Shown here piece after piece: positions 1-64,000 of a DNA stretch of 64,000 bases; the stretch's first letter is position 1; every line of letters starts with the position of its first letter. Both the position numbers and the translations under genes were made by a program. The DNA is taken from the NCBI GenBank assembly GCA_026125895.1, contig JAHCKG010000008.1:1-64000 (forward strand), given 5' to 3'. The notes below the pieces were generated by a model that was given only the letters and a program-made list of their open reading frames with translations, had not been told where the DNA came from and searched no databases. Source of the DNA: Pseudolabrys sp. Lineage in GTDB: Bacteria; Pseudomonadota; Alphaproteobacteria; Rhizobiales; Xanthobacteraceae.

Positions 1-276
1 CGGATGCACGAACAGCATGTCGATCTTCGTGTTGCCGGCGAGCGAGGCAAAGGCCACCGGCGAGCCTTCCAGCGTCGCGATGAGCGTGAGCTGCTTGCCG
101 AGGCGCGCGGCGAAGGATTCGAGATCGTCGGCGCGCGAACTCCAGGCTTCCTGCTGCGCCTCGCTGTAATCGTCGCCGGTCAGCTCGAGAATGCTGTCAC
201 GAAAAATCTCGGCGAGCAGCGGCGTATCCTCGGGAAGATAAGGCCGCAGCGCCAGTTTCGGTGTCGCCGTCGCCAT
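1..276 (-). CDS. GNAT family N-acetyltransferase, 3' end cut by window edge
   Basis: The first 92 codons of a leftward gene are visible, and the frame stays open to base 1. The protein begins [13 protein letters not shown] and contains the beta-strand order of an acyl-CoA N-acyltransferase, ending in DMLFVHP, the usual GNAT strand that precedes the acetyl-CoA loop. The acetyl-CoA-binding (R/Q)xxGxG/A motif would lie outside the window. Its ATG overlaps the TGA of the GFA gene upstream (TGATG), so it is translationally coupled to it and probably transcribed with cysS. The substrate cannot be told. Confidence 0.75.
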   Translation of the reverse strand, partial: MATATPKLALRPYLPEDTPLLAEIFRDSILELTGDDYSEAQQEAWSSRADDLESFAARLGKQLTLIATLEGSPVAFASLAGNTKIDMLFVHP

Positions 277-743
277 CAGCGGCCGTCCCGCGGTGGCCAC
301 ACCGCCGTGTCACGGTCGGGATGCTGATGAGACACGACTGCGGCCTTGAAGGCCTCTAACTCCGGCTCGGCGCCTTCTGGCCGTGTCGGCAGGCTGCACA
401 GGCCGTCGAAGAACGGCTGCTTGCTCTCCGGGTTGACCTGGATGCTCGGCGGCGCCACCGACGGATCGTCGAAAGCACAGACCGCGATCTCGGTCGGGCC
501 GCCATATTCATAAGTCAGCGGCGTGCCGCAGTCGGCGCAGAAGCCGCGCTCGACCTTGTTCGACGAGCGGAAGCGCTTCGGCTGACCGCGCGTCCATTCG
601 AGATCATGCACCGTCACCAGCAGCGCGAAGGGCGAGCCGAACGCCTTCTGGCACATGCGGCAATGACAGATCGACGCGCGGCCGAACTTCGAGCCGCGGA
701 AGCGCACCGCGCCGCACTGGCAGCCGCCGGAGTGCATGATCAT
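276..743 (-). CDS. GFA / CENP-V family zinc protein
   Basis: This 155-residue protein has the cysteine pattern of the GFA (glutathione-dependent formaldehyde-activating enzyme-like) fold: [10 protein letters not shown] near the N-terminus, CHCRMCQK, and later [10 protein letters not shown]. These cysteines bind structural and catalytic zinc in the family. The family name comes from Gfa of Paracoccus, but most members have no proven substrate, so glutathione or formaldehyde chemistry should not be assumed. I chose the ATG at 743 because it overlaps the cysS stop as ATGA; the longer frame to 758 would only add residues inside cysS. Operon with cysS and the GNAT gene. Confidence 0.85.
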
Positions 744-2104
744 CGCGCGATCTCCCACGTCGTGCCGTCCTTGCTATCCTTGAGCACGACACCCATGGCG
801 GCGAGCTCGTCGCGAATGCGGTCGGACTCGGCGAAGTTCTTCGCCGCTCGCGCCGCCTTGCGGGCCGCGATCAGCCCCTCCACCTTCGCGGCATCGACGC
901 CGCTCGCGACCTGACGGCGGCTCGCCCAATCCTTGGCGCTCTCGCGCAGGAAACCGAGCGCGCGCAAGGTACCGGCGAACTCACCACGCAAATTCTCTTC
1001 GCCCGCCTGAATGCGGTTGCGCAGGCCGTGCAGCGCGGTGATGACCTGATGCGTGTTGAGATCGTCGCATAGCGCCTCGAGCACCGGCGCGGCGATCTTC
1101 TCGCCCGGCGCGTCGTTGGCGATCCAGTACCAGTCGTCGAGCGTCTTCCACGCCTCTTCCAGGCCCTTCACCGTCCAGTCGATCGGCTGGCGGTAATGCG
1201 TCTTGAGCATGTTGAAGCGCGCCACCTCGCCCGGCCAGTCCTTGAGCACGTCGCGGATGGTGATGAAGTTGCCGAGGCTCTTCGACATCTTCTCGCCTTC
1301 GACCTGCAGGAAACCGTTGTGCATCCAATAGTTCGCCATCACGTCCTGATGGAAGGCGCAGCGCGACTGCGCGATTTCGTTCTCGTGATGCGGAAAGACG
1401 AGGTCGATGCCGCCGCCGTGGATGTCGAAGGTCTCGCCGAGATGCTTCCACGACATCGCCGAGCATTCGATGTGCCAGCCCGGTCGGCCCGGCGTCCTGA
1501 TGCCGCCCGGCGACGGCCAGCCCGGCTCACCCGGCTTCGACGGCTTCCACAGCACGAAGTCCTGCGCGTCCTTCTTGTAGGGCGCGACCTCGACGCGGGC
1601 GCCGGCGATCATCTCGTCCATCGGCCGCTTGGAGAGCTGGCCGTAATCCGTCATTGACGGCACGTTGAACAGCACATTGTCTTCGGCGACATAGGCGTGG
1701 CCGGAGGCAATGAGGCGCTCGATGATCGCCTTCATCTCCTCGATGTGCTCGGTGGCGCGCGGCTCGACCGTCGGCGGCAGGCAGCCGAGCGCCGCGACGT
1801 CCGCCTTGAAATTCTGATAGGTCTCTTCGGTAAGCTCACGGATATCGATCCCGCGCTCGGCGGCGCGCGCATTGATCTTGTCATCGACGTCGGTGATGTT
1901 GCGGACGTATTTGACGTGGTCCGCGCCATAGAGGTGGCGCAAGAGCCGGAACAGCACGTCGAAGACGATGACCGGCCGCGCATTGCCGATATGGGCGAAG
2001 TCATAGACCGTCGGCCCGCACACATACATGCGCACGTTCGCCGGGTCGATCGGCGTGAACACGCGCTTGTCGCGCGACAGCGTATCGTAAAGCCGCAATT
2101 CCAT
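740..2104 (-). CDS. cysS: Cysteinyl-tRNA synthetase
   Basis: This class I aminoacyl-tRNA synthetase charges tRNA-Cys in the cytoplasm. The 454-residue protein shows [18 protein letters not shown] (zinc-ligand Cys plus HIGH motif), WHIECSAMS and FPHHENE (further zinc ligands) and GEKMSKS (KMSKS loop). Length is normal for the family. The open frame extends to a TTG at 2116, but the ATG at 2104 gives the expected MELRLYDTL start. The gene heads a leftward three-gene unit; its stop overlaps the GFA start. Confidence 0.97.
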
Positions 2105-2428
2105 AAGGGTCACCAAATGCCGGCGCTTCCGCTGGCCGGAGGTCCCTTTGTATCTCGATTCGAGAAAAGACGGCCTCAGCCAGCGTTTGGGGCGCTAGCT
2201 AATAATCTCCCGGCAAATGCCGCAGATAAGGGTCGGGCCAGTCATAAGCCGCACCATGCGCGAACTGATGGCCAAGCGTCAAGCGGCAGAATCCCGAGCC
2301 CGAAGAGGCGCTTGGCGGGCGCCGGCCGCCGGTTAAGCGGGCCTTAACAGAAATCGACGCATTATCGCGGCCCGGCTTTATCAAACAGCCTCGTCGAACC
2401 AGCGCGGCCTCCCCCGCCATGAGAACGG
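2105..2428. other. Intergenic region between divergent cysS and a small secreted-protein gene
   Basis: About 320 bases separate the cysS start from the rightward gene at 2429. The stretch must carry promoters for both directions. A leftward 79-codon frame (2199-2438) exists but has no recognisable domain and overlaps the next start; I do not call it. No RNA gene or clear repeat was seen. Confidence 0.4.
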
Positions 2429-2752
2429 ATGTGTCCAATGCGTAGCCTCCTGGCCGGCATCGGCCTCCTCGTCGGCCTTCTCGCCCTCGCCCCGGCCGCC
2501 CAGGCCGAGCGGAAAATGTTCATCATCGGCGCCGACGCCAACGGCTACGGCATCGACCGCTGCCTGGTGAGCGGGCTGCCCTGTGGCGCCGCCGCGGCGG
2601 CCGCCTATTGCCACACCCAGAATTTCGCGAACGCCATGTCGTACCGGCGGGTCGATCGTGACGACATCACCGGGGCGATTCCCGCCGGCGGCGCCGGCGG
2701 CTGCAAAGGCCCGGCCTGCGATGACGTGGTGGCGATCGTCTGCAACCGCTGA
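2429..2752 (+). CDS. Small secreted protein, function unknown
   Basis: A 107-residue protein with a clear Sec signal peptide: MRS followed by a hydrophobic run ending AAQAERK, with predicted cleavage after AQA near residue 26. The mature part has five cysteines (RCLV, LPCG, YCHT, GCKG-PAC, VCNR), suggesting disulfides in the periplasm. I recognise no domain. The second ATG at 2438 is an equally plausible start. It stands alone between cysS and the histidine kinase. Codon use is like its neighbours. Confidence 0.6.
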   Translation: MCPMRSLLAGIGLLVGLLALAPAAQAERKMFIIGADANGYGIDRCLVSGLPCGAAAAAAYCHTQNFANAMSYRRVDRDDITGAIPAGGAGGCKGPACDDVVAIVCNR

Positions 2753-2886
2753 CCCAAAGTCATCCACAGAAGTTCCATGATGTCCCGCACCCCGCCCCCC
2801 GGCGCGGACAAATGCGGTCCGCGCGGTTGAGTTATGGGCGTCGTCCCGGTACGTAGGAACTCCGGTTCCTCCGACCGCACGGACGC

Positions 2887-5115
<2,229 letters not shown>

Positions 5116-5137
5116 GCTGGCGCCAGCTGGGTCTCAT

Positions 5138-5581
5138 CTAAACTTCCGTGCCGATCGCGCGGTCGAGCGACCAGCGGCCGCCACCGCGCACCAGGAAGTG
5201 CAACACCACGATCGACCAGAACAGCGGGTACTCGAAACCGAGATTGTTCCAGGCGAAGCCGTTGGGCGCGTGGAATTTGATGGCGACCAGCAGGAAGACC
5301 AGCACCGGCACGGCGGCGACGCGCGTCAGCAGGCCGGCAGCGAGGCAGAGGCCTCCGGCGAATTGCGTGAGACCCGTTGCGATGGTCCAGAACCCGGCGG
5401 GATGAAATCCGGCTTGCGCGAAGAAGGCGATGTTGGCCTCGCGCGCGGCGAACAGGATGAGATAGCCGTGCGCCGCCATCGACAGCCCGGCGCACAGCCG
5501 GATGAGCGGCTCGGTGAACGGCGCCAGGGCCGCGTAGAGACCGCCTAACGCCGGAATGAGAAGACGTGGCTCGCCGCGCAT
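5138..5581 (-). CDS. DoxX family membrane protein
   Basis: 147 residues with four hydrophobic segments, matching the DoxX/SURF4-like membrane family (RLCAGLSMAAHGYLILF; GLTQFAGGLCLAAGLLTR; VLVFLLVAIKFH). Family members associate with redox or quinone processes, but the role here is unknown. The gene is convergent with the histidine kinase and ends 22 bases from it. It starts at an ATG at 5581 and has no obvious operon partner. Confidence 0.85.
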   Translation of the reverse strand: MRGEPRLLIPALGGLYAALAPFTEPLIRLCAGLSMAAHGYLILFAAREANIAFFAQAGFHPAGFWTIATGLTQFAGGLCLAAGLLTRVAAVPVLVFLLVAIKFHAPNGFAWNNLGFEYPLFWSIVVLHFLVRGGGRWSLDRAIGTEV

Positions 5582-5845
5582 GATCGCCCTCGCCGCTATC
5601 GCCGCGCCTGCCCGCGGCGCCGCAGAATAGCCGATCGCCGCCGGCTCGGGCGATTTCCGCGGGGTCTGCGGCCGCCACCCGGTAGCAGGGGAAAAACCTT
5701 GCCGCCCTGTGGTTTAGTACAGCCGCAAGAACAGCTTAGAACCCTTCCAAACAGGTTGCGGAGCCTCGGCCAATCGGCCAAATTCACGGCCGCGCGCTGG
5801 ATATCATCACCACCACGATCCGGCGCCCAGATACGGCAGCCGGCG

Positions 5846-6367
5846 ATGAACGAGAGAATGGGCAAGGGAATTTCCGCGAGAACGGCCGGCAGCAGCGGTG
5901 CCGCGCTCACGCTGGACGGTTTCCTGCCGCATCGGCTCTCGATCTGCGCGCAATCGGTCGCGATGGCGCTGGCGAAGATCCACGCCGATCGTCACCAGAT
6001 CGGCGCGCCGGAATGGCGTGTGCTCGTGGTTCTGGCTGAAGGCGGCAGCATGACCGCGAAGGCCATCGGCCAGCGCAGCCAGATGCACAAGACCAAGGTG
6101 TCCCGCGCCGTCGCCGTGCTGGAGCGCCGCGATCTGGTGGTCCGGCGCAGCAACAGTGCCGACTTGCGCGAAGCGTTCCTGTCACTGACGCCGGCCGGCC
6201 GCAGCCTGTACGAGGAACTGGCGCCGGGCGCGCTGGAATTCGCCGACCGCCTGATCGCCGCCGTCGAGCCGGCGGACCGCGAAGCGCTGCACCGCATTCT
6301 CGAGCGGCTCACGCAAATCTCCACGGAAATCGCCAGCGATATCGCCAACGGCCGCTCGGCCCGCTAA
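5846..6367 (+). CDS. MarR family transcriptional regulator
   Basis: 173 residues with the MarR winged helix: WRVLVVLAEGGSMTAKAIGQ, the recognition helix region HKTKVSRAVAVLERRDLV and the wing RRSNSADLREAFLSLT. I chose the ATG at 5846; the open frame runs back to 5699 without a good start. It lies 44 bases upstream of maiA in the same direction. MarR proteins next to aromatic-catabolism genes usually repress them until a phenolic ligand binds, so control of maiA or homogentisate breakdown is a reasonable inference, not shown by the sequence. Confidence 0.88.
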   Translation: MNERMGKGISARTAGSSGAALTLDGFLPHRLSICAQSVAMALAKIHADRHQIGAPEWRVLVVLAEGGSMTAKAIGQRSQMHKTKVSRAVAVLERRDLVVRRSNSADLREAFLSLTPAGRSLYEELAPGALEFADRLIAAVEPADREALHRILERLTQISTEIASDIANGRSAR

Positions 6368-6411
6368 ATTCGCTCCGGCATCAGCCGCCCATCCTGCCGG
6401 GGGACCTTTTC

Positions 6412-7059
6412 GTGAAGCTGTACAGCTACTTTCGCTCGTCCGCGGCCTATCGCGTTCGGATCGCGCTCAATCTCAAGGATCTGCCCTATGAGATGGCGTC
6501 GATCCACCTGACCAAGGACGGCGGCCAGCAATTCAAGGACAGCTTCCGCGCCATCAATCCGCAGGCCCGCGTGCCGGCGCTGCAATTGTCGAGCGGCGAA
6601 GTGCTGACGCAATCGCTCGCCATCATCGCCTATCTCGACGAAGTGTTTCCCGACCCGCCGCTGTTGCCGGTCGATGCGCTCGACCGCGCCCGCGTGCGCG
6701 CCGCGGCGCAGGTCATCGCCTGCGACATCCATCCGCTCAACAATCTGTGCGCGCTGCGCTACCTCAAGCGCGAGCTCCATCAGGAGCAGGCCGCCATCGA
6801 CGCCTGGTATCATCACTGGGTGATCGAGGGCTTCACCGCGCTCGAGACGATGATCGCGCAAGGGAACGCATCCGGCCCTTATTGCTTCGGCTCGCATGTC
6901 ACGCTTGCCGATGTGTGCCTGGTGCCGCAGGTATTCAACGCGCGCCGCCTCAAAGTCCCCCTCGACGCGTTTCCGAAGATCGTCGCGGTCGAGACGGCTT
7001 GTCTCAAGCTTGCCGCCTTCGATAAGGCGCGCCCGGAAAAACAGCCGGACGCCGAATAG
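6412..7059 (+). CDS. maiA: Maleylacetoacetate isomerase
   Basis: A 215-residue zeta-class glutathione transferase. It isomerises maleylacetoacetate to fumarylacetoacetate in tyrosine/homogentisate degradation, using glutathione. The N-terminal thioredoxin-like domain starts KLYSYFRSSAAYRVRIALN, with the SSAAYRVR serine motif of the zeta class; the middle has IHPLNNLCALRYL, also zeta-typical. The start is GTG at 6412. hmgA and fahA are not in the window. The marR gene upstream is its likely regulator. Confidence 0.93.
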   Translation: MKLYSYFRSSAAYRVRIALNLKDLPYEMASIHLTKDGGQQFKDSFRAINPQARVPALQLSSGEVLTQSLAIIAYLDEVFPDPPLLPVDALDRARVRAAAQVIACDIHPLNNLCALRYLKRELHQEQAAIDAWYHHWVIEGFTALETMIAQGNASGPYCFGSHVTLADVCLVPQVFNARRLKVPLDAFPKIVAVETACLKLAAFDKARPEKQPDAE

Positions 7060-7064
7060 CGACG

Positions 7065-8006
7065 TTGTCGCGGCTGCTTGTCGCGCGCCGCTTCCCCGCC
7101 TCCTCCAACCATCGTTATCATGCCGTGACCGCCGCCAAACTCGCCCGCGTCATGTTCTGGATGACCGGCGCCCTGCTGTCGTTTTCGGCGATGGCGGTGT
7201 CGGTGCGCGAACTGTCGCGCGCCGGCTTCAACATCTTCGAGATATTGACCGTGCGCAGCGGCATTGCGCTGCTGATCCTGCTGTCGGCGACCCTGGTGCG
7301 GCCGGAATTGCGGGCGCAGATCTGGCCGCGGCGCATCGGTCTCAATTTGCTGCGCAACGCCGTCCACTATGCCGGGCAATATGCCTGGGCGTTCAGCGTC
7401 ACCGTCCTGCCGCTTGCCATGGTGTTCGCGCTCGAATTCACCATGCCGGCCTGGACGGCGCTGCTGGCGCCATGGCTGCTCGGCGAGCGGTTGACGCCGA
7501 GCCGCATCGGCGTCGTCGTGCTCGGCCTGATCGGCGTGCTGGTCGTGCTGCGGCCGGGCGTCGCCGGATTCAATCCGGCAGCCGGGCTCGTTCTTTTCTC
7601 AGCCGTCAGTTTCGCCATCACGATGATCACCACCAAGATGCTGACGACGACGCAGTCGACGTTCAGCATTCTGTTATGGATGATGATCCTCCAGTTTCCG
7701 CTGTCGCTTGCCGGCAGCAAGCCGGCGATTTTCATCGACCCCGCAACCTACGATCTGCGCCACATTTTGCCCGCAATTGGCGTCGGTATAGCGGGCCTGA
7801 GTTCGCACTTCTGTCTGACCAATGCCTTCCGCGCCGGCGACGCGACGCTGGTGGTGCCGCTCGATTTCATGCGGATACCCCTTATCGCGGTGGTCGGCTG
7901 GGCGTTCTACAACGAAGCGCTCGATATCTGGGTCCTGATCGGCGCGTTGATCATCATCGCCGGCATCCTCTGGAACCTGCATTCCGAGCGCACCCGCGCC
8001 CGCTGA
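7065..8006 (+). CDS. DMT superfamily (EamA) transporter
   Basis: Up to 313 residues with ten hydrophobic segments in two EamA repeats, the architecture of drug/metabolite exporters (RhaT/RarD-like). It begins five bases after maiA, so it may be cotranscribed with it. The frame starts at TTG 7065; a GTG at 7125 (VTAAKLARV) would give a more usual length for the first helix, and the real start is uncertain. Substrate unknown. Confidence 0.87.
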   Translation: MSRLLVARRFPASSNHRYHAVTAAKLARVMFWMTGALLSFSAMAVSVRELSRAGFNIFEILTVRSGIALLILLSATLVRPELRAQIWPRRIGLNLLRNAVHYAGQYAWAFSVTVLPLAMVFALEFTMPAWTALLAPWLLGERLTPSRIGVVVLGLIGVLVVLRPGVAGFNPAAGLVLFSAVSFAITMITTKMLTTTQSTFSILLWMMILQFPLSLAGSKPAIFIDPATYDLRHILPAIGVGIAGLSSHFCLTNAFRAGDATLVVPLDFMRIPLIAVVGWAFYNEALDIWVLIGALIIIAGILWNLHSERTRAR

Positions 8007-8061
8007 GACCGCCGCCGTATCGTCCTCGCATGGCCCTATTTTTACGATTAGAGTGCGCCGC

Positions 8062-9135
8062 ATGAGAATTCTGACGCCCGCTTTCGCCGCCTTCGGTGCG
8101 CTCGCCGCCGTCGCCGCCGTCGTCACTCCCGCTCTGGCGCAGCAAGGCAGCCCGGCCTGCCAGCGGCTGGAGGCGCAATTGACTTCGCTCGACCGCGGCA
8201 ATGCCGATCCGGCGCAGGCCGAGCGCATCCGCCGGGCCGAGGACGCCGTCAACAAGCAGCAGTATGAAGTCGATCGCCTCGTCTCGCAGAGCCGGCAGAA
8301 CGGCTGCGAGAGCTCGGGCTTCTTCTCGATCTTCTCCAACCCGCCGCCGCAATGCGGCGCCCTCACACGCCAGATCGGCCAGCAGCGCAACGCCCTGGAG
8401 CGCATGCAGGTGCAGCTCGAGCAGCTCTCCGGCGGCACGACGGAGCGCGCCGCGCAGCGCCAATCGCTGCTGATCGCGCTCGGCGACAACAACTGCGGCC
8501 CGCAGTACCGCTCGGCCGCGATTCAGGGGCAACAAGGCGGCTTCTTCGACCGCCTGTTCGGCGGCGGCAACGGCGGCCCGGGCGGCGGCGGCACCGGCAT
8601 CTACTCGACGCCGCAGGGCCAGATGGGCGGCACCTATCGCACCATCTGCGTGCGCACCTGCGACGGCTATTACTTCCCGATTTCGTACCAGACCTCGCCG
8701 GATCGCTTCGCGCAGGACGCCCAGGCCTGTCAGCGCGCCTGCCCTGCGGCGCCGGTGCAGCTCTACACCTATCACAACCCCGGCGAGGACGTGGCGCAGG
8801 CGGTGTCGATCGACGGCCAGCCTTACACCTCACTGCCGACGGCCTTCCAGTATCGCAAGGCGCTCGACAAATCGTGCAGCTGCCGCCGCCCCGGCGAGAG
8901 CTGGGCCGAAGCGCTCAAGACGCTCGGCAATGACGAGACCCTGGCGCCCGGCGACGTCGTGGTCACGCCGGAGAACGCCAAGAAATTGTCGCAGCCGCCG
9001 CAGCCGCGAGCCCCCGCCAAGCCCGGCGCGGCCAACGGGCCGCGCAGCGATGCGGGTGCGCCCGGTGCAAAGCCGCAAGCGAGCAACGACGTGCGCAGCG
9101 TCGGCCCGACTTATCTGCCGGCGCGGCAGCAATAA
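8062..9135 (+). CDS. DUF2865 domain secreted protein
   Basis: 357 residues with a signal peptide ending TPALAQQG. An N-terminal coiled-coil-like region follows (about 30-150), then a Gly-rich linker (about 165-185), then the DUF2865 core with the strongly conserved TYRTICVRTCDGYYFPISY, many paired cysteines (ACQRACP, SCSCRRPGES) and a Pro/Ala-rich tail. The family is common in Hyphomicrobiales and has no assigned function; a periplasmic or envelope location is inferred from the signal peptide. I prefer ATG 8062 to the GTG at 8053. Confidence 0.9.
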   Translation: MRILTPAFAAFGALAAVAAVVTPALAQQGSPACQRLEAQLTSLDRGNADPAQAERIRRAEDAVNKQQYEVDRLVSQSRQNGCESSGFFSIFSNPPPQCGALTRQIGQQRNALERMQVQLEQLSGGTTERAAQRQSLLIALGDNNCGPQYRSAAIQGQQGGFFDRLFGGGNGGPGGGGTGIYSTPQGQMGGTYRTICVRTCDGYYFPISYQTSPDRFAQDAQACQRACPAAPVQLYTYHNPGEDVAQAVSIDGQPYTSLPTAFQYRKALDKSCSCRRPGESWAEALKTLGNDETLAPGDVVVTPENAKKLSQPPQPRAPAKPGAANGPRSDAGAPGAKPQASNDVRSVGPTYLPARQQ

Positions 9136-9152
9136 CAGCGGCACCCCTCGCC

Positions 9153-9288
9153 GTCATTCCGGGGCGCGGCTGAAAGCCGCGAGCCCGGAATCCATAATCG
9201 CGAACGCTGGGTGTCTGGATTCCGGGCCCGCCGCCATAGCGGGTCGAAGACGCGCGTATAAGCGCTGATGACGGCGTCCCGGAATGAC
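9153..9288. repeat. Dispersed intergenic palindromic repeat (GTCATTCCGG family), copy A
   Basis: The outer ends are inverted: GTCATTCCGGGGCGCGG at the left and TCCCGGAATGAC at the right. An inner inverted pair is CCCGGAATCC / GGATTCCGGG. The same layout recurs at 31189-31290. It lies between convergent genes DUF2865 and nadE and could act as a bidirectional transcript end. Confidence 0.85.
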
Positions 9289-9296
9289 AGATCGCC

Positions 9297-11039
9297 CTAG
9301 AAATCAATCGCTTCGGTCTTCACCGGCTGGCCGGTGATCAGCGACGTGTCCGGCTTCGGCAACGGCTCGCCGGAATCGCGGAAGCGATTGGTGATCGGAT
9401 AGCGCCGGTCGCGGCCGAAATTCTTCAGCGTTACCTTGACGCCCGGCGCCGCCTGGCGACGCTTGTATTCGGCGATGTGCAGCAGGCGTTCGACGCGCAC
9501 CACCGTGTCGCGCTCGAAGCCGTCGGCGACGATGCTCGACACCGGCTCCTCGCGCTCGACGAGGCGCTCGAGGATCGCGTCGAGCACGTGGTAAGGCGGC
9601 AGCGAGTCCTCGTCCTTCTGGTTCTCGCGCAACTCGGCGGTCGGCGGCCGCGTGATGATGTTGTCCGGGATCACCATGCCGTCGGGGCCGAGCGCGCCGT
9701 CCGGCTTCCAGGAATTGCGCAGCCGGCTCAAGCGAAACACCTCGGTCTTGTAGAGATCCTTCACCGGATTGAAGCCGCCGTTCATGTCGCCGTAGAGCGT
9801 GGCGTAGCCGACCGACATTTCCGATTTGTTGCCGGTGGTGACGACCATCAAATTGAACTTGTTGGAGATCGCCATGAGGATCGTGCCGCGGGCGCGCGCC
9901 TGCAAATTCTCCTCGGTGACGTCGCTCGGCAGCTTCTCGAAGGCCGGCTCGAGCGCGGCCAGGAAGCCTTCGACCGCGGTGGCGATCGGCAGGATGTCGT
10001 AGCGCACGCCGAGCGCTTTGGCGCAGGCGGCGGCGTCGGTGAGCGAATCCTGCGACGTGTAGCGATACGGCAGCATCACGCAGCGCACGCGTTGCGGCCC
10101 CAGGGCGTCGACCGCCATGGCGGCGACCAGCGCCGAGTCGATGCCGCCCGACAGACCGATGACGACGCCGGGAAAGCCGTTCTTGTTGACGTAGTCGCGC
10201 AGGCCGAGCACGCAGGCGGCATAGTCGGCGCGGTCGGCTTCGATCGCCGACACCATCGGGCCGTTCTCGCAGAGCCACGTGCCGCCGCGCCGCACCCATT
10301 GCGTGGTGACGATCGTCTCCTCGAAGGCGCCAAGCTGGAAGGCCAGCGAGCAGTCGGCATGCAGGCCGAACGACACGCCGTCGAAAATCAGCTCATCCTG
10401 GCCGCCGACCTGGTTGACGTAGACCATCGGCAGGCCCTGCTCGGTCACGCGCGACACTGCGATGTTGAGGCGCACGTCGCTCTTCTGCCGCCAGTACGGC
10501 GAGCCGTTCGGCACCAGCAGGATCTCGGCGCCGGTCTCGGCCAGGCACTCGACGATGTCGGCGCCCCAGATGTCCTCGCAGACCGGCACGCCGAGGCGCA
10601 CGCCCTTGAAGCTGATCGGCCCCGGCAGCGGCCCGGCGGCGAAGACGCGCTTCTCGTCGAAGACGCCATAGTTCGGCAGATCGACCTTGAAGCGCAGCGC
10701 CGCAATGCGGCCGGCCTCCAAAAGCGCCACCGCGTTATAGAGCTTGCCGTCCTCGGTCCAGGGCGTGCCGACCAGCAGCGCCGGGCCGCCCGACGCGGTC
10801 TCGCGCGCCAGCTTTTCGATCTCGGCGCGGCAGGCCGCCTGGAAGGCCGGCTTCAGCACGAGGTCCTCCGGCGGATAGCCGGCGATGAACAGTTCGGGGA
10901 AAACGACGATGTCGGCGCCCTGGCGGGCGGCCTCGTCACGGGCGCGGCGCACCTTCCCGGCATTGCCGGCGATGTCGCCGACGGTCGGATTGAGCTGGGC
11001 GCAGGCGATCGCCAGCCGGTCAGCGGGACGGGTGTTCAT
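9297..11039 (-). CDS. nadE: Glutamine-dependent NAD+ synthetase
   Basis: 580 residues that catalyse the last step of NAD synthesis, amidating deamido-NAD with ammonia from glutamine. The N-terminal nitrilase-like glutaminase (about 1-270) shows the triad in context: VVFPELF (Glu), RFKVDLPNYG (Lys) and GVPVCEDIW (Cys). The C-terminal synthetase has the PP-loop VIGLSGGIDSALVA, TTGNKSEMSVGYATLYGDM and the usual tail. It begins at ATG 11039. Full length and intact. Confidence 0.97.
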   Translation of the reverse strand: MNTRPADRLAIACAQLNPTVGDIAGNAGKVRRARDEAARQGADIVVFPELFIAGYPPEDLVLKPAFQAACRAEIEKLARETASGGPALLVGTPWTEDGKLYNAVALLEAGRIAALRFKVDLPNYGVFDEKRVFAAGPLPGPISFKGVRLGVPVCEDIWGADIVECLAETGAEILLVPNGSPYWRQKSDVRLNIAVSRVTEQGLPMVYVNQVGGQDELIFDGVSFGLHADCSLAFQLGAFEETIVTTQWVRRGGTWLCENGPMVSAIEADRADYAACVLGLRDYVNKNGFPGVVIGLSGGIDSALVAAMAVDALGPQRVRCVMLPYRYTSQDSLTDAAACAKALGVRYDILPIATAVEGFLAALEPAFEKLPSDVTEENLQARARGTILMAISNKFNLMVVTTGNKSEMSVGYATLYGDMNGGFNPVKDLYKTEVFRLSRLRNSWKPDGALGPDGMVIPDNIITRPPTAELRENQKDEDSLPPYHVLDAILERLVEREEPVSSIVADGFERDTVVRVERLLHIAEYKRRQAAPGVKVTLKNFGRDRRYPITNRFRDSGEPLPKPDTSLITGQPVKTEAIDF

Positions 11040-11136
11040 GGAAATGATCTATCGCCTGCCCTTGCCGATCACAATCAGGGCGCCCGCATGTCTCCCCTCC
11101 GGCCGCGAACGTCTGTCCGCGGCCTGGAGGATACGA

Positions 11137-12519
11137 TCAAAGCCCGGCCGCCGCCGGCAGCGGATGCGCCGAACGCTCCTTGCGCAGCCGGTCGGCCAGC
11201 AGGAAGGCGAGATCGATCGCCTGCTCGGCGTTGAGCCGCGGATCGCAGACCGTGTGATAGCGGTCGTTGAGATCGGAGTCCGAAATGGCACGGGCGCCGC
11301 CGGTGCATTCGGTGACGTTCTGCCCGGTCATCTCCAGATGCACGCCGCCGGCATGGGTGCCTTCGGCCGCATGGATGTCGAAGAACGAGCGCACTTCCTT
11401 GAGGATCAGATCGAACGGCCGCGTCTTGTAGCCCGACGCCGACGAGATCGTGTTGCCGTGCATCGGATCGCACGACCACACCACCGAGCGGCCCTCGCGC
11501 TTCACCGCGCGCACGAACGCCGGCAGATGTTCGCCGACCTTCTCGGCGCCGAAGCGGCCGATCAGCGTCAGGCGGCCCGGCTCGTTGTCCGGATTGAGCA
11601 CGTCGATCAGGCGCAACAGGTCATCGACCTTGAGCGAGGGGCCGCATTTGAGACCGAGCGGATTCTTGATGCCGCGCGCATATTCGATATGCGCGTGGTC
11701 GTGCTGGCGCGTGCGGTCGCCGATCCAGATCATGTGGCCGGAGGTGGCGTACCAGTCGCCCGTCGTGGAATCGATGCGGGTCAGCGCCTGCTCGTAACCG
11801 AGCAGCAGCGCTTCGTGGCTGGTGTAGAAATCGGTGGTGCCGAGCGCGCTATCGACGGCGAAGGTCAGGCCGCAGGCGCGCATGAAGTCGAGCGCGCCGG
11901 AGACGCGGTCGGCGAGATCGGCATAAGCCTTCGACTGCGGCGAGTCAGACACCGACTGGATCATCCAGCGATGCACGTTCTCGACGCTGGCGTAGCCGCC
12001 CTTGGCGAAGGCGCGCAGCAGGTTGAGCGTCGCCGCTGACTGGCGATAGGCATCCATCTGCCGGCGCGGATCGGGCGTGCGCGATTCCGGCGTGAAAGCG
12101 ATGTCGTTGATGATGTCGCCGCGGTAGCTCGGCAGCTCGATGCCGTCCTTCTTCTCGGTCGGCGACGAGCGCGGCTTGGCGAACTGCCCGGCGATACGGC
12201 CGACCTTCACCACCGGCGAGGCGCCGGCATAGGTCAGGACGATCGCCATCTGCAGGAAGACGCGGAAGAAGTCGCGGATGTTGTTGGCGCCATGCTCGGC
12301 GAAGCTCTCGGCACAGTCGCCGCCCTGGAGCAGGAAAGCCTCGCCATTGGCGACGCGGCCGAGCGCGGCTTTCAGATTGCGCGCCTCGCCGGCAAACACC
12401 AGCGGCGGAAAGGTCGCCAGCTGCTTTTCGGTGTCGGCCAAAAGTTGCCGGTCCGGGTAGTCCGGCACCTGCATAATGGGCTTGTTGCGCCAGCTGTCCG
12501 GCGCCCAACGCTCGGGCAT
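11137..12519 (-). CDS. Class II 3-deoxy-7-phosphoheptulonate synthase (DAHP synthase)
   Basis: 460 residues. It condenses phosphoenolpyruvate and erythrose 4-phosphate, the first step of the shikimate pathway. It is the plant/Mycobacterium-like type II form, recognisable by [14 protein letters not shown] (metal-binding Cys), [27 protein letters not shown] and [12 protein letters not shown]. Length is typical. It is leftward, between nadE and gor, with about 100 bases on each side, so it is probably its own unit. Confidence 0.96.
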
Positions 12520-12625
12520 CGCATTTACTCCAACGATTTTGCGGGTTTATACACGAAACCGGCCGGCGGAAGCCAGTCCATAGCGCGGGCAGCGTTAACC
12601 GTGTTTCCGGACCCGGCGGGGCGGC

Positions 12626-14050
12626 CTATCCGGCCGCTTTGCCGGCATCCTGGCGGCTGTAGCTGGCGGCTTTCTCGCGCATCGTCACGAGTTCCTCGGC
12701 CATGGTCGGGTGCACGGCTATCGTGGCGTCGAAGTCCGCCTTGGTGGCCCCCATCTTCACGGCAATGCCGACGAGCTGGATCAACTCGCCCGCATCCGGA
12801 CCGGCGATGTGGCAGCCGACCACCCTGCCCGTGATGCCGTCGACCAGGAGCTTCATGAACACCCGGGTCGCCCGCCCCGACAAAGTCGCCTTCATCGGCC
12901 GGAACGTGGACTTGTAAACGTCGAGCTTATCGAGCTGCTCGCGGGCCTGCGCCTCGGTCAAACCGATGACGCCAAGCTCCGGCTCGGAGAACACCGCGGT
13001 CGGCACGTCGGCGTGATCGACCCGCGTCGGCTTGCCGCCGAACACCGTATCGGCGAAGGCATGCCCTTCGCGTATCGCCACCGGCGTGAGATTGACGCGG
13101 TTGGTGACGTCGCCGATGGCGTAGATATTCGGCACCGCGGTGCGCGAATATCCGTCGACCTCGATGCCGCCATGCTCGTGGCAGCGAATGCCGAGCTTCT
13201 CCATGCCGATGCCCATGCAGTTGGGCCGGCGGCCGATGGCGAACAGCACCTTGTCGCAGGCGACAACTTTGCCGTCGGACAAATGCACGGCGTATTCGTC
13301 GGCGGCCTTGTCGATCGCCGTCACGGTGTGGCCGCACAGGACCTTGATGCCGCGCGTCTGCATCTCGTTGCGCAGGTGCTCGCGGATGTCGTCGTCGAAA
13401 CCGCGCAGGATATTCTCGCCGCGATAGACCAGCGTCACCTCGCTGCCCATGCCGGCGAAGATGCAGGCGAACTCGACGGCGATATAGCCGCCGCCCTGGA
13501 TGACGATGCGCTTGGGCAATTCGGCCAGATGCAGCGCCTCGTTCGAGGAGATGGCGTGCTCGAGGCCGGGAATGTGCGGGCCCATATGCGGCCAGCCGCC
13601 GGTGGCGATCAGGATATTGTCGGCGGTGACCTTGTCGCCATTGGCCAGGCGAACCGTATGCGCATCCTCGATGACCGCGCGGCTGCGCACGATCTTGACC
13701 TTGGAGCGCTCGAGATTGGCGACGTAGGCCGCCTCGAGCCGGTCGATCTCGCGATCCTTGTTGGCGATCAAGGTCGGCCAGGAGAACGTCGGCTCCGGCA
13801 CGGTCCAGCCGAAACCGGCGGCGTCGGCAAAGTCATGGGAAAAGCGCGAGGCGTAAACCAGGAGTTTCTTCGGCACGCAGCCACGAATGACGCAGGTGCC
13901 GCCGACACGGAATTCCTCCGCGACCATGACGCGGGCGCCGTAGTTGCCGGCGATGCGCGCGGCGCGCACACCGCCCGAGCCTGCGCCGATCACGAAGAGA
14001 TCGACGTCGTATTGCGATTTCGGAGATTGCGATTCTGAAGTCTGCGCCAT
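12626..14050 (-). CDS. gor: Glutathione-disulfide reductase
   Basis: 474 residues; an FAD- and NADPH-dependent enzyme that reduces oxidised glutathione. The FAD motif is FVIGAGSGGVRAAR, the redox-active disulfide GGTCVIRGCVPKKL, the NADPH-binding GGGYIAVEFA with following arginines, and the C-terminal catalytic HPTMAEE. The two glutathione-related genes in the window (maiA, a GST) fit a glutathione-using cell. It is followed in the genome order by DUF2059 and rpiA, all leftward and closely spaced. Confidence 0.95.
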   Translation of the reverse strand: MAQTSESQSPKSQYDVDLFVIGAGSGGVRAARIAGNYGARVMVAEEFRVGGTCVIRGCVPKKLLVYASRFSHDFADAAGFGWTVPEPTFSWPTLIANKDREIDRLEAAYVANLERSKVKIVRSRAVIEDAHTVRLANGDKVTADNILIATGGWPHMGPHIPGLEHAISSNEALHLAELPKRIVIQGGGYIAVEFACIFAGMGSEVTLVYRGENILRGFDDDIREHLRNEMQTRGIKVLCGHTVTAIDKAADEYAVHLSDGKVVACDKVLFAIGRRPNCMGIGMEKLGIRCHEHGGIEVDGYSRTAVPNIYAIGDVTNRVNLTPVAIREGHAFADTVFGGKPTRVDHADVPTAVFSEPELGVIGLTEAQAREQLDKLDVYKSTFRPMKATLSGRATRVFMKLLVDGITGRVVGCHIAGPDAGELIQLVGIAVKMGATKADFDATIAVHPTMAEELVTMREKAASYSRQDAGKAAG

Positions 14051-14105
14051 CGGGTTAGCCTCACGCTACCGTCACAACGCGGTAGCGTCAGGCGGCCCAA
14101 GCTTA

Positions 14106-14615
14106 TTAAAGCTTGTGGCCTTTCTTCTTCAAGCCCTCACGCATCTTGCCGATGACCTCGTCCGACAGGGACGCAGACCACTCCTGCGCGAATTTCAGGC
14201 TTTCGTCGACGACCTTGGGCTGCTCGGCGAGCAGCTTCTTGCCCGCCGGCGAGGTGTAGAAGGCAAGGATGTCCTTGAGCTCCTGCTCGGTGAAGTGCGA
14301 GGCGTAGATCTGCGTCACCTTGGAATAGACCTCCTGCAGCCGCGGCTCGTACTCCTTGCGCAGATCGTTGGCGACCGCGGTGGCATCATTGGTCAGCGTC
14401 GGATTCTGCTGCACGAAGAACAGGCGCGCCTGCTCGATCACGCCGGGGACGAGCGGGGCGAAGACTTCGTCGGCGCCGGTGAGCTTGGAGATCTCGCCGG
14501 CCATTTTCAGCGCCGCGGACGATGGCTGCTGCGCCATCGCCGGGCCGGCCAGCACGAGCACTGCCGCGATCAGGCTCAAGCGGACGCCGCGCCGGGAAGC
14601 TTGAAGAAAAGACAT
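14106..14615 (-). CDS. DUF2059 domain secreted protein
   Basis: 169 residues with a signal peptide ending GPAMAQQ. The mature part is helical and Lys/Glu-rich with HFTEQELKDILAFYTSPAGKK, the signature of DUF2059. A periplasmic location is inferred; function is unknown. It lies between rpiA (21 bases upstream) and gor (about 55 bases downstream), all in the same direction, so cotranscription is likely. Confidence 0.88.
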   Translation of the reverse strand: MSFLQASRRGVRLSLIAAVLVLAGPAMAQQPSSAALKMAGEISKLTGADEVFAPLVPGVIEQARLFFVQQNPTLTNDATAVANDLRKEYEPRLQEVYSKVTQIYASHFTEQELKDILAFYTSPAGKKLLAEQPKVVDESLKFAQEWSASLSDEVIGKMREGLKKKGHKL

Positions 14616-14636
14616 CGTGGTAACTCCGTTTTCGAC

Positions 14637-15338
14637 TTACCGGGTCCGCTCGACGGTTTTCACACCGTCCGGACCGCCAACAATTACAATAGACGCGAGA
14701 TCAACGAACAGGCCGTGCTCCATGACACCCGGCACGGCCGCGAGTGCACGCGCCAGAGCCTTCGGTTCGTCGATCCGGGCCAGCGCGGCGTCGACGATCC
14801 AGTGCCCGCCATCCGTGACGAAAGGATGGCCGTCCCGCCCCTGCCTCAGCTTCAGCGGTCCGCCGCGCTGCACGCCGGCGATGGCCTTCTCGACGGCCTT
14901 CAGCGTTGCGCCAAAACCGAACGGCGTCACTTCGATCGGCAGCGCGAAGGCGCCGAGCTTGTCCACGCACTTAGTGGCATCGACGATGACGAGCATCCGC
15001 CCTGACGCCGCGGCGACGATCTTTTCCCGCAACAGCGCGCCGCCGCCGCCCTTGATCATGCTGAAATCCCGCGCCACCTCGTCTGCCCCGTCGATCGTAA
15101 GATCGAGTTCGGGCGTCTCGTCGAGGGTGGTCAGGGGAATGCGGCAGGCCTCGGCTTGCGCGCGCGTCGCCTCCGAGGTCGGCACGCCGACAACCTTGAG
15201 ACCGGCGCGCACGCGCTCGCCGAGCAGATCGACGAAATGCTTGGCCGTCGAGCCGGTACCAAGGCCCAGGCGCATGCCCGATTGAACGAATTCAATCGCG
15301 CGCGCTGCGGCGGCTCGTTTTTGAGCGTCGGCATCCAT
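14637..15338 (-). CDS. rpiA: Ribose-5-phosphate isomerase A
   Basis: 233 residues, converting ribose 5-phosphate and ribulose 5-phosphate in the pentose phosphate and Calvin pathways. Motifs seen are LGTGSTA (phosphate loop), [16 protein letters not shown] (catalytic Asp region) and [13 protein letters not shown]. Length is typical. It starts at ATG 15338 and heads the rpiA-DUF2059-gor run. gph is divergent from it. Confidence 0.96.
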
Positions 15339-15608
15339 GGCGGCGTGTCTCGATGGGAGTCCCGAAGAGTGGCGCTACGTTATCGTCTGTTCTTGTCGTC
15401 GTCTGCTTATCGATCGATCGTGCCAGAAGATCTGTCGTTCCCGCATCTGCGCGGCGGGCCCCGAAGATCGCAGTCGGGCGTTTTCTAGCGCCTAAAGGCG
15501 GGCATGAACAGCCGAAAATGCCGATTTCTACGGCGCAATTCGCGCTTGCATCGCCGCGGCGCGGCGGCTAGCGAACGGCATCGATGCCCGCACTTCACCA
15601 GGCCCGCC

Positions 15609-16283
15609 ATGCCCCGACCCATGATTGTCTTCGATCTCGACGGTACCCTGGTCGATACAGCCCCCGATTTGGTCGCGACCCTTAACCTGATCTTCGAGCG
15701 CGAGGGATTGCCGCCGGTGCCCTACGACGAGGCGCGCAAGCTGATCGGCGGCGGCGCGCGCGCCATGATCGTGCGCGGCCTTGAGGCAGATCGCCGCATC
15801 GTCACGCCCGAGCACCTCGACCGGCTGTTCAAGGAATTCATCGAGCACTACACCGCGCATGTCGCCGATCTGTCGCGTCCCTTCCCCGGCGTCACCGATG
15901 CGCTCGATGCGCTGAGCGCGAGCGGCCATGCGTTGGCGGTGTGCACTAACAAGTTCGAGCGGCAGTCGCTGCTGCTGCTCGAAGCCTTGAAGCTCGGCAA
16001 CCGCTTCAAGGCGATCTGCGGACAGGACACGTTCGGCGTCGCCAAGCCAGATCCGGAAATGCTTCGCCGTACCATTCTCGCTGCCGGCGGCGATCCGGCG
16101 CGCGCCATCATGATCGGCGATTCGGAAACCGATATTTTGACGGCGCGCGCGGCGGGACTGCCGGTGATCGCCGTCGACTTCGGCTACAGCGAGCAGCCCG
16201 TGGCGGATTACGCGCCTGACCGGCTGATCAGCCACTTTTCGCAATTGCCGCAGGAAATTGCCGATCTCGTTGATGGCGCATAA
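15609..16283 (+). CDS. gph: Phosphoglycolate phosphatase (HAD family)
   Basis: 224 residues. HAD motif I is IVFDLDGTLVDTAPD, motif II VCTNK, motif III KPDPE and motif IV MIGDSETDI. The cap domain is the usual Gph type. It hydrolyses 2-phosphoglycolate from DNA repair or oxygenase activity. The frame is open back to 15504, but ATG 15609 fits the family; the upstream part is rich in Arg and looks noncoding. It is divergent from rpiA, and the 270-base gap should hold both promoters. Confidence 0.92.
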   Translation: MPRPMIVFDLDGTLVDTAPDLVATLNLIFEREGLPPVPYDEARKLIGGGARAMIVRGLEADRRIVTPEHLDRLFKEFIEHYTAHVADLSRPFPGVTDALDALSASGHALAVCTNKFERQSLLLLEALKLGNRFKAICGQDTFGVAKPDPEMLRRTILAAGGDPARAIMIGDSETDILTARAAGLPVIAVDFGYSEQPVADYAPDRLISHFSQLPQEIADLVDGA

Positions 16284-16415
16284 CGCATTGCTGCCACAGT
16301 TATGGTTAACGCGTTAGGGTTAATAGAGGGCGAATGGTTGCTACAGGTACCTGCGCCCCGTAATGTGATTAACGGGCGAGCGAGATTTATCGCTCAGATG
16401 GACCGGGATTAAACA

Positions 16416-16913
16416 ATGTACCGAGTCATTGCTGTTGCCGTTGGCGGACTTTTACTCGCCGGTTGCTCGTCGTCATCGAGCTTCCTCGACGGGCTCAAGC
16501 CCGGACCGAGCACGGATACTGTGCGGTTTGAATCGGAGCCGCCGGGCGCCGATGCCAAGGTCTCGAATGGTCAGACCTGCAAGACGCCGTGCTCGCTGAC
16601 GCTGCCGACCGAAGGGCCGCTCACGGTCACCTTCTCGCTCAACGGCTACCAGCCCGAGCAGGAGACCCTCGAGCCGATCGATCAGGCCGGCTCCCCCACG
16701 CAGTTGCGGCCGAACCCGGTCATGGTCGAGTTGACCCCGGCGCCGCCCGCCGCCGCCAAGCCGAAGCCGAAGCCGCGCGCGGCCCGCAAGCCGGCCGCCG
16801 CCGCCAAGCCGGCTGCCGCTCCGAAGCCTGCGGCGGCAGCCCCTGCTCCGGCAGCAGCGCCCGCCCCGGCCCAGCCGACCGGCGCCTCGCCCTGGCCGGC
16901 TCCGAAACAGTAA
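16416..16913 (+). CDS. PEGA-domain lipoprotein
   Basis: 165 residues. A lipoprotein signal with lipobox LLAGC at about residues 13-17 gives a membrane-anchored protein. A PEGA-like beta domain follows (FESEPPGADAKVSNGQTC; TPCSLTLP; VTFSLNGYQPEQ), then a Lys/Pro/Ala tail of KPKPKPRAARKPA type that could contact peptidoglycan or the outer membrane. PEGA domains are surface-layer-like modules. No enzyme motif is present. A strong terminator follows it. Confidence 0.8.
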   Translation: MYRVIAVAVGGLLLAGCSSSSSFLDGLKPGPSTDTVRFESEPPGADAKVSNGQTCKTPCSLTLPTEGPLTVTFSLNGYQPEQETLEPIDQAGSPTQLRPNPVMVELTPAPPAAAKPKPKPRAARKPAAAAKPAAAPKPAAAAPAPAAAPAPAQPTGASPWPAPKQ

Positions 16914-16941
16914 CAGGGCGGTTTCCTCCCTCCGAACGCGA

Positions 16942-16975
16942 AAAACGGCGCGGATGACGCGCCGTTTTGCTTTTT
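16942..16975 (+). terminator. Rho-independent terminator after the PEGA lipoprotein gene
   Basis: A perfect 11-bp stem, AAAACGGCGCG / CGCGCCGTTTT, with a GATGA loop, followed by GCTTTTT. It lies about 30 bases after the stop of the lipoprotein gene and before moaA. Confidence 0.9.
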
Positions 16976-17091
16976 GGGACACAGGAAGCTCGGGGAAGTC
17001 CCGTATGGTCATTCCCGCCGGATTTCCTATATGCGATAAAGACCATAGCGCGGCCCGGCTGCCGCGCTCCTGAATCGCCGGGAACGTTCGA

Positions 17092-18138
17092 ATGGCTCCG
17101 ATCGCACCTGCCTCCCCGCTGGACCTCGCCGGAACCCGTCCGGCCCCTCTGATCGATCCGTTCGCGCGGGCCATCACCTATTTGCGGGTCTCGGTTACCG
17201 ACCGCTGCGATTTCCGCTGCGTCTATTGCATGTCGGAACATATGAGCTTTCTGCCGAAGGCCGACCTGCTCAGCCTCGAGGAACTCGACCGGCTGTGCAG
17301 CGCCTTCATCGCCAAGGGCGTCACCAAACTGCGGCTGACCGGCGGCGAGCCGCTGGTGCGGCGCGGGATCATGACGCTGTTCGCGTCGCTGTCGCGCCAT
17401 CTCGGCAGCGGCGCGCTCAAGGAATTGACGCTGACCACCAACGGGTCGCAGCTCGAGAAATACGCCGCCGAGTTGAAGGGTTACGGTGTCGAACGCATCA
17501 ACGTCTCGCTGGACACGCTCGATGCCGACAAATTCCGCGCCATCACCCGCTGGGGCGACCTCGGCAAGGTCCTGGCCGGCATCGATGCCGCGCAGGCCGC
17601 CGGGCTGAAAGTGAAGATCAATGCGGTGGCGCTCAAGGGCGTCAACGAGGGCGAGATCCAGGACATGATCGCCTGGGCCCACGGCCGCGGCATGGACATG
17701 ACGCTGATCGAGGTGATGCCGCTCGGCGACGTCAGCGAGGACCGGCTCGATCAGTACCTGCCGCTGTCGCTGCTGCGCGCGCGGCTCGCCGATCGGCTGA
17801 CGCTCGACGATATCGATTATCAGACCGGCGGTCCCGCCCGCTATGTGCGGGTCAAGGAAACGGGCGGCCGACTTGGCTTCATCACGCCGCTGACCCACAA
17901 CTTCTGCGAATCCTGCAACCGGGTGCGCATCACCTGCACCGGCACACTCTTCATGTGCCTCGGCCAGGAAGACGCCGCCGACCTGCGGGCGCCGCTGCGG
18001 GCCTCCGAGGGCGACGAGGCGCTACACCGCGCCATCGATGCCGCCATCCTGCGCAAGCCCAAGGGCCACGACTTCGTCATCGACCGGCGCCAGCAGCGTC
18101 CGGCGCTGGCCCGCCACATGAGCGTTACCGGCGGCTAG
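17092..18138 (+). CDS. moaA: GTP 3',8-cyclase (molybdenum cofactor synthesis)
   Basis: A 348-residue radical-SAM enzyme that makes 3',8-cH2GTP, the first molybdopterin precursor. The N-terminal cluster motif is CDFRCVYC, the C-terminal second cluster is [11 protein letters not shown] followed by a further Cys in LFMC, and it ends in the conserved [11 protein letters not shown] marks the SAM site. It makes the cofactor needed by the molybdopterin-binding enzyme at the right edge of the window, although the two are not linked in one operon. Confidence 0.96.
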
Positions 18139-18305
18139 CCGGGTTTACCGGCAAATCCCGGGGCGGCCTCCCCCCAACACCGCATTAGCCGAAAGGCCTG
18201 CGGGTACGGGCAATTGCTGCCATTTTCACCATTGACGGGCGATGCCGGCTACGGCTTAACAGGGCCGTGGCCTTGCCGTCACACGCGTGTGGGGCGCGTA
18301 ACTGC

Positions 18306-18337
18306 GACGTAAAGACTTAAAGACGTAAAGACGTTTG
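18306..18337. repeat. Four tandem 8-bp repeats upstream of the TRAP permease genes
   Basis: GACGTAAA, GACTTAAA, GACGTAAA and GACGTTTG follow each other without gaps, about 35-65 bases before the dctQ start. The position suits a regulator-binding site, but chance slippage is also possible. Confidence 0.55.
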
Positions 18338-18372
18338 CATGGGCCAAAGCCCGCAAAGGGGGGAATTCGCAC

Positions 18373-18975
18373 GTGAGCGCTCTCGACTCATGCCTTAAGG
18401 CGCTGTTGCCGATCAGCCGCGCCATCGACGCGATGAATGCCTGGCTCGGCCGCTATCTCGCCTGGCTCATCCTCGCCGCAGTTCTGGTGTCATCGGTCAA
18501 CGCCACCATCCGCAAGCTGTTCGACATCTCGTCGAATTCCTGGCTCGAGTTGCAATGGGTGCTGTTCGGCGTCGTCTTCCTCCTGTGCTCGCCATGGACG
18601 CTGATGTCCAACGAGCACATCCGCATCGACATCGTGAACCAGCTGCTGCCGAAGTCGATGCGCAACTGGATCGACATCGTCGGCCACACTTTCTTCCTGC
18701 TGCCGTGGTGCATCATCATGGTCATCACCGCCGGGCCGTTCTTCTGGCGCTCCGCGATGATCAACGAGCAGTCGGGCAACGCCGGCGGCCTGCCCGTTTG
18801 GCCGTCGAAGGCCCTGGTGCTCATCGGCTTTGCCCTCCTCCTGATCCAGGCCCTGTCGGAACTGGTCAAACGCGCGTCGGTGATGCGCGACCTCATTCCC
18901 GATCCTTACGCGTCCTCCACCAGCGCCATCGAGGCGGAGGTTGAGCGGACTGTCGAAGCGATCGAAAAGCGCTAA
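18373..18975 (+). CDS. TRAP transporter small permease (DctQ family)
   Basis: 200 residues with four membrane helices and the DctQ signature region WLELQWVLFGVVFLL. It is the small integral subunit of a sodium-driven tripartite transporter. It starts at GTG 18373 after a purine-rich stretch (GGGGGGAA). The large permease begins 27 bases after its stop, so the two form an operon. It pairs with the DctP proteins on the opposite strand. Confidence 0.9.
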   Translation: MSALDSCLKALLPISRAIDAMNAWLGRYLAWLILAAVLVSSVNATIRKLFDISSNSWLELQWVLFGVVFLLCSPWTLMSNEHIRIDIVNQLLPKSMRNWIDIVGHTFFLLPWCIIMVITAGPFFWRSAMINEQSGNAGGLPVWPSKALVLIGFALLLIQALSELVKRASVMRDLIPDPYASSTSAIEAEVERTVEAIEKR

Positions 18976-19002
18976 GCGCTGCTGACGGATTTGGAGCACA
19001 CA

Positions 19003-20823
19003 ATGGTTGCCTTCATCATCGAGAACATGGCGCCGATCATGTTCGCGTCGCTGGTGGTGTTTCTGCTGCTGGGTTATCCGGCGGCATTCTCACTCGCCGC
19101 CGTCGGCCTGCTGTACGCGCTCGCCGGCATCGAGCTCGGCCAGTTTCAGCCCGACTTCCTGCAGGCGCTGCCCGAGCGCGTCTACGGTGTCATGAACAAT
19201 GACACACTGCTCGCCATTCCCTTCTTCACCTTCATGGGCCTGATCCTCGAACGATCCGGCATGGCCGAGGATCTGCTCGACACCATCGGCCAGTTGTTCG
19301 GAACGGTGCGCGGCGGTCTGGCCTATGCCGTGATCTTCGTCGGCGCCCTGCTCGCCGCCACCACCGGCGTCGTCGCCGCCTCCGTCATCTCGATGGGCCT
19401 GATCTCGCTGCCGATCATGCTGCGCTATGGCTACGACCGCCGCGTCGCTGCCGGCGTCATTGCCGCGTCCGGCACGCTGGCGCAGATCATTCCGCCCTCG
19501 CTGGTGCTGATCGTGATGGCCGACCAGCTCGGCCGTTCGGTCGGCGACATGTACGAAGGCGCCTTCATCCCCGGCCTGGTGCTGTCGGCGCTCTATGCCG
19601 GCTACGTCTTCCTGGTCAGCGTGGTCTATCCGAAGGCGACGCCCGGCCTGCCGCAGGAGGTCATCGGTTTCCGCGAACCGAGCGGCGCCCGCGGCGTCTG
19701 GCAGCTCGGCATCCTCGTCGTGTTCTCAGGCGTCGTCGCCTATCTCCTGATGAGCGAAACCAACGTGAATGGCGGCGCCGATTTCGTCATTCTCACGATG
19801 TCGGTCGGCGTCACCGTGTCGTTCCTGTGCGCGGTGTTCAACCGCGTCTTCGGCACGCGCTACTGGTATCTCAGCGTCATCTGCTTCGTCGGACTGGCCG
19901 CCGGCTGGTACTACTTCAACCATCACGCCCACGAGAACTGGGCGCTGTTCATGGCGGCGCTGTCGGCCGGCGCGCTCTACGCCGTGATCGCGGCGCTGAT
20001 CGAAAAGGTGAGCGGCTTCCGCCTCGTGACGGTGATGGCGGAACAGACCACTTTCGTCATGGTGCCGCCGCTTCTGCTGATCTTCCTCGTGCTCGGAACG
20101 ATCTTCATCGGCGTCGCGACGCCGACCGAAGGCGGCGCCATGGGCGCGGTCGGCGCGCTGATCCTCGGCGCCATGAAGCGCCGGCTGAGCTTCGACCTGA
20201 TCCGGCAGGCTGTGGAGTCGACGGCCAAGCTGTCGGCCTTCGTCGTCTTCATTCTGCTCGGCGCCCGCGTGTTCTCGCTGACCTTTTACGGCGTCAGCGG
20301 CCACATCTGGGTCGAGCACATGCTCACCTCGCTGCCCGGCGGCCAGATCGGCTTCCTGATCTTCGTCAACGCCTTCGTTTTCATCCTGGCGTTCTTCCTC
20401 GACTTCTTCGAGCTCGCCTTCATCATCATTCCGCTGCTCGGACCGGCGGCGGAGAAGCTCGGCATCGACCTGATCTGGTTCGGCGTCATTCTCGGCGTCA
20501 ACATGCAGACCTCGTTCATGCACCCGCCGTTCGGCTTCGCCCTGTTCTACCTGCGATCGGTGGCGCCGAAGGAGAGCTTCATCGACCGCGTCACCGGACT
20601 GCGCACCGAGCCCGTCACTACCGGTCAGATCTACTGGGGTGCCGTGCCGTTTGTGATCATCCAGGTCATCATGGTCGCGCTGGTCATCGTCTTCCCGGGC
20701 ATGGTGATGCACTACAAGAAGGGCTTGTCGAACGTCGATCCGAACAAGGTCAAGATCGAGGTGCCTGCGCTCGACAGCCTGCCGCCGCTCGACTTCAACA
20801 GTTCGCCGCCGACGTTCAAGTAA
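19003..20823 (+). CDS. TRAP transporter large permease (DctM family), long form
   Basis: 606 residues, clearly longer than the roughly 430 of classical DctM. The extra length is a membrane insert at about 240-350 in the middle of the transporter (around YWYLSVICFVGLAAGWYYF). The DctM core is recognisable at both ends: LLGYPAAFSL, TTGVVAASVISMGLISLP, ASGTLAQIIPPSLVLI and HPPFGFALFYLRS. Long forms occur with TakP-type 2-oxo-acid transporters. I chose ATG 19003 over the TTG at 18991. Substrate is set by the binding proteins, not by this subunit. Confidence 0.92.
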   Translation: MVAFIIENMAPIMFASLVVFLLLGYPAAFSLAAVGLLYALAGIELGQFQPDFLQALPERVYGVMNNDTLLAIPFFTFMGLILERSGMAEDLLDTIGQLFGTVRGGLAYAVIFVGALLAATTGVVAASVISMGLISLPIMLRYGYDRRVAAGVIAASGTLAQIIPPSLVLIVMADQLGRSVGDMYEGAFIPGLVLSALYAGYVFLVSVVYPKATPGLPQEVIGFREPSGARGVWQLGILVVFSGVVAYLLMSETNVNGGADFVILTMSVGVTVSFLCAVFNRVFGTRYWYLSVICFVGLAAGWYYFNHHAHENWALFMAALSAGALYAVIAALIEKVSGFRLVTVMAEQTTFVMVPPLLLIFLVLGTIFIGVATPTEGGAMGAVGALILGAMKRRLSFDLIRQAVESTAKLSAFVVFILLGARVFSLTFYGVSGHIWVEHMLTSLPGGQIGFLIFVNAFVFILAFFLDFFELAFIIIPLLGPAAEKLGIDLIWFGVILGVNMQTSFMHPPFGFALFYLRSVAPKESFIDRVTGLRTEPVTTGQIYWGAVPFVIIQVIMVALVIVFPGMVMHYKKGLSNVDPNKVKIEVPALDSLPPLDFNSSPPTFK

Positions 20824-20841
20824 CGGCGGCCATCGCGGCGC

Positions 20842-20875
20842 AAAAAAACCCCGGAGCAGCGCTCCGGGGTTTCTC
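20842..20875. terminator. Bidirectional terminator between convergent dctM and dctP
   Basis: Stem AAACCCCGGAGC / GCTCCGGGGTTT with an AGC loop. An A-run precedes it on the plus strand, so it gives a T-run for leftward transcripts, and TTTCTCTTT follows for rightward ones. Confidence 0.88.
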
Positions 20876-20898
20876 TTTGTCCGTGATATGCGGGGCGA

Positions 20899-21984
20899 TC
20901 AGCTCGCCATCGCGCGCATCATGAACTGGTCGTAGGTGTTCTCCGCCAGGCGGAACCACTGATAGGTGTTCTTGGTGAACGACATCATCGATTCGTTCAC
21001 CTTCTTGAAGCTCTCGTTCTCCTTCGAGACTTCGGCGTGCAGTTCCATGGTCGCCTTGTAGGAGGCTTCCATGATCGGCTGCGAGAACACGTGCAGCTTG
21101 GTGCCGCCGGCGATGAGACGGCGCAGCGCCTGCGGGTTGAGGGCGTCGTACTTCGCCATCATGGTGGTGTTGGCGACGTGACCGGCCGCTTCCAGGAGAG
21201 CCTGGTAGTGCTTCGGCAACGCGTTCCACTTGTCGAGGTTGACGAAGGCGAACAGCATCGAGCCGCCTTCCCACCAGCCCGGCGCATAGTAATGCGGCGC
21301 GACCTTGTAGAAGCCGAGCTTTTCGTCATCGTACGGACCGACCCACTCGGCGGCGTCGATGGTGCCCTTCTCCAGCGCCGGGTAAATGTCGCCGCCGGCG
21401 ATCTGCTGCGGCACGCCCCCGAGCTTCTGCAGGATCTTGCCGGCCCAGCCGCCGATGCGCATCTTGACGCCCTTGAGGTCCTCGACGGTGTTGATTTCCT
21501 TGCGGAACCAGCCACCCATCTGACAGCCGGTGTTGCCGGCGAGGATGCCGCGGATGTTGTACTTCTTGTAGAACTCGTTCAGCACATCCGTGCCGCCGCC
21601 CTGCGTCCACCAGGCCTGGTTGATACGGGCGTTCGGCCCGAACGGCACCGAGGTACCAAAGCCGAAGGTCGGATCCTTGCCGAAGTAATAGTACGAGGCG
21701 GTGTGACCGATCTCGACGGTGCCGTTCTGCACGGCGTCGACGATGGCCAGGCCGGGAACGATTTCACCGGCCGCAAAGGGCTGAATCTGGAATTTGCCGT
21801 CGGTCGCTTCCGACACGACCTTGCACATGGTTTCCGCACCACCGTAGATGGTGTCGAGCGACTTCGGCCAGCTCGCCGGCATGCGCCATTTGATTTCCGG
21901 ATTCGATTGGGCAATCGCGGGCGCCGCGATGGCCGCGCCGGCAACGCCAAGACCGGCCGCCTTAATAAATTGACGACGTTTCAT
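20899..21984 (-). CDS. TRAP substrate-binding protein (DctP, TakP-like), copy 1
   Basis: 361 residues. A twin-arginine-like signal (MKRRQFIKAAG) ends near PAIAQS. The mature protein has the conserved TRAP Arg region (GVKMRIGGWAG) and EWVGPYDDEKLGFYKV followed by PGWWEGG, which are typical of the TakP branch that binds 2-oxo acids with sodium. It is convergent with the permease pair and downstream of copy 2 on the same strand, about 255 bases away. Which ligand it carries is not visible. Confidence 0.92.
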   Translation of the reverse strand: MKRRQFIKAAGLGVAGAAIAAPAIAQSNPEIKWRMPASWPKSLDTIYGGAETMCKVVSEATDGKFQIQPFAAGEIVPGLAIVDAVQNGTVEIGHTASYYYFGKDPTFGFGTSVPFGPNARINQAWWTQGGGTDVLNEFYKKYNIRGILAGNTGCQMGGWFRKEINTVEDLKGVKMRIGGWAGKILQKLGGVPQQIAGGDIYPALEKGTIDAAEWVGPYDDEKLGFYKVAPHYYAPGWWEGGSMLFAFVNLDKWNALPKHYQALLEAAGHVANTTMMAKYDALNPQALRRLIAGGTKLHVFSQPIMEASYKATMELHAEVSKENESFKKVNESMMSFTKNTYQWFRLAENTYDQFMMRAMAS

Positions 21985-22164
21985 CAGGTAGTTCCTCCCA
22001 TGTCAGTTCTGAATGCGGGACCCCCCGGGGCATACCCGCTAGCACCCACTTCCCGGGGGCTTGCCGGAACCATGGCGGAACGGCGCTGCTAAATCCAGCA
22101 CAGAATTTGCCCTTCGAGGCAGGATTAAAGAAATTTCCGGCTGGCAAAGGCGTCGAATCGCCCC

Positions 22165-22202
22165 GAAAAAACAGCCCCCGCCCGGACACCCGGACGGGGG
22201 CT
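22165..22202 (-). terminator. Terminator after DctP copy 2
   Basis: Read leftward, the stem AGCCCCCGTCCGG / CCGGGCGGGGGCT (one mismatch) is followed by GTTTTTTCGG. It lies between the two DctP genes, so they are probably separate transcripts. Confidence 0.8.
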
Positions 22203-22239
22203 TCATTAGCCTGATGAAGTCAGCCGTGGCCAACAGGCC

Positions 22240-23325
22240 TTAGCCGCGCATCGCGCGCACCATGAAGGCATCGAAGCCGAGTTCGGCCACCTGCCACCAC
22301 TGATACTCGTCGCCGCGGAAGGCGAGCATGCTGTCGACGGTCTTCTTGAAGGCCGCGTTGCTGCTCGAAGTCTCCTGGTAGGTCTGCATCGTCGCCTTGT
22401 AGCAGGCCGCCATCACCTCGGCCGGGAACGGACGAAGCTGCGCACCATTGCCGACAAGGCGCTTGATCGCGCCGGGGTTGGCGCTGTCGTACTTGGCGAT
22501 CATCCAGTCATTGGCGAGCGCCGACGCGGAGCGCACGATCTGCTGATAGTTCTTCGGCAGTGAGGCCCACTTATCGAGATTGATGAAGTTGTGCAGCATG
22601 GCGCCGCCTTCCCACCAGCCCGGATAATAGTAGTACTTCGCGACCTTATAGAAGCCGAGCTTCTCGTCGTCATACGGGCCGACCCACTCGGCCGCGTCGA
22701 TGGTGCCCTTCTCCAGCGCCGGGTAGATGTCGCCGCCGGCGAGCTGCTGCGGCACGACGCCGAGCTTGGAGAAGATCTGGCCGGCGTATCCGGCGATACG
22801 GAATTTCAGACCGTGCAGGTCTTCAACGGTCTTGATCTCCTTGCGGAACCAGCCGCCCATCTGACAGGTCGTGTTGCCGCAGGGGATGGCGAGGAAGTTG
22901 TACTTCTTGAAGAAGTCGTTGGCGATGTCCTCGCCGCCGCCGAACGCCATCCACGCCGCCTGCATGCGGGTGTTGAGACCGAAAGGCTGCGCCGTGTAGA
23001 GCGAGAAGGTCGGGTCCTTGCCGACATAGTAATAAGACGCGGTGTGCGCCATTTCGACGGTGCCGTTCTGCACGGCGTCCGCGGCCTGCAGGCCGGGCAC
23101 GATTTCGCCGGCGGCGAAGGTCTGGATCTGGAACTTGTTATCGGTCGCCTCGGCCACCGCCTTGGCGAAGACTTCGGCCGCGCCATACAGCGTATCGAGC
23201 GACTTCGGGAAGCTCGAGGTCAGGCGCCATTTCAGATCGGGGCTCGATTGCGCAATCGCAGGCGCAGCCACGGCGGTCGCTGCGACACCCAGGCCGGCGG
23301 TGCCCAGGAATTCTCGGCGTTTCAT
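22240..23325 (-). CDS. TRAP substrate-binding protein (DctP, TakP-like), copy 2
   Basis: Also 361 residues and a paralog of copy 1 throughout, from the signal (MKRREFLGTAG) to the C-terminal MRAM. It shares QMGGWFRKEI, GGDIYPALEKGTIDAAEWVG and GPYDDEKLGFYKVA with copy 1. Differences gather around the ligand region, for example KFRIAGYAGQIFSKLG and the later GGAMLHNFINLDKW. One permease pair with two binding proteins suggests two ligands or two affinities; this is inference. Confidence 0.92.
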   Translation of the reverse strand: MKRREFLGTAGLGVAATAVAAPAIAQSSPDLKWRLTSSFPKSLDTLYGAAEVFAKAVAEATDNKFQIQTFAAGEIVPGLQAADAVQNGTVEMAHTASYYYVGKDPTFSLYTAQPFGLNTRMQAAWMAFGGGEDIANDFFKKYNFLAIPCGNTTCQMGGWFRKEIKTVEDLHGLKFRIAGYAGQIFSKLGVVPQQLAGGDIYPALEKGTIDAAEWVGPYDDEKLGFYKVAKYYYYPGWWEGGAMLHNFINLDKWASLPKNYQQIVRSASALANDWMIAKYDSANPGAIKRLVGNGAQLRPFPAEVMAACYKATMQTYQETSSSNAAFKKTVDSMLAFRGDEYQWWQVAELGFDAFMVRAMRG

Positions 23326-23526
23326 TCCAATTCACTCCGTTTATTCGTTGTGTTTTTCATCGCCGTGGACCGACGATTACTTGACCGCCAGCTACACCGT
23401 TCGGGTAGCGCAGCACCAGCGTCATGGCTGCATTGCACGCATGCAGAGCGCGCCAAAACGCGGCAAATCGCGCTGAAAACGCGCGGTAAAATGATGCTGA
23501 AGCGGGCGCGGCGTGTCGGTGCGGCG

Positions 23527-24726
23527 TTACGCCTCGATCACGATCTTCGGCGCGCTGCGCGACGGACCGCCCTTGATTTGTTCCAGCACGCGCGCGGCGA
23601 TGTCGCGATAGATTTTCGCATGCACGCCGTCCGGCTCGGTCGCCACCACCGGCAGGCCGGCGTCGGACTTCTCGCGGATCGCCATATGCAGCGGCACCTC
23701 GCCGAGGAACGGCACGCCCTGGCGCTCGGCTTCGTGGCGCGCGCCGCCGTGGCCGAACAGGTCGGAGCGCGTGTTGCACTCCGGACAGACGAAGTAGCTC
23801 ATGTTCTCGACGACGCCGAGCACCGGCACGTTGACGCGCTTGAACATGGCGACGCCGCGCCGCGCGTCGATCAGCGCCAGATCCTGCGGCGTTGAAACAA
23901 TCACCGCGCCCTTGAGCGGCACCTGCTGCGCCATGGTGAGCTGGGCATCGCCGGTGCCGGGGGGCATGTCCACCACCATGACGTCGAGCGCGCCCCACTC
24001 CACCTCGCGCAGCATCTGCGTCAGCGCCGACATCACCATCGGCCCTCGCCAGATCATCGGCGTCTCCTCGTCGATCAGGAAACCGATCGACATGACCTTG
24101 AGGCCGTATTTCTCGATCGGCTTGAGCCGGGTGCCGCCGATGGTCTGCGGCTTTTCCTTGATGGCGAGCAGCTTGGGGATCGACGGTCCATAGATATCGG
24201 CATCGAGCAGGCCGACCTTGAGGCCGAGCGCGGCAAGGCCGAGCGCGAGATTGACCGCGGTGGTCGATTTGCCGACGCCGCCTTTGCCGGACGCCACTGC
24301 AATGATGGCGCCAACGCCGGGAATGCCGGTCGCGGCGCCGGTGGCCTGCTTGGCCGGAGCGTGGCTGTGACCATGCGCGTGCTGATGGCCCTGACCCGGC
24401 GCGTGGCTGTGGGCTTGGGCATGGGCTTGGGTATGGCCTTGGGCCTGATGCGACGGCGCGGGGCCTTTGCCGGCGCCGGCGGCGCGTTCCGCCGTGAGCG
24501 CGACCAGTGCCGACGTCACCCCCGGCACCGCCTTGACCGCGGCCTCGGCCTGCGCCCGCACCGGCTCCCAAGCCTTCACGGCGGCGGCGTCCACGGTGAT
24601 GGAGAAGAACACCTTGCCGTCGGTGACGACGATGTCGGACAGCACCTTCTCGCCGGTCAGCGGCGCGCCATTGGGGGAACGGACTCGTCCCAGAGCGTTC
24701 AAGACCTCGTCCTTACCGACCGCCAT
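23527..24726 (-). CDS. apbC: Mrp/ApbC family iron-sulfur cluster carrier ATPase with His-rich linker
   Basis: 399 residues. An N-terminal DUF59-like (MIP18) domain lies at about 1-95, then a linker very rich in His, Gln, Ala and Gly (about 105-140), then the Mrp P-loop domain with the deviant Walker A AVASGKGGVGKST, LLDADIYGPS and VVDMPPGTGD. The CxxC is in YFVCPEC and binds a bridging cluster in the dimer. The ATG at 24726 is right; the frame runs open to 24864 into Arg-rich noncoding sequence. It is probably a cytoplasmic Fe-S carrier. The His-rich linker is unusual in length. Confidence 0.92.
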   Translation of the reverse strand: MAVGKDEVLNALGRVRSPNGAPLTGEKVLSDIVVTDGKVFFSITVDAAAVKAWEPVRAQAEAAVKAVPGVTSALVALTAERAAGAGKGPAPSHQAQGHTQAHAQAHSHAPGQGHQHAHGHSHAPAKQATGAATGIPGVGAIIAVASGKGGVGKSTTAVNLALGLAALGLKVGLLDADIYGPSIPKLLAIKEKPQTIGGTRLKPIEKYGLKVMSIGFLIDEETPMIWRGPMVMSALTQMLREVEWGALDVMVVDMPPGTGDAQLTMAQQVPLKGAVIVSTPQDLALIDARRGVAMFKRVNVPVLGVVENMSYFVCPECNTRSDLFGHGGARHEAERQGVPFLGEVPLHMAIREKSDAGLPVVATEPDGVHAKIYRDIAARVLEQIKGGPSRSAPKIVIEA

Positions 24727-24958
24727 GATCCTCGTCCTCTGCCCGGCACAGCGCCGCGTCGCGCGCGGCTCCCCCGCCATTTGGCCGCTTGCGTGGCCGG
24801 ACGCAAGAGTTGGCTCGCGGGAACGCCCGGCGGCGGGCCTAGACGGTTGACGCCCCGGCCTCACAATGACCTATTGCCCCGGATCGGTCGCGCCGGCCGC
24901 AGCCGGCGCCGCATTTCCAGACCCGGCATTCCGGGCTCATTGCGATGGGAGAAAGACG

Positions 24959-25831
24959 ATGGCGAAGGTTGCGTTTCTGGGCCTTGGGGTCATGGGCTAC
25001 CCGATGGCGGGACACCTCAAGAACAAGGGCGGCCACGACGTCACCGTCTATAACCGCACCACGGCCAAGGCCGAGAAATGGGCGGCGCAGTTCGGCGGCA
25101 AGGTCGCCAAGACCCCGGCTGAGGCCGCCAAGGGCCAGGACTTCGTCATGTGCTGCGTCGGCAACGACAACGACCTCCACGAAGTGACCCTCGGCAAGGA
25201 CGGCGCCTTCCAGGCCATGGGCAAGGGCACGATCTTCGTCGATCACACCACGGCTTCGGCCGAGATCGCGCGCGAACTCTATGCCGCGGCGAAGAAAACC
25301 GGCTTCGACTTCATCGACGGCCCGGTGTCGGGCGGCCAGGCCGGCGCCGAGAACGGCGTCCTCACCGTGATGTGCGGCGGCGACCAGGCGATCTTCGACA
25401 AGGCCAAGCCCGTGATCGATGCTTATGCGCGCGCCTGCAACCTGATGGGCGCGCCGGGCTCCGGCCAGCTTGCCAAGATGTGCAACCAGATCTGCATCGC
25501 GGGTCTGGTGCAGGGCCTGTCGGAAGCGTTGCACTTCGCCAAGAAGGCCGATCTCGACATCGAGAAGCTGATTGCGACGATCTCCAAGGGCGCGGCGCAG
25601 TCCTGGCAGATGGAGAACCGCTACAAGACCATGGCTGCCGGCAAGTTCGACCACGGCTTTGCGGTGGACTGGATGCGCAAGGACTTGAGCATTTGTCTCG
25701 ACGAGGCCCGCAAGAACGGCGCCAGCCTGCCGGTCACCGCGCTCGTCGATCAGTTCTATGCCGACGTGCAGAAGATGGGCGGCAAGCGCTGGGATACCTC
25801 GGCGCTGCTGGCGCGGCTGGAGCGGGAGTAA
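24959..25831 (+). CDS. NAD(P)-dependent beta-hydroxyacid dehydrogenase (3-hydroxyisobutyrate dehydrogenase family)
   Basis: 290 residues. The Rossmann motif is FLGLGVMGYPMAGHL, the substrate signature FIDGPVSGGQAGAENG, and the catalytic Lys lies in GSGQLAKMCNQ. The ATG at 24959 follows a GGGAGAAAG ribosome site. Members of this family oxidise 3-hydroxyisobutyrate, tartronate semialdehyde (reverse) or glyoxylate-related acids; sequence alone does not separate them here. No catabolic neighbours point to valine breakdown. Confidence 0.88.
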   Translation: MAKVAFLGLGVMGYPMAGHLKNKGGHDVTVYNRTTAKAEKWAAQFGGKVAKTPAEAAKGQDFVMCCVGNDNDLHEVTLGKDGAFQAMGKGTIFVDHTTASAEIARELYAAAKKTGFDFIDGPVSGGQAGAENGVLTVMCGGDQAIFDKAKPVIDAYARACNLMGAPGSGQLAKMCNQICIAGLVQGLSEALHFAKKADLDIEKLIATISKGAAQSWQMENRYKTMAAGKFDHGFAVDWMRKDLSICLDEARKNGASLPVTALVDQFYADVQKMGGKRWDTSALLARLERE

Positions 25832-25850
25832 GAGCGCAACGCTAATTCCG

Positions 25851-25944
25851 CCTCATGGTGAGGAGCGGCCGACAGGCCGCGTCTCGAACCATGGGGCGGC
25901 CTGGTCCTTCGAGACGGCCGCTTCGCGGCCTCCTCAGGATGAGG
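25851..25944. repeat. Dispersed intergenic repeat (CCTCATGGTGAGG type)
   Basis: The stretch starts CCTCATGGTGAGG and ends CCTCAGGATGAGG. It includes GTCTCGAACCATG and CTTCGAGACGG, an internal inverted pair, and GGCCGCTTCGCGGCC, a hairpin. Elements with these parts are frequent in Bradyrhizobium-like genomes, by memory. Confidence 0.6.
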
Positions 25945-26029
25945 CCGGTCTACTTTGCAGCGCCCTTGCCAGCGCCGGCCGCAGCCGATAGGCAGCAAGA
26001 ACACCCTTCCCGAGCTTTCGCAGCGTTCC

Positions 26030-26212
26030 ATGTCCGTCGTCTATTCGGTCGTCACTTTCGCCGAAATCACCGCACTGTTCGCCTCGTTCGTCGCCGTCGT
26101 CTATTTCGTCGGCCGCGCCATCATGCGCGCCCTGTTCGGCCCCAAGGTGACGCCGCCGAAGCCGGAAGACCTGCGCCACCTCAAGCGCGCCGGGCAGTCC
26201 GGGTTTTATTAG
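26030..26212 (+). CDS. Small membrane protein, function unknown
   Basis: 60 residues from ATG 26030, with one hydrophobic helix (about 8-30, FAEITALFASFVAVVYFVG) followed by a basic cytoplasmic-type tail. No known domain. The frame is open upstream to 25955 but that part overlaps the repeat and is Arg/Pro-rich. Coding is plausible, not certain. Confidence 0.45.
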   Translation: MSVVYSVVTFAEITALFASFVAVVYFVGRAIMRALFGPKVTPPKPEDLRHLKRAGQSGFY

Positions 26213-26298
26213 AACGCCACGGCCCGGCGTCCCCTTTTGCCGTTCCGTTGACGCGCGATGCTCTGTAGCGTATAAGATACATATCTTCGGAACCGTCC

Positions 26299-26607
26299 AT
26301 GCTCGAACTGCGGCGCACCGCTGATTTCGACGAATGGCTGAAGGGCCTGCGCGACACGCGCGCGAAGGCCAAAATCCTCGTCAGAATTGAGCGGCTCGCT
26401 CGCGGCAATCCAGGTGACGTTGCGCCCGTCGGCCAAGGCATCAGCGAACTGCGGGTCCACTTCGGACCGGGTTATCGTGTTTATTTCAAACAAGCGGGCA
26501 TGCGGATCGTGGTGCTGTTGTGCGGCGGCGACAAGGATACGCAGGCGACCGACATCCTCCGCGCCCAAGAGCTTGCCAAAGCGCTTGCCAAAGAACTGGA
26601 CGAATAA
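26299..26607 (+). CDS. RelE/ParE-family toxin (HigB-like)
   Basis: 102 residues. It matches the 'addiction module killer protein' type: LRRTADFDEWLKGL, then ARIxxRIxRLxxGNPGD-like IERLARGNPGD, ELRVHFGPGYRVYF and LLCGGDKDTQ. Members of this family are ribosome-dependent mRNA endonucleases. The partner antitoxin begins one base after its stop, toxin first, as in HigBA. Both sit in the chromosome far from the phage region. Confidence 0.88.
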   Translation: MLELRRTADFDEWLKGLRDTRAKAKILVRIERLARGNPGDVAPVGQGISELRVHFGPGYRVYFKQAGMRIVVLLCGGDKDTQATDILRAQELAKALAKELDE

Positions 26608-26608
26608 A

Positions 26609-26914
26609 ATGTCACGGAAAACAGAAGTCTTCGACGCCGCCGACTATCTCGATAGCCGCGAGTCGATTGCGGACTATCTGACGGAAGCCTTCGAGACCGG
26701 CGACGACGAATTCATTGCGCAGGCCATCGGCACGGTCGCACGCGCCAAAGGCATGTCGGACGTCGCCCGTGAAGCCGGGCTGTCGCGTGAAAACCTCTAT
26801 CGCGCGCTGAGCGCGGAAGGCCGGCCGGAATTCGCCACCGTCATGAAGGTGCTCGGCACGCTGGGCATCCAGCTCGTCGCCAAACCGGCGGGGAAGAAGC
26901 CGAAGGCGGCGTGA
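26609..26914 (+). CDS. Antitoxin of the HigBA-like module (helix-turn-helix)
   Basis: 101 residues. The C-terminal half is a helix-turn-helix: GMSDVAREAGLSRENLYRAL followed by TVMKVLGTLGIQL, the usual form of the 'addiction module antidote' family. Its acidic N-terminal part (DAADYLDSRESIADYL) should wrap the toxin. It probably represses its own operon. It is convergent with the MBL gene, whose stop is one base away. Confidence 0.88.
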   Translation: MSRKTEVFDAADYLDSRESIADYLTEAFETGDDEFIAQAIGTVARAKGMSDVAREAGLSRENLYRALSAEGRPEFATVMKVLGTLGIQLVAKPAGKKPKAA

Positions 26915-26915
26915 T

Positions 26916-27659
26916 CTAGAACGCCATCTTCAGCCCGTCCTCGGCGATCAGCACGCCCCCTGCCCGCACCGTGTCGAGGCGCGACAGCATGGTCGGGTTC
27001 ATGTGCGTGACCATGGTTTGTTTGGCGCCGAGGTCGGCAATGCGCGGCTTGAGCACATCCCAGCTCAGGTGGCCGCTGAACTTGCCCTCGAAGCCGTAGC
27101 ACTCGCAGATGAACAGGTCCGCGCCCCTCGCGATCGGCAGCAGCGCATCGGTCCATTCGGTGTCGCCAGAATAGGCGAAGGTCGTTTTGCCGTCATTGAG
27201 GCGCAGCGCCGTCGATGGCGCGCCGGACTGATGGATGACTTCGGCGGTGACGATCTCGTGGCCGAGCACGTCGGTCGGCACGCCGACCGGGATTTCCTGC
27301 ACCTGCCAGTCGAACTTCCATTTCATGGTGTTCGATTTGGGGAAGAACACTTCCATCGCCGTGTCGATACGCGCCTTCGAACCCGGCGGGCCGGCGATCA
27401 GAAGCGGTCGCTCGCGGCGCGACAGAAACTGCGCATCGAGAATGAAGAACGGCAGGCCGCCGAAGTGATCGCCGTGCAGATGCGAGAGCACGATGCCGTC
27501 GATGGTGTTGCGATCGATGTCTTGCGCGTTGAGCGCCGGCAGCGCCGAGGCGCCGCAATCGACCAGCAAAGTCGCCTTCGCGGTCTTGAGCATGAAGCAG
27601 GTGTTGTAGCGACCGCCGGAGCCGAAGGCGTCGCCGCAGCCGATGATGGTGAGGTGCAT
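26916..27659 (-). CDS. MBL-fold metallohydrolase (RNase Z-like)
   Basis: 247 residues with the metal-binding HLHGDH motif (about 60-65), an N-terminal IIGCGDAFGSGGRYN loop and later AYSGDTEWT (Asp ligand) and VTHMNP (His ligand). The layout resembles ribonuclease Z and the PqqB/phosphodiesterase-type hydrolases, but the long RNase Z exosite arm is not evident. Substrate unknown; cytoplasmic. Confidence 0.87.
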   Translation of the reverse strand: MHLTIIGCGDAFGSGGRYNTCFMLKTAKATLLVDCGASALPALNAQDIDRNTIDGIVLSHLHGDHFGGLPFFILDAQFLSRRERPLLIAGPPGSKARIDTAMEVFFPKSNTMKWKFDWQVQEIPVGVPTDVLGHEIVTAEVIHQSGAPSTALRLNDGKTTFAYSGDTEWTDALLPIARGADLFICECYGFEGKFSGHLSWDVLKPRIADLGAKQTMVTHMNPTMLSRLDTVRAGGVLIAEDGLKMAF

Positions 27660-27696
27660 ATTATGATTGCCTTATTACCGAAGTGTCCGCCTTATT

Positions 27697-27773
27697 CTCC
27701 GCTCATGCCCGCGGAAGCGGGCATCCAGACTAAGCCAAGGGCTGGACCCCCGCTTTCGCGGGGGTGAGCGGAG
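27697..27773. repeat. Dispersed intergenic palindromic repeat (two nested hairpins)
   Basis: The outer inverted ends are CTCCGCTCA and TGAGCGGAG. Inside are two hairpins, GCCCGC-GGAA-GCGGGC and CCCCCGC-TTTC-GCGGGGG, and an inverted pair ATCCAG / CTGGA. It lies between the leftward MBL and GST genes. Confidence 0.8.
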
Positions 27774-27779
27774 CTAATA

Positions 27780-28391
27780 TCAAGCCTTCGCGCTCGGACG
27801 CGCCGATACCGCGGCGTGCCAGCGCTTCACGTTGGTGAGTTGTTCCGGCACCACCAGCTTCGGCACGCGCATGAAGTCGATGGTGACGAGCGCGGTGATG
27901 TCGGCGACCGAGTAACGCTCGCCGGCGATGAACTCGTGCTCGGCCAATTGGCGATCGAGGATTTCGAGGAAATTGAAGACGCGCGGCCGGTTGGCCTCGG
28001 CCCATTCCGGCACCTGCGGCACTTCGAGCTCCTTCATCGCCGGATGCAGATGGCGGAACACCTGCGCCACCGGCGCGAACAGATTGTTCTCGACCCGCCG
28101 GCTCCACATCTCGGTGAGGCCGATATCGAGCGGGCCGCGGCCGAACAGCGGCGGTTCGGGCCGCAGCGCCTCGAAATAGCGGCAGATGGCCAGCGATTCA
28201 CAAATCACGGTGCCGTCGTCGAGAACGAGCGCCGGGATCCGCTGCAGCGGGTTGATGGCGGCAAATTCCGGCGACTTGTGCTGCTTGGCGTTGATATCGA
28301 CCTGCTCGGTCGGTATCTCGATGCCCTTCTCGGCCAGAAATATACGGGTGCGGCGCGGATTTGGCGCGCCCTTGGCGTCGTAAAGCTTCAT
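27780..28391 (-). CDS. Glutathione S-transferase family protein
   Basis: 203 residues. The thioredoxin-like N-terminal domain runs KLYDAKGAPNPRRTRIFLAE, with cis-Pro region QRIPALVLDDG and ESLAICRYFE for the gamma-glutamyl moiety; an all-helical C-terminal domain follows with the capping box ERYSVADITALV. Catalytic Ser or Cys position is not the classic zeta SSAAYR. Substrate unknown. It is monocistronic, divergent from the histidine kinase next to it. Confidence 0.88.
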   Translation of the reverse strand: MKLYDAKGAPNPRRTRIFLAEKGIEIPTEQVDINAKQHKSPEFAAINPLQRIPALVLDDGTVICESLAICRYFEALRPEPPLFGRGPLDIGLTEMWSRRVENNLFAPVAQVFRHLHPAMKELEVPQVPEWAEANRPRVFNFLEILDRQLAEHEFIAGERYSVADITALVTIDFMRVPKLVVPEQLTNVKRWHAAVSARPSAKA

Positions 28392-28574
28392 GGGAGGACG
28401 ATTTCCGCCTGTGGGACGTTTCTTGACGGGCGAAGCCGAACACAGGGCAGCACCGCTGTCAAAGCCGGGTTAACGGGCGTTAACGGATGGGTCTCTGCCC
28501 CGCTTAAGCATGGCTTTAAGGATTTTAGGCGACGGTGCCCGTTCAAAGTACCGGGTAACGTGGCGTCACCATTT

Positions 28575-30167
28575 ATGATTCCGGGCGAGCAACCAGATCT
28601 GACCGCGCTGCCGCCGCAGAGTTCGCCGGTGAAGCGGCGCCTCGCCGCGCAGTATGTGCGCGACGCCCGCGACCGCCTGACCTCGACGTCGGGCACGCGG
28701 CCGATGTTCGACGTCGAACTGCTGCGCCAGTACGCCCAGAACCGCCTCTCTGCCTCGCTCGTCATCCTGCTGCTGGTCGCCACCATCGGCTTCCTGTCGA
28801 GCCTGTGGACCGGCGCGGTTGCCGCCGGCGCCTGGACGGCGTCGGTGCTGGTCATCCATGCGGTGATCGTCACCAAGTGCCGCCAGTTCCTCGAACTGCC
28901 GATGTCGGCGGTCGACGCCAAAGCCTGGCGCTTCCGTTTCATCCTGCTCGACCTGTTCTATGGTCTGGCCTGGATGTTCATCCTCATCCATCCGGTCGGC
29001 GCCGACGAGAGTTCCGGCACCTTCATGCTGTTCGTGATGCTGCTCGTGGTCGCGGTCTCGAGCATGCTGGCCTCGAGCCTGCCGATGGCCGCCTTCGCCG
29101 CCACCTTCCCGGTTACCGCGGCGATCGCGCTGAACTTCCTGCTGATGGGCTCGCTGCGCAACTACATCCTCGCTGTCATGGCGGTGACGGCGCAGGGCTA
29201 TTTCGCGCTGCTCGCCTACCGGCTCTATTCGACGACGCTCGCCACCATCGAGGCGCGCGCCGAGAAGGACGCGCTGATCGGCGAACTCGAACAGGCCAAG
29301 GCCATCTCCGACGAAGCGCGTCAGCGCGCCGAAGCCGCCAACATTTCCAAGTCGCGGTTCCTCGCGCAGATGAGCCACGAATTGCGCACGCCGCTCAACG
29401 CCATTCTCGGCTTTTCCGAGGTGATGAAATCGGAAGTGTTCGGCGAGCACGCGGTCGCCGCCTACAAGGAATATTCCTCCGACATTCACGCCTCCGGCGT
29501 GCACCTGCTCGGCCTGATCAACGAGATCCTCGATCTGTCGCGCATCGAGGCCGGCCGCTACGAGCTCAACGAGGAGTCGGTGTCGCTGGCCGCCATCGTC
29601 GAGGACTGTCACCATCTCCTCAAGCTGCGCGCCACCAACCGCGGCATCAATCTCCACGAGGTCTACGAGCAGGACCTGCCGCGGCTGTGGGCCGACGAGC
29701 GCGCCATCCGCCAGATCTGCCTCAACCTGTTGTCGAACGCGATCAAGTTCACGCCGCAGGGCGGCGACATCTGGCTTAAAGTGGGCTGGACCGCGTCCGG
29801 CGGCCAGTACATGAGCTGCAAGGACACCGGCGCCGGCATTCCGGAAGAAGAAATCCCGATCGTGCTGGCGTCGTTCGGGCAAGGCTCGAACTCCATCAAA
29901 TCGGCCGAACAGGGCGCCGGCCTCGGCCTGCCGATCGCCAAGAGTCTCGTCGATCTGCACGGCGGCACGTTCTCGCTGAAATCGAAGCTGCGCATCGGCA
30001 CCGAGGTGATCGTCACTTTCCCGCCGGAGCGCGTGGTCGCCGCCATGGCGCCGATGGCCGACGAGGCGCCGCTGGCGCCGGCGCAGCACGTGCCGGGCGA
30101 ACCGATCCTCAACGACGAGGAACGGCGCCGGCTGCGCCGCCGGCCGCTGTTCCGCGCCGGCACCTGA
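28575..30167 (+). CDS. Membrane sensor histidine kinase
   Basis: About 530 residues. The first part has five or six hydrophobic segments (about 50-210) with no long periplasmic loop, then a coiled coil, then HisKA with H268 in LAQMSHELRTPLNAI, and an HATPase with LLSNAIKFTPQGG, DTGAGIPEE and GAGLGLPIAKSL. It is a PleC/DivJ-like layout without a PAS or receiver domain. The upstream frame to 27816 only reads antisense to the GST gene, so I start at ATG 28575; GTG 28560 is an alternative. No response regulator is adjacent. Confidence 0.9.
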   Translation: MIPGEQPDLTALPPQSSPVKRRLAAQYVRDARDRLTSTSGTRPMFDVELLRQYAQNRLSASLVILLLVATIGFLSSLWTGAVAAGAWTASVLVIHAVIVTKCRQFLELPMSAVDAKAWRFRFILLDLFYGLAWMFILIHPVGADESSGTFMLFVMLLVVAVSSMLASSLPMAAFAATFPVTAAIALNFLLMGSLRNYILAVMAVTAQGYFALLAYRLYSTTLATIEARAEKDALIGELEQAKAISDEARQRAEAANISKSRFLAQMSHELRTPLNAILGFSEVMKSEVFGEHAVAAYKEYSSDIHASGVHLLGLINEILDLSRIEAGRYELNEESVSLAAIVEDCHHLLKLRATNRGINLHEVYEQDLPRLWADERAIRQICLNLLSNAIKFTPQGGDIWLKVGWTASGGQYMSCKDTGAGIPEEEIPIVLASFGQGSNSIKSAEQGAGLGLPIAKSLVDLHGGTFSLKSKLRIGTEVIVTFPPERVVAAMAPMADEAPLAPAQHVPGEPILNDEERRRLRRRPLFRAGT

Positions 30168-30281
30168 CGGCCGGCCATTGTTACCGCGGGGCGGCAAATC
30201 GGCGATTGCGTTCGCGCCAAGGGCATCTATGTTCGCCCTGACTGCTGCTTCGCTGCCAGAGCCTTCGATGATCGAACCCCC

Positions 30282-30470
30282 ATGATCGAAACGCCGTGCG
30301 TCGATATCTGCACGCTCGACGCCGCCCAGCGCCATTGCCTCGGCTGCGGGCGGACGGTCGCGGAAATCGCGGGGTGGGCGACCATGAGCCCTGCCGAACG
30401 GCGCCGCATCATGGACACGCTTCCCGAACGGCTGGCCGGATTCAATGCCTCGCAAAAACTCGCCGGATAG
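30282..30470 (+). CDS. DUF1289 domain protein
   Basis: 62 residues with CVDICTLD and CLGCGRTVAEIAGWATMS, the cysteine pairs of DUF1289, which probably bind a metal. The family is common in proteobacteria and has no proven function. Its 3' end overlaps the start of the next gene by 26 bases, so the two are coupled. Confidence 0.9.
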   Translation: MIETPCVDICTLDAAQRHCLGCGRTVAEIAGWATMSPAERRRIMDTLPERLAGFNASQKLAG

Positions 30471-31179
30471 GCCCGTCGTGAGCCGCCGCATCGCCTGGGC
30501 GTTCCTGTTCGGCGCGGCGCTGTCGCTCGCCATCCTGATCGCGACGCAGGACGCCGACCCGATCGCCGCGCTGCTGCGCCGCGACGTCGGCGCGCTGACG
30601 GTGAAATTCGCGCTGCTGGTCTTCGTCGGCGGCCTGGTGCTGGTGACGTTCCGCGACAAGCTCGGCAAGGCGCTCGAGGCGCTGGCGTTCTGGGGTGTTA
30701 TCGGCCTGGTCCTGGTCGTCGGCTACACCTACCGCTTCGAACTGCGCGACGTCGCCGATCGCGTCATCGCCGAACTGGTGCCGGGCTATGTCGCGCGACA
30801 CGGCCAGGACGCCGAGGTGGTGCGCGGCCGCGACGGCGACTTCTCGCTCGCCGCGCATATCAACGGCGCCCGCGTCGCCATGGTGCTCGATACCGGCGCC
30901 TCGTCCGTGGTGCTGACGCAGGAAGCGGCCAAGGCCGCCGGCCTGCCGCTCGAAGTGCTCAATTACTCGGTCAATGTCGATACCGCGAACGGCCGCACCC
31001 GCGCCGCGCCGGTGACGCTGGAACGCGTCGTCGTCGGCGGCCTGATCGAGCGCGCGGTGCCGGCGCTGGTGGCGCAGGAAGGCCAGCTCAAGCATTCGCT
31101 GCTCGGCATGAGCTTCCTCAACCGGCTCGAAAGCTGGGAAGTACGCGGCGACAAATTGCGCATGCGCGCGGCGCCGTAG
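30445..31179 (+). CDS. Membrane-anchored retropepsin-like aspartic protease (TIGR02281 family)
   Basis: 244 residues. Three N-terminal membrane segments (about 15-100) are followed by a clan AA protease domain with the active-site LDTGASSVVLT and, later, LLGMSFLNRLESWEV. A single catalytic Asp means it must dimerise, like retroviral proteases. The domain likely faces the periplasm. Overlap with DUF1289 suggests cotranscription. Substrate unknown. Confidence 0.9.
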   Translation: MPRKNSPDRPVVSRRIAWAFLFGAALSLAILIATQDADPIAALLRRDVGALTVKFALLVFVGGLVLVTFRDKLGKALEALAFWGVIGLVLVVGYTYRFELRDVADRVIAELVPGYVARHGQDAEVVRGRDGDFSLAAHINGARVAMVLDTGASSVVLTQEAAKAAGLPLEVLNYSVNVDTANGRTRAAPVTLERVVVGGLIERAVPALVAQEGQLKHSLLGMSFLNRLESWEVRGDKLRMRAAP

Positions 31180-31188
31180 ACACCCAGC

Positions 31189-31290
31189 GTCATTCCGGGG
31201 CGGCCTGAAAGGCCGAACCCGGAATCCGGAAACGAATTCGGAGTTTGCATCTGGATTCCGGATCGACGCTATCGCGTCGTCCGGAATGAC
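31189..31290. repeat. Dispersed intergenic palindromic repeat (GTCATTCCGG family), copy B
   Basis: It begins GTCATTCCGGGGCGGCC and ends GTCCGGAATGAC. The inner pair is CCCGGAATCC / GGATTCCGG, as in the copy at 9153-9288. It again sits between convergent genes. Confidence 0.85.
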
Positions 31291-31296
31291 GGATGA

Positions 31297-32127
31297 TCAG
31301 AACAAACTGATCAAGAACCGCGTGCCGACCAGAATCAGGAAAGACGCGAACGCCACTTCCAGGCTGCGGCGCGACAGGCCGTGCGCCAGGCGCACGCCAT
31401 AGGTCGTCATGAAGCTGGCGACCGGCGCCATCAGCACGAAGCCGGGCAGCGAGACGAAACCCAGCGACAAGGGCGGCAGTTCGCCCATATGCGGCCAGCC
31501 GGCGGCGATGTAGCCGATGGTGCCGGCGATGGTGATCGGCACGCCGAGGCCGGCCGAGGTCGCCACCGCGCGATGGATGGGCTGGCCGTACAAAGTGAGG
31601 ATCGCGGTCGAGAAGCCGCCGCCCGACACGCCGACCAGCGACGACAGCGCGCCCATGGCAAAGCCGTAGGCCGACAGCACGACACGGCCGGGCAGTTCGG
31701 TGCCGATGTTGCCGCGGTGGGTGCCGAACAGCATTTTCGCCGACATCAGCGCGCAGAACGTGACGAAGGCGATCTTGAACACCGGGGCCGGCGCGAACGA
31801 GGCCGCCGCGGCGCCGATCAGGATGCCGGCGAGCGCCGCCGGGGTCCACAGCCGCAGTACGCCGGGGATGACCGCGCCTTTCTTCTGATGCGCCGAATAG
31901 GAGCGCAAGGTGGTCGGCACGATGATCGCGAGCGAGGTGCCGACGCAGAGCTGCATGCGCAGGTCGGCCGGCACATCCATGAAGCGGAACACTTCATAGA
32001 GGATGGGCACGATCACGCCGCCGCCGCCGACGCCGAACAGGCCGGCGAGAAATCCGGTGATGACGCCGCCGGCGAGAATGAGCAGCGCCAGCCAGGCCAG
32101 TTCGTTGACGGGATAGCCGAGGATCAT
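31297..32127 (-). CDS. TSUP family (TauE/SafE-like) anion permease
   Basis: 276 residues with about eight membrane helices and the TSUP repeat motif twice: FLAGLFGVGGGGVIVPIL and LSSLVGVSGGGFSTAIL. Family members export sulfite, sulfoacetate and related anions. The neighbouring genes do not indicate the substrate. It starts at ATG 32127, about 40 bases after the dusA stop, so it may be transcribed with dusA. Confidence 0.9.
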   Translation of the reverse strand: MILGYPVNELAWLALLILAGGVITGFLAGLFGVGGGGVIVPILYEVFRFMDVPADLRMQLCVGTSLAIIVPTTLRSYSAHQKKGAVIPGVLRLWTPAALAGILIGAAAASFAPAPVFKIAFVTFCALMSAKMLFGTHRGNIGTELPGRVVLSAYGFAMGALSSLVGVSGGGFSTAILTLYGQPIHRAVATSAGLGVPITIAGTIGYIAAGWPHMGELPPLSLGFVSLPGFVLMAPVASFMTTYGVRLAHGLSRRSLEVAFASFLILVGTRFLISLF

Positions 32128-32165
32128 GCGGAGCGCGCGGCGCGGGGACGGGCGGGAGGAAAAGC

Positions 32166-33170
32166 CTACGCCGCGATGTGCGCCATATCCGCGCCCGTGT
32201 CCACTACCAGCGCCAGCGCATCAGCCATGACGGCCGCCGAGGCGCCCGGCTTGACCGCCTCGACCGACAAATGGCGGCGGAAGGCGCGCGCGCCGGGCAC
32301 GGCGCGGAACAGGCCGAGCACGTGGCGGGTGATGGAATTGAGCCGCACGCCGGCGGCCATCTCGCGCTCGATATAAGGAATGAGCGCCGCGGCGGCTTCC
32401 TTGGCCGAGACGAACGGCGCGGCCTCGCCATAAAACAGCGGATCGACGGTCAGCAGCCGCCACGGCTCCTGATAGGCGGCGCGGCCGAGCATGACGCCGT
32501 CGAGGCCGCTGAGCTGGTCGCGCGCCTGCTCCAGGCTCGCCAGTCCGCCATTGAGCACGATCGGCCAATCCGAATGCGCGGCCTTGAGGCGATGCACGAT
32601 GGCGTAATCGAGCGGCGGCACTTCGCGGTTTTCCTTCGGCGACAGGCCCTTGAGCCAGGCCTTGCGGGCATGGACGATGAGCGCGTCGGCGCCGGCCTGC
32701 TTCACCTGCTCCGCAAACGCGAACAGCACCTCTTCCGGATCCTGATCGTCGACGCCGATGCGGCCCTTGACCGTGACCGGCACGCGCACCGCCGCCTTCA
32801 TCGCCGCGACGCTGTCGGCGACCAGCTTCAGCTCCAGCATCAGGCAGGCGCCGAAGCGGCCTTCCTGGACGCGGTCGGACGGACAGCCGACATTGAGATT
32901 GATCTCGTCATAGCCGAAGCCCTCGCCGATCGCTGCGCTCTCGGCCAGCGCCTTGGGATCGCTGCCGCCGAGCTGCAGCGCGATCGGATGTTCCGCCGCA
33001 TCGAAGCCGAGCAGCCGATGCCGGTCGCCATGGATCACGGCGCCGGTCGTTACCATCTCGGTATACAGCAGCGCCCGGCGCGTCATGAGGCGATGGAAGA
33101 ACCGGCAATGCCGGTCCGTCCAGTCCATCATGGGTGCAATACAGAAGCGCCAATGGCTGAAATTGCTCAA
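32166..33170 (-). CDS. dusA: tRNA-dihydrouridine synthase A; 5' end remade by the integrated element
   Basis: A flavoenzyme reducing U20 and U20a in tRNA D-loops. Motifs are CIAPMMDWTDRHCRFF, LQLGGSDP, INLNVGCPSDRV (catalytic Cys), VKGRIG and LNGGL. The body is intact. There is no ATG before the core MMDWTD; the nearest starts are TTG 33170 (LSNFSHWRFC) and TTG 33266 further out. All bases upstream of about 33160 look like element DNA with lower GC. This is what is known for dusA-targeting integrases, which recombine at the 5' end of dusA and supply a new start and promoter. I use TTG 33170. Confidence 0.9.
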   Translation of the reverse strand: MSNFSHWRFCIAPMMDWTDRHCRFFHRLMTRRALLYTEMVTTGAVIHGDRHRLLGFDAAEHPIALQLGGSDPKALAESAAIGEGFGYDEINLNVGCPSDRVQEGRFGACLMLELKLVADSVAAMKAAVRVPVTVKGRIGVDDQDPEEVLFAFAEQVKQAGADALIVHARKAWLKGLSPKENREVPPLDYAIVHRLKAAHSDWPIVLNGGLASLEQARDQLSGLDGVMLGRAAYQEPWRLLTVDPLFYGEAAPFVSAKEAAAALIPYIEREMAAGVRLNSITRHVLGLFRAVPGARAFRRHLSVEAVKPGASAAVMADALALVVDTGADMAHIAA

Positions 33171-33260
33171 AAATCTCGTTCCGTCAGTGGCTTGGCCCGG
33201 TCTAAAACAGCGGGTATTTCCGGGCGTTCTGGGTCGTTTTCGGGCATTTCCAACGCTAAA

Positions 33261-33277
33261 GTCCAACGCCGTTGGAC
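33261..33277. promoter_or_regulatory. Perfect palindrome before the integrase gene
   Basis: GTCCAAC-GCC-GTTGGAC, 22 bases before the integrase ATG, with another GTTGGAC at 33291-33297. It may be an operator or arm-type site for an integrase or excisionase. No binding protein is known. Confidence 0.5.
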
Positions 33278-33299
33278 TCGCGAGGGGAATGTTGGACCG

Positions 33300-34367
33300 A
33301 TGGGTACGATCTTAGAGCGCAGGCGCAAAGATGGCTCCACAGGCTACACGGCGCAGATAGTAAAGAAGAGTGGCGGCAAGGTCATCTGGCACGAGGCCCA
33401 GACGTTCGACCGCCGGCAGGCGGCAACCGCTTGGCTGGCCCGCCGGGAGGCGGAGCTTGAGGCGCCGGGGGCCATGGAGCGCCCGGAAGACCCCAAGTTG
33501 GGAGCGGTCATTGACCGGTACCGCGAGGAATCCGCCAAGGCCATAGGCCGGACCAAGGCCCAGGTTCTGGACACGATCAAGAAGTACGACATTGCCGAAC
33601 TGCCCTGCTCCAAGGTCACCAGCTCGGAGATCGTCGCCTTTGCCAAGGCCCTGCCGGTAGCCCCTTCAACGGTCCAAAACTACCTCAGCCACCTCGGGGC
33701 CGTGTTCAAGATCGCCCGTCCGGCTTGGGGGTACCCCCTGAGCTATCAGGCGATGGAGGACGCTTACCTTGTCACGTCCCGGCTCGGGTTAACCGCCAAG
33801 AGCAACCAGCGCGACCGCCGTCCGACCCTCGAAGAATTAGATTTGCTTATGGAGCATTTCGGAACGGTCAAGGCGCGCCGCCCGGCCTCTGCGCCGATGC
33901 AGAAGATAATCGCTTTCGCGATCTTCTCCACCCGCCGTCAGGAAGAGATCACGCGCATTGTCTGGACGGACTTTGACGAGGCCAATAGCCGCGTTCTGGT
34001 CCGCGACATGAAGCACCCCGGAGACAAGATCGGGAACGATACCTGGTGCGACCTGACGCCAGAGGCCGTCGCTATCATCAAATCAATGCCGAAGCGGGCA
34101 AAGGAGATTTTCCCCTATTCGACGGACGCCATCAGCGCGGCCTTCACGCGGGCCTGCAAGGTTCTTGGCATCGAGGACTTGCATTTCCACGATCTACGGC
34201 ATGACGGCATTTCGCGGTTGTTTGAAATCAAGTGGCACGGCGGCAGCATTCCGCACGTTGCCACCGTTTCTGGCCACCGGAGTTGGCAGAGCCTGCAACG
34301 CTACACCCATTTGCGGCAGACAGACGACAAGTACGCCGATTGGCGATGGAAGGAGATTTGGCAATGA
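33300..34367 (+). CDS. int: Tyrosine integrase, dusA-associated type
   Basis: 355 residues. N-terminal arm-binding domain, core-binding SAM-like domain (about 60-170), then the catalytic domain with the Arg in FSTRRQEEITR, the HxxR box as HDLRHDG, and GHRSWQSLQRYTHL carrying the second His and the nucleophilic Tyr. It is adjacent to dusA and points away from it, the arrangement described for dusA-associated integrases (Farrugia et al.). ATG 33300 gives MGTILERRRKDG, a usual beginning; the frame is open upstream through dusA but only as antisense. Intact, so excision is limited by the missing right site rather than by the gene. Confidence 0.93.
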   Translation: MGTILERRRKDGSTGYTAQIVKKSGGKVIWHEAQTFDRRQAATAWLARREAELEAPGAMERPEDPKLGAVIDRYREESAKAIGRTKAQVLDTIKKYDIAELPCSKVTSSEIVAFAKALPVAPSTVQNYLSHLGAVFKIARPAWGYPLSYQAMEDAYLVTSRLGLTAKSNQRDRRPTLEELDLLMEHFGTVKARRPASAPMQKIIAFAIFSTRRQEEITRIVWTDFDEANSRVLVRDMKHPGDKIGNDTWCDLTPEAVAIIKSMPKRAKEIFPYSTDAISAAFTRACKVLGIEDLHFHDLRHDGISRLFEIKWHGGSIPHVATVSGHRSWQSLQRYTHLRQTDDKYADWRWKEIWQ

Positions 34368-34534
34368 CCCGCAAGCCGTCAGGAATGCTCATCTCGGACG
34401 AGGAAATCACCGAACGCTTTGGCGACGTACTGCCGAAGCTGGACGCTGACCCGCATACTCAAATCAGGGCCACCCGGCATGGTAAGCGCTACCGCCCGGC
34501 GGTCGAGAAGGCTTTGCAGGAGACGCAACCATGA
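34364..34534 (+). CDS. Small phage protein, unknown
   Basis: 56 residues, acidic then basic (SDEEITERFGDVLPKLDAD). Its ATG overlaps the integrase stop (ATGA), so it is coupled to int. No domain recognised; an excisionase or integrase partner is possible only by position. Confidence 0.6.
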   Translation: MTRKPSGMLISDEEITERFGDVLPKLDADPHTQIRATRHGKRYRPAVEKALQETQP

Positions 34535-34638
34535 CACTTCTAGAATTCATGCTTTTCATCGGCGGCATCGTCATAGCGTCATATGTAATCGGGCGGATAA
34601 TCAGGTCAGGTATCGAAAACAGCGGACCTCAGCGTTGA
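34531..34638 (+). CDS. Very small membrane peptide, phage
   Basis: 35 residues: MTLLEFMLFIGG then a hydrophobic run to IGRIIRSG and a polar tail. One membrane helix. Its ATG overlaps the preceding TGA (ATGA), making a three-gene coupled chain with int. Function unknown. Confidence 0.5.
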   Translation: MTLLEFMLFIGGIVIASYVIGRIIRSGIENSGPQR

Positions 34639-34659
34639 TTCACAGTCAGGGAGCAGACG

Positions 34660-34881
34660 ATGAAACTTACAAAAGCAATAGCGTCTATGGATCGCGGGGC
34701 GGTCATCTTTGCGAACGAAGTGGACCCGTCCGCTCTGCAAACACTGAATGGCATGGTCGCTAACTCTGAGCTGTGCAAGTGCGAACACGGCGAGTTCACT
34801 TGGTACTTTGCATGGGAGCAAAAGGATACCGAGTCCGAAGCCGACAAGGCAAACCAGATGGCCGACGCCATTCGCGCGTAA
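34660..34881 (+). CDS. Small phage protein, unknown
   Basis: 73 residues, acidic, with two cysteines (ELCKCEHGEF). It starts at an ATG after GGGAGCAGACG, a good ribosome site. No known domain. Confidence 0.6.
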   Translation: MKLTKAIASMDRGAVIFANEVDPSALQTLNGMVANSELCKCEHGEFTWYFAWEQKDTESEADKANQMADAIRA

Positions 34882-34898
34882 CAGCGCACATCACAGGT

Positions 34899-35270
34899 AT
34901 GGATGCAATGGCCAAATATTCGACAAGAGTTAAATGCGGGCATGACGGCTGCGCCGAATTGGCATTCTTTGAGGCCGATACCCGAAAAGAGCAATCGTCA
35001 CTATACGAGCGGTACGGAAACGGAAAGTGGCGGTGTGTTCGGCATAGGCATCCAGCCGATGTCCTTGGCCTCAATAACCGTTCCAGAACCGTAGAGATGA
35101 CGATATTCGACGAGCCGCATGGGCGTTACTGGGGAGTGGGCAAGGCTGACTCTGGATTTGTTTATGGACCAGGGTTCAAGGCATTCGCCGGAGACTTCCC
35201 TCCCGGGACTCAATTGAGAGTAACGGCGGAGGTTATTCTACCCACCACCCTTTCACAGGATCAACGCTGA
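34899..35270 (+). CDS. Phage protein with putative zinc motif, unknown
   Basis: 123 residues. CGHDGCAELAFF and RCVRHRHP give a Cys/His cluster that could bind one zinc. The second half is beta-rich. The frame is open to 34773, but ATG 34899 (or 34908) is after the previous gene. Its TGA overlaps the next ATG (TGATG). Confidence 0.6.
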   Translation: MDAMAKYSTRVKCGHDGCAELAFFEADTRKEQSSLYERYGNGKWRCVRHRHPADVLGLNNRSRTVEMTIFDEPHGRYWGVGKADSGFVYGPGFKAFAGDFPPGTQLRVTAEVILPTTLSQDQR

Positions 35271-35578
35271 TGCCCGATCTCGACCAAACAGCAGCCGTTT
35301 TGACTTCGCTGGTAAGGCTCAACGTGCCGCCGGACGTTCAAGAATTGCTGACCTTCGGGAACGCTCGGCTTGGCGTGCCCCCGGGCTCTTTGGATCGCGC
35401 CCTGAAGGCATCGCGCGTAAAGGCGATGGCGACCGCCGGCAAGGACGTTGATCGCATTCTGCAAGGCTTGGCCGACAGCAGCAGGAATGCGGCGCTAGAG
35501 ACGGCTGCCAAGATGGCGGAGACGCATGGAGAAAGCATTTTGGCCGATAAAATTCGAGCACTGAAAGTGCGCTCATAA
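35270..35578 (+). CDS. Small phage protein, unknown
   Basis: 102 residues, predicted mostly helical (VQELLTFGNARLGVPPGSL; RILQGLADSSRNAALETA). Coupled to the preceding gene by TGATG. No recognised domain. Confidence 0.6.
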   Translation: MPDLDQTAAVLTSLVRLNVPPDVQELLTFGNARLGVPPGSLDRALKASRVKAMATAGKDVDRILQGLADSSRNAALETAAKMAETHGESILADKIRALKVRS

Positions 35579-35630
35579 CAGGAGCAACGGCGCATCAGCG
35601 CAGTACTGTCATAACTGCTGAGGGATAGAC

Positions 35631-35813
35631 ATGGATGAAATTCGGGAAGCGCCGTCGCTTCGAATGGTGAAGATCGCTGAACCAAACAAGACGGGTTGGA
35701 AGCTTCAGCAGAGGGTCCCGGTGCGACTATATGAAAATGGCGCGTGGATCGGGGTGAGGCACGAATGGGCTGACGTGCCGATGGTTGACCCGGAGCCTGA
35801 CGTTATTGAGTAG
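35631..35813 (+). CDS. Small phage protein, unknown
   Basis: 60 residues beginning MDEIREAPSLRMVKIAEP, with a short aromatic-rich beta section (VRLYENGAWIGVRHEWADV). No domain recognised. It stands alone with 50-base gaps. Confidence 0.55.
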   Translation: MDEIREAPSLRMVKIAEPNKTGWKLQQRVPVRLYENGAWIGVRHEWADVPMVDPEPDVIE

Positions 35814-35831
35814 CAGTATGGATGCACTTTT

Positions 35832-36500
35832 ATGACCGCCGCTGTTAAAGCCCAGAAATACGAGGCAAGAGAATGGCTCCTGGCCCATGTCTCCTACACT
35901 GGAGACGATTGCCTAATCTGGCCATTCTCGCGCGACCCCTATTACGGTCGTGGCCGTATCGGTGCCATGAACGGTTCCAAGAAGATGTTCTGGGCGCACC
36001 GGATGATGTGCGAGCTTGTGAACGGGCCTCCGCCGTCGCCAGCGCACCAGGCGGCTCATGAGTGCGGTAAAGGTCATGAGGGCTGTGTTAATCCGAGGCA
36101 CCTGTCATGGAAGACACAATCCGGAAATGCCTTAGACCGACTCCGCCACGGGCACAGGATGGGTAACAGGCGCGGCAATAAAACTCGGTTTACAGCCAAT
36201 CAGATCGAGGAGCTACGGGCGGACTTAGCCGCCGGCAGGACGACTGTTGCGCTCGCCGCCAAATATAAGGTTGCCAGAAGCGTCATCACCTTCTGGAAGG
36301 GAAAGTTCAAGAAAAACCCGACCTATACTCCACCACAGCCGAAAGGCGCCTCGTTGCATAGCTGCGGAAAGTGGCAGGCGAAAATCAGGGTTGACGGTAA
36401 ATTCTATCACCTAGGTCTGTACGAGACCTTTGAAGAGGCCAATCAAGCATTCATCGCCGCTAGAGCGCGCAAGGATGCCGGGTTGCCAATCAGAGGATAG
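35832..36500 (+). CDS. HNH homing-type endonuclease with AP2-like DNA-binding tail
   Basis: 222 residues. The HNH nuclease core is HECGKGHEGCVNPRHLSW (about 75-92), the homing-endonuclease HNH_3 style. A helix-turn-helix-like segment (TVALAAKYKVARSVITFW, about 136-153) follows, and an AP2/ERF-like domain ends it (GKWQAKIRVDGKFYHLGLY). Such genes move within phage genomes by cutting intron- or gap-less alleles. It fits between small genes without disturbing them, as a free-standing homing gene would. Confidence 0.88.
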   Translation: MTAAVKAQKYEAREWLLAHVSYTGDDCLIWPFSRDPYYGRGRIGAMNGSKKMFWAHRMMCELVNGPPPSPAHQAAHECGKGHEGCVNPRHLSWKTQSGNALDRLRHGHRMGNRRGNKTRFTANQIEELRADLAAGRTTVALAAKYKVARSVITFWKGKFKKNPTYTPPQPKGASLHSCGKWQAKIRVDGKFYHLGLYETFEEANQAFIAARARKDAGLPIRG

Positions 36501-36536
36501 TTCAGACCTTCTCATGCATTAACACGGAGGTGAACC

Positions 36537-36734
36537 ATGCCAATCTTGAAATGCTATATCAGCGACGACAACCTGCGCCATCTTCGGATCATGGCGAGCG
36601 AGCGCGGACGCGAGGCCGAAGACTTGGCAGAAGCCGCAATCGAGAACGCGATCCTTGAGGCTCTTCCGCGCGGTCGCCGGGGCTACGATTGCAATAATAC
36701 CGAGTCTGCTGGCGGCGATCCGTCGCCGTTCTAA
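36537..36734 (+). CDS. Small phage protein, possibly a ribbon-helix-helix-like regulator
   Basis: 65 residues after a strong ribosome site (ACGGAGGTG). The start MPILKCYISDDNLRHLRIMA has the beta-then-helix pattern of ribbon-helix-helix proteins, and AEDLAEAAIENAIL a second helix. The assignment is tentative. Confidence 0.5.
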   Translation: MPILKCYISDDNLRHLRIMASERGREAEDLAEAAIENAILEALPRGRRGYDCNNTESAGGDPSPF

Positions 36735-36768
36735 CTTCAGTGGTTATGGGCCGCATGAGGACCGAAAC

Positions 36769-36933
36769 ATGACTGATGCCGAGAAGATCATCGCCAAGCT
36801 GGCAGCCGAACACATGCCCAAGCCCGCGCACAATATGTTCGCTGTGCAGGTCCGAAAGGCTCTTGCGGATGCCGGCTACGTCATCATCAAGGATCGCATG
36901 GACCCCGAGGGCGGCACTCCAGGGCGATCATAG
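36769..36933 (+). CDS. Small phage protein, unknown
   Basis: 54 residues (MTDAEKIIAKLAAEHMPKPA, then VRKALADAGYVIIKD). No domain. The ATG 36769 is the best start; the frame is open upstream into the previous gene. Confidence 0.5.
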   Translation: MTDAEKIIAKLAAEHMPKPAHNMFAVQVRKALADAGYVIIKDRMDPEGGTPGRS

Positions 36934-36945
36934 GAGAGGTAAGAG

Positions 36946-37248
36946 ATGACCCAAGCACGAGAGCAAATGCACCCCGGCGGCTGGCCGCGCATCTGGCCTT
37001 ACGACCGGTTCTACCGCCGTGTGGTGGAATCGTGGTGGGTACTCTCCGGTAGACATTCCCTCCATAGCGCATGGCAGGCTGGCCACGACCACGGGCACGC
37101 ACAAGAGATAGCGCGCTGCCTACGTGTCGCCAACGGCCATCTCGCTCGCATCCCCGACCACACGCCAGACGCTCCGCTGGTTGCGCAGGGCTACGGCAAT
37201 GCCGCGCTGAATATTGGCTGCGAAATTAAAGGCGGTTCGCCGCGTTAA
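36946..37248 (+). CDS. Small phage protein, unknown
   Basis: 100 residues, rich in His and Trp (WPYDRFYRRVVESWWVL; AWQAGHDHGHAQE). Preceded by GGAGAGGTAAGAG. No recognised domain. Confidence 0.55.
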   Translation: MTQAREQMHPGGWPRIWPYDRFYRRVVESWWVLSGRHSLHSAWQAGHDHGHAQEIARCLRVANGHLARIPDHTPDAPLVAQGYGNAALNIGCEIKGGSPR

Positions 37249-37264
37249 AGAGGGGCCAACGCTG

Positions 37265-37564
37265 ATGCCCGAGCGCATCCAACGCAAACGAACCAAAGGC
37301 TGGAAGATGCCGCCAAACACGGTGAGCGTCACGCGACCAGGCCAATGGGGAAACCCATTCAAGGTATCGCCGGGGCACGACGCGGCCGAGTGCGTGCGCG
37401 AATTCAGCACCTATGTGGTCGGGCGCCTGGAAAATGGCACTGGCTACCCGCTGGCCGAACTGCGCGGCAAGAACCTTGCCTGTTTCTGCGCCCTCGATCA
37501 GCCGTGCCACGCCGATGTGCTTTTGGAATTAGCGAATTCAGATCATTGGGGTGGAAAGGGCTGA
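37265..37564 (+). CDS. DUF4326 domain protein
   Basis: 99 residues. Family marks are VSVTRPGQWGNPFKV near the start and LACFCALDQPCHADVLLEL at the end, with the Cys/His group of DUF4326. Phages and bacteria carry it widely; function unproven, with a nucleotide- or metal-related role sometimes suggested. ATG 37265 follows GGGGCCAACGCTG. Confidence 0.85.
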   Translation: MPERIQRKRTKGWKMPPNTVSVTRPGQWGNPFKVSPGHDAAECVREFSTYVVGRLENGTGYPLAELRGKNLACFCALDQPCHADVLLELANSDHWGGKG

Positions 37565-37566
37565 AA

Positions 37567-37734
37567 ATGGATTGGGAAATCGTAGTGAAGGCACTCGACG
37601 CATACGTCAAAGAGGCTCGCGCCGCTGCCGCTGCCGCTCCCGAAGAGTCGGTGCAGCGCATGGTCCGTGATGAGGTGGCTAATACTTTGGATGCGCTGTG
37701 CGCCGCGCTTCATGCCGGGTTACAGCATTCATGA
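37567..37734 (+). CDS. Small phage protein, unknown
   Basis: 55 residues, one amphipathic helix rich in Ala and Glu (VVKALDAYVKEARAAAAAAP). Begins two bases after the DUF4326 stop. No domain. Confidence 0.5.
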   Translation: MDWEIVVKALDAYVKEARAAAAAAPEESVQRMVRDEVANTLDALCAALHAGLQHS

Positions 37735-37744
37735 CGCGATAGCG

Positions 37745-38002
37745 ATGAAACAGCCAATTGTCACGCGGCACGTAGTTCAGAGGTTTCTTGAAGCCAATCC
37801 TGGCGGGACGGATGACATGGCTCGCATGGAAATACGAGCGCTCTTTGCCTCTGCCAAGGAGAAGCACAAGAGAGCGGCGGCAAGAAAGGGAAAATCAACT
37901 ACAATAGTCCCGACCGCCAACGGATTTTTGATAGCCTCTCATGGCAGGCTGGTGACATACGTTAAAGAGTTGCGGAAGAAAGACAGCGTTGTAAATAAAT
38001 AA
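37745..38002 (+). CDS. Small basic phage protein, unknown
   Basis: 85 residues, strongly basic in the centre (KEKHKRAAARKGKS), then a short beta section. The ATG at 37745 is taken; the open frame upstream is antisense-like. DNA or RNA binding is possible by charge alone. Confidence 0.5.
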   Translation: MKQPIVTRHVVQRFLEANPGGTDDMARMEIRALFASAKEKHKRAAARKGKSTTIVPTANGFLIASHGRLVTYVKELRKKDSVVNK

Positions 38003-38012
38003 GGAAGCAGCC

Positions 38013-38229
38013 ATGAAGGCTAACGACGAAATGGTACAGGGATTTTTGGATGGGTACGATCTGGTCGTCCCCTGAGCCGTCGCTAAACCGCTCTCGAAGC
38101 TACCGCCATGGATTTGCCAATGGCAGGGATGACAGAGCAGGCAAGCCACGAGCCTCATTCGACCAACTTACGAAGTGGGCTGAAGAGGCAATGATTGAAG
38201 ACGGCAAAGACCACATTGTTTATGGCTAG
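38013..38229 (+). CDS. Small phage protein interrupted by a +1 frameshift at CCC-TGA
   Basis: The first frame reads 20 codons from ATG 38013 (MKANDEMVQGFLDGYDLVVP) to TGA at 38073. Skipping the T joins GAG at 38074 and the reading continues to TAG 38227: EPSLNRSRSYRHGFANGRDD and on to 71 residues. The joined product resembles a phage small-protein family whose members read DGxDxxxPEPSxNRSxxYRHGFxNGR without interruption (from memory). CCC-TGA is a known +1 slippery context. It is either programmed frameshifting or a decay mutation. No strong Shine-Dalgarno-like stimulator is seen upstream of CCC. Confidence 0.6.
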
Positions 38230-38404
38230 TATGATGGCACACCTAACCTTAGAGCAGATCGTGGAAAAGGCCCGGGCCCATAAAGTAACTCCCGAGGAAA
38301 AGCGCGCCCAGAGGCTAAGTCTGATGATGGGGCTGCGAGATAGCAAGTCCCCAATCACGCGCGAGCAATTGAAGCAATGGATGGATGAGCACGAAGGCCG
38401 CTAA
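38222..38404 (+). CDS. Small phage protein, unknown
   Basis: 60 residues, helical and charged (LTLEQIVEKARAHKVTPEEK; REQLKQWMDEHEGR). ATG 38222 overlaps the end of the frameshifted gene by eight bases. No domain. Confidence 0.5.
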   Translation: MASMMAHLTLEQIVEKARAHKVTPEEKRAQRLSLMMGLRDSKSPITREQLKQWMDEHEGR

Positions 38405-38438
38405 AAGATGCGCCCTTGCGTGTCGTATGGAGGCAATG

Positions 38439-38624
38439 ATGGGAATGATCACTGATCCGCGCGAGGTACTAAAGCGCGAGATTGCCAGCATCTTGGACCA
38501 TCCGTCCGCCTACATGGGCGGACCGTCGCAGGGCAATCTGCGGCGAGCGGATAGAATTTTGGAGCACCTAGAGCGTACCGGCCAACTGCTTCTTAATCAG
38601 CAGTCAGGTGGCACTGATGGTTGA
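38439..38624 (+). CDS. Small phage protein, unknown
   Basis: 61 residues (MITDPREVLKREIASILDHP; LRRADRILEHLERTGQLLL). A GGAGG lies five bases before ATG 38439; the frame is open back to ATG 38385, which would overlap the previous gene. Function unknown. Confidence 0.5.
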   Translation: MGMITDPREVLKREIASILDHPSAYMGGPSQGNLRRADRILEHLERTGQLLLNQQSGGTDG

Positions 38625-38817
38625 TGAAAGCGAAATACGGAACGTATGGCTGGATTATCTTGACCGGATCGAAACAATTAAATCTGCCGGAGGTGTGGCC
38701 GCTATCGAGGTCTTTCAAAAGACGAAATCGATCCCTGCTGGGTGGGTTTTGGACTGTTACACAGACTATTACATACCGCCAAATTTGATGTTTTTGGCGT
38801 CTCGATCACAGCGTTAA
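38617..38817 (+). CDS. Small phage protein, unknown; last rightward gene of the early arm
   Basis: 66 residues (ESEIRNVWLDYLDRIETIKS; PAGWVLDCYTDYYIPPNLMF). It overlaps the previous gene by eight bases and converges with the leftward lysis arm eight bases later. Confidence 0.5.
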   Translation: MVDESEIRNVWLDYLDRIETIKSAGGVAAIEVFQKTKSIPAGWVLDCYTDYYIPPNLMFLASRSQR

Positions 38818-38824
38818 CATCACA

Positions 38825-39178
38825 TCAGCGCGGCGGGACTAGCGTCTGTAAAGACTGGAGCCGCTCGAACCTAGTCTCCAGCGTGTTAATCCGCCGGTCC
38901 TGTTTATTGTCCTTGACGGTCTGAGCCTTGGCGTCCCGGTTGGCGTCGTTGACCGTATATTTCCCTTCGGAAAGCTGTGCAATCTGCTGGGCGAGCAACG
39001 CGATCTTGCCGCCCAACTCGCCTTGGCTGTTGTTAATTGTCCACAGCGTACTGCCGAACCAGGTAATGCCTACTGCCACAATAGGCGCGGCAAGGCCCAT
39101 GCTTATCCTGCTGACCAGCTTCAGGAAAGCGTTCTCGGCAATGCTGTCCGCCCGGTCATATAGCTCACGGGCGTTCAT
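38825..39178 (-). CDS. Phage membrane protein with coiled coil
   Basis: 117 residues: a short soluble N-terminus, one membrane helix (about 28-47), then a coiled coil (LAQQIAQLSEGKYTVN; TLETRFERLQSLQTLV). GGAG lies eight bases before ATG 39178. Similar proteins end many phage lysis arms; a role in lysis timing or superinfection is a guess. Confidence 0.6.
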   Translation of the reverse strand: MNARELYDRADSIAENAFLKLVSRISMGLAAPIVAVGITWFGSTLWTINNSQGELGGKIALLAQQIAQLSEGKYTVNDANRDAKAQTVKDNKQDRRINTLETRFERLQSLQTLVPPR

Positions 39179-39303
39179 TTGAAGGACTCCCATGGCGGGC
39201 AAATCCGGTTTGTGGTTCCATTGTTCCCAGCGGCCATAGGCCCCCCTTTGGTCTGTGGTCGTAGGGCTGGCGGACTGTGCTATCAGGACGCCGGCCCGCT
39301 GCT

Positions 39304-39519
39304 TTACTTGCGCTTCGGTTGACCACATGCCGCCACCCAAGCGGCATTGTTCCCGACAACCTGGCGGATTGTCTCGGTGGTGTCCTTGCGCGACAGGTAC
39401 ACAAACTGAATCGTCTCACACGTTACGCTGCTAGTCCCTGAACCAGTCGTCTGGCACCCGGCCAGCATCAAGCTCGCGCAGAGCATTGCCGCGAGCGTCA
39501 TTGCCTTTTGTAACGGCAT
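39304..39519 (-). CDS. Rz1-like outer-membrane spanin lipoprotein, nested with Rz
   Basis: 71 residues with lipobox MLAGC (signal MTLAAMLCASLMLAGC). The mature part has CETIQFVYLSRKDTTETI and ends NAAWVAACGQ, a phage Rz1-like pattern. It begins inside the Rz gene and overlaps it by 89 bases in another frame. Rz1 links to Rz across the periplasm to fuse membranes in the last lysis step. Confidence 0.8.
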   Translation of the reverse strand: MPLQKAMTLAAMLCASLMLAGCQTTGSGTSSVTCETIQFVYLSRKDTTETIRQVVGNNAAWVAACGQPKRK

Positions 39520-39661
39520 CCTGAATTTGCCTTTCGATTTTTGCCTTGTAGGCCGAACGCCCATCAAAGCGCCCTTTTACATATGCACCAGAAAAGACAG
39601 CGACGGCGGCAAGTCCGATGGCAAGGTATCGGCCTATCGGTGAGAGAAAGAAGGTAAGCAT
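39431..39661 (-). CDS. Rz-like inner-membrane spanin
   Basis: 76 residues: one N-terminal membrane anchor (YLAIGLAAVAVFSGAYV) and a periplasmic helical region (SAYKAKIERQIQDAVTK). Its ATG overlaps the holin stop (TGATG). The partner Rz1 lies in the overlapping frame. Confidence 0.78.
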   Translation of the reverse strand: MLTFFLSPIGRYLAIGLAAVAVFSGAYVKGRFDGRSAYKAKIERQIQDAVTKGNDARGNALRELDAGRVPDDWFRD

Positions 39662-39885
39662 CAGGCGGCATTCTTACTGCGATAGGCAGCCACAATGGCC
39701 TTAGTGATCGCCACCAGAACGACAATCTGGGCGCCCCGCTCCGGGCCGATCAGCGGCGCGAAATCAACGCCAGAGATCGAGGAAATAGCGTCCGGGATTA
39801 CGGAGATAATCCCCACGATAAAGCTGGTAATCACGGTCACCCACTCATAGACCCACGCAAAAAACTTCTTGATAGCCTCGATCAT
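39661..39885 (-). CDS. Putative holin
   Basis: 74 residues with two hydrophobic segments (WVTVITSFIVGIISVIPD and GAQIVVLVAITKAIVAAY) and a charged C-terminus, the size and form of a holin. It lies between endolysin and spanins, coupled to both by overlaps (ATGA and TGATG). It would set lysis time by forming holes for the endolysin. Confidence 0.78.
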   Translation of the reverse strand: MIEAIKKFFAWVYEWVTVITSFIVGIISVIPDAISSISGVDFAPLIGPERGAQIVVLVAITKAIVAAYRSKNAA

Positions 39886-40445
39886 TTCGACCTCTTGAAT
39901 GCAGCCAGAATGGCTTGAGTAAGGGCAAATAAAAACCCGCCAGAGGCGGGCTGTTCAGGCTTAGGCGGTACAGGTTCAATGTCAGGCGGTGGCGGCATTG
40001 TCTGCGCCCCACCCATGACGATCCTCTGGGCCTCGATCCAATCGGCGTCCGGCGCGGGATACTGCTTCCCGGCCTCATGCCATGCCTGAGCCTTAAGGAA
40101 CGGAATAGCCATCGGCCCCTGCCAGAAAGCCTCGTCCATTACGGTGTCGCGGGTCATGCCCGGAACGCGCTTCAACACGAAGGCAATGTAGCTTTCGACG
40201 TTGTTGCCGCCGGACCATGTAGCGATGGCGTCCTTGAACTTCTTGCCCTTGTAGTGCGAACTGGAGCGCCAGAGATCGAGTTGAGCGCAGATCCCGGCAA
40301 CATAGGTCGGGAAGACCGCGATATTATTGCCCTGCCCCTTACCATCGTTGAGAGTAACGGGCTGCTTGGCCGCTCCCCACTTGATAGCAAGCGCGCTCCC
40401 CCACATAGCTCCGGGGTTTTTGTACCTAATCGAGGCCGGTTCCAT
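39882..40445 (-). CDS. Phage endolysin (P5-like muralytic protein)
   Basis: 187 residues. The start IRYKNPGAMWGSALAIKWG and later YKGKKFKDAIATWSGGNNVESY match a phage lytic-transglycosylase-like ('structural protein P5') family. A Pro-rich linker (about 150-163) precedes a C-terminal hydrophobic segment. No signal peptide, so it needs the holin next to it. It heads the lysis cassette. The family assignment is from motif memory. Confidence 0.75.
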   Translation of the reverse strand: MEPASIRYKNPGAMWGSALAIKWGAAKQPVTLNDGKGQGNNIAVFPTYVAGICAQLDLWRSSSHYKGKKFKDAIATWSGGNNVESYIAFVLKRVPGMTRDTVMDEAFWQGPMAIPFLKAQAWHEAGKQYPAPDADWIEAQRIVMGGAQTMPPPPDIEPVPPKPEQPASGGFLFALTQAILAAFKRSK

Positions 40446-40522
40446 TTTGTTCCTTACGACTTGCTCAATTGCCGATTGACCGCTATTCGGTTAGCTACCG
40501 TGTTTCCAGTGTGGTAGTGTAC
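40446..40522. promoter_or_regulatory. Divergent interval between lysis operon and beta-propeller gene
   Basis: 77 bases must hold the start signals of the leftward endolysin operon and the rightward cargo gene. It is AT-richer than surroundings (GCTATTCGGTTAGC is an inverted segment). No exact promoter is called. Confidence 0.4.
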
Positions 40523-41830
40523 ATGCGCGCGTTGGCAGGATTGGTAATTTCGCTCTTATTTCTGGGCTTTACCGATGCCCCAACCACCCACATTTTCAAG
40601 GGAGACCCGAGCGGGATAAGCCGCTTCACCATTCCCGTTTCGATAGCCAAGGTTGCGCGCGACAGATACCTCATCGCAGACTATGAACATGTCTTCCTAT
40701 TCAACCGGAAGACCGCCGACCTGCGACTTCTCACGGTCGAGATGGGTAGCGTCAAATCTAAATTCATCCCGACTTCGATAGCTACAGACTTCGTCAATGA
40801 CCGGGTTTTCATAGCCAACTACTTCGGCAACAACGTTCTAATTGCGAGGCTGAACGACGACCAGAAAGGACTTACGATCACTGGTGAGATAAAAGACTCC
40901 AATACAATATCTCCCGAAGGAGTTGCCTATTCGAATTCAGTAGTTGCCATAGCCAATTTTGACGGGAAAACCGTGCAAATCTTCCGGCTTTCTGACGGAG
41001 AATGGAAGATGCATTGCACCACGCCGGTTGACCAAGCTCACGGGATTGCGATTATCGGTAAGTACGTCTTCAGCACATCAATAACCGACAGAAGAATTCA
41101 TAAGATCGATTCGGATACGTGTGCCGAGGTCTCGTCATCCGGCGGCATTGGGTGGTCTGCGGGCCAATACCTCTGGCCGACTTCAATCACGCAATGGGAC
41201 GCCAACTCATTAGCCGTATCAGACGCCCACACTGGGCTTATATCGGTCATCGACGCAGACACCCTGTCAGTGAAGCGCCAGTTTGGCGGTAACGGCCCGG
41301 GTATTACCGGACTAAACATGCCGTATGGCATTTATGCAGAAGACTCCGATATTCTCGTAACAAACAGCTTCGGTAGCCGCCTTTCGGCCTTCGACAAAGC
41401 TACCGGCAGGATGACTGACGTATGGAGCGCCTCCCCGGTATGGGATGGGAAGGTTTACAGCCTTGATAGGACATCACTCGCCAGTGAGCGCAGAGAGGGG
41501 CCCTATATTAGGAAGGACAAGACGGTAACGCTAAACGGGAAGTGCTATCACCCTGAATATGCCAGCTTGGTAAGCTGCTCTGACATATTCGACCGAATAG
41601 AGATCAGGCCGGTTAATGGCATCTTCCTTTACATGGTTGAAGCAGTTCAGCTCGACGGAGGGGTTTTTGCCTTTTCGCCCAGCGCCCCTTGGGCTCTGGT
41701 TTTTAGCGATAAGTCCCCAAGCAAACCTAGGCCAGTGGAGATAGGGAGAGACCACTGGCTTATTGGAGAGAAAGTTGTCGGTCCGTTCGGCGTCCTTGAC
41801 TTAGACAAGTTCATTCCTCAGCAAAACTAG
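40523..41830 (+). CDS. Secreted beta-propeller protein, phage cargo (moron) candidate
   Basis: 435 residues. A signal peptide (MRALAGLVISLLFLGFTDA) is followed by repeats of the NHL/YVTN kind: HVFLFNRKTADLRLLTV, RVFIANYFGNNVLIARL, SVVAIANFDGKTVQIFRL and YVFSTSITDRRIHKID, each ending in a hydrophobic strand and polar turn. The gene points opposite to the lysis and tail genes around it, so it has its own promoter and may be expressed in the lysogen. No catalytic motif seen. The ATG at 40523 is chosen for its signal peptide; the frame is open to 40469. Confidence 0.75.
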   Translation: MRALAGLVISLLFLGFTDAPTTHIFKGDPSGISRFTIPVSIAKVARDRYLIADYEHVFLFNRKTADLRLLTVEMGSVKSKFIPTSIATDFVNDRVFIANYFGNNVLIARLNDDQKGLTITGEIKDSNTISPEGVAYSNSVVAIANFDGKTVQIFRLSDGEWKMHCTTPVDQAHGIAIIGKYVFSTSITDRRIHKIDSDTCAEVSSSGGIGWSAGQYLWPTSITQWDANSLAVSDAHTGLISVIDADTLSVKRQFGGNGPGITGLNMPYGIYAEDSDILVTNSFGSRLSAFDKATGRMTDVWSASPVWDGKVYSLDRTSLASERREGPYIRKDKTVTLNGKCYHPEYASLVSCSDIFDRIEIRPVNGIFLYMVEAVQLDGGVFAFSPSAPWALVFSDKSPSKPRPVEIGRDHWLIGEKVVGPFGVLDLDKFIPQQN

Positions 41831-41833
41831 AAC

Positions 41834-43321
41834 CTACATGCAGACATACGATATATTGTATATGGCTCCATTGGATAGAGATACGCCAGCGCTGCTCCAT
41901 GTAATATTTAGAGTTCCGTTTGAACCGTCGTAATAACCCTGCAAGGTTGACCCCACGGGCCAAGATGCGGATATGTTATTCGGAGAAAACGCGCAGTTGC
42001 CTTCCGAGATGCCAAGCCCGCCACGCAGAATGCTGGGTGTCGCTATCGTTATCGCCCCTGTGTTTCCGGCTCCTGCCCCTGCAAGCATAGATATTCTGCC
42101 GCTAAGGTCACCAGAGCCAGAAGCCAACGAGGCCGAGCCAGACCCAAGGCCCGTAGGGGTTGGCGTTGCGACCCGGCAGCCAACCGCGCCAGCCACGCAT
42201 ACAATGTTCCTGTTGTCGTAATAAACTGAGCCGCCAGCGAGATACCCAGGAGCATTTCCTGGCAGCGGAGTGGTGTTCTGCTCGGTGTCAATGGTGCTAT
42301 TCAATGAAATTGAATACCTAGCACCTGTGGCACTTCCGCTAAATGTAGAGCTAATTCCCGAATCGAATAGAGAATTATCTAGCAAATCAACGAAGGCGCT
42401 AAAGGCTGGAGTGCCGCTCACAGTGTTAGTCACACCGACACCGAGAATGATTGCGGCATTCAAAGTGCCAAGAAAAGCGTAAGTGGCTGACCCCGCCAAC
42501 GTGAGGCCGTACCCACCGCCGCTAAATGAGCTGTGATTGTAAACTTGTACGAGAGCGTTGCCGGCCGCGCCGAGCTTTAGATCGCCGTCGTATAAGCCAA
42601 CCTCTGAATGGTCGTAGCTGACCAAAGATGACCCCGAGCACCCGTTCGTATTGAGGGTCATGCTGCCGACTGAAACACGGGCGTAGTTAGTTACGAAAAT
42701 GCCGTGCGTGCCAGACAAGCAAGACGATGGCGGCTTAATGGTCGTGGATGCCGATCCGGCTCCGACGATGTTCAACTGAGCCGTGCCGAGGCCCGGCCCG
42801 CCCAAAGGACCGCGAACCGTTACCTGCTCAAGAAAGGTGCCGGCCCCTACATGTATTGTGATAGGAGCGCCCTGGAAGTCGTATGCTGATGCAACGTTAA
42901 CCGCGTGCTGAACCGTTAGGCACGGAGAGCCGCTCAAGCATGTGTTTGAATCACTACCAGTCGTAGCCACGTAAAGGTTGGATGGATTGGGTAGGCGTGC
43001 CGCCGGAGCCTTCCATGTTCCATCGCCAGCCCAAAAAGTAGTTCCTGATGCCCCGCTGCCGCTGTTCAGATTTCCGACCGGGAGATTACCGGTAACACCG
43101 GTTGACAAGTTAACACTTCCGCATGCCGGGTCGGCTGACGCCCCCTGACCGACAACCGCAATGCCTGAATTGCACGGCCCGACTGACTTAAAGCCGGTAC
43201 CCGCGCCACGACCGACAGGAACCGAATGGTTTGGCACTTGCCACTGGGCGTAAGCCGGTGCGGCAATAAAAAAGGCCGCCAAAATGGCGACCTTGGCAGA
43301 CCAGCGATGGAAGTGTCTCAT
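41834..43321 (-). CDS. Phage tail-spike / beta-helix protein with signal peptide
   Basis: 495 residues. An N-terminal segment [18 protein letters not shown] looks like a cleavable Sec signal. A phage-type linker ([16 protein letters not shown]) and a right-handed beta-helix (about 105-330; [30 protein letters not shown]) follow, as in polysaccharide-binding spikes. Low-complexity Gly/Ser at the end is typical of adhesins. ATG 43321 overlaps the next gene's TGA (ATGA). A signal peptide is unexpected for a virion protein. Confidence 0.75.
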
Positions 43322-43770
43322 GGCGCGTAATACCAACCTCCGAGAGTAGTTGACGGATAGAGCGTTATCCCCGCGCTTTGCGAGGCGTTCGAGAAGATGG
43401 ACCACGTAGACAGGTTCATGATGGTTTCAGCCCCGTCAGGGGTGATCTCAATTTCATGATCGGTTACGCTGGTTGACCAATCGACGATATGAAGAGGGAG
43501 TCCGTCGCGAGCCGCTACGGATGGAAGCGTAAGAGTCGTGTGCGTAAGAGCGCTTCCTGTGACGGCAAGTGTTGCGTCTGTTGCCGATACCGGGATTGTG
43601 CCACCACCGGCAGCGGAAGTCGGTTCTTTTGGGATGCTGTTAGTTAGGCCGGTGTCGTAATCGTCAAAAAGTTCATTGGCCCCTATTGGGTCAATGACGG
43701 TGCCAAAGACTGGGTTTGAGAAGCTATTAGAGACGCGAACAAAGACGCCGGTTGTATCGTTGCGCGGCAT
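43318..43770 (-). CDS. Phage tail-fibre-associated protein
   Basis: 150 residues, beginning [20 protein letters not shown] with [19 protein letters not shown], a conserved phage tail-protein start. A beta-rich C-terminus follows. It lies between the collar and spike genes and probably builds the distal fibre. Confidence 0.78.
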
Positions 43771-43771
43771 G

Positions 43772-44668
43772 TCAGACCCCGGCGAAGATGATATAGTTGG
43801 TGATCAGCGTAGGCTGGACTTTATTGACGGGCGCGCTTGTTCCGCCCTGCGCATTGCCCGAAAACGCCGGCTGACTAGATGTCGCGGTGATTGGCGCGGT
43901 TTGGACAACGTTGTAACCGGACGGTGTGCCGCTGCCACCGGTTGTTGCCGTAATGCCCGTCGAACCGCCGCCGATAGTAATTGTTGGCGTAGAAACTGAG
44001 CCGGATGGCGTATACGGAGGGAGGTTTGCGGTATCTAGGGTTACCGTCTGGAAACCGCCAACCGCACCAAGCGTATTGCCATTCGGGGTCATCGTGGTTG
44101 AGGTTAGGCGGCTGGCTGCTGAACCACCCATATCGTCCTTGCCTGCGGGCAGCCGTCCTCTCAGGTCAGGCAGAGAAAAATGCGTCCCGTCGGCAACTCC
44201 GTATGTGGTGCCGATTGCGGCAAAGAGATCGGCGTAATCAGAGCGGAGAAGGCTTTGGCCGTAGCACAGAAGCCAGCCTGTCGGGGCCGTAGCGCCCCCG
44301 TATGGGATAATCCCACCGACAGGGAACAGGATCGCGCCATTCTGCTTAATGCTTACGGCGTCAACGTCACCGGCAACAGACATCCCGGTTGTCGTGAACT
44401 CAGCGATATCGACGCCGCCGCACTCGATAGCCTGCGTATCTGCCGCAGTTCGGCGCATGCCGGTGTTGATGTCAGCCAGGTAGTTGAAACCTGTCAGAGC
44501 GAGCGGCAGCGTATCCGTCATGCCGCCCTGCCCGTCACGAGCGAGCGAGCCGGTTATAGCGGTCGCGATATCGGAGAAGTCATTGTTGACTGCCGACGAT
44601 AGAATGACCGTTCCCGGGACGAACGCCGCCTCTGGCAGCGCGTATGAGCCTGAGCCGTTGCGCGGAAT
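43772..44668 (-). CDS. Phage tail-collar domain protein; apparent ATT start
   Basis: 298 residues if read from ATT 44668. The N-terminal part is PRNGSGSYALPEAAFVPGT, a common phage fibre start that normally begins with Met. A perfect AGGAGG lies five bases upstream of the ATT. The collar domain is GGIIPYGGATAPTGWLLCYG then YADLFAAIGTTYG and FSLPDLRGRLPAG. The first ATG at 44521 would remove 49 conserved residues. Either ATT initiates or an ATG was mutated. Confidence 0.8.
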   Translation of the reverse strand: MPRNGSGSYALPEAAFVPGTVILSSAVNNDFSDIATAITGSLARDGQGGMTDTLPLALTGFNYLADINTGMRRTAADTQAIECGGVDIAEFTTTGMSVAGDVDAVSIKQNGAILFPVGGIIPYGGATAPTGWLLCYGQSLLRSDYADLFAAIGTTYGVADGTHFSLPDLRGRLPAGKDDMGGSAASRLTSTTMTPNGNTLGAVGGFQTVTLDTANLPPYTPSGSVSTPTITIGGGSTGITATTGGSGTPSGYNVVQTAPITATSSQPAFSGNAQGGTSAPVNKVQPTLITNYIIFAGV

Positions 44669-44685
44669 TGGAGCCTCCTGGAATC

Positions 44686-44710
44686 AAAAACCCGCCACAA
44701 GGGCGGGTTT
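44686..44710 (-). terminator. Terminator between the DNA-ejection-like fragment and the collar gene
   Basis: Read leftward, AAACCCGCC-CTTGT-GGCGGGTTTTTG: nine paired bases and a T-run. It also forms a hairpin on the plus strand. It lies just before the collar gene, so the latter has its own upstream signals or needs readthrough. Confidence 0.8.
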
Positions 44711-44731
44711 GTATTCAGCGTTTTGCGTTCG

Positions 44732-45455
44732 TTACTGTTTGCCCTGCAATGCTTCCATCAGGAGCATTTTGGCGATGGCGGCTTTCTTGCCGAGATGTGA
44801 CGGCATGCTATCCGCAGCTTTCAAGGCCTCTTCGTAAAGAGGCGAGCGCATGCGAACTAGTTCGTCAACGTTGTTGAGGCTGCGTTTGGCTAGGGCATTG
44901 GCGATGGCCTTGGAGCCTGCACCAGCAACGGCAGGAGCAACGCCGCCGATGAGCGCCCCCGGAATGCCGCCGACCGCAGCGCCAGCGCCGCCGCCTAGAG
45001 CGCTAATCCCGGCCTGGCCGACACCACCGCCACCGCCCAGGAGATTGCCGATATAGCGCGCCGTATTGCGGGCTGGTCCGCCTTGGAGAACGCCGCTAAG
45101 CGCCTCAAGCTCTTTGTCAGAAAAGCCGGAAACTTCCTTCGGTTTTTCTAGGAGAGAAGCGACTTTCTGGCGGATTGTGTTGTCAATATTTCGACCGGAA
45201 TTTGCGGCTTGTGCTCTAGACTCGGCACGTTCGAGAATGCCGGTCGTTGCTCTATCGAGAGTGCCTGTGAGGTCGTTGGAACGCATGGCTGCGGCGTAGT
45301 TGCCGCGACCTCTTTTGAGAAGGTCCGCCGTGGCGGCAGGGGTTCCAGCCAGAACGTCTTTCTGACTAACGTTCGGAATAAACTCATCCAGTCCGCGAAT
45401 GGCCTGAGACGCGGCCAATTGGTCCTTGGCGGCCTGCGGATTGAAGTTCTGGGCA
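44732..45455 (-). pseudogene. C-terminal part of a phage DNA-ejection-like protein
   Basis: The part with phage character ends near 45455. It has IRGLDEFIPNVSQKDVLAGT, RGNYAAAMRSNDLTG, SGRNIDNTIRQKVASLL and a Gly/Ala-rich C-terminus, patterns of podovirus internal or ejection proteins. The open frame continues to 45700 but the last 80 codons are antisense to the marR relic, so the N-terminus of the phage gene has been lost. Confidence 0.75.
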
Positions 45456-45466
45456 GCGACCGCGAC

Positions 45467-45934
45467 TTCCGCGAACTCGTCCATAACCTCTTCGGCTTCC
45501 TCGCCCTGCACGAGCGCCTGCGCAGCGGCCACGGCAAGTATATCGGACTTGGCGGCGTTGAGTACACCGTCCTGATCTCGATCGGACATCTGGCGCGCGA
45601 TGGCGACGTTAACGTCAAGACCGTTGCGGATCATCTCCACTTGTCCGGTGCCTTCATCACGGCGACAACGAACCGGCTGCTCAAGAGGGGCTACATCCAC
45701 AAGACCGTCGACACGGCCGACCGTCGGCGCGTCACGCTAGCGGTTTCGAGCAAAGGCCGCGCCGCTCTTGAATCGCTCGCGCCGGTGCAGAGCCGGCTTA
45801 ATGATATCGAGTTCGCCGCGCTGAGCCGTCAGGAGTTCCTGATGCTGAACGACCTGCTGCGCCGGATGATTGCCGACAGCAACCGCGCCGTGGCCCTGCA
45901 AGACTATTATCTGGCGGGCGGCGAGGAGGCATAA
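45467..45934 (+). pseudogene. MarR family regulator, 5' end lost to the prophage junction
   Basis: From about 45467 the frame reads LVHNLFGFLALHERLRSGHG, GLGGVEYTVLISIGHLARDG, VKTVADHLHLSGAFITATTN and DTADRRRVTLAVS: a MarR winged helix with its C-terminal dimer helix. The first helix and start are missing; upstream the frame becomes antisense to phage DNA. The gene's neighbours on the chromosome side are also broken. Not expected to be functional unless a new start is used. Confidence 0.78.
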
Positions 45935-45973
45935 CGGCTAATCAAAGAGCGAAGTCCTTGGGGCGGCCTCAGA

Positions 45974-46198
45974 ATGCGGCCGCCACGGCTGCAAGGCTCC
46001 CGACCGCTTAGCTATCGCTGGCTGGGCGACTATGAAATCGCCTCGGAAAACTCGACCGGCCTGACGACGCTGCAATCCCACGCTTACGAATTGGGGCACG
46101 AAGCGATGAACATGACCATCAAGCGCGGCGCCGAGACGAAGCCGAGGAGCAAGATGATCGATACCGGCTTTCAAATCGTCAAAAGGGCCAGCGCCTGA
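45974..46198 (+). pseudogene. C-terminal fragment of a LacI-type regulator (tentative)
   Basis: 74 codons in a host-like frame. GLTTLQSHAYELGHEAM and MIDTGFQIVKRAS resemble the last part of LacI/GalR ligand domains. The DNA-binding and most of the sugar-binding domain are absent. A sugar-binding transport protein is an alternative. Confidence 0.4.
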
Positions 46199-46258
46199 TC
46201 CAATCGACGTGAGATCGGCCGGCAATGGCCTGCCCCTAGCAGGCTGTTATCCGTAGAG

Positions 46259-46364
46259 GCGGCCGCGCTGACACGGACGACGGCAGTCCTGCTGATCGGT
46301 CCCTTGGTATGACGCGCGGCCTCTCACAACCTGATCAACCGACATGCAAAGCGGCCGCGCTGAC
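46259..46364. repeat. 14-bp direct repeat pair
   Basis: GCGGCCGCGCTGAC occurs at 46259-46272 and 46351-46364, followed in both by (A/G)CGG. It lies between the lacI-like relic and the iterons. Could mark an element end; not proven. Confidence 0.5.
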
Positions 46365-46439
46365 GCGGCCGACGCTAACTTGACGTCATCACAATGTGAA
46401 ACAAATTGCGGACATCTGTTACTTTTCGCGCAAAAAAAA

Positions 46440-46771
46440 CGTTGCACCAGCGAAAGCAAACGTTACGCCAGCAAAAACAAGCGTTACATCACCGGAGAAA
46501 TGCGTTGCACAGGCGGAAACAAACGTTACGCGCGCCTGCCCCTCGCTATTGTTTTTATTGAGCAATTTCGGCTAGAGCCCCGAATTTAATCGGAGACAAA
46601 CGTTGCACCGCCGAGCAGACGGGGGGAGGGGTCGCGGATCTACTTTTTAGTGATTTTGGGCCAGCATTTCCGGCATTTCCAGGAGTTCCCGGATTGTCGG
46701 GATCGGCCAAAAAAATGCTTTCCGGGTTAAGCGTTGCAAAGTCGGAAACAAACGTTGCATTTCGCCTGCGC
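46440..46771. repeat. 21-bp iteron array, putative replication origin
   Basis: The core CGTT(G/A)C starts at 46440, 46461, 46482, 46503 and 46524, exactly 21 apart, once at 46601, and at 46732 and 46753, again 21 apart. Most units continue with C/A-rich bases and end in a GAAA-CA or similar run. Spacing of two helical turns places all cores on one face of DNA, as in plasmid iterons bound by a Rep protein. AT-rich sequence lies between the groups. No Rep gene with known motifs is in the window. Confidence 0.75.
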
Positions 46772-47075
46772 AATGGGCGGCCGAGATTTTTTTCGCGCGC
46801 CTCTGAGCGGCCTCAATACTTTTCGTTTTGCTCGAAAAGCACCCCTCATCAGCGCCGGCAACACAGCTCGTAGGGCTGGCAATGCTTTGATGATCTGACC
46901 GCGGTGAGCCCACTGTCGGCCACGATCAAGAGCGACTTAAGGCGCCTTAAGTCGCACCACGCTTTCGAACACCTTTGCCGAACTGGTGGATGAGGGCACG
47001 TTGGCAGGTTGCACGGAGGGTTATCGTGCAAACCCCATTTTTATGCGCCCCGACTCAAGCGTGCCCAGCTATCTC

Positions 47076-47245
47076 GTCCGATGACGCGCCCGCACCGGAC
47101 GGACGAGCGACTTGATCTCGTCCGAACGTCTGGACGTCCGGACGGACGGACGAACCCGACGATCCGGACGAACGGCTTGAAGGCCGACCAACCGGACGTA
47201 AACGCGAGTTTCGTCCGGAAAGATTCCAAAAACTTTTCCCCGTCC
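47076..47245. repeat. Cluster of GTCCG / CGGAC words
   Basis: Within about 170 bases the words GTCCG or CGGAC recur ten times or more, many in the form CGGACGGACGA and ACGTCCGGACGGAC. They do not show one strict period. They lie between the iterons and the PrtN gene and may bind a regulator or just be slippage. Confidence 0.5.
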
Positions 47246-47315
47246 GGTCGGTTTCTGTGGATCATGCCCACGCAGCTCTTTGGCGACTTGCCGAGAGGTG
47301 TGCGCAGAATAAGCC

Positions 47316-47567
47316 ATGACCGAAAACGATCTCACCAGCGAGCCAACCTTATTCTTTTTAATGGCGCAATATGGCGGCCGGACGGTGGTCCCGCTGGCCC
47401 TGCTCCGCAAGTGTCTCCGCGGCGACCTTCAGCTCGCGATCGTCCGCATCGAGACCTCGCAAAAGTCGGCCCGCGGCGTCCATTTAGTCGACCTCGCCAA
47501 TTACATCGATGCCCGTCGGGCGGCGGCGCTGAAGGAGAGAGATCAACTATGCGGTCTGGATCCATGA
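47316..47567 (+). CDS. Pyocin activator PrtN-family protein, shortened
   Basis: 83 residues. TLFFLMAQYGGRTVVPL starts it, and LAIVRIETSQKSARGVHLVD then LANYIDARRAAA ends it, as in PrtN. The usual middle segment (about 15 residues around C-x-DYF-x-HL) is absent, with VPLALLRKCL joining the two halves. PrtN activates pyocin genes in Pseudomonas, but in mobile elements of other bacteria such proteins are small regulators. ATG 47316 chosen. Confidence 0.75.
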   Translation: MTENDLTSEPTLFFLMAQYGGRTVVPLALLRKCLRGDLQLAIVRIETSQKSARGVHLVDLANYIDARRAAALKERDQLCGLDP

Positions 47568-47835
47568 AGTACGCCACGGGTACGACCTTCTCCTGCGCCG
47601 ACCGCCGATTTGCGGCGTCGCCGGACGGTCTGGTCCCATCATCAACTGCGGCGCGTTTTTGCCCGCAGCAACCATCGCTGCTCGTTCTCGCAATGCCCTA
47701 CCTAATTCACCGCATTCGCGCCCGCGTCGCTTCGAGGCGACTCGGCCGTGTTTCTACTCGTTTCGTCCGTAGCCGTGGTCCGTGGTCCGTAGTCCGTATC
47801 CCCTTTAACAACGCATCGCAGAGGATCACATCACC

Positions 47836-49392
47836 ATGACCGAACAGAAGACCACCTCCGCCGCCACTGCCGACAGCCTTCGGCACGAGTTCAGCGCGTC
47901 ACCGCCACAAGCGATCAAGGCGCCTCGGCCGCTGCCCCGACCAAGCGCGGCGTCGGCGCCGAGCGCCAAAAGCGGGGCCCTCCGCGGTGAAACGCCGGAC
48001 GAGATCGCGGCGCGTCTGACAGCCCGCATTACCCTGCCGGCTGCGAAGTTGGACCGAAAACACGTACCAGCCGAATTGCTGGACGCCCTCGACAGAGCAG
48101 GGCTTGGCTCCAATGACGCCCTTCCCGCCGGCCTGTTCTCCGCGCTAGCCTTGATGTCCGCCGCGGCCGGTCCGCGGGTAACCGTCGAGCCGATTGATGG
48201 GCTCGGCTTGGGGCCCAAAAATGCTGCCCTGCGCGTGTGCCTGCTGACCGAAGACCGCTCGGTTCCTTTGATGTCGGCAACCGTTATGGAGGCGGCATAC
48301 GGTCTGCAGAATGACCTCCTCGACAGGTACACGGCGAGGGTCGCCATCGAAAGGAGTGCCCTCGCCGTTACTGATCGTCGGAAGCTGCACGCGCTCGCAA
48401 CACAAGCGGCTCTGGCTCTCGGCAACCCGATGCCACCGCCACTGGCGGACGACGCGCAGGACGGGATAGAGGCCCCACCGCGATTGGTCGTCGACGATGG
48501 CGCGCTGCGCGCCCTCATCGACGCGTCCGCCGGTGGAACCGGAGTGTTTCTGTCAGATGAGCGTCGCATGGCAAACTTCGCGCGCGCCGGCTGCGGAGAT
48601 CCGGTCACCGCCGCCGCATTGAACGCCACGGCCCTCGGCCACCCTCTCGTCGGCACCGACCGCAAATCCGGCCGAGTGGCTCTGCGGCGCCTCCCCGTCT
48701 CCGTCGTCGGCGTCCTGACCATCGCGGAGTGTGAAGGCCTCCAGACGGCGAAAGCGGAGGAATCGCTCGGGACGGTGTTCGTCCGGGCGAGACCTCACGC
48801 TGGCGGCGGCGACGGAACGGCCCTGCTCGCTCTGGCCCGCCGCATCCACGAGCTCGGCGCCGCGAATGACACAAAGCTAAGGCTGCACGAGCCCGCCATG
48901 ACCGCCCTGGTGGCGGCGGCGGATCGCTGGAAGATCGGCGTCGATCCGCGCCTCAATCCGCTCGCGACTTACATCGACCAACTGACGGATATGGCGCTTC
49001 GCCTCGCGGTCGCGTCGCACCTCGTCACCTCTGCCTTAGACATGAAGCTGTCGGCGGAGATCCCCGTCACAGCCATGCGGACGGCCATCGGCATTATCGA
49101 CGATCTCGTCCTGCCAGCATCGCGGCACGTTCTCGCCCCGGTCTCGGCGGCGTCGACGGAAGAAGCCGATGCCATTCGTATCATCGCCGCTCTGCGACGT
49201 CATACCAGCGCCGCCGACCCCATCATTGAGAGACGCGAGCTCTATCGCGGCCTGCAGAACTCGGTGCCTTCTATGCCGCGTTTCAAGGCCGCCGCTCGTT
49301 TGCTGCATCACCTCAAGTTGATCACTCCGGCGCCGCCGCCGGATGGCCGGAAAGGCGAGTACCTCGCGAGCGAGGCGCCCCTACACAACTGA
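47836..49392 (+). CDS. DUF3987-like protein of a mobile element
   Basis: 518 residues. A Pro/Ala/Ser-rich start (about 1-55), then LDRKHVPAELLDALDRAG and FSALALMSAAAGP, matching the front of DUF3987 proteins. The middle has FLSDERRMANFAR and TAECEGLQ-like IAECEGLQTAKAEE, and the end RRELYRGLQNS and AARLLHHLKLI fit the family C-terminus. DUF3987 proteins are primase/helicase-like replication proteins of plasmids and islands. No Walker A is visible where one would be expected. It is host-like in GC. Confidence 0.55.
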   Translation: MTEQKTTSAATADSLRHEFSASPPQAIKAPRPLPRPSAASAPSAKSGALRGETPDEIAARLTARITLPAAKLDRKHVPAELLDALDRAGLGSNDALPAGLFSALALMSAAAGPRVTVEPIDGLGLGPKNAALRVCLLTEDRSVPLMSATVMEAAYGLQNDLLDRYTARVAIERSALAVTDRRKLHALATQAALALGNPMPPPLADDAQDGIEAPPRLVVDDGALRALIDASAGGTGVFLSDERRMANFARAGCGDPVTAAALNATALGHPLVGTDRKSGRVALRRLPVSVVGVLTIAECEGLQTAKAEESLGTVFVRARPHAGGGDGTALLALARRIHELGAANDTKLRLHEPAMTALVAAADRWKIGVDPRLNPLATYIDQLTDMALRLAVASHLVTSALDMKLSAEIPVTAMRTAIGIIDDLVLPASRHVLAPVSAASTEEADAIRIIAALRRHTSAADPIIERRELYRGLQNSVPSMPRFKAAARLLHHLKLITPAPPPDGRKGEYLASEAPLHN

Positions 49393-49475
49393 ATCTGTCA
49401 ATGCCCCCACCCGGCCTGAGCAAAACGCCAGGTGGGGGTACTGACACTTCGAACAACCAGCGTGATCATGCCAGG

Positions 49476-50387
49476 TCAGGGGCCCACCCGACATACATTC
49501 CGCTCCGCCGACAACTCGACGAATTTCGCCCGCAGGGCTTCGAGTTCATGTTCGGCGGCAAGGCGGCGCTGGCTTTCCAAGGCTACCAGGTCGGTCATCT
49601 GACGAAGCCGATCGGCGTACACATCGTATGCTTCCGCCCTCGCCGCGGCTTCAGCCTCAACGATCTCGCGATCCGCAGTCATTTGCAGCTTCACACGCTC
49701 CTCCTCGAGCCGGTTCTTCTCGAGTTGCACTTCCCTTGCGAGCCGCCGCCGGCGTGACCCAAACCGGCTGTGGCCGAACTTGCGGCCAATCGCGGCGTGA
49801 AAACGATCCTGCAGGTCTCGCATTCCCACGCGATAAGCGGCGTCCTGTGCCTTCTTGTGCTGACCTTCCGCGGCCGCCTTGGACTTTGCACGATATCCTG
49901 GATGGATCGCGTGGATGTTGAGCCGCCGCTCCGCGCTCAAGGTTGGGACGACGTAAAAGTGAATGTGGGGATACTTTTCGTCAGTGTGCTCGACAACGCT
50001 GCGAAGATGATCGCCGAACTCGGCCTTCAGCCAGTCGACTACTTCCCACACCCACCACCGGTAATAATCCCCATCGCCCACGCCGGATTCCACCAGTCTT
50101 CGCTCAGCAGGATAACTTACGACGCCCGCCAGCAGTGCGATGCCATCTCTTCTCAGGCGTCGACCCACCTTGTCGACAGCCATCGCCGCTCTGCCGTTCG
50201 CCTCCGCGCCCGCGATGGTTGGCGACACTCCAAATAGAAGCGATGGCGGCGCGGGACTTTTGATATGACCACACGCAGTGGGCAACCGTTCGCCTTCCGC
50301 CGTGATGCCCTCGACGCAAGACCACGATGGCCTGCCTTTACGCGGCGCCCGACCATAACAACCGATACGAATAAACTGTGCTGACAT
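49476..50387 (-). CDS. MobV-like relaxase (plasmid mobilisation protein)
   Basis: 303 residues from ATG 50387, which follows GGAGGG by four bases. VVEHTDEKYPHIHFYVVP is the HxDExxPHxHF relaxase motif of the MobV/Pre family. A long coiled coil ends it (about 215-290, VQLEKNRLEEERVKLQ). It would nick an oriT for transfer with a helper conjugation system. The N-terminal catalytic Tyr/His region is shorter than in Pre. It is convergent with the DUF3987 gene. Confidence 0.8.
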   Translation of the reverse strand: MSAQFIRIGCYGRAPRKGRPSWSCVEGITAEGERLPTACGHIKSPAPPSLLFGVSPTIAGAEANGRAAMAVDKVGRRLRRDGIALLAGVVSYPAERRLVESGVGDGDYYRWWVWEVVDWLKAEFGDHLRSVVEHTDEKYPHIHFYVVPTLSAERRLNIHAIHPGYRAKSKAAAEGQHKKAQDAAYRVGMRDLQDRFHAAIGRKFGHSRFGSRRRRLAREVQLEKNRLEEERVKLQMTADREIVEAEAAARAEAYDVYADRLRQMTDLVALESQRRLAAEHELEALRAKFVELSAERNVCRVGP

Positions 50388-50630
50388 AGGACCCTCCATG
50401 TCCAAAGACATTCGGCGCCCGGCGAGCAAGTGCAAAATGATTTCTTGCCCCGATATCAGCCCGAGGAACGGGTTCCGAGGTCCGCCGATATCCTATAGAC
50501 CGACTAGGATAATCGAGGTTTGAGTCAGCGCTTCGCAACCAGCGCGGATTTCAGCCGACGGAGAAAGCAAGTCTATACGTCGTGACCTGCTTCTGCTTCA
50601 CATCGAAACTCACGCCTTCTCCGCTAGGGA
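50388..50630. other. Upstream interval of the relaxase; candidate oriT region
   Basis: 243 noncoding bases. CCGATATC occurs twice (50450 and 50485), flanking an almost perfect palindrome GGAACG-GGTTCC. oriT sites of MobV plasmids usually lie just upstream of mob, so this is the natural place to look. Nothing more can be shown by eye. Confidence 0.35.
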
Positions 50631-51134
50631 TTAGATCTGCGCCAGCATCGCGGCGACGTCGGCGATCGACCGGAGCAGAACCAATGGATCGTCCCTCGAC
50701 GGGATAAAGCCTCGTCGCTGCCAGAACCGGGCAGCCTCTTCATCGACGGCGTTGACGATGAGCGCCCGCCCACCGATCAGGCGCGCCGCCTGAACGCAAC
50801 GCTCAAGGGCATGCTTCATCAAGCCAGTGCCGATGCCCTGTCCGGCCCAGGCCGTATCTGTGGCGAGCTGTCCGAGAAGCAGACAAGGAACAGGATTGGG
50901 CGGCTGTCCGGTACGGATCGCGCGCGGCAGGATCGAAGGGACAGCCCCGGTCGGCGCAAGCCCGTAATAACCGACGACGCGCCCCGCATCATGGATAACC
51001 ATGACCGCTGTGAAGCCCTTTTCCTGATTGGAAAGCGCGCGCATCTTCAGCCAGCGGTCGAGGGTCGGCTTGCCGCAGGAGAACTGGGAAACATCATGCT
51101 TAGCGGTGAGCGGTTCGGGAGCCGATAGCGCCAC
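50631..51134 (-). CDS. GNAT acetyltransferase toxin of a TacAT-type module
   Basis: 167 residues. It is the aminoacyl-tRNA-acetylating toxin family: SQFSCGKPTLDRWLK, GYYGLAPTG, the CoA loop GQGIGTGLMKHAL and the tail FWQRRGFIPSRDDPLVL. In characterised TacT the catalytic Tyr lies in FYxxxGF; here that position is Trp (FWQRRGF), a variant. The antitoxin lies just upstream, three bases before the toxin start. Confidence 0.88.
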   Translation of the reverse strand: MALSAPEPLTAKHDVSQFSCGKPTLDRWLKMRALSNQEKGFTAVMVIHDAGRVVGYYGLAPTGAVPSILPRAIRTGQPPNPVPCLLLGQLATDTAWAGQGIGTGLMKHALERCVQAARLIGGRALIVNAVDEEAARFWQRRGFIPSRDDPLVLLRSIADVAAMLAQI

Positions 51135-51137
51135 GGC

Positions 51138-51437
51138 TCACCGCTTCGCGACGTAGCCAGGCTCCCATGGGGCGGGCCGCTTGAGCACTTCCATCATCTC
51201 GGGAACGATCGTAGGCGGACGGGACAGGATTGCCATGAAGTCGGCGAAGCCTTCGGGGCTCATGCGGATCAGCCCCTGCTCCATGACGACTTCCTCGGCG
51301 GCCCGGACGGCGGCTTCGCGAACGAAATCCGTCCGAGAACGGCCACGCAGGTTGGCCGCGCGATCGATCATCGCGACATCCGCCTCCGGCAGGCGCATCG
51401 AGATCGGGTATTCCTTGCGTTCGACGGTGGCGGGCAT
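51138..51437 (-). CDS. DUF1778-family antitoxin of the TacAT-type module
   Basis: 99 residues. The N-terminal ribbon-helix-helix is PISMRLPEADVAMIDRAANL with RGRSRTDFVREAAVRAAEE, the DUF1778 pattern. The C-terminal arm would wrap and block the GNAT toxin. ATG 51437 follows AAGGAG by seven bases; ATG 51443 is too close to it. It normally represses its own operon. Confidence 0.9.
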   Translation of the reverse strand: MPATVERKEYPISMRLPEADVAMIDRAANLRGRSRTDFVREAAVRAAEEVVMEQGLIRMSPEGFADFMAILSRPPTIVPEMMEVLKRPAPWEPGYVAKR

Positions 51438-51578
51438 GGTCATTCTCCTTGACCAGAATATAGCGATTTGTAGTGCCAAACGCAATACGCCATCATCAGC
51501 TCTATTCGCAGTCGGCCTGTTACGACAAACGCCCAAAGCAGAGGACTGCTCCGGCTCGTTGAGCCCGAACTGACCCTC

Positions 51579-51698
51579 GTGCGGCGTGGCGATGGTCCCC
51601 ATCCGCGGCTGGTCAAGTTGGCTCGCCTGCTCGCCCGTCGTGCCGCGCTAGAGGTGTTCGAGGGACAGGGGAAGAAACGCCCCACGACGAGCTCCTGA
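51579..51698 (+). CDS. Short protein of the kind found upstream of serine recombinases
   Basis: 39 codons from GTG 51579: HPRLVKLARLLARRAALEVFE then a short basic tail. Similar small proteins precede site-specific serine recombinase genes in Hyphomicrobiales (memory). It lies 20 bases before the recombinase relic and is probably a relic too. Confidence 0.45.
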   Translation: MRRGDGPHPRLVKLARLLARRAALEVFEGQGKKRPTTSS

Positions 51699-51717
51699 CA
51701 TGGCAGGAGGCAGCGCG

Positions 51718-51831
51718 GTGAAGGTTGCGAATTACGCCCGTTAGTCGTCCGACGATCAGCGGGATGCCTCAATCACCGACCAACTCCGCGTCTGCCGTCT
51801 CCATGCCGAAAAGCAGGGCTGGCAGGTGGAA
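51718..51831 (+). pseudogene. Serine recombinase N-terminal relic with in-frame stop
   Basis: GTG 51718 reads VKVANYAR, then TAG at 51742 where the family has Tyr, then SSDDQRDASITDQLRVCR and AEKQGWQVE. This is the start of a resolvase catalytic domain (normally YARYSSDxQRxxSIxDQ, catalytic Ser in YARYSS). It is cut at about 51831, where another gene fragment begins in the same frame. Confidence 0.75.
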
Positions 51832-52090
51832 GCTGTGATGCGCGGCGTGTCGATCGTCACCTTCAATCCGCTCCGCGAGCGCGATTACGCAGGAATGCTT
51901 TCGCGCATCGAAGTACCGACTCTCATCATTCACGGCCGCAGGGACTGCATCGTACCCTTAGTCGTCGGCCAATTCTGCGCTTCGACTATTTCGAATGCGA
52001 CGTTGAGTGTCTTCGAAAATAGCGGACATTCGCCGTTTGCCGAAGAGCCTGAGCGGTTCAAATGTCGCGATCCCGCGCGCCACCAGGCGG
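51832..52090 (+). pseudogene. Alpha/beta-hydrolase C-terminal fragment
   Basis: The reading continues as FNPLRERDYAGMLSRIEVPT then LIIHGRRDCIVPLVVGQF and ENSGHSPFAEEPERF, the late strands and catalytic Asp/His (HGRRD; SGHSPF) of an alpha/beta hydrolase. The nucleophile part is missing. It is fused in frame to the recombinase relic. Confidence 0.65.
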
Positions 52091-52308
52091 GACTAAATCG
52101 ATTCAACGGCTCTAGGTTCGCGGGCATACTGGGATCTCAGATCGAGAACACCGCGCCGCACGCGCGACCGATCCGCAGGCGACTCTCAAGCTTTTCGCCG
52201 CCCACAGCCGCCAGCGCCGCAACGCCCGAAATGGCGCGAACCTTGCGCTTAACCTCATGCCTAAATCGTCAAATTCATTCTGAGCCGCTATTCACAATTG
52301 GAGGTAAT

Positions 52309-53238
52309 ATGGCCAAGCCTGTGCTGCGGCGCCCCAATCTGGGGCAGGTTGAGGCGTTCCGCGCTGTGATGATCACCGGCAGTGCAACGGCGGGGGCCGC
52401 CTTCATGGGCGTGACGCAGCCAGCTGTGAGCAAGCTGCTGCGCGACTTCCAGCACCAGCTCAAGATCAAATTGTTCGAGCGGCGCGGCACCGGCATCGCG
52501 CCGACCGCCGAAGCCCTGACATTGTTCGGCGAGGTCGAGCGCTCCTTCATCGGCATCGAGCGCATTGCCGAGGCGGCCGAACAGATCCGGCTGCGGCAGG
52601 CGAGCCTGCTGCGGATCGCCGCCCTGCCCGCGCTGGCCAATGGCTTTCTGCCGCGCTTTGCCGGCAAGTTCGTTTCCACGCGCCCGGAACTCGACCTTGA
52701 AGTATCAGGCGTGATTTCGACGCTCGTCGTCGACTGGGTGGTGAGCCGGCAATGCGACCTCGGCTTTGCCTCGCCGCAGATCGACCATCCGGCGCTGCAG
52801 AAGATCGCCATGCCGTCGCTGCCTTACGTCGCCGTGGTGCCCGAGGGCCATAGACTGGCGCGCAAGAGTTCGCTGACGCCGAAGGATTTCGACGGCGAGA
52901 ACTTCATCTCGCTCAACCATTCGAGCCAGAGCCGCCGTTACGTCGATGCCATCTTCGCCGAGGCCGGTGTGTCGCGGGTGATGCAGGTCGAGACACATCT
53001 GTCGGAAATCGTCTGTGGCCTGGTGTCCTCAGGGCTCGGCGTCGGCATATGCGATCCGTTCACGGCTCGCGAATTCGCCCGCCGGGGCGTCGTTGCCAAG
53101 CCGTTCCGCCCCGTCGTCACCATCGAGATCTTCGCGGTTTATTCTGCACATCAGCCACCCACTCCAGTTGCCCATCAATTCATCGAACAGTTTGCCGACC
53201 ACATCCGAAAATTCGATAAAGACCGGCGGCGACAATGA
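52309..53238 (+). CDS. LysR family regulator
   Basis: 309 residues. The N-terminal winged helix is NLGQVEAFRAVMITGSATAG, then GVTQPAVSKLLRDF, and the C-terminal periplasmic-binding-like domain starts near LLRIAALPALANGFLP. A GGAGGTAAT precedes ATG 52309. The frame runs open to 51826 through relics, but those are unrelated. It is convergent with the ABC transporter genes after a 300-base gap, so it could regulate them or the lost genes. It is full length. Confidence 0.9.
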   Translation: MAKPVLRRPNLGQVEAFRAVMITGSATAGAAFMGVTQPAVSKLLRDFQHQLKIKLFERRGTGIAPTAEALTLFGEVERSFIGIERIAEAAEQIRLRQASLLRIAALPALANGFLPRFAGKFVSTRPELDLEVSGVISTLVVDWVVSRQCDLGFASPQIDHPALQKIAMPSLPYVAVVPEGHRLARKSSLTPKDFDGENFISLNHSSQSRRYVDAIFAEAGVSRVMQVETHLSEIVCGLVSSGLGVGICDPFTAREFARRGVVAKPFRPVVTIEIFAVYSAHQPPTPVAHQFIEQFADHIRKFDKDRRRQ

Positions 53239-53413
53239 ACCCATCGTCCACGCCGACATGGCGGGCTAGGTCGAGATGAACGAAGTGTGGGACGAATGGG
53301 TCTGCGGCATCGCGCCGTGGTCGCGCGTCTGCTTCTCCGCCGCGCTCGCCAACCCCGCGCTCGAGGTCGAGATGATCATGATGTCGGCCGTGCCGGAAAT
53401 CTCCGGTGCCTGA
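53236..53413 (+). pseudogene. RidA-family relic with in-frame stop
   Basis: NEPIVHADMAG is followed by TAG (53267) and then VEMNEVWDEWVCG, and FSAALANPALEVEMIMMSAV, the pattern of the RidA/YjgF C-terminus (usually MNxVxDxxF, ALAxPxLxVEIxxxA). No start. The rest of the 300-base gap to 53555 holds nothing I recognise. Confidence 0.5.
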
Positions 53414-53555
53414 CGCCGTTGGAGCCCGGACAGATTGCTTGTTCGACGGCGGCAGCCGCATCGCCAAAGCCGGAGCCGCGGGAACAGCACTGCGCGGCAC
53501 TGGTGATGCGTTCGAACATCGCCAGCAGCGAGAATGTCGTAGTCGTAAGCGGGCG

Positions 53556-54287
53556 TTATACCTTGCCGCCGAGATAAGCGCGCTCGAGCTGCGCTGTAAT
53601 GTTCGGCTCGCTCGTCGGCGCCTCGAAGACGATGCGGCCCTGCGCCAGGGCGTAGACGCGGTTAGCCGTCGCCAGGGCTTTTTCGATCAACTGCTCGACC
53701 AGCAACACCGCGGTGCCCGCCTTCGCCAGACGTCCAAGCACGTTCAGAACGCGGTCCACCAGGATCGGCGACAGACCCGCCGACGGCTCATCGAGCATCA
53801 GCAGCCGCGGCCGCTGCACAAGGCCCTGCGCTACAGCTAGCATCTGCTGCTGTCCGCCGCTCAGCGCCGCGCCCTTTTCGTGGCGCTTCTCGGCGATCTC
53901 GGGAAAGTATGCGAGAGCTTCCTCGATGCGGGCGGCGCGTTCGCCGCGCGGTACGTAATATCCCGCCAGCAACAGGTTGTCGGTGACGCTGAGCTGCGTG
54001 AAGACGCGGTGGCCCTCGATGACATGGGCGACGCCGGCCCGCACCATCGCCCGGGCATCCGCCCCCCGCACGTCATGGCCGTCGAGCCGAATCGCGCCTT
54101 CGCTGACCGGCAGCAGACCGGAAATGGTGCGCAGCAGCGTCGTCTTGCCGGCGCCGTTAGGGCCGAGCAACGCCACCACCTCACCTTTGCCGATGGCCAG
54201 GTTGACGCCATGCAGCACACCGATCTTGCCGTAGCCGCTGGCGAGGTCCGTCACTTCGATCAGCGATTCAGCCGCCGAGATAGGCAC
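53556..54287 (-). CDS. livF: ABC transporter ATP-binding protein (LivF type)
   Basis: 243 residues. Walker A LLGPNGAGKTTLLRT, signature LSGGQQQMLA, Walker B LLMLDEPSAGLSP. The start GTG 54287 follows AAGGAGG by six bases and overlaps the upstream fused gene by 20 bases. Together with the fusion and LivH it powers import of the ligand bound by the substrate-binding protein. Confidence 0.92.
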   Translation of the reverse strand: MPISAAESLIEVTDLASGYGKIGVLHGVNLAIGKGEVVALLGPNGAGKTTLLRTISGLLPVSEGAIRLDGHDVRGADARAMVRAGVAHVIEGHRVFTQLSVTDNLLLAGYYVPRGERAARIEEALAYFPEIAEKRHEKGAALSGGQQQMLAVAQGLVQRPRLLMLDEPSAGLSPILVDRVLNVLGRLAKAGTAVLLVEQLIEKALATANRVYALAQGRIVFEAPTSEPNITAQLERAYLGGKV

Positions 54288-56076
54288 TGACCACCTCCTT
54301 GTGCTGGCGGATTTCTGCCGGGGTGCCGGCTGCGAGAACCCGGCCAAGATTGAGCACCGTCACCTGGTCGCAGATGTCGAAAATGAGGTCGGCGTGATGC
54401 TCGACCAGCAGGACGCCAACGCCCTGCCGGCTGATGTCCCTGATCAGCTCGCCGAGCCGCGCGATCTCACCGACCGAAAGGCCCGCGGCCGGTTCATCCA
54501 GCATGAGAAACCGCGGACGCAGCATCAGCGCCCGTGCGATTTCGAGGAAGCGCAGTTCGCTGTGCTGCAAGCGGTCGGCGCGCACCGCGGCAAGGCTTTC
54601 CAGGCCGACGACCCGCAAGGCGAGCCGGGCCGTCTCCGTGAGTTTGCGCTCGTCTTCACGATGCCGCGGCAGCGCGAGCAGCGACTCCACCAGTGTGCCC
54701 TGCCCGGCGATCGTGCCGCCAATCATGGCGTTCTGCAGCACCGAGGCCTCGCCGACGATCCGCGGAGTCTGGAAAGTGCGCGCGATGCCATGCGCCGCTC
54801 GCGTTTCCGGCCTGCCCGGCTCGAGTTCTTCGCCGCCGAGCATCACGGTGCCGGTTTGCGGACGATAGTAGCCGGAGATGACGTTGAGCGTCGTCGTCTT
54901 GCCGCTGCCGTTCGGCCCGATCAGGCCGTGAATTCGTGCAGGCTCGACATCGAGATCGACACCATCGATAGCGCGGACGGCCCCGAAGCTCAGGGCAATG
55001 CCACGCAACGCAATGGCCGTCCGGGCGTGCTCGCCTGCTAAAATCTCCGGCAGCAGCGCCGGCCGCGGCACAATGGCGCGATTGGATTGCAGCGGTCGCC
55101 GGTTCTTGAAATCCAAGAGCGCCGCGATGCCGCCGGGCGCAACGAGAACAACAGCCAACAGCAGGACGGCATAGAGGAACGTCGACCAGGCCGCGAGCGG
55201 CGCGGCGAATTCCGGCAGCAAGGTCAGGATGACGGTCCCCAGCAGCGGTCCGAGGATCGAACCGCGGCCGCCGATGAGAATGGCGATGAAGAACAGAACC
55301 GACAGATCGAAGCTGAAGGCTTCCGGCGTGATGTAAGTCTGCAAGGTCGCGAACAGACCACCCGCAAAGGCTGCAAAGGCGCCGGCCAGCAGAAAGACCG
55401 AAACCAGCATCTTCGGCTTGGAAATGCCGAGAGACTCTGTTGCCACCTCTGCATCCCGGATGGCGACCAAAGCGCGGCCGAAGCGACTGTGCGCGACATT
55501 CGCAGTCATCCAGGTGCCGAGCACGGCGCAGGCGAGGCAGAAATAGAAGAACCCCTTGGTCGTGTTGAACGGCGCCGGAAACTCCGGCCCCGGCAGCCCG
55601 ATGCCGCCGCCGGTGACGCTCTGCCAGGCCAGCGCGATCTGCGTGACGATGGTCGCGAAACCGAGCGTCGACATGGCAAAATAGAACGTGCGCAGGCGCA
55701 ACGCCGGAAGCCCGACGATGACGCCGAAAATGGCGCCGAAGAGCGCCGCCACGCCAAAGGCGACGAAGAGCGGCATGGGCGGCAGCACATTGCCGCCCAC
55801 CAGCACGCTGGTCGTATAGGCGCCGAGCGTCAGCAGCGCGACATAGCCGATGGCGAGCTGCCCGGCGAAGCCGACGATGAGATTGAGGCCCGACACCAGC
55901 ATCCAGTAGATCGCCGCTCGCGTCGCGATCAGCGCCCAGTAGTCGTTGCTGACCATGGGAACGATGGCGGCAAAACCGAAGATCGCAACGAACGGCAGGA
56001 CGTGGACCGCCATGTCGCGCCACGTCGGTTCAGCCCGCGAAGTCGAAATTCCGGCGGCTTGCGTGTCGGCCTTCAT
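54268..56076 (-). CDS. Fused LivM-LivG: ABC permease and ATP-binding protein
   Basis: 602 residues. A membrane part with eight to ten helices (about 25-315; LIVGFAGQLAIGYVALLTLGA and GGIGLPGPEF) is joined to an ATPase (about 345-600) with Walker A LIGPNGSGKTTTLN and Walker B FLMLDEPAAGLS. The signature motif reads LQHSELRFLEIARAL in place of the usual LxYGxQRxLEIARAL. LivMG fusions occur in Hyphomicrobiales. The ATG overlaps the livH stop (TGATG). Confidence 0.93.
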   Translation of the reverse strand: MKADTQAAGISTSRAEPTWRDMAVHVLPFVAIFGFAAIVPMVSNDYWALIATRAAIYWMLVSGLNLIVGFAGQLAIGYVALLTLGAYTTSVLVGGNVLPPMPLFVAFGVAALFGAIFGVIVGLPALRLRTFYFAMSTLGFATIVTQIALAWQSVTGGGIGLPGPEFPAPFNTTKGFFYFCLACAVLGTWMTANVAHSRFGRALVAIRDAEVATESLGISKPKMLVSVFLLAGAFAAFAGGLFATLQTYITPEAFSFDLSVLFFIAILIGGRGSILGPLLGTVILTLLPEFAAPLAAWSTFLYAVLLLAVVLVAPGGIAALLDFKNRRPLQSNRAIVPRPALLPEILAGEHARTAIALRGIALSFGAVRAIDGVDLDVEPARIHGLIGPNGSGKTTTLNVISGYYRPQTGTVMLGGEELEPGRPETRAAHGIARTFQTPRIVGEASVLQNAMIGGTIAGQGTLVESLLALPRHREDERKLTETARLALRVVGLESLAAVRADRLQHSELRFLEIARALMLRPRFLMLDEPAAGLSVGEIARLGELIRDISRQGVGVLLVEHHADLIFDICDQVTVLNLGRVLAAGTPAEIRQHKEVVSAYLGG

Positions 56077-56933
56077 CACACTCTCCGCGCCGAGGACGAG
56101 CCAAACAGGCCTTGCGGCGCCGCCAACAGCACGACGATGAACATCACGAACACCGCGACCGACGAGAAGATGCCGCCGACGAGGAAATTGGCGGTCTGCT
56201 GGAACAGGCCGAGCGCGATTCCGCCGACGACGGCGCCGCGATTGTTGCCAAGGCCGCCGAGCGCGACCGGGACGAAGCCGTAGAAGTTGAGCAGCGGTCC
56301 GTTGGCGACGAAGGCCAACAGCAACTGGCCGCCGGCAAAGCCGGCAAATCCGCCGATGGCGGCGGCTAGAGCGTAGCTGGCCATGCGCAGATTGCGCTCC
56401 GGCAGACCCAGAGCGCGCGCAGCGAAATTGTCTTCGGCAATCGCCACGAAGGCGTGGCCGACCAGCGTTCGCCGATACAGGAACTCGAGTCCGAGGATGG
56501 TGATGGCGCAGGCGGCGATCGGCAGCCAGAACTTCTCGTCAAGGATGCCCGAGCCGACCCCGAAGATCTTCGGGAACGGCTGCGGCTCCGTGCTCCATTC
56601 GATCGCGGTGACCTGCTGGAACATCAGCGCCAGCGCCAGCGTCGACAGCACGTAAAGATGCTGGTCAAGGCTCTTGAGCACCGGGCGGACGGCAACGATC
56701 TCCGTGACAACCCCGAGCACCGCGCAACACAGCAGGGTTGCGATTAGCCCCGGGATGAACGGGAAGCCGAGCCGCACCATGAACAGCGAGCCGAAGACGC
56801 CGCCGAGCATGCCAAGCTGCCCGGCGGTGAAGCTCATGACGCGCGATGTCGAGAACATCGTGTTGTAGGTCACGCCGATGAGCGCGTAGACCGCGCCCAC
56901 CGCGAGACCTGATGCCAGGATCGAGGCCAGCAT
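56076..56933 (-). CDS. livH: ABC transporter permease (LivH type)
   Basis: 285 residues with about eight membrane helices. ALIGVTYNTMFSTSRVMSFT and AVALGGLGNNRGAV are LivH marks. It lies 15 bases after the binding-protein gene and overlaps the LivMG fusion, so all four importer genes form one leftward operon. Confidence 0.92.
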   Translation of the reverse strand: MLASILASGLAVGAVYALIGVTYNTMFSTSRVMSFTAGQLGMLGGVFGSLFMVRLGFPFIPGLIATLLCCAVLGVVTEIVAVRPVLKSLDQHLYVLSTLALALMFQQVTAIEWSTEPQPFPKIFGVGSGILDEKFWLPIAACAITILGLEFLYRRTLVGHAFVAIAEDNFAARALGLPERNLRMASYALAAAIGGFAGFAGGQLLLAFVANGPLLNFYGFVPVALGGLGNNRGAVVGGIALGLFQQTANFLVGGIFSSVAVFVMFIVVLLAAPQGLFGSSSARRV

Positions 56934-56948
56934 TGTGTGCCGATATCC

Positions 56949-58139
56949 TTATGCGTAGCCGGGCGCGAGGCGGAACGTGCCGTCCTTCGCGCTGCTGGCG
57001 TCGGACATCACCACATCCTGGCCGGGATAGCCGTTATGCTCCGTGGGCGTGAAGGTGTATTCCCCGAAGTAGCCCGGATATTTCTTCACGCTGTTCCAGT
57101 ACTTGATGATGTCCTCGTGGGACGCGGCGCCTTCCTGGAACGCCTTGGCGATCAGGGTGATGGCGTCGTAGCCGCCGGCGACCCACCAGAGCAGCGTGTC
57201 CTTTAGGTCCACCTTGCCCTTGAGCTTGCCGACGAACTCCTCGCTGCGCGGCGGCAGCTTGCCGCCGTTGTCGTAACTGCAACTCCGGTAGCCGACCGCG
57301 TAGACCTTCTCCCAGTTGGCCGGCTTTTCGATCAGCGCCTTGATTTCGCCCGACGACATCGACGGATGGCCGACGAAGGCAACGTCCCAGCCCATGTTGG
57401 CGCGCGTATTGAAAAGACGCGCATCCATACCGGTCGACGTGCTCCACACGACGATGGTTTCCGCGCCGGCATTCTTGGCGCGCAACAGGTCGGGCGTCAT
57501 GTCCGGCTGCGTGGCGTCGATATTGGCCTGACAGACCACCTCGGCGCCGTCCTTCTTGAGCCCGGCCACCGATGCATTGAGGGCGGCGACCCCGTAGCCG
57601 GTGGTGTCGCCGATCACGGCGACCTTCTTTGCTTTGAGAATCTGCAATGCATAGCGCCGCACCGCGTCATCCCACTGCGTATTGGACGGCGACAGGCGGA
57701 AGGCGTTGGGAAATTTCTTTTCGTCGATCAGGCTGTCGATGACGCACGGGTGAATGTTCGGCATCTTGGCGCGCGACATGATCGGCGTAATCGCCAGCGA
57801 CTCGCCGGAATTCGTCGGGCCCCAGACCGCGTCGACCTTCAGCTGGCTGATCATCTCCTGCGTGGCGTTGACCGCCTTGGTCGGATCGCCTTGCGTGTCG
57901 CGGGTGATGATCTCGATCTTGCGGCCCTTGACTCCGCCGGCGGCATTGATCGCCTCGGTGGCGAACTTGACGCCTCGGTCGAAGCCGATGGCGGGCGCGG
58001 AGCTTGGACCGGTCAGAGCCGCCAGCCAGCCGATACGGATCGGACCGGACTGGGCAATGGCTGGGCTGGCAAGCCCGAAAGCGGCGGCGCCGGCGGCGGC
58101 CGCCGTTCCCTTCGTGAAATCGCGGCGAGTAATCCTCAT
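56949..58139 (-). CDS. ABC transporter substrate-binding protein (branched-chain amino acid type)
   Basis: 396 residues. A Tat-like signal (MRITRRDFTKGTAAA) ends near SPAIAQSGP. The mature part has IGWLAALTGPSSAPAIG and SGGVKGRKIE-like AGGVKGRKIEIITRDTQGD, the Leu/Ile/Val binding protein fold (periplasmic-binding group 4). Such proteins often bind aromatic or other acids rather than amino acids. It heads the importer operon, right after the two enolase-superfamily genes. Confidence 0.92.
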   Translation of the reverse strand: MRITRRDFTKGTAAAAGAAAFGLASPAIAQSGPIRIGWLAALTGPSSAPAIGFDRGVKFATEAINAAGGVKGRKIEIITRDTQGDPTKAVNATQEMISQLKVDAVWGPTNSGESLAITPIMSRAKMPNIHPCVIDSLIDEKKFPNAFRLSPSNTQWDDAVRRYALQILKAKKVAVIGDTTGYGVAALNASVAGLKKDGAEVVCQANIDATQPDMTPDLLRAKNAGAETIVVWSTSTGMDARLFNTRANMGWDVAFVGHPSMSSGEIKALIEKPANWEKVYAVGYRSCSYDNGGKLPPRSEEFVGKLKGKVDLKDTLLWWVAGGYDAITLIAKAFQEGAASHEDIIKYWNSVKKYPGYFGEYTFTPTEHNGYPGQDVVMSDASSAKDGTFRLAPGYA

Positions 58140-58196
58140 GGCTTCCTCCCTATGTTTTTATATTCAGCGCATCTTCGTCGCGGCCGGCTCAAGACG

Positions 58197-59279
58197 TCAT
58201 GTCTTCAGCCGTTCGACGTAATCCATATTGAACGTGAATCCCCATCCCGGCCGTTCCGGAACGATCGCGTCGCCGTTCTCGAATTCGAGCTGCTCCCGAT
58301 ATAGTTCGGAGAACCACGGCATGTATTCGAGATAGATCGCATTCGAGAGCCCGCCCAGCACCTGAATGCTGGTCTCGGGGAACAGATGGCTCGACACCGG
58401 CACGTCATGGCTCTCGGCCATGTGCCCGACCCGCATGAATTCGCTGACGCCGCCGGCGCGCTGCAGATCCGGCATGAGGACGTCCGCCGAACGCAATTCG
58501 AGCATGCGGCGAAATCCGTAGCGCGTGTATTCGGTCTCGCCGCTGGCGATCGGCGTATCGAGCGCCGCCGAGACGCGCGCCAGGCCGTCGAGGTCCCAGG
58601 CCGGCAGCGGCTCCTCGAACCAGGTCAGGTCGAACTCCTCCAGCAACCGGCCGAGTCGGATCGCCTGGCTTTCGTTCAGTTGCTGATTGGCGTCCGCCAT
58701 CAACTTGATTTTGGGCCCGATCGCCTGGCGCACAGCGCGCACACGCGTGGCATCGGTCACCGGATCGGCGGCGCCGATGCGCATCTTCATCGCCTTGAAG
58801 CCGGCCGACAGGAAGCTCTCGGCCTCGGCTACCAGTTCGTCGATCGTGCTGGTCAGCCACAGGCCGCCGCTGTGATAGGCCGGCACCCTCGCCTGCGCAC
58901 CGCCGAGCAGTCGGTAGAGTGGCAGATTGACGGTCTTGCCGAGCGCATCCCAGAGCGCGCCGTCGAGCGCGGAGATGCCGACCACCGGCACGCCCTTGTG
59001 GCCGAGGAAGTTGATGTCCTTCCAGGCCCGCGCCCAGAACCCGGCGATGTGGCCGGCGTCGCGGCCAATCAGCAGATCGGCCAGCTCATCGATCATCTGG
59101 CGCAGGACCTTGGTGCGTCGGTTGTTCAGCGTGAAGACGAGGTTCTCGCCGATCACACCGGTGTCGCCATGAACGAAGACCAGCACGCAGCCGAAGGTGT
59201 TGATCTGCCCGAACGCCGTACCGATCGGCTTCTTCAGCGTCACCACGACCGGACGGGTTTCGACGCGGACGATCTTCAT
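58197..59279 (-). CDS. Enolase-superfamily dehydratase/isomerase (mandelate racemase group)
   Basis: 360 residues. The capping domain starts VRVETRPVVVTLKKP. In the barrel, KAMKMRIG has the K-x-R/K of the second strand, metal ligands are in MADANQQL (Asp), WFEEPLP (Glu) and IASGETEY (Glu), and SSHLFPETS carries the His of mandelate-racemase-type enzymes. The product is likely an acid dehydrated or epimerised next to the carboxylate. ATG 59279 overlaps the upstream gene's stop (ATGA). Confidence 0.88.
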   Translation of the reverse strand: MKIVRVETRPVVVTLKKPIGTAFGQINTFGCVLVFVHGDTGVIGENLVFTLNNRRTKVLRQMIDELADLLIGRDAGHIAGFWARAWKDINFLGHKGVPVVGISALDGALWDALGKTVNLPLYRLLGGAQARVPAYHSGGLWLTSTIDELVAEAESFLSAGFKAMKMRIGAADPVTDATRVRAVRQAIGPKIKLMADANQQLNESQAIRLGRLLEEFDLTWFEEPLPAWDLDGLARVSAALDTPIASGETEYTRYGFRRMLELRSADVLMPDLQRAGGVSEFMRVGHMAESHDVPVSSHLFPETSIQVLGGLSNAIYLEYMPWFSELYREQLEFENGDAIVPERPGWGFTFNMDYVERLKT

Positions 59280-60412
59280 CGGCGCACCTGACCGGAGGTG
59301 ACGGCGGCGGAAGAATAGCGAGCCACCAGATCGGGATCGGGATCGCAGCCCAGCCCCGGTCCCTGCGGCACCCGCACCTTGCCGTTCTTTGCGGTCACCC
59401 AGGAACCGAATGGATTGCCCTCCATATCAAGCCAAAGCACCTCGACCAGCGGCCTTTCGATGAGTGCCGCCGTGATATGCAGCGTCGCGATGAAGCCGGG
59501 ACCGAAATACGGACTGTGCGGCGCGACCTCGACGCCTTGCGACTGGCAATAATTGATGACGCGCACCATCTCGCCGATGCCGCCGATCTTGGTCACGCTC
59601 GGCTGCGCCACGTCGATCGCGCCGGCCTCGATCAGCGATTTGAAGCCGAACAGCCCGGCGACGTTCTCGCCCGCGGATATCGGGATGCCACGCTCGCGCA
59701 CCTGCGCCAATCCATGGCAATCCTCCGGCGGCCAGACCGGCTCCTCCAGCCACATCAGATCGTCTTCGGCCAAGGCGTCGGCCATGTTGCGCGCCACCGG
59801 CACCGACCAGGCGCAATTCACGTCGAGCATGATGCGCGCGTTGCTGGTACGCGCGGCCTCTTTCGAGGCGAGCACGGCTTTGCGCGTCGTTTCATGCAGC
59901 TTGATGTAGCGGTAGCCGCTGGCGCATGCGGCGGCCGTGTTCCGGGCCACCAGTTCCTCGCGGTTGCTATAGGCCAGCAGGCTCGCATAAGCCTCGAGTT
60001 CCGTGCGCTGCGAGCCGCCCAGCAGCTGATACAGCGGCATGCCGGAGCGCTTGCCGAGCAGATCCCAGAGCGCGATCTCGACACCGGAGAAGGCAAAGAC
60101 GAATGGGCCGTTGCGGCCGAGCAGATGCAGCGAATGCTGGATGCTCCGGGTCAGGGCGTTAATGTCGGTAGCATCGCGACCGATCACCAGCGGTCCGACG
60201 ATGGTGTCCAGCGCCGCCTTGGTGGCTGGGATCGAGGCATGGCCGAAGGCCTCGCCCCAGCCGACGAGCCCATCCTCGGTTGTCACTTTGACCAGCAGGA
60301 TTTCGAGATGCGTCCACGGCTTGCCGGCGAAAAGCGGCGGCGGGCCGCCCATATCGCACGGCAGCGCGACAACGAAGCTTTCGACAGATGTGATCTTCAC
60401 GGAACCGGCCAT
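59276..60412 (-). CDS. Second enolase-superfamily dehydratase/isomerase
   Basis: 378 residues. A long capping loop (MGGPPPLFAGKPWTHLEILL) starts it. In the barrel, GYRYIKLHETT places a Lys and then His at the second strand (K-x-H), metal ligands are MLDVNCAW (Asp), WLEEPVWP (Glu) and SAGENVAG (Glu), and APHSPYFGPG the later His. A K-x-H motif differs from the K-x-R of its partner, so the pair probably acts on different steps or stereoisomers. It is the first gene of the leftward operon. Confidence 0.88.
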   Translation of the reverse strand: MAGSVKITSVESFVVALPCDMGGPPPLFAGKPWTHLEILLVKVTTEDGLVGWGEAFGHASIPATKAALDTIVGPLVIGRDATDINALTRSIQHSLHLLGRNGPFVFAFSGVEIALWDLLGKRSGMPLYQLLGGSQRTELEAYASLLAYSNREELVARNTAAACASGYRYIKLHETTRKAVLASKEAARTSNARIMLDVNCAWSVPVARNMADALAEDDLMWLEEPVWPPEDCHGLAQVRERGIPISAGENVAGLFGFKSLIEAGAIDVAQPSVTKIGGIGEMVRVINYCQSQGVEVAPHSPYFGPGFIATLHITAALIERPLVEVLWLDMEGNPFGSWVTAKNGKVRVPQGPGLGCDPDPDLVARYSSAAVTSGQVRR

Positions 60413-60485
60413 GATGTGTCGTTCGATCCCGCCCTGCCTGGCTTTTCTATCCTTGCGGTGCGGACGCTACCGGGGCGTGAGATAA

Positions 60486-60497
60486 GGTCAATTGACC
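60486..60497. promoter_or_regulatory. Palindromic candidate operator between enolase and LysR genes
   Basis: GGTCAATTGACC, perfect 12-bp palindrome, in the 113-base divergent gap. A wider pair ATAAGG / CCTTAT (60482 and 60520) surrounds it. LysR regulators bind such dyads between divergent genes. Confidence 0.6.
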
Positions 60498-60525
60498 AGA
60501 ACTTACATCTATATCAGTATTCCTT

Positions 60526-61422
60526 ATGTCTTTGAGTTTCCGCCAGCTGCAGGTGGTGCGAGCCGTGTCCCGGCATGGCTCGGTTATCGGGGCGGCAAGC
60601 GCGCTCGGAATTTCCCAGCCGGCCGTGAGCATGATGTTGCGCGACTGCACCCGCGCCGCCGGCTTTCCTCTCTTCTTGCGCAAACAGGGCCGCCTCCAGC
60701 CGACCATGGAAACGTCGGCGCTCATGACCGACCTCGATCGCATCTTCGACGGCGTCGAGCGCGTTGGCCGCCTGCTCGAGGACATGAGGGATACCAAGGT
60801 AGGCTCCATCCACATCGCGGCGACGCCGACGCTGGCGGAGAATCTGCTGCCGGTTGCGGTGACCGCGTTCAAGCAGACCCGGCCGCACGTTCAGATCACG
60901 ATCCACACAATGGACAATATCGGTGTCGTCAACAGCGTCATCGACGAGCACGTCGACTTCGGGCTGGTGCTGTCGCCTCTGTCGCATTTCGATGCGCAGC
61001 TATTTGAATTGTGCTCCGCCGAACTCATCTGCGTCGTGCACCCCGACAATCCGCTGGCGGCGCGATCGCAGGTCACGCCGAAGGATCTGGAGTCCTACCC
61101 GCTCATCTCGTTCAGCCGCAGCCTGCCGCTCGGTGTGCTGGTTGAGAAGACCTTCCGCGATGCCGGGATACCGCGCCGTATCACGCTCGAGGTCAATCAG
61201 TCGTCTGTCGCCTGTGCGCTTGCGCGAGCGGGCGCCGGTGTCGCCATCGTTGATCCGTTCTGGTTGATGGACAATCGTGATCACGGTCTCGTGCGCCTGA
61301 AGGTGAAGCCGCGCACCGAGGTGGTGGCTCAGGTGCTGGTACCGAAGAATGCAACTTTATCCCGGCCGACCCGCCTCATGATCGCCGCGCTGCGGAAGGC
61401 CGCCAAGAGCGCCAAAATGTAA
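60526..61422 (+). CDS. LysR family regulator
   Basis: 298 residues. Winged helix RQLQVVRAVSRHGSVIGAAS with LGISQPAVSMMLRD, and an effector domain from about residue 88 (GSIHIAATPTLAENLLPV). It is divergent from the enolase-importer operon across a short gap with a palindrome, the usual arrangement in which a LysR protein controls the neighbouring operon. Ligand probably the imported acid. Confidence 0.92.
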   Translation: MSLSFRQLQVVRAVSRHGSVIGAASALGISQPAVSMMLRDCTRAAGFPLFLRKQGRLQPTMETSALMTDLDRIFDGVERVGRLLEDMRDTKVGSIHIAATPTLAENLLPVAVTAFKQTRPHVQITIHTMDNIGVVNSVIDEHVDFGLVLSPLSHFDAQLFELCSAELICVVHPDNPLAARSQVTPKDLESYPLISFSRSLPLGVLVEKTFRDAGIPRRITLEVNQSSVACALARAGAGVAIVDPFWLMDNRDHGLVRLKVKPRTEVVAQVLVPKNATLSRPTRLMIAALRKAAKSAKM

Positions 61423-61590
61423 CGCATTCGCGGCGAAGGCCGCTGCTCAATCCCGCGCGTTGTCGGAAGGTACCGGTCAGCGCCTTCCCCATTCTTTATC
61501 ATTCAGTCGAAATGATGCCCGCTTGACTGTTATGACTAGTTTTTCTTATGTAATATCAGCGGGTTTTACCTCTTATCTCGTCGGGCCGGA

Positions 61591-62451
61591 ATGTCGTCAG
61601 CGTTGCGCATCATTCACGGGACTTTCGGACGTGTCGCCTTGCTCGACATGGATCGTTCGCTCGTGCGGCACGCGCACCCGCATTGCCATGTTCTGATCAA
61701 GGCGGATGGCGCCGATACGCAGTTCGCCGTCGGCGATCATCTCGTGCAACTGACCGACTCCCAGGCGGTGCTCATCAACACCTGGGAGCCGCACGCTTAT
61801 GTTCATTATCCGGAGCGGCCGCGGACCATCATTCTCGCGCTTTATATCGAGCCTGAATGGCTCAAGGTGTTCCGGCCGAATTGGGCGGCGAGCGGCGCGC
61901 CGGGCTTCTTCGAAAAGCCGGCCGGCGAGGTGTCGCCGCGCATCCGGCGGCTGTCGATGGATCTGGCGGCGATGATGCTGGCCGATCCCGGCGCCGGCGC
62001 CCAGCAGGAAAACCTGCTGTCGGACCTGATGATCTCGGTGATCGAGCGTTTCACGCCGTGGCGAACGCTGTCGCGCAGCCTCGCCGAGATTGACCGCAAT
62101 CGCGACCGTTTCGACTGGCGCATTCGCCGGGCGGTCACGCTGATGCGCGCCGAGCCCGCGGTCGCCTGCGACATCGAGGCGCTGGCCAAGGAAGCCGGGC
62201 TGTCGCGCGCACATTTCTACCGGCTTTTCGAGCGCTCCACCCGCATGACGCCGCATGTCTATCTCAACCTGCTGCGCATGGAATTGGCGGTGGAATCCGT
62301 CGTGCACAGTGACCACAGCTTCGCCATGGTCAGCGACAAGCTCGGCTTCAGCGCGCCGGGCCACTTCACCCGCTTTTTCCGCGACCACGCCGGCGTGACG
62401 CCGAGCGAGTTCCGCCAGGTCGCGCGCATGGGCTCGCCGGTCGGCGCCTGA
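61591..62451 (+). CDS. AraC family regulator
   Basis: 286 residues. An N-terminal cupin-like sensing domain (HAHPHCHVLIKADG; NTWEPHAYVH) is followed by the AraC helix-turn-helix pair: IEALAKEAGLSRAHFYRLF and FAMVSDKLGFSAPGHFTRFF. ATG 61591 chosen. It lies between LysR and a xanthine-dehydrogenase-family subunit and may control the latter. Confidence 0.92.
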   Translation: MSSALRIIHGTFGRVALLDMDRSLVRHAHPHCHVLIKADGADTQFAVGDHLVQLTDSQAVLINTWEPHAYVHYPERPRTIILALYIEPEWLKVFRPNWAASGAPGFFEKPAGEVSPRIRRLSMDLAAMMLADPGAGAQQENLLSDLMISVIERFTPWRTLSRSLAEIDRNRDRFDWRIRRAVTLMRAEPAVACDIEALAKEAGLSRAHFYRLFERSTRMTPHVYLNLLRMELAVESVVHSDHSFAMVSDKLGFSAPGHFTRFFRDHAGVTPSEFRQVARMGSPVGA

Positions 62452-62571
62452 CCCTCCGCAAATGAGATTCCTCGGTAAGCCGTGAGACGGCTCGGCATCG
62501 CCTGCCTTGGGCGGCCGTGAAAGCTTCCCCGCTCGCGCCAGCCAAGAGCGCGTCCGAGGGATCGTCGAGGA

Positions 62572-64000
62572 ATGTCGTCAGTTGCCAACAGCACCCCATG
62601 GTGCGGCCAATCGGTCGAGCGCGTCGAGGACGCCGCGCTGCTGACGGGCCGCGGGCGCTTCATCGACGACCTGCCGACCAGGCCCGGCACGCTGCACGCC
62701 GCCATCCTGCGCTCGCCGCACGCCCATGCCCGCCTCGCCGCCATGCGCCTCGATGCCGCGCGCGCGCTGCCCGGCGTCGCCGCGGTGTTGACCGGCGCCG
62801 ACATCCAGAAGCTGTCGTCGAGCCTCGTCGTCGGCGTCAAGGCGAAGGTCGAATGCTGGCCGATCGCCACCGACCGCGTGCGCTATGTCGGCGAGCCGGT
62901 CGCGGTCGTCGTCGCATCGAGCCGCTACCTCGCCGAGGACGCCATCGACCTCATTGAGGTCGATTACGAGCCGCTGCCCGCCATCGTCGATCCCGTCGCC
63001 GCGCTCGATCCTGCCGCGGTCGTGCTGCATCAGAGCCTCAAGTCGAACCTCGCCAGCGAGCGCACGTTCCGTTACGGCGAACCCGAGCGAGCCTTCGCCG
63101 AGGCCGCGCACCGCATCGCTGTCACCATCCGCTATCCGCGTAATTCCTGCACGCCGATGGAGACCTACGGTCTCGTCGCCGACTACGACGCCGGCGAAGA
63201 CGCCTATGACGTGCTCGCCAATTTCATGGGCCCGTTCAGCCTGCACGCCGTGATGGCGCGCGCGCTCAAGGTGCCCGGCAACCGTTTCCGCCTGCGCACG
63301 CCGCCCGACTCCGGCGGCAGCTTCGGCGTCAAGCAAGGCGTCTTCCCTTACGTCGTGCTGATGGGCGTTGCCGCGCGCGTCACCGACCAACCGGTGAAGT
63401 GGATCGAGGACCGCCTCGAACATCTCGCCGCCTCGGTGTCCGCCACCAACCGCGTCACCACGTTGCAAGCCGCCGTCGATACGGACGGCCGCGTTCGCGC
63501 GCTCGCTTGGGATCAGCTCGAAGACGTCGGCGCCCATATCCGCGCGCCGGAGCCGGCGACGCTCTATCGCATGCACGGCAATCTGACCGGCGCCTACGAC
63601 ATCCGTCACGTCTCGGTGCGCAACAGCGTCGTGCTCACCAACAAGACGCCGACCGGCCTCAACCGCGGCTTCGGCGGCCCGCAGGTGTATTACGCGCTCG
63701 AGCGCCTGATGCAGCGCATCGCCGGAGAGCTCAAGCTCGATCCCGTCGACGTCATCCGCCGCAATCTCATCCCCTCGGGCAGCTTCCCCTATCGCACGGC
63801 GACCGGCGCCCTGCTCGACTCGGGCGACTACGTCAAAGCCTTCGAGATCGCACTTGAGGACGGCGCGTTCGCCGACCTGCGCCGGCGCCAGGCCGAAGCG
63901 CGCGCCGAAGGCCGCCTTTACGGCATCGGCCTCACCGCCGCGGTCGAGCCTAGCGTCTCCAACATGGGCTACATCACCACGGTGCTGACGCCGGACGAAC
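62572..64000 (+). CDS. Xanthine dehydrogenase family molybdopterin-binding subunit, 3' end cut by window edge
   Basis: At least 476 residues. The start VERVEDAALLTGRGRFIDDL is the usual aldehyde-oxidase/xanthine-dehydrogenase large-subunit beginning. VRYVGEPVAVVVA, PDSGGSFGVKQG and NRGFGGPQVYYALERLM (molybdopterin site) follow. The molybdenum enzyme would oxidise an aldehyde, CO or a heterocycle. The FAD and 2Fe-2S subunits are not in the window; they may follow. moaA at 17 kb supplies the cofactor. Confidence 0.93.
   Translation, partial: MSSVANSTPWCGQSVERVEDAALLTGRGRFIDDLPTRPGTLHAAILRSPHAHARLAAMRLDAARALPGVAAVLTGADIQKLSSSLVVGVKAKVECWPIATDRVRYVGEPVAVVVASSRYLAEDAIDLIEVDYEPLPAIVDPVAALDPAAVVLHQSLKSNLASERTFRYGEPERAFAEAAHRIAVTIRYPRNSCTPMETYGLVADYDAGEDAYDVLANFMGPFSLHAVMARALKVPGNRFRLRTPPDSGGSFGVKQGVFPYVVLMGVAARVTDQPVKWIEDRLEHLAASVSATNRVTTLQAAVDTDGRVRALAWDQLEDVGAHIRAPEPATLYRMHGNLTGAYDIRHVSVRNSVVLTNKTPTGLNRGFGGPQVYYALERLMQRIAGELKLDPVDVIRRNLIPSGSFPYRTATGALLDSGDYVKAFEIALEDGAFADLRRRQAEARAEGRLYGIGLTAAVEPSVSNMGYITTVLTPDE

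Follow-up and report, generated by a model that had tools for sequence, protein, structure and literature searches.

What is the function of an array of short direct repeats, spaced by 21 bp, that lies within an island of a Pseudolabrys genome? Theta origins typically have clustered iterons with a spacing of 21-22 bp, and in a preliminary description of this DNA the array was read as a plasmid origin inside the chromosome, possibly with a DUF3987-like protein as initiator. In this study we analysed the first 64 kb (hereafter the window) of a contig of 154,797 bases, taken from an assembly of 4.52 Mb in 50 contigs with an estimated completeness of 82%, and compared it with a set of 43 genomes of the genus, including a second species (G295) and a third species (G283).

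Eight sites with helical phasing

The eight CGTT(A/G)C cores of the array start at 46440, 46461, 46482, 46503, 46524, 46601, 46732 and 46753, just as first described: five follow each other at exactly 21 bp, the sixth comes 77 bp later, and the final pair begins after a further 131 bp. The 21-bp array was also reported by TRF, independently. These are direct repeats at two helical turns, with an extended unit close to AACAAACGTTRCACC; iteron origins are likewise marked by several direct repeats, of 17-22 bp, at helical spacing. In the whole window CGTTRC occurs 42 times on the forward strand and 37 times on the reverse strand, the longest run at 21-bp spacing comprising five cores; in 100 order-2 Markov windows, with any spacing of 12-40 bp allowed, the longest run was one in 55 windows and two in 45, and never more.

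The surroundings are gene-poor, as had been noted: among the ORFs scanned between the end of a MarR-like ORF (45934) and the start of the PrtN-family gene (47316), Pfam gave no match, and nothing in Rfam matched within 45900-47900. The PrtN-family, DUF3987-type and MobV-like relaxase genes were likewise found in the places given for them (Table 1). Beyond the five phased cores, the block around the solitary site aligns with G295 (BLAST E 8.5e-7), and the block around the final pair is recognisable in G283 too.

Table 1 Features of the island in the window, with coordinates and supporting evidence
Feature	Coordinates	Strand	Evidence
dusA	32166..33170	-	NCBIfam DusA equivalog, E 2.9e-149
Tyrosine recombinase, 355 aa, adjoining dusA 5' end	33300..34367	+	PF00589, E 1.2e-12
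Five 21-bp-phased CGTTRC cores	46440..46529	+	Motif positions, TRF, Markov control; G295 counterpart L015:10562-10651
Solitary site (core 46601) and G-rich block GAGCAGACGGRGGGRGGGGTCGCGG	46589..46636	+	79% identical to G295
Paired sites (cores 46732, 46753) and block ending in T run	46722..46796	+	73% identical to G295
rdfN / PrtN-family gene, 83 aa	47316..47567	+	PF11112, 60.2 bits against a cut-off of 24.2
DUF3987-type protein, 518 aa	47836..49392	+	Ring-helicase-like predicted fold; no Walker A motif
MobV-like relaxase	49476..50435	-	MobV, 39 bits (cut-off 100); below both curated cut-offs
Inverted repeat TATCCTA-tagaccgac-TAGGATA, oriT candidate	50489..50511	.	Just upstream of the MobV-like relaxase gene

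The array is carried by a dusA-type integrative element

The island belongs to the dusA-type integrative elements and has a recombinase of its own, which lies at the 5' end of dusA here as in G295; the island also contains a PF11112 gene. The notion of a plasmid origin in the chromosome thus keeps its origin-like array and has to be amended as to the host, which is not just a plasmid. The dusA gene resembles those of G263, G142 and G070 only as far as 33140-33149, and its 5' end beyond that point is unlike theirs; an altered dusA 5' end of this kind is described for dusA islands in the available part of an earlier report (PMC4482086). After the recombinase the order is phage-like, with HNH endonuclease, spanin, tail collar and head-protein matches, followed by the array, the PF11112 gene, the DUF3987-type gene, the relaxase gene and a TacA/GNAT pair. 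A MarR-family match (45209-45934, Pfam E 5.4e-8) overlaps the head-protein-like ORF on the opposite strand (44732-45700), which is likely a junction of phage and other DNA.

PHROGs assigns the PF11112 gene to an excisionase family (phrog_1300, E 1.3e-15), and RdfN, a member of PF11112, is the excision factor of dusA elements in the available part of the published work (PMC8409611). The gene, first described as a PrtN-like regulator, does belong to that family, and its role is most likely that of RdfN. Its product lacks 14 residues found in the G070, G295 and G283 proteins; the gap appears to remove the first part of the DNA-binding domain, and unless it is an assembly error the protein is probably impaired. 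As for the 21-bp attL/attR sites, no second copy of the dusA core was found in the window at 20-64 kb, in the contig at 60-100 kb or in G295 at 46-84 kb; the missing attR may have decayed. Because of the 14-residue gap and the lack of a right attachment site in the parts searched, the element in the window probably survives as a stranded remnant. No weight was given to a dusA-like core next to the DUF3987/Mob remnant of G263, which was scored against a consensus entered by hand and lies inside an SDR-like ORF.

G295 has dusA and a recombinase, with about 72% DNA identity to the window over 31381-34349, and the DUF3987-type gene, the array and rdfN follow some 20 kb further on. When 30 window ORFs were compared with the G295 island, only rdfN and the DUF3987-type protein matched, the recombinase being matched by DNA. 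The G295 island also has defence-like cargo, with matches to C5 DNA methylase, AbiEii/DUF6088, the GmrSD C-terminal domain and AAA/peptidase M41 (L334, L015). The TacA/GNAT toxin-antitoxin segment of the window (50585-52183) shares 98% identity with a segment of G070:C74, much more than the DNA around it does, and by this comparison appears to be a recent transfer; from 52258 on, the sequence matches a LysR region situated elsewhere in G070 and G263. With these two stretches, the island may be composite.

The array in related genomes

The module was found in three of the 43 genus genomes, each time 230-563 bp upstream of rdfN, which itself occurs in four (that of the window, G295, G283 and G070). 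Site offsets are 0, 21, 42, 63, 84, 161, 292 and 313 in the window and 0, 21, 42, 63, 84, 161, 291 and 312 in G295, that is, equal to 1 bp. In G295, CGTT(A/T)C describes six of the eight sites; the remaining two, assigned by their register, have degenerate sequences (TGTTAC, CGCAAT) and fall within the five-core cluster (L015:10562-10651). Invariant core positions agree at 36 of 40 between the two species and spacers at only 24-44%; in this alignment, the spacing is shown to be conserved although the spacer sequence has diverged. The G283 array is a remnant of four degenerate copies, with spacings of 21, 24 and 22 and a AACGGGGGG stretch in common, and lies upstream of rdfN in inverted orientation. 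The distance from array to rdfN is 563 bp in the window, 230 bp in G295 and about 370 bp in G283. Linkage of module and rdfN gave a hypergeometric value of 3.2e-4, which is biased, G283 having been noticed via its rdfN, and which rests on three occurrences, one of them degenerate.

In G070 the recombinase, rdfN and the DUF3987-type gene are present and the array was not found; its rdfN leader is 73% like that of the window from 47018 on. Immediately upstream of its rdfN, where the window has the array, G070 carries a gene for a 921-aa MobA/MobL relaxase (L300:14866-17631, L036), possibly as the result of a module swap. Within the rdfN leader of the window a run of CGGACGGACGA-type repeats at 47080-47210, visible in G070 as well, is possibly an rdfN operator; the G283 leader has a hairpin instead.

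Comparison of the 21-bp unit with plasmids and mobile elements, advised in the preliminary description, gave no match to the module in plasmid or phage collections, which does not help the origin reading. Across 397 genomes of the order the window alone scored strongly (57.7 bits), four others reaching 14.5-18.5 bits; model R1 was made from the three known copies, and its matches to them are by construction. As exact patterns, the G-rich block and the pair block each occurred zero times in viral contigs. Between other genera, none of 14 rdfN-family loci had a 21-bp-periodic array upstream, in an insensitive test that missed G295 too; among all 18 loci tested the window was clear at spacing 21 (0.622, with the shuffles reaching at most 0.467), and L019, L020, L027, L028 and L031 were slightly above their own shuffles at other spacings. 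Six stretches read from 13 plasmid records with rdfN-family genes contained no CGTTDC pairs 19-24 bp apart. PF11112 was found in 385 genomes of the class only in the window itself, and none of 29 stretches from viral contigs was confirmed as an rdfN relative.

Several further candidates were rejected. A module match in G297 (E 0.035) was taken as chance, and a first module BLAST listed 248 of 296 genomes at E <=1, all but G295 being short chance matches. A loose three-site pattern occurred in 11 of the 43 genus genomes, the nine outside the window and G295 equalling the nine matches of the reversed control and being set aside as chance. A similar pattern, run on viral and genome collections, gave several 21-bp runs among the matches listed, by selection for such runs.

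A weak case for the DUF3987-type protein as initiator

The 518-aa protein had no Pfam match and did not reach the PF13148 cut-off; since two of seven relatives pass that cut-off, it appears to be a divergent relative of DUF3987 (PF13148). Its AlphaFold2 model (mean pLDDT 79.9) matched PDB structures of MCM subunits (best E 1e-5, query-normalised TM about 0.2-0.4 among the matches listed) and models of phage DUF3987/helicase proteins (best E 3.6e-12, TM about 0.5). A Walker A motif is absent from all eight DUF3987-type sequences, the G263 one being truncated before that place, so that an ATP-driven helicase role seems unlikely; the protein may have a binding role. The gene occurs in nine of the 43 genus genomes, once as a weak fragment, and no such protein was found in plasmids, phages or GTDB contigs. 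It lies downstream of the array in the window and upstream in G295, and relatives are present in five genomes where no array was found (G263, G070, G200, G245 and G216). On these data it makes a poor candidate for the initiator.

Discussion

We propose that the array serves to bind the initiator of an iteron-type replication origin, belonging to a dusA-specific integrative and mobilizable element, and we judge the chances of this being right to be about even. It is the best single explanation for repeats set two helical turns apart, for a layout in several clusters that is kept in G295, and for a mobile island with a mobilization gene; to that extent the first reading of the array as iterons stands, its proposed initiator aside. 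Int and RdfN would excise the element as a circle, which could replicate for a while from the array once an initiator of no recognised family had bound the CGTTRC sites in tandem, and replication would let the element survive mobilization by its MobV-like relaxase. A self-contained module fits better than part of a promoter, because the distance and orientation of the array to rdfN vary and its internal spacing is fixed. The array is also separable from the rdfN leader, since the G070 leader has none.

Several observations count against an origin. Pfam found no Rep or other recognised initiator family in 53 ORFs of the window and G295 islands (31 of 47 and 19 of 54 listed ORFs, plus three), in agreement with the early remark that no classical RepA/RepC gene is near; in the PHROGs comparison of the islands, 25 of 49 families were listed. 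Apart from the lack of a recognised initiator gene and of a plasmid or phage match, there is a single near-consensus DnaA box (one mismatch, at 47264, 0.5 kb off the array), with none at the other two loci, and AT-rich segments are modest, with GC down to 0.37-0.50. The gene set of G070 without a detected array and the 14 loci of other genera, in the insensitive test, count in the same direction.

The dusA element IMEVchUSA3 neither excised nor replicated once its rdfN was deleted; rdfN supplied ectopically brought back excision and left replication abolished, according to the part of the account available (PMC8409611). By analogy, this would be expected if something required for replication lay in cis close to rdfN; polar effects would explain it equally well, and those organisms are far removed from this one. 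That an eight-site iteron origin beside rdfN represents a new replicon class in the dusA-type elements of this genus, with a non-canonical initiator that would be RdfN or the Walker-less, MCM-like DUF3987 protein, we consider distinctly unlikely; if true, excision and replication would be joined through a single small protein.

The main rival is a regulatory array, bound by RdfN or another regulator that would control rdfN and so excision. The position of the array beside a recombination gene leaves room for a regulatory or recombination role, and all three arrays lie directly upstream of rdfN, with the bias given above. Pseudomonas PrtN, in the available parts of the reports, activates genes by binding repeated P-boxes, and the window too has a PrtN-family gene beside repeated sites; the P-box repeats, however, measure 10-11 nt and follow a different consensus, ATTGnn(n)GTnn(n) (PMC4905994, PMC8609362), which has no match in 46400-46800 or in the rdfN leader. 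Moreover, no promoter-like site above chance was found on the rdfN strand, the array varies in distance and is inverted in G283, and the leader in common with G070 carries no array; a G070 rdfN gene without any array found counts against both this reading and the origin. We regard regulation as possible but rather unlikely.

The repeats might instead be arm-type sites for Int or RdfN in an attachment region, which we think very unlikely. The adjoining gene is of the excision-factor family, and the G295 array is near the likely right island end, just before a SelO-like gene (the end position was not located); against this, a 1.6-kb attP-int fragment of IMEVchUSA3 and RdfN sufficed for excision in the published account, as far as available (PMC8409611). 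Furthermore, about 12 kb separate the recombinase gene from the array in the window, and in G295 the distance is about 20 kb; rdfN and two more element genes lie between the array and the right side of the window element. Plasmid centromeres also contain iterated direct repeats, a point in favour of a partition site or other centromere-like structural array of a former plasmid, but Pfam found no ParA/ParB-type family among the 53 ORFs and we give this reading little credence. A chance or low-complexity repeat without function, to which the presence of the module in merely three genomes would be congenial, is barely credible in view of the Markov statistics and the conserved spacing between diverged spacers in G295.

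Iteron origins of the RK2, pSC101 and R6K type have direct repeats 21-22 bp apart in several clusters, as here; the window differs in that no Rep gene of known family was found and its module is unmatched in plasmid records. For the origin reading, SGI1 offers the best precedent by analogy. In the portion of the source available, SGI1 carries an iteron oriV near xis (S004-rep-oriV), and has, like the probably mobilizable island described here, iteron-type direct repeats in an integrative mobilizable element near an excision-factor gene (PMC7433901). It has a rep gene with a RepA_C domain, whereas no rep family was found in the window island, and its iterons, four in number, GC-rich and 17 bp long, with a DnaA box that has AT-rich regions on either side, differ from the unit and layout in the window (PMC7433901).

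IMEVchUSA3 and related dusA islands share with the window a tyrosine recombinase at the dusA 5' end, a PF11112 rdfN gene and, probably, mobilizability, and the window differs in that attR was not found in the parts searched; the available parts of these reports identify IncFII_repA-type replicons or none, and mention no iteron array beside rdfN (PMC8409611, PMC4482086). We found no published account of such an array in the open-licence literature, an absence that is not proof. Elements of the dusA type are widespread, and one of them at least multiplies once it has been excised, by a replication gene that its authors could not name (PMC8409611). The conserved eight-site module beside rdfN offers a short candidate replication origin in a related element, and bears on a possible coupling of excision with replication at a single locus.

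The inverted repeat just upstream of the relaxase gene is a candidate oriT. Its block was compared in other genomes: a copy in G216 (L016:8660) agrees at 21 of 35 bases, which is background score only, and agreement at 26 of 35 bases is seen in G263 (L010:11603) and also in G245 (L013:11818), where the block again precedes the relaxase gene.
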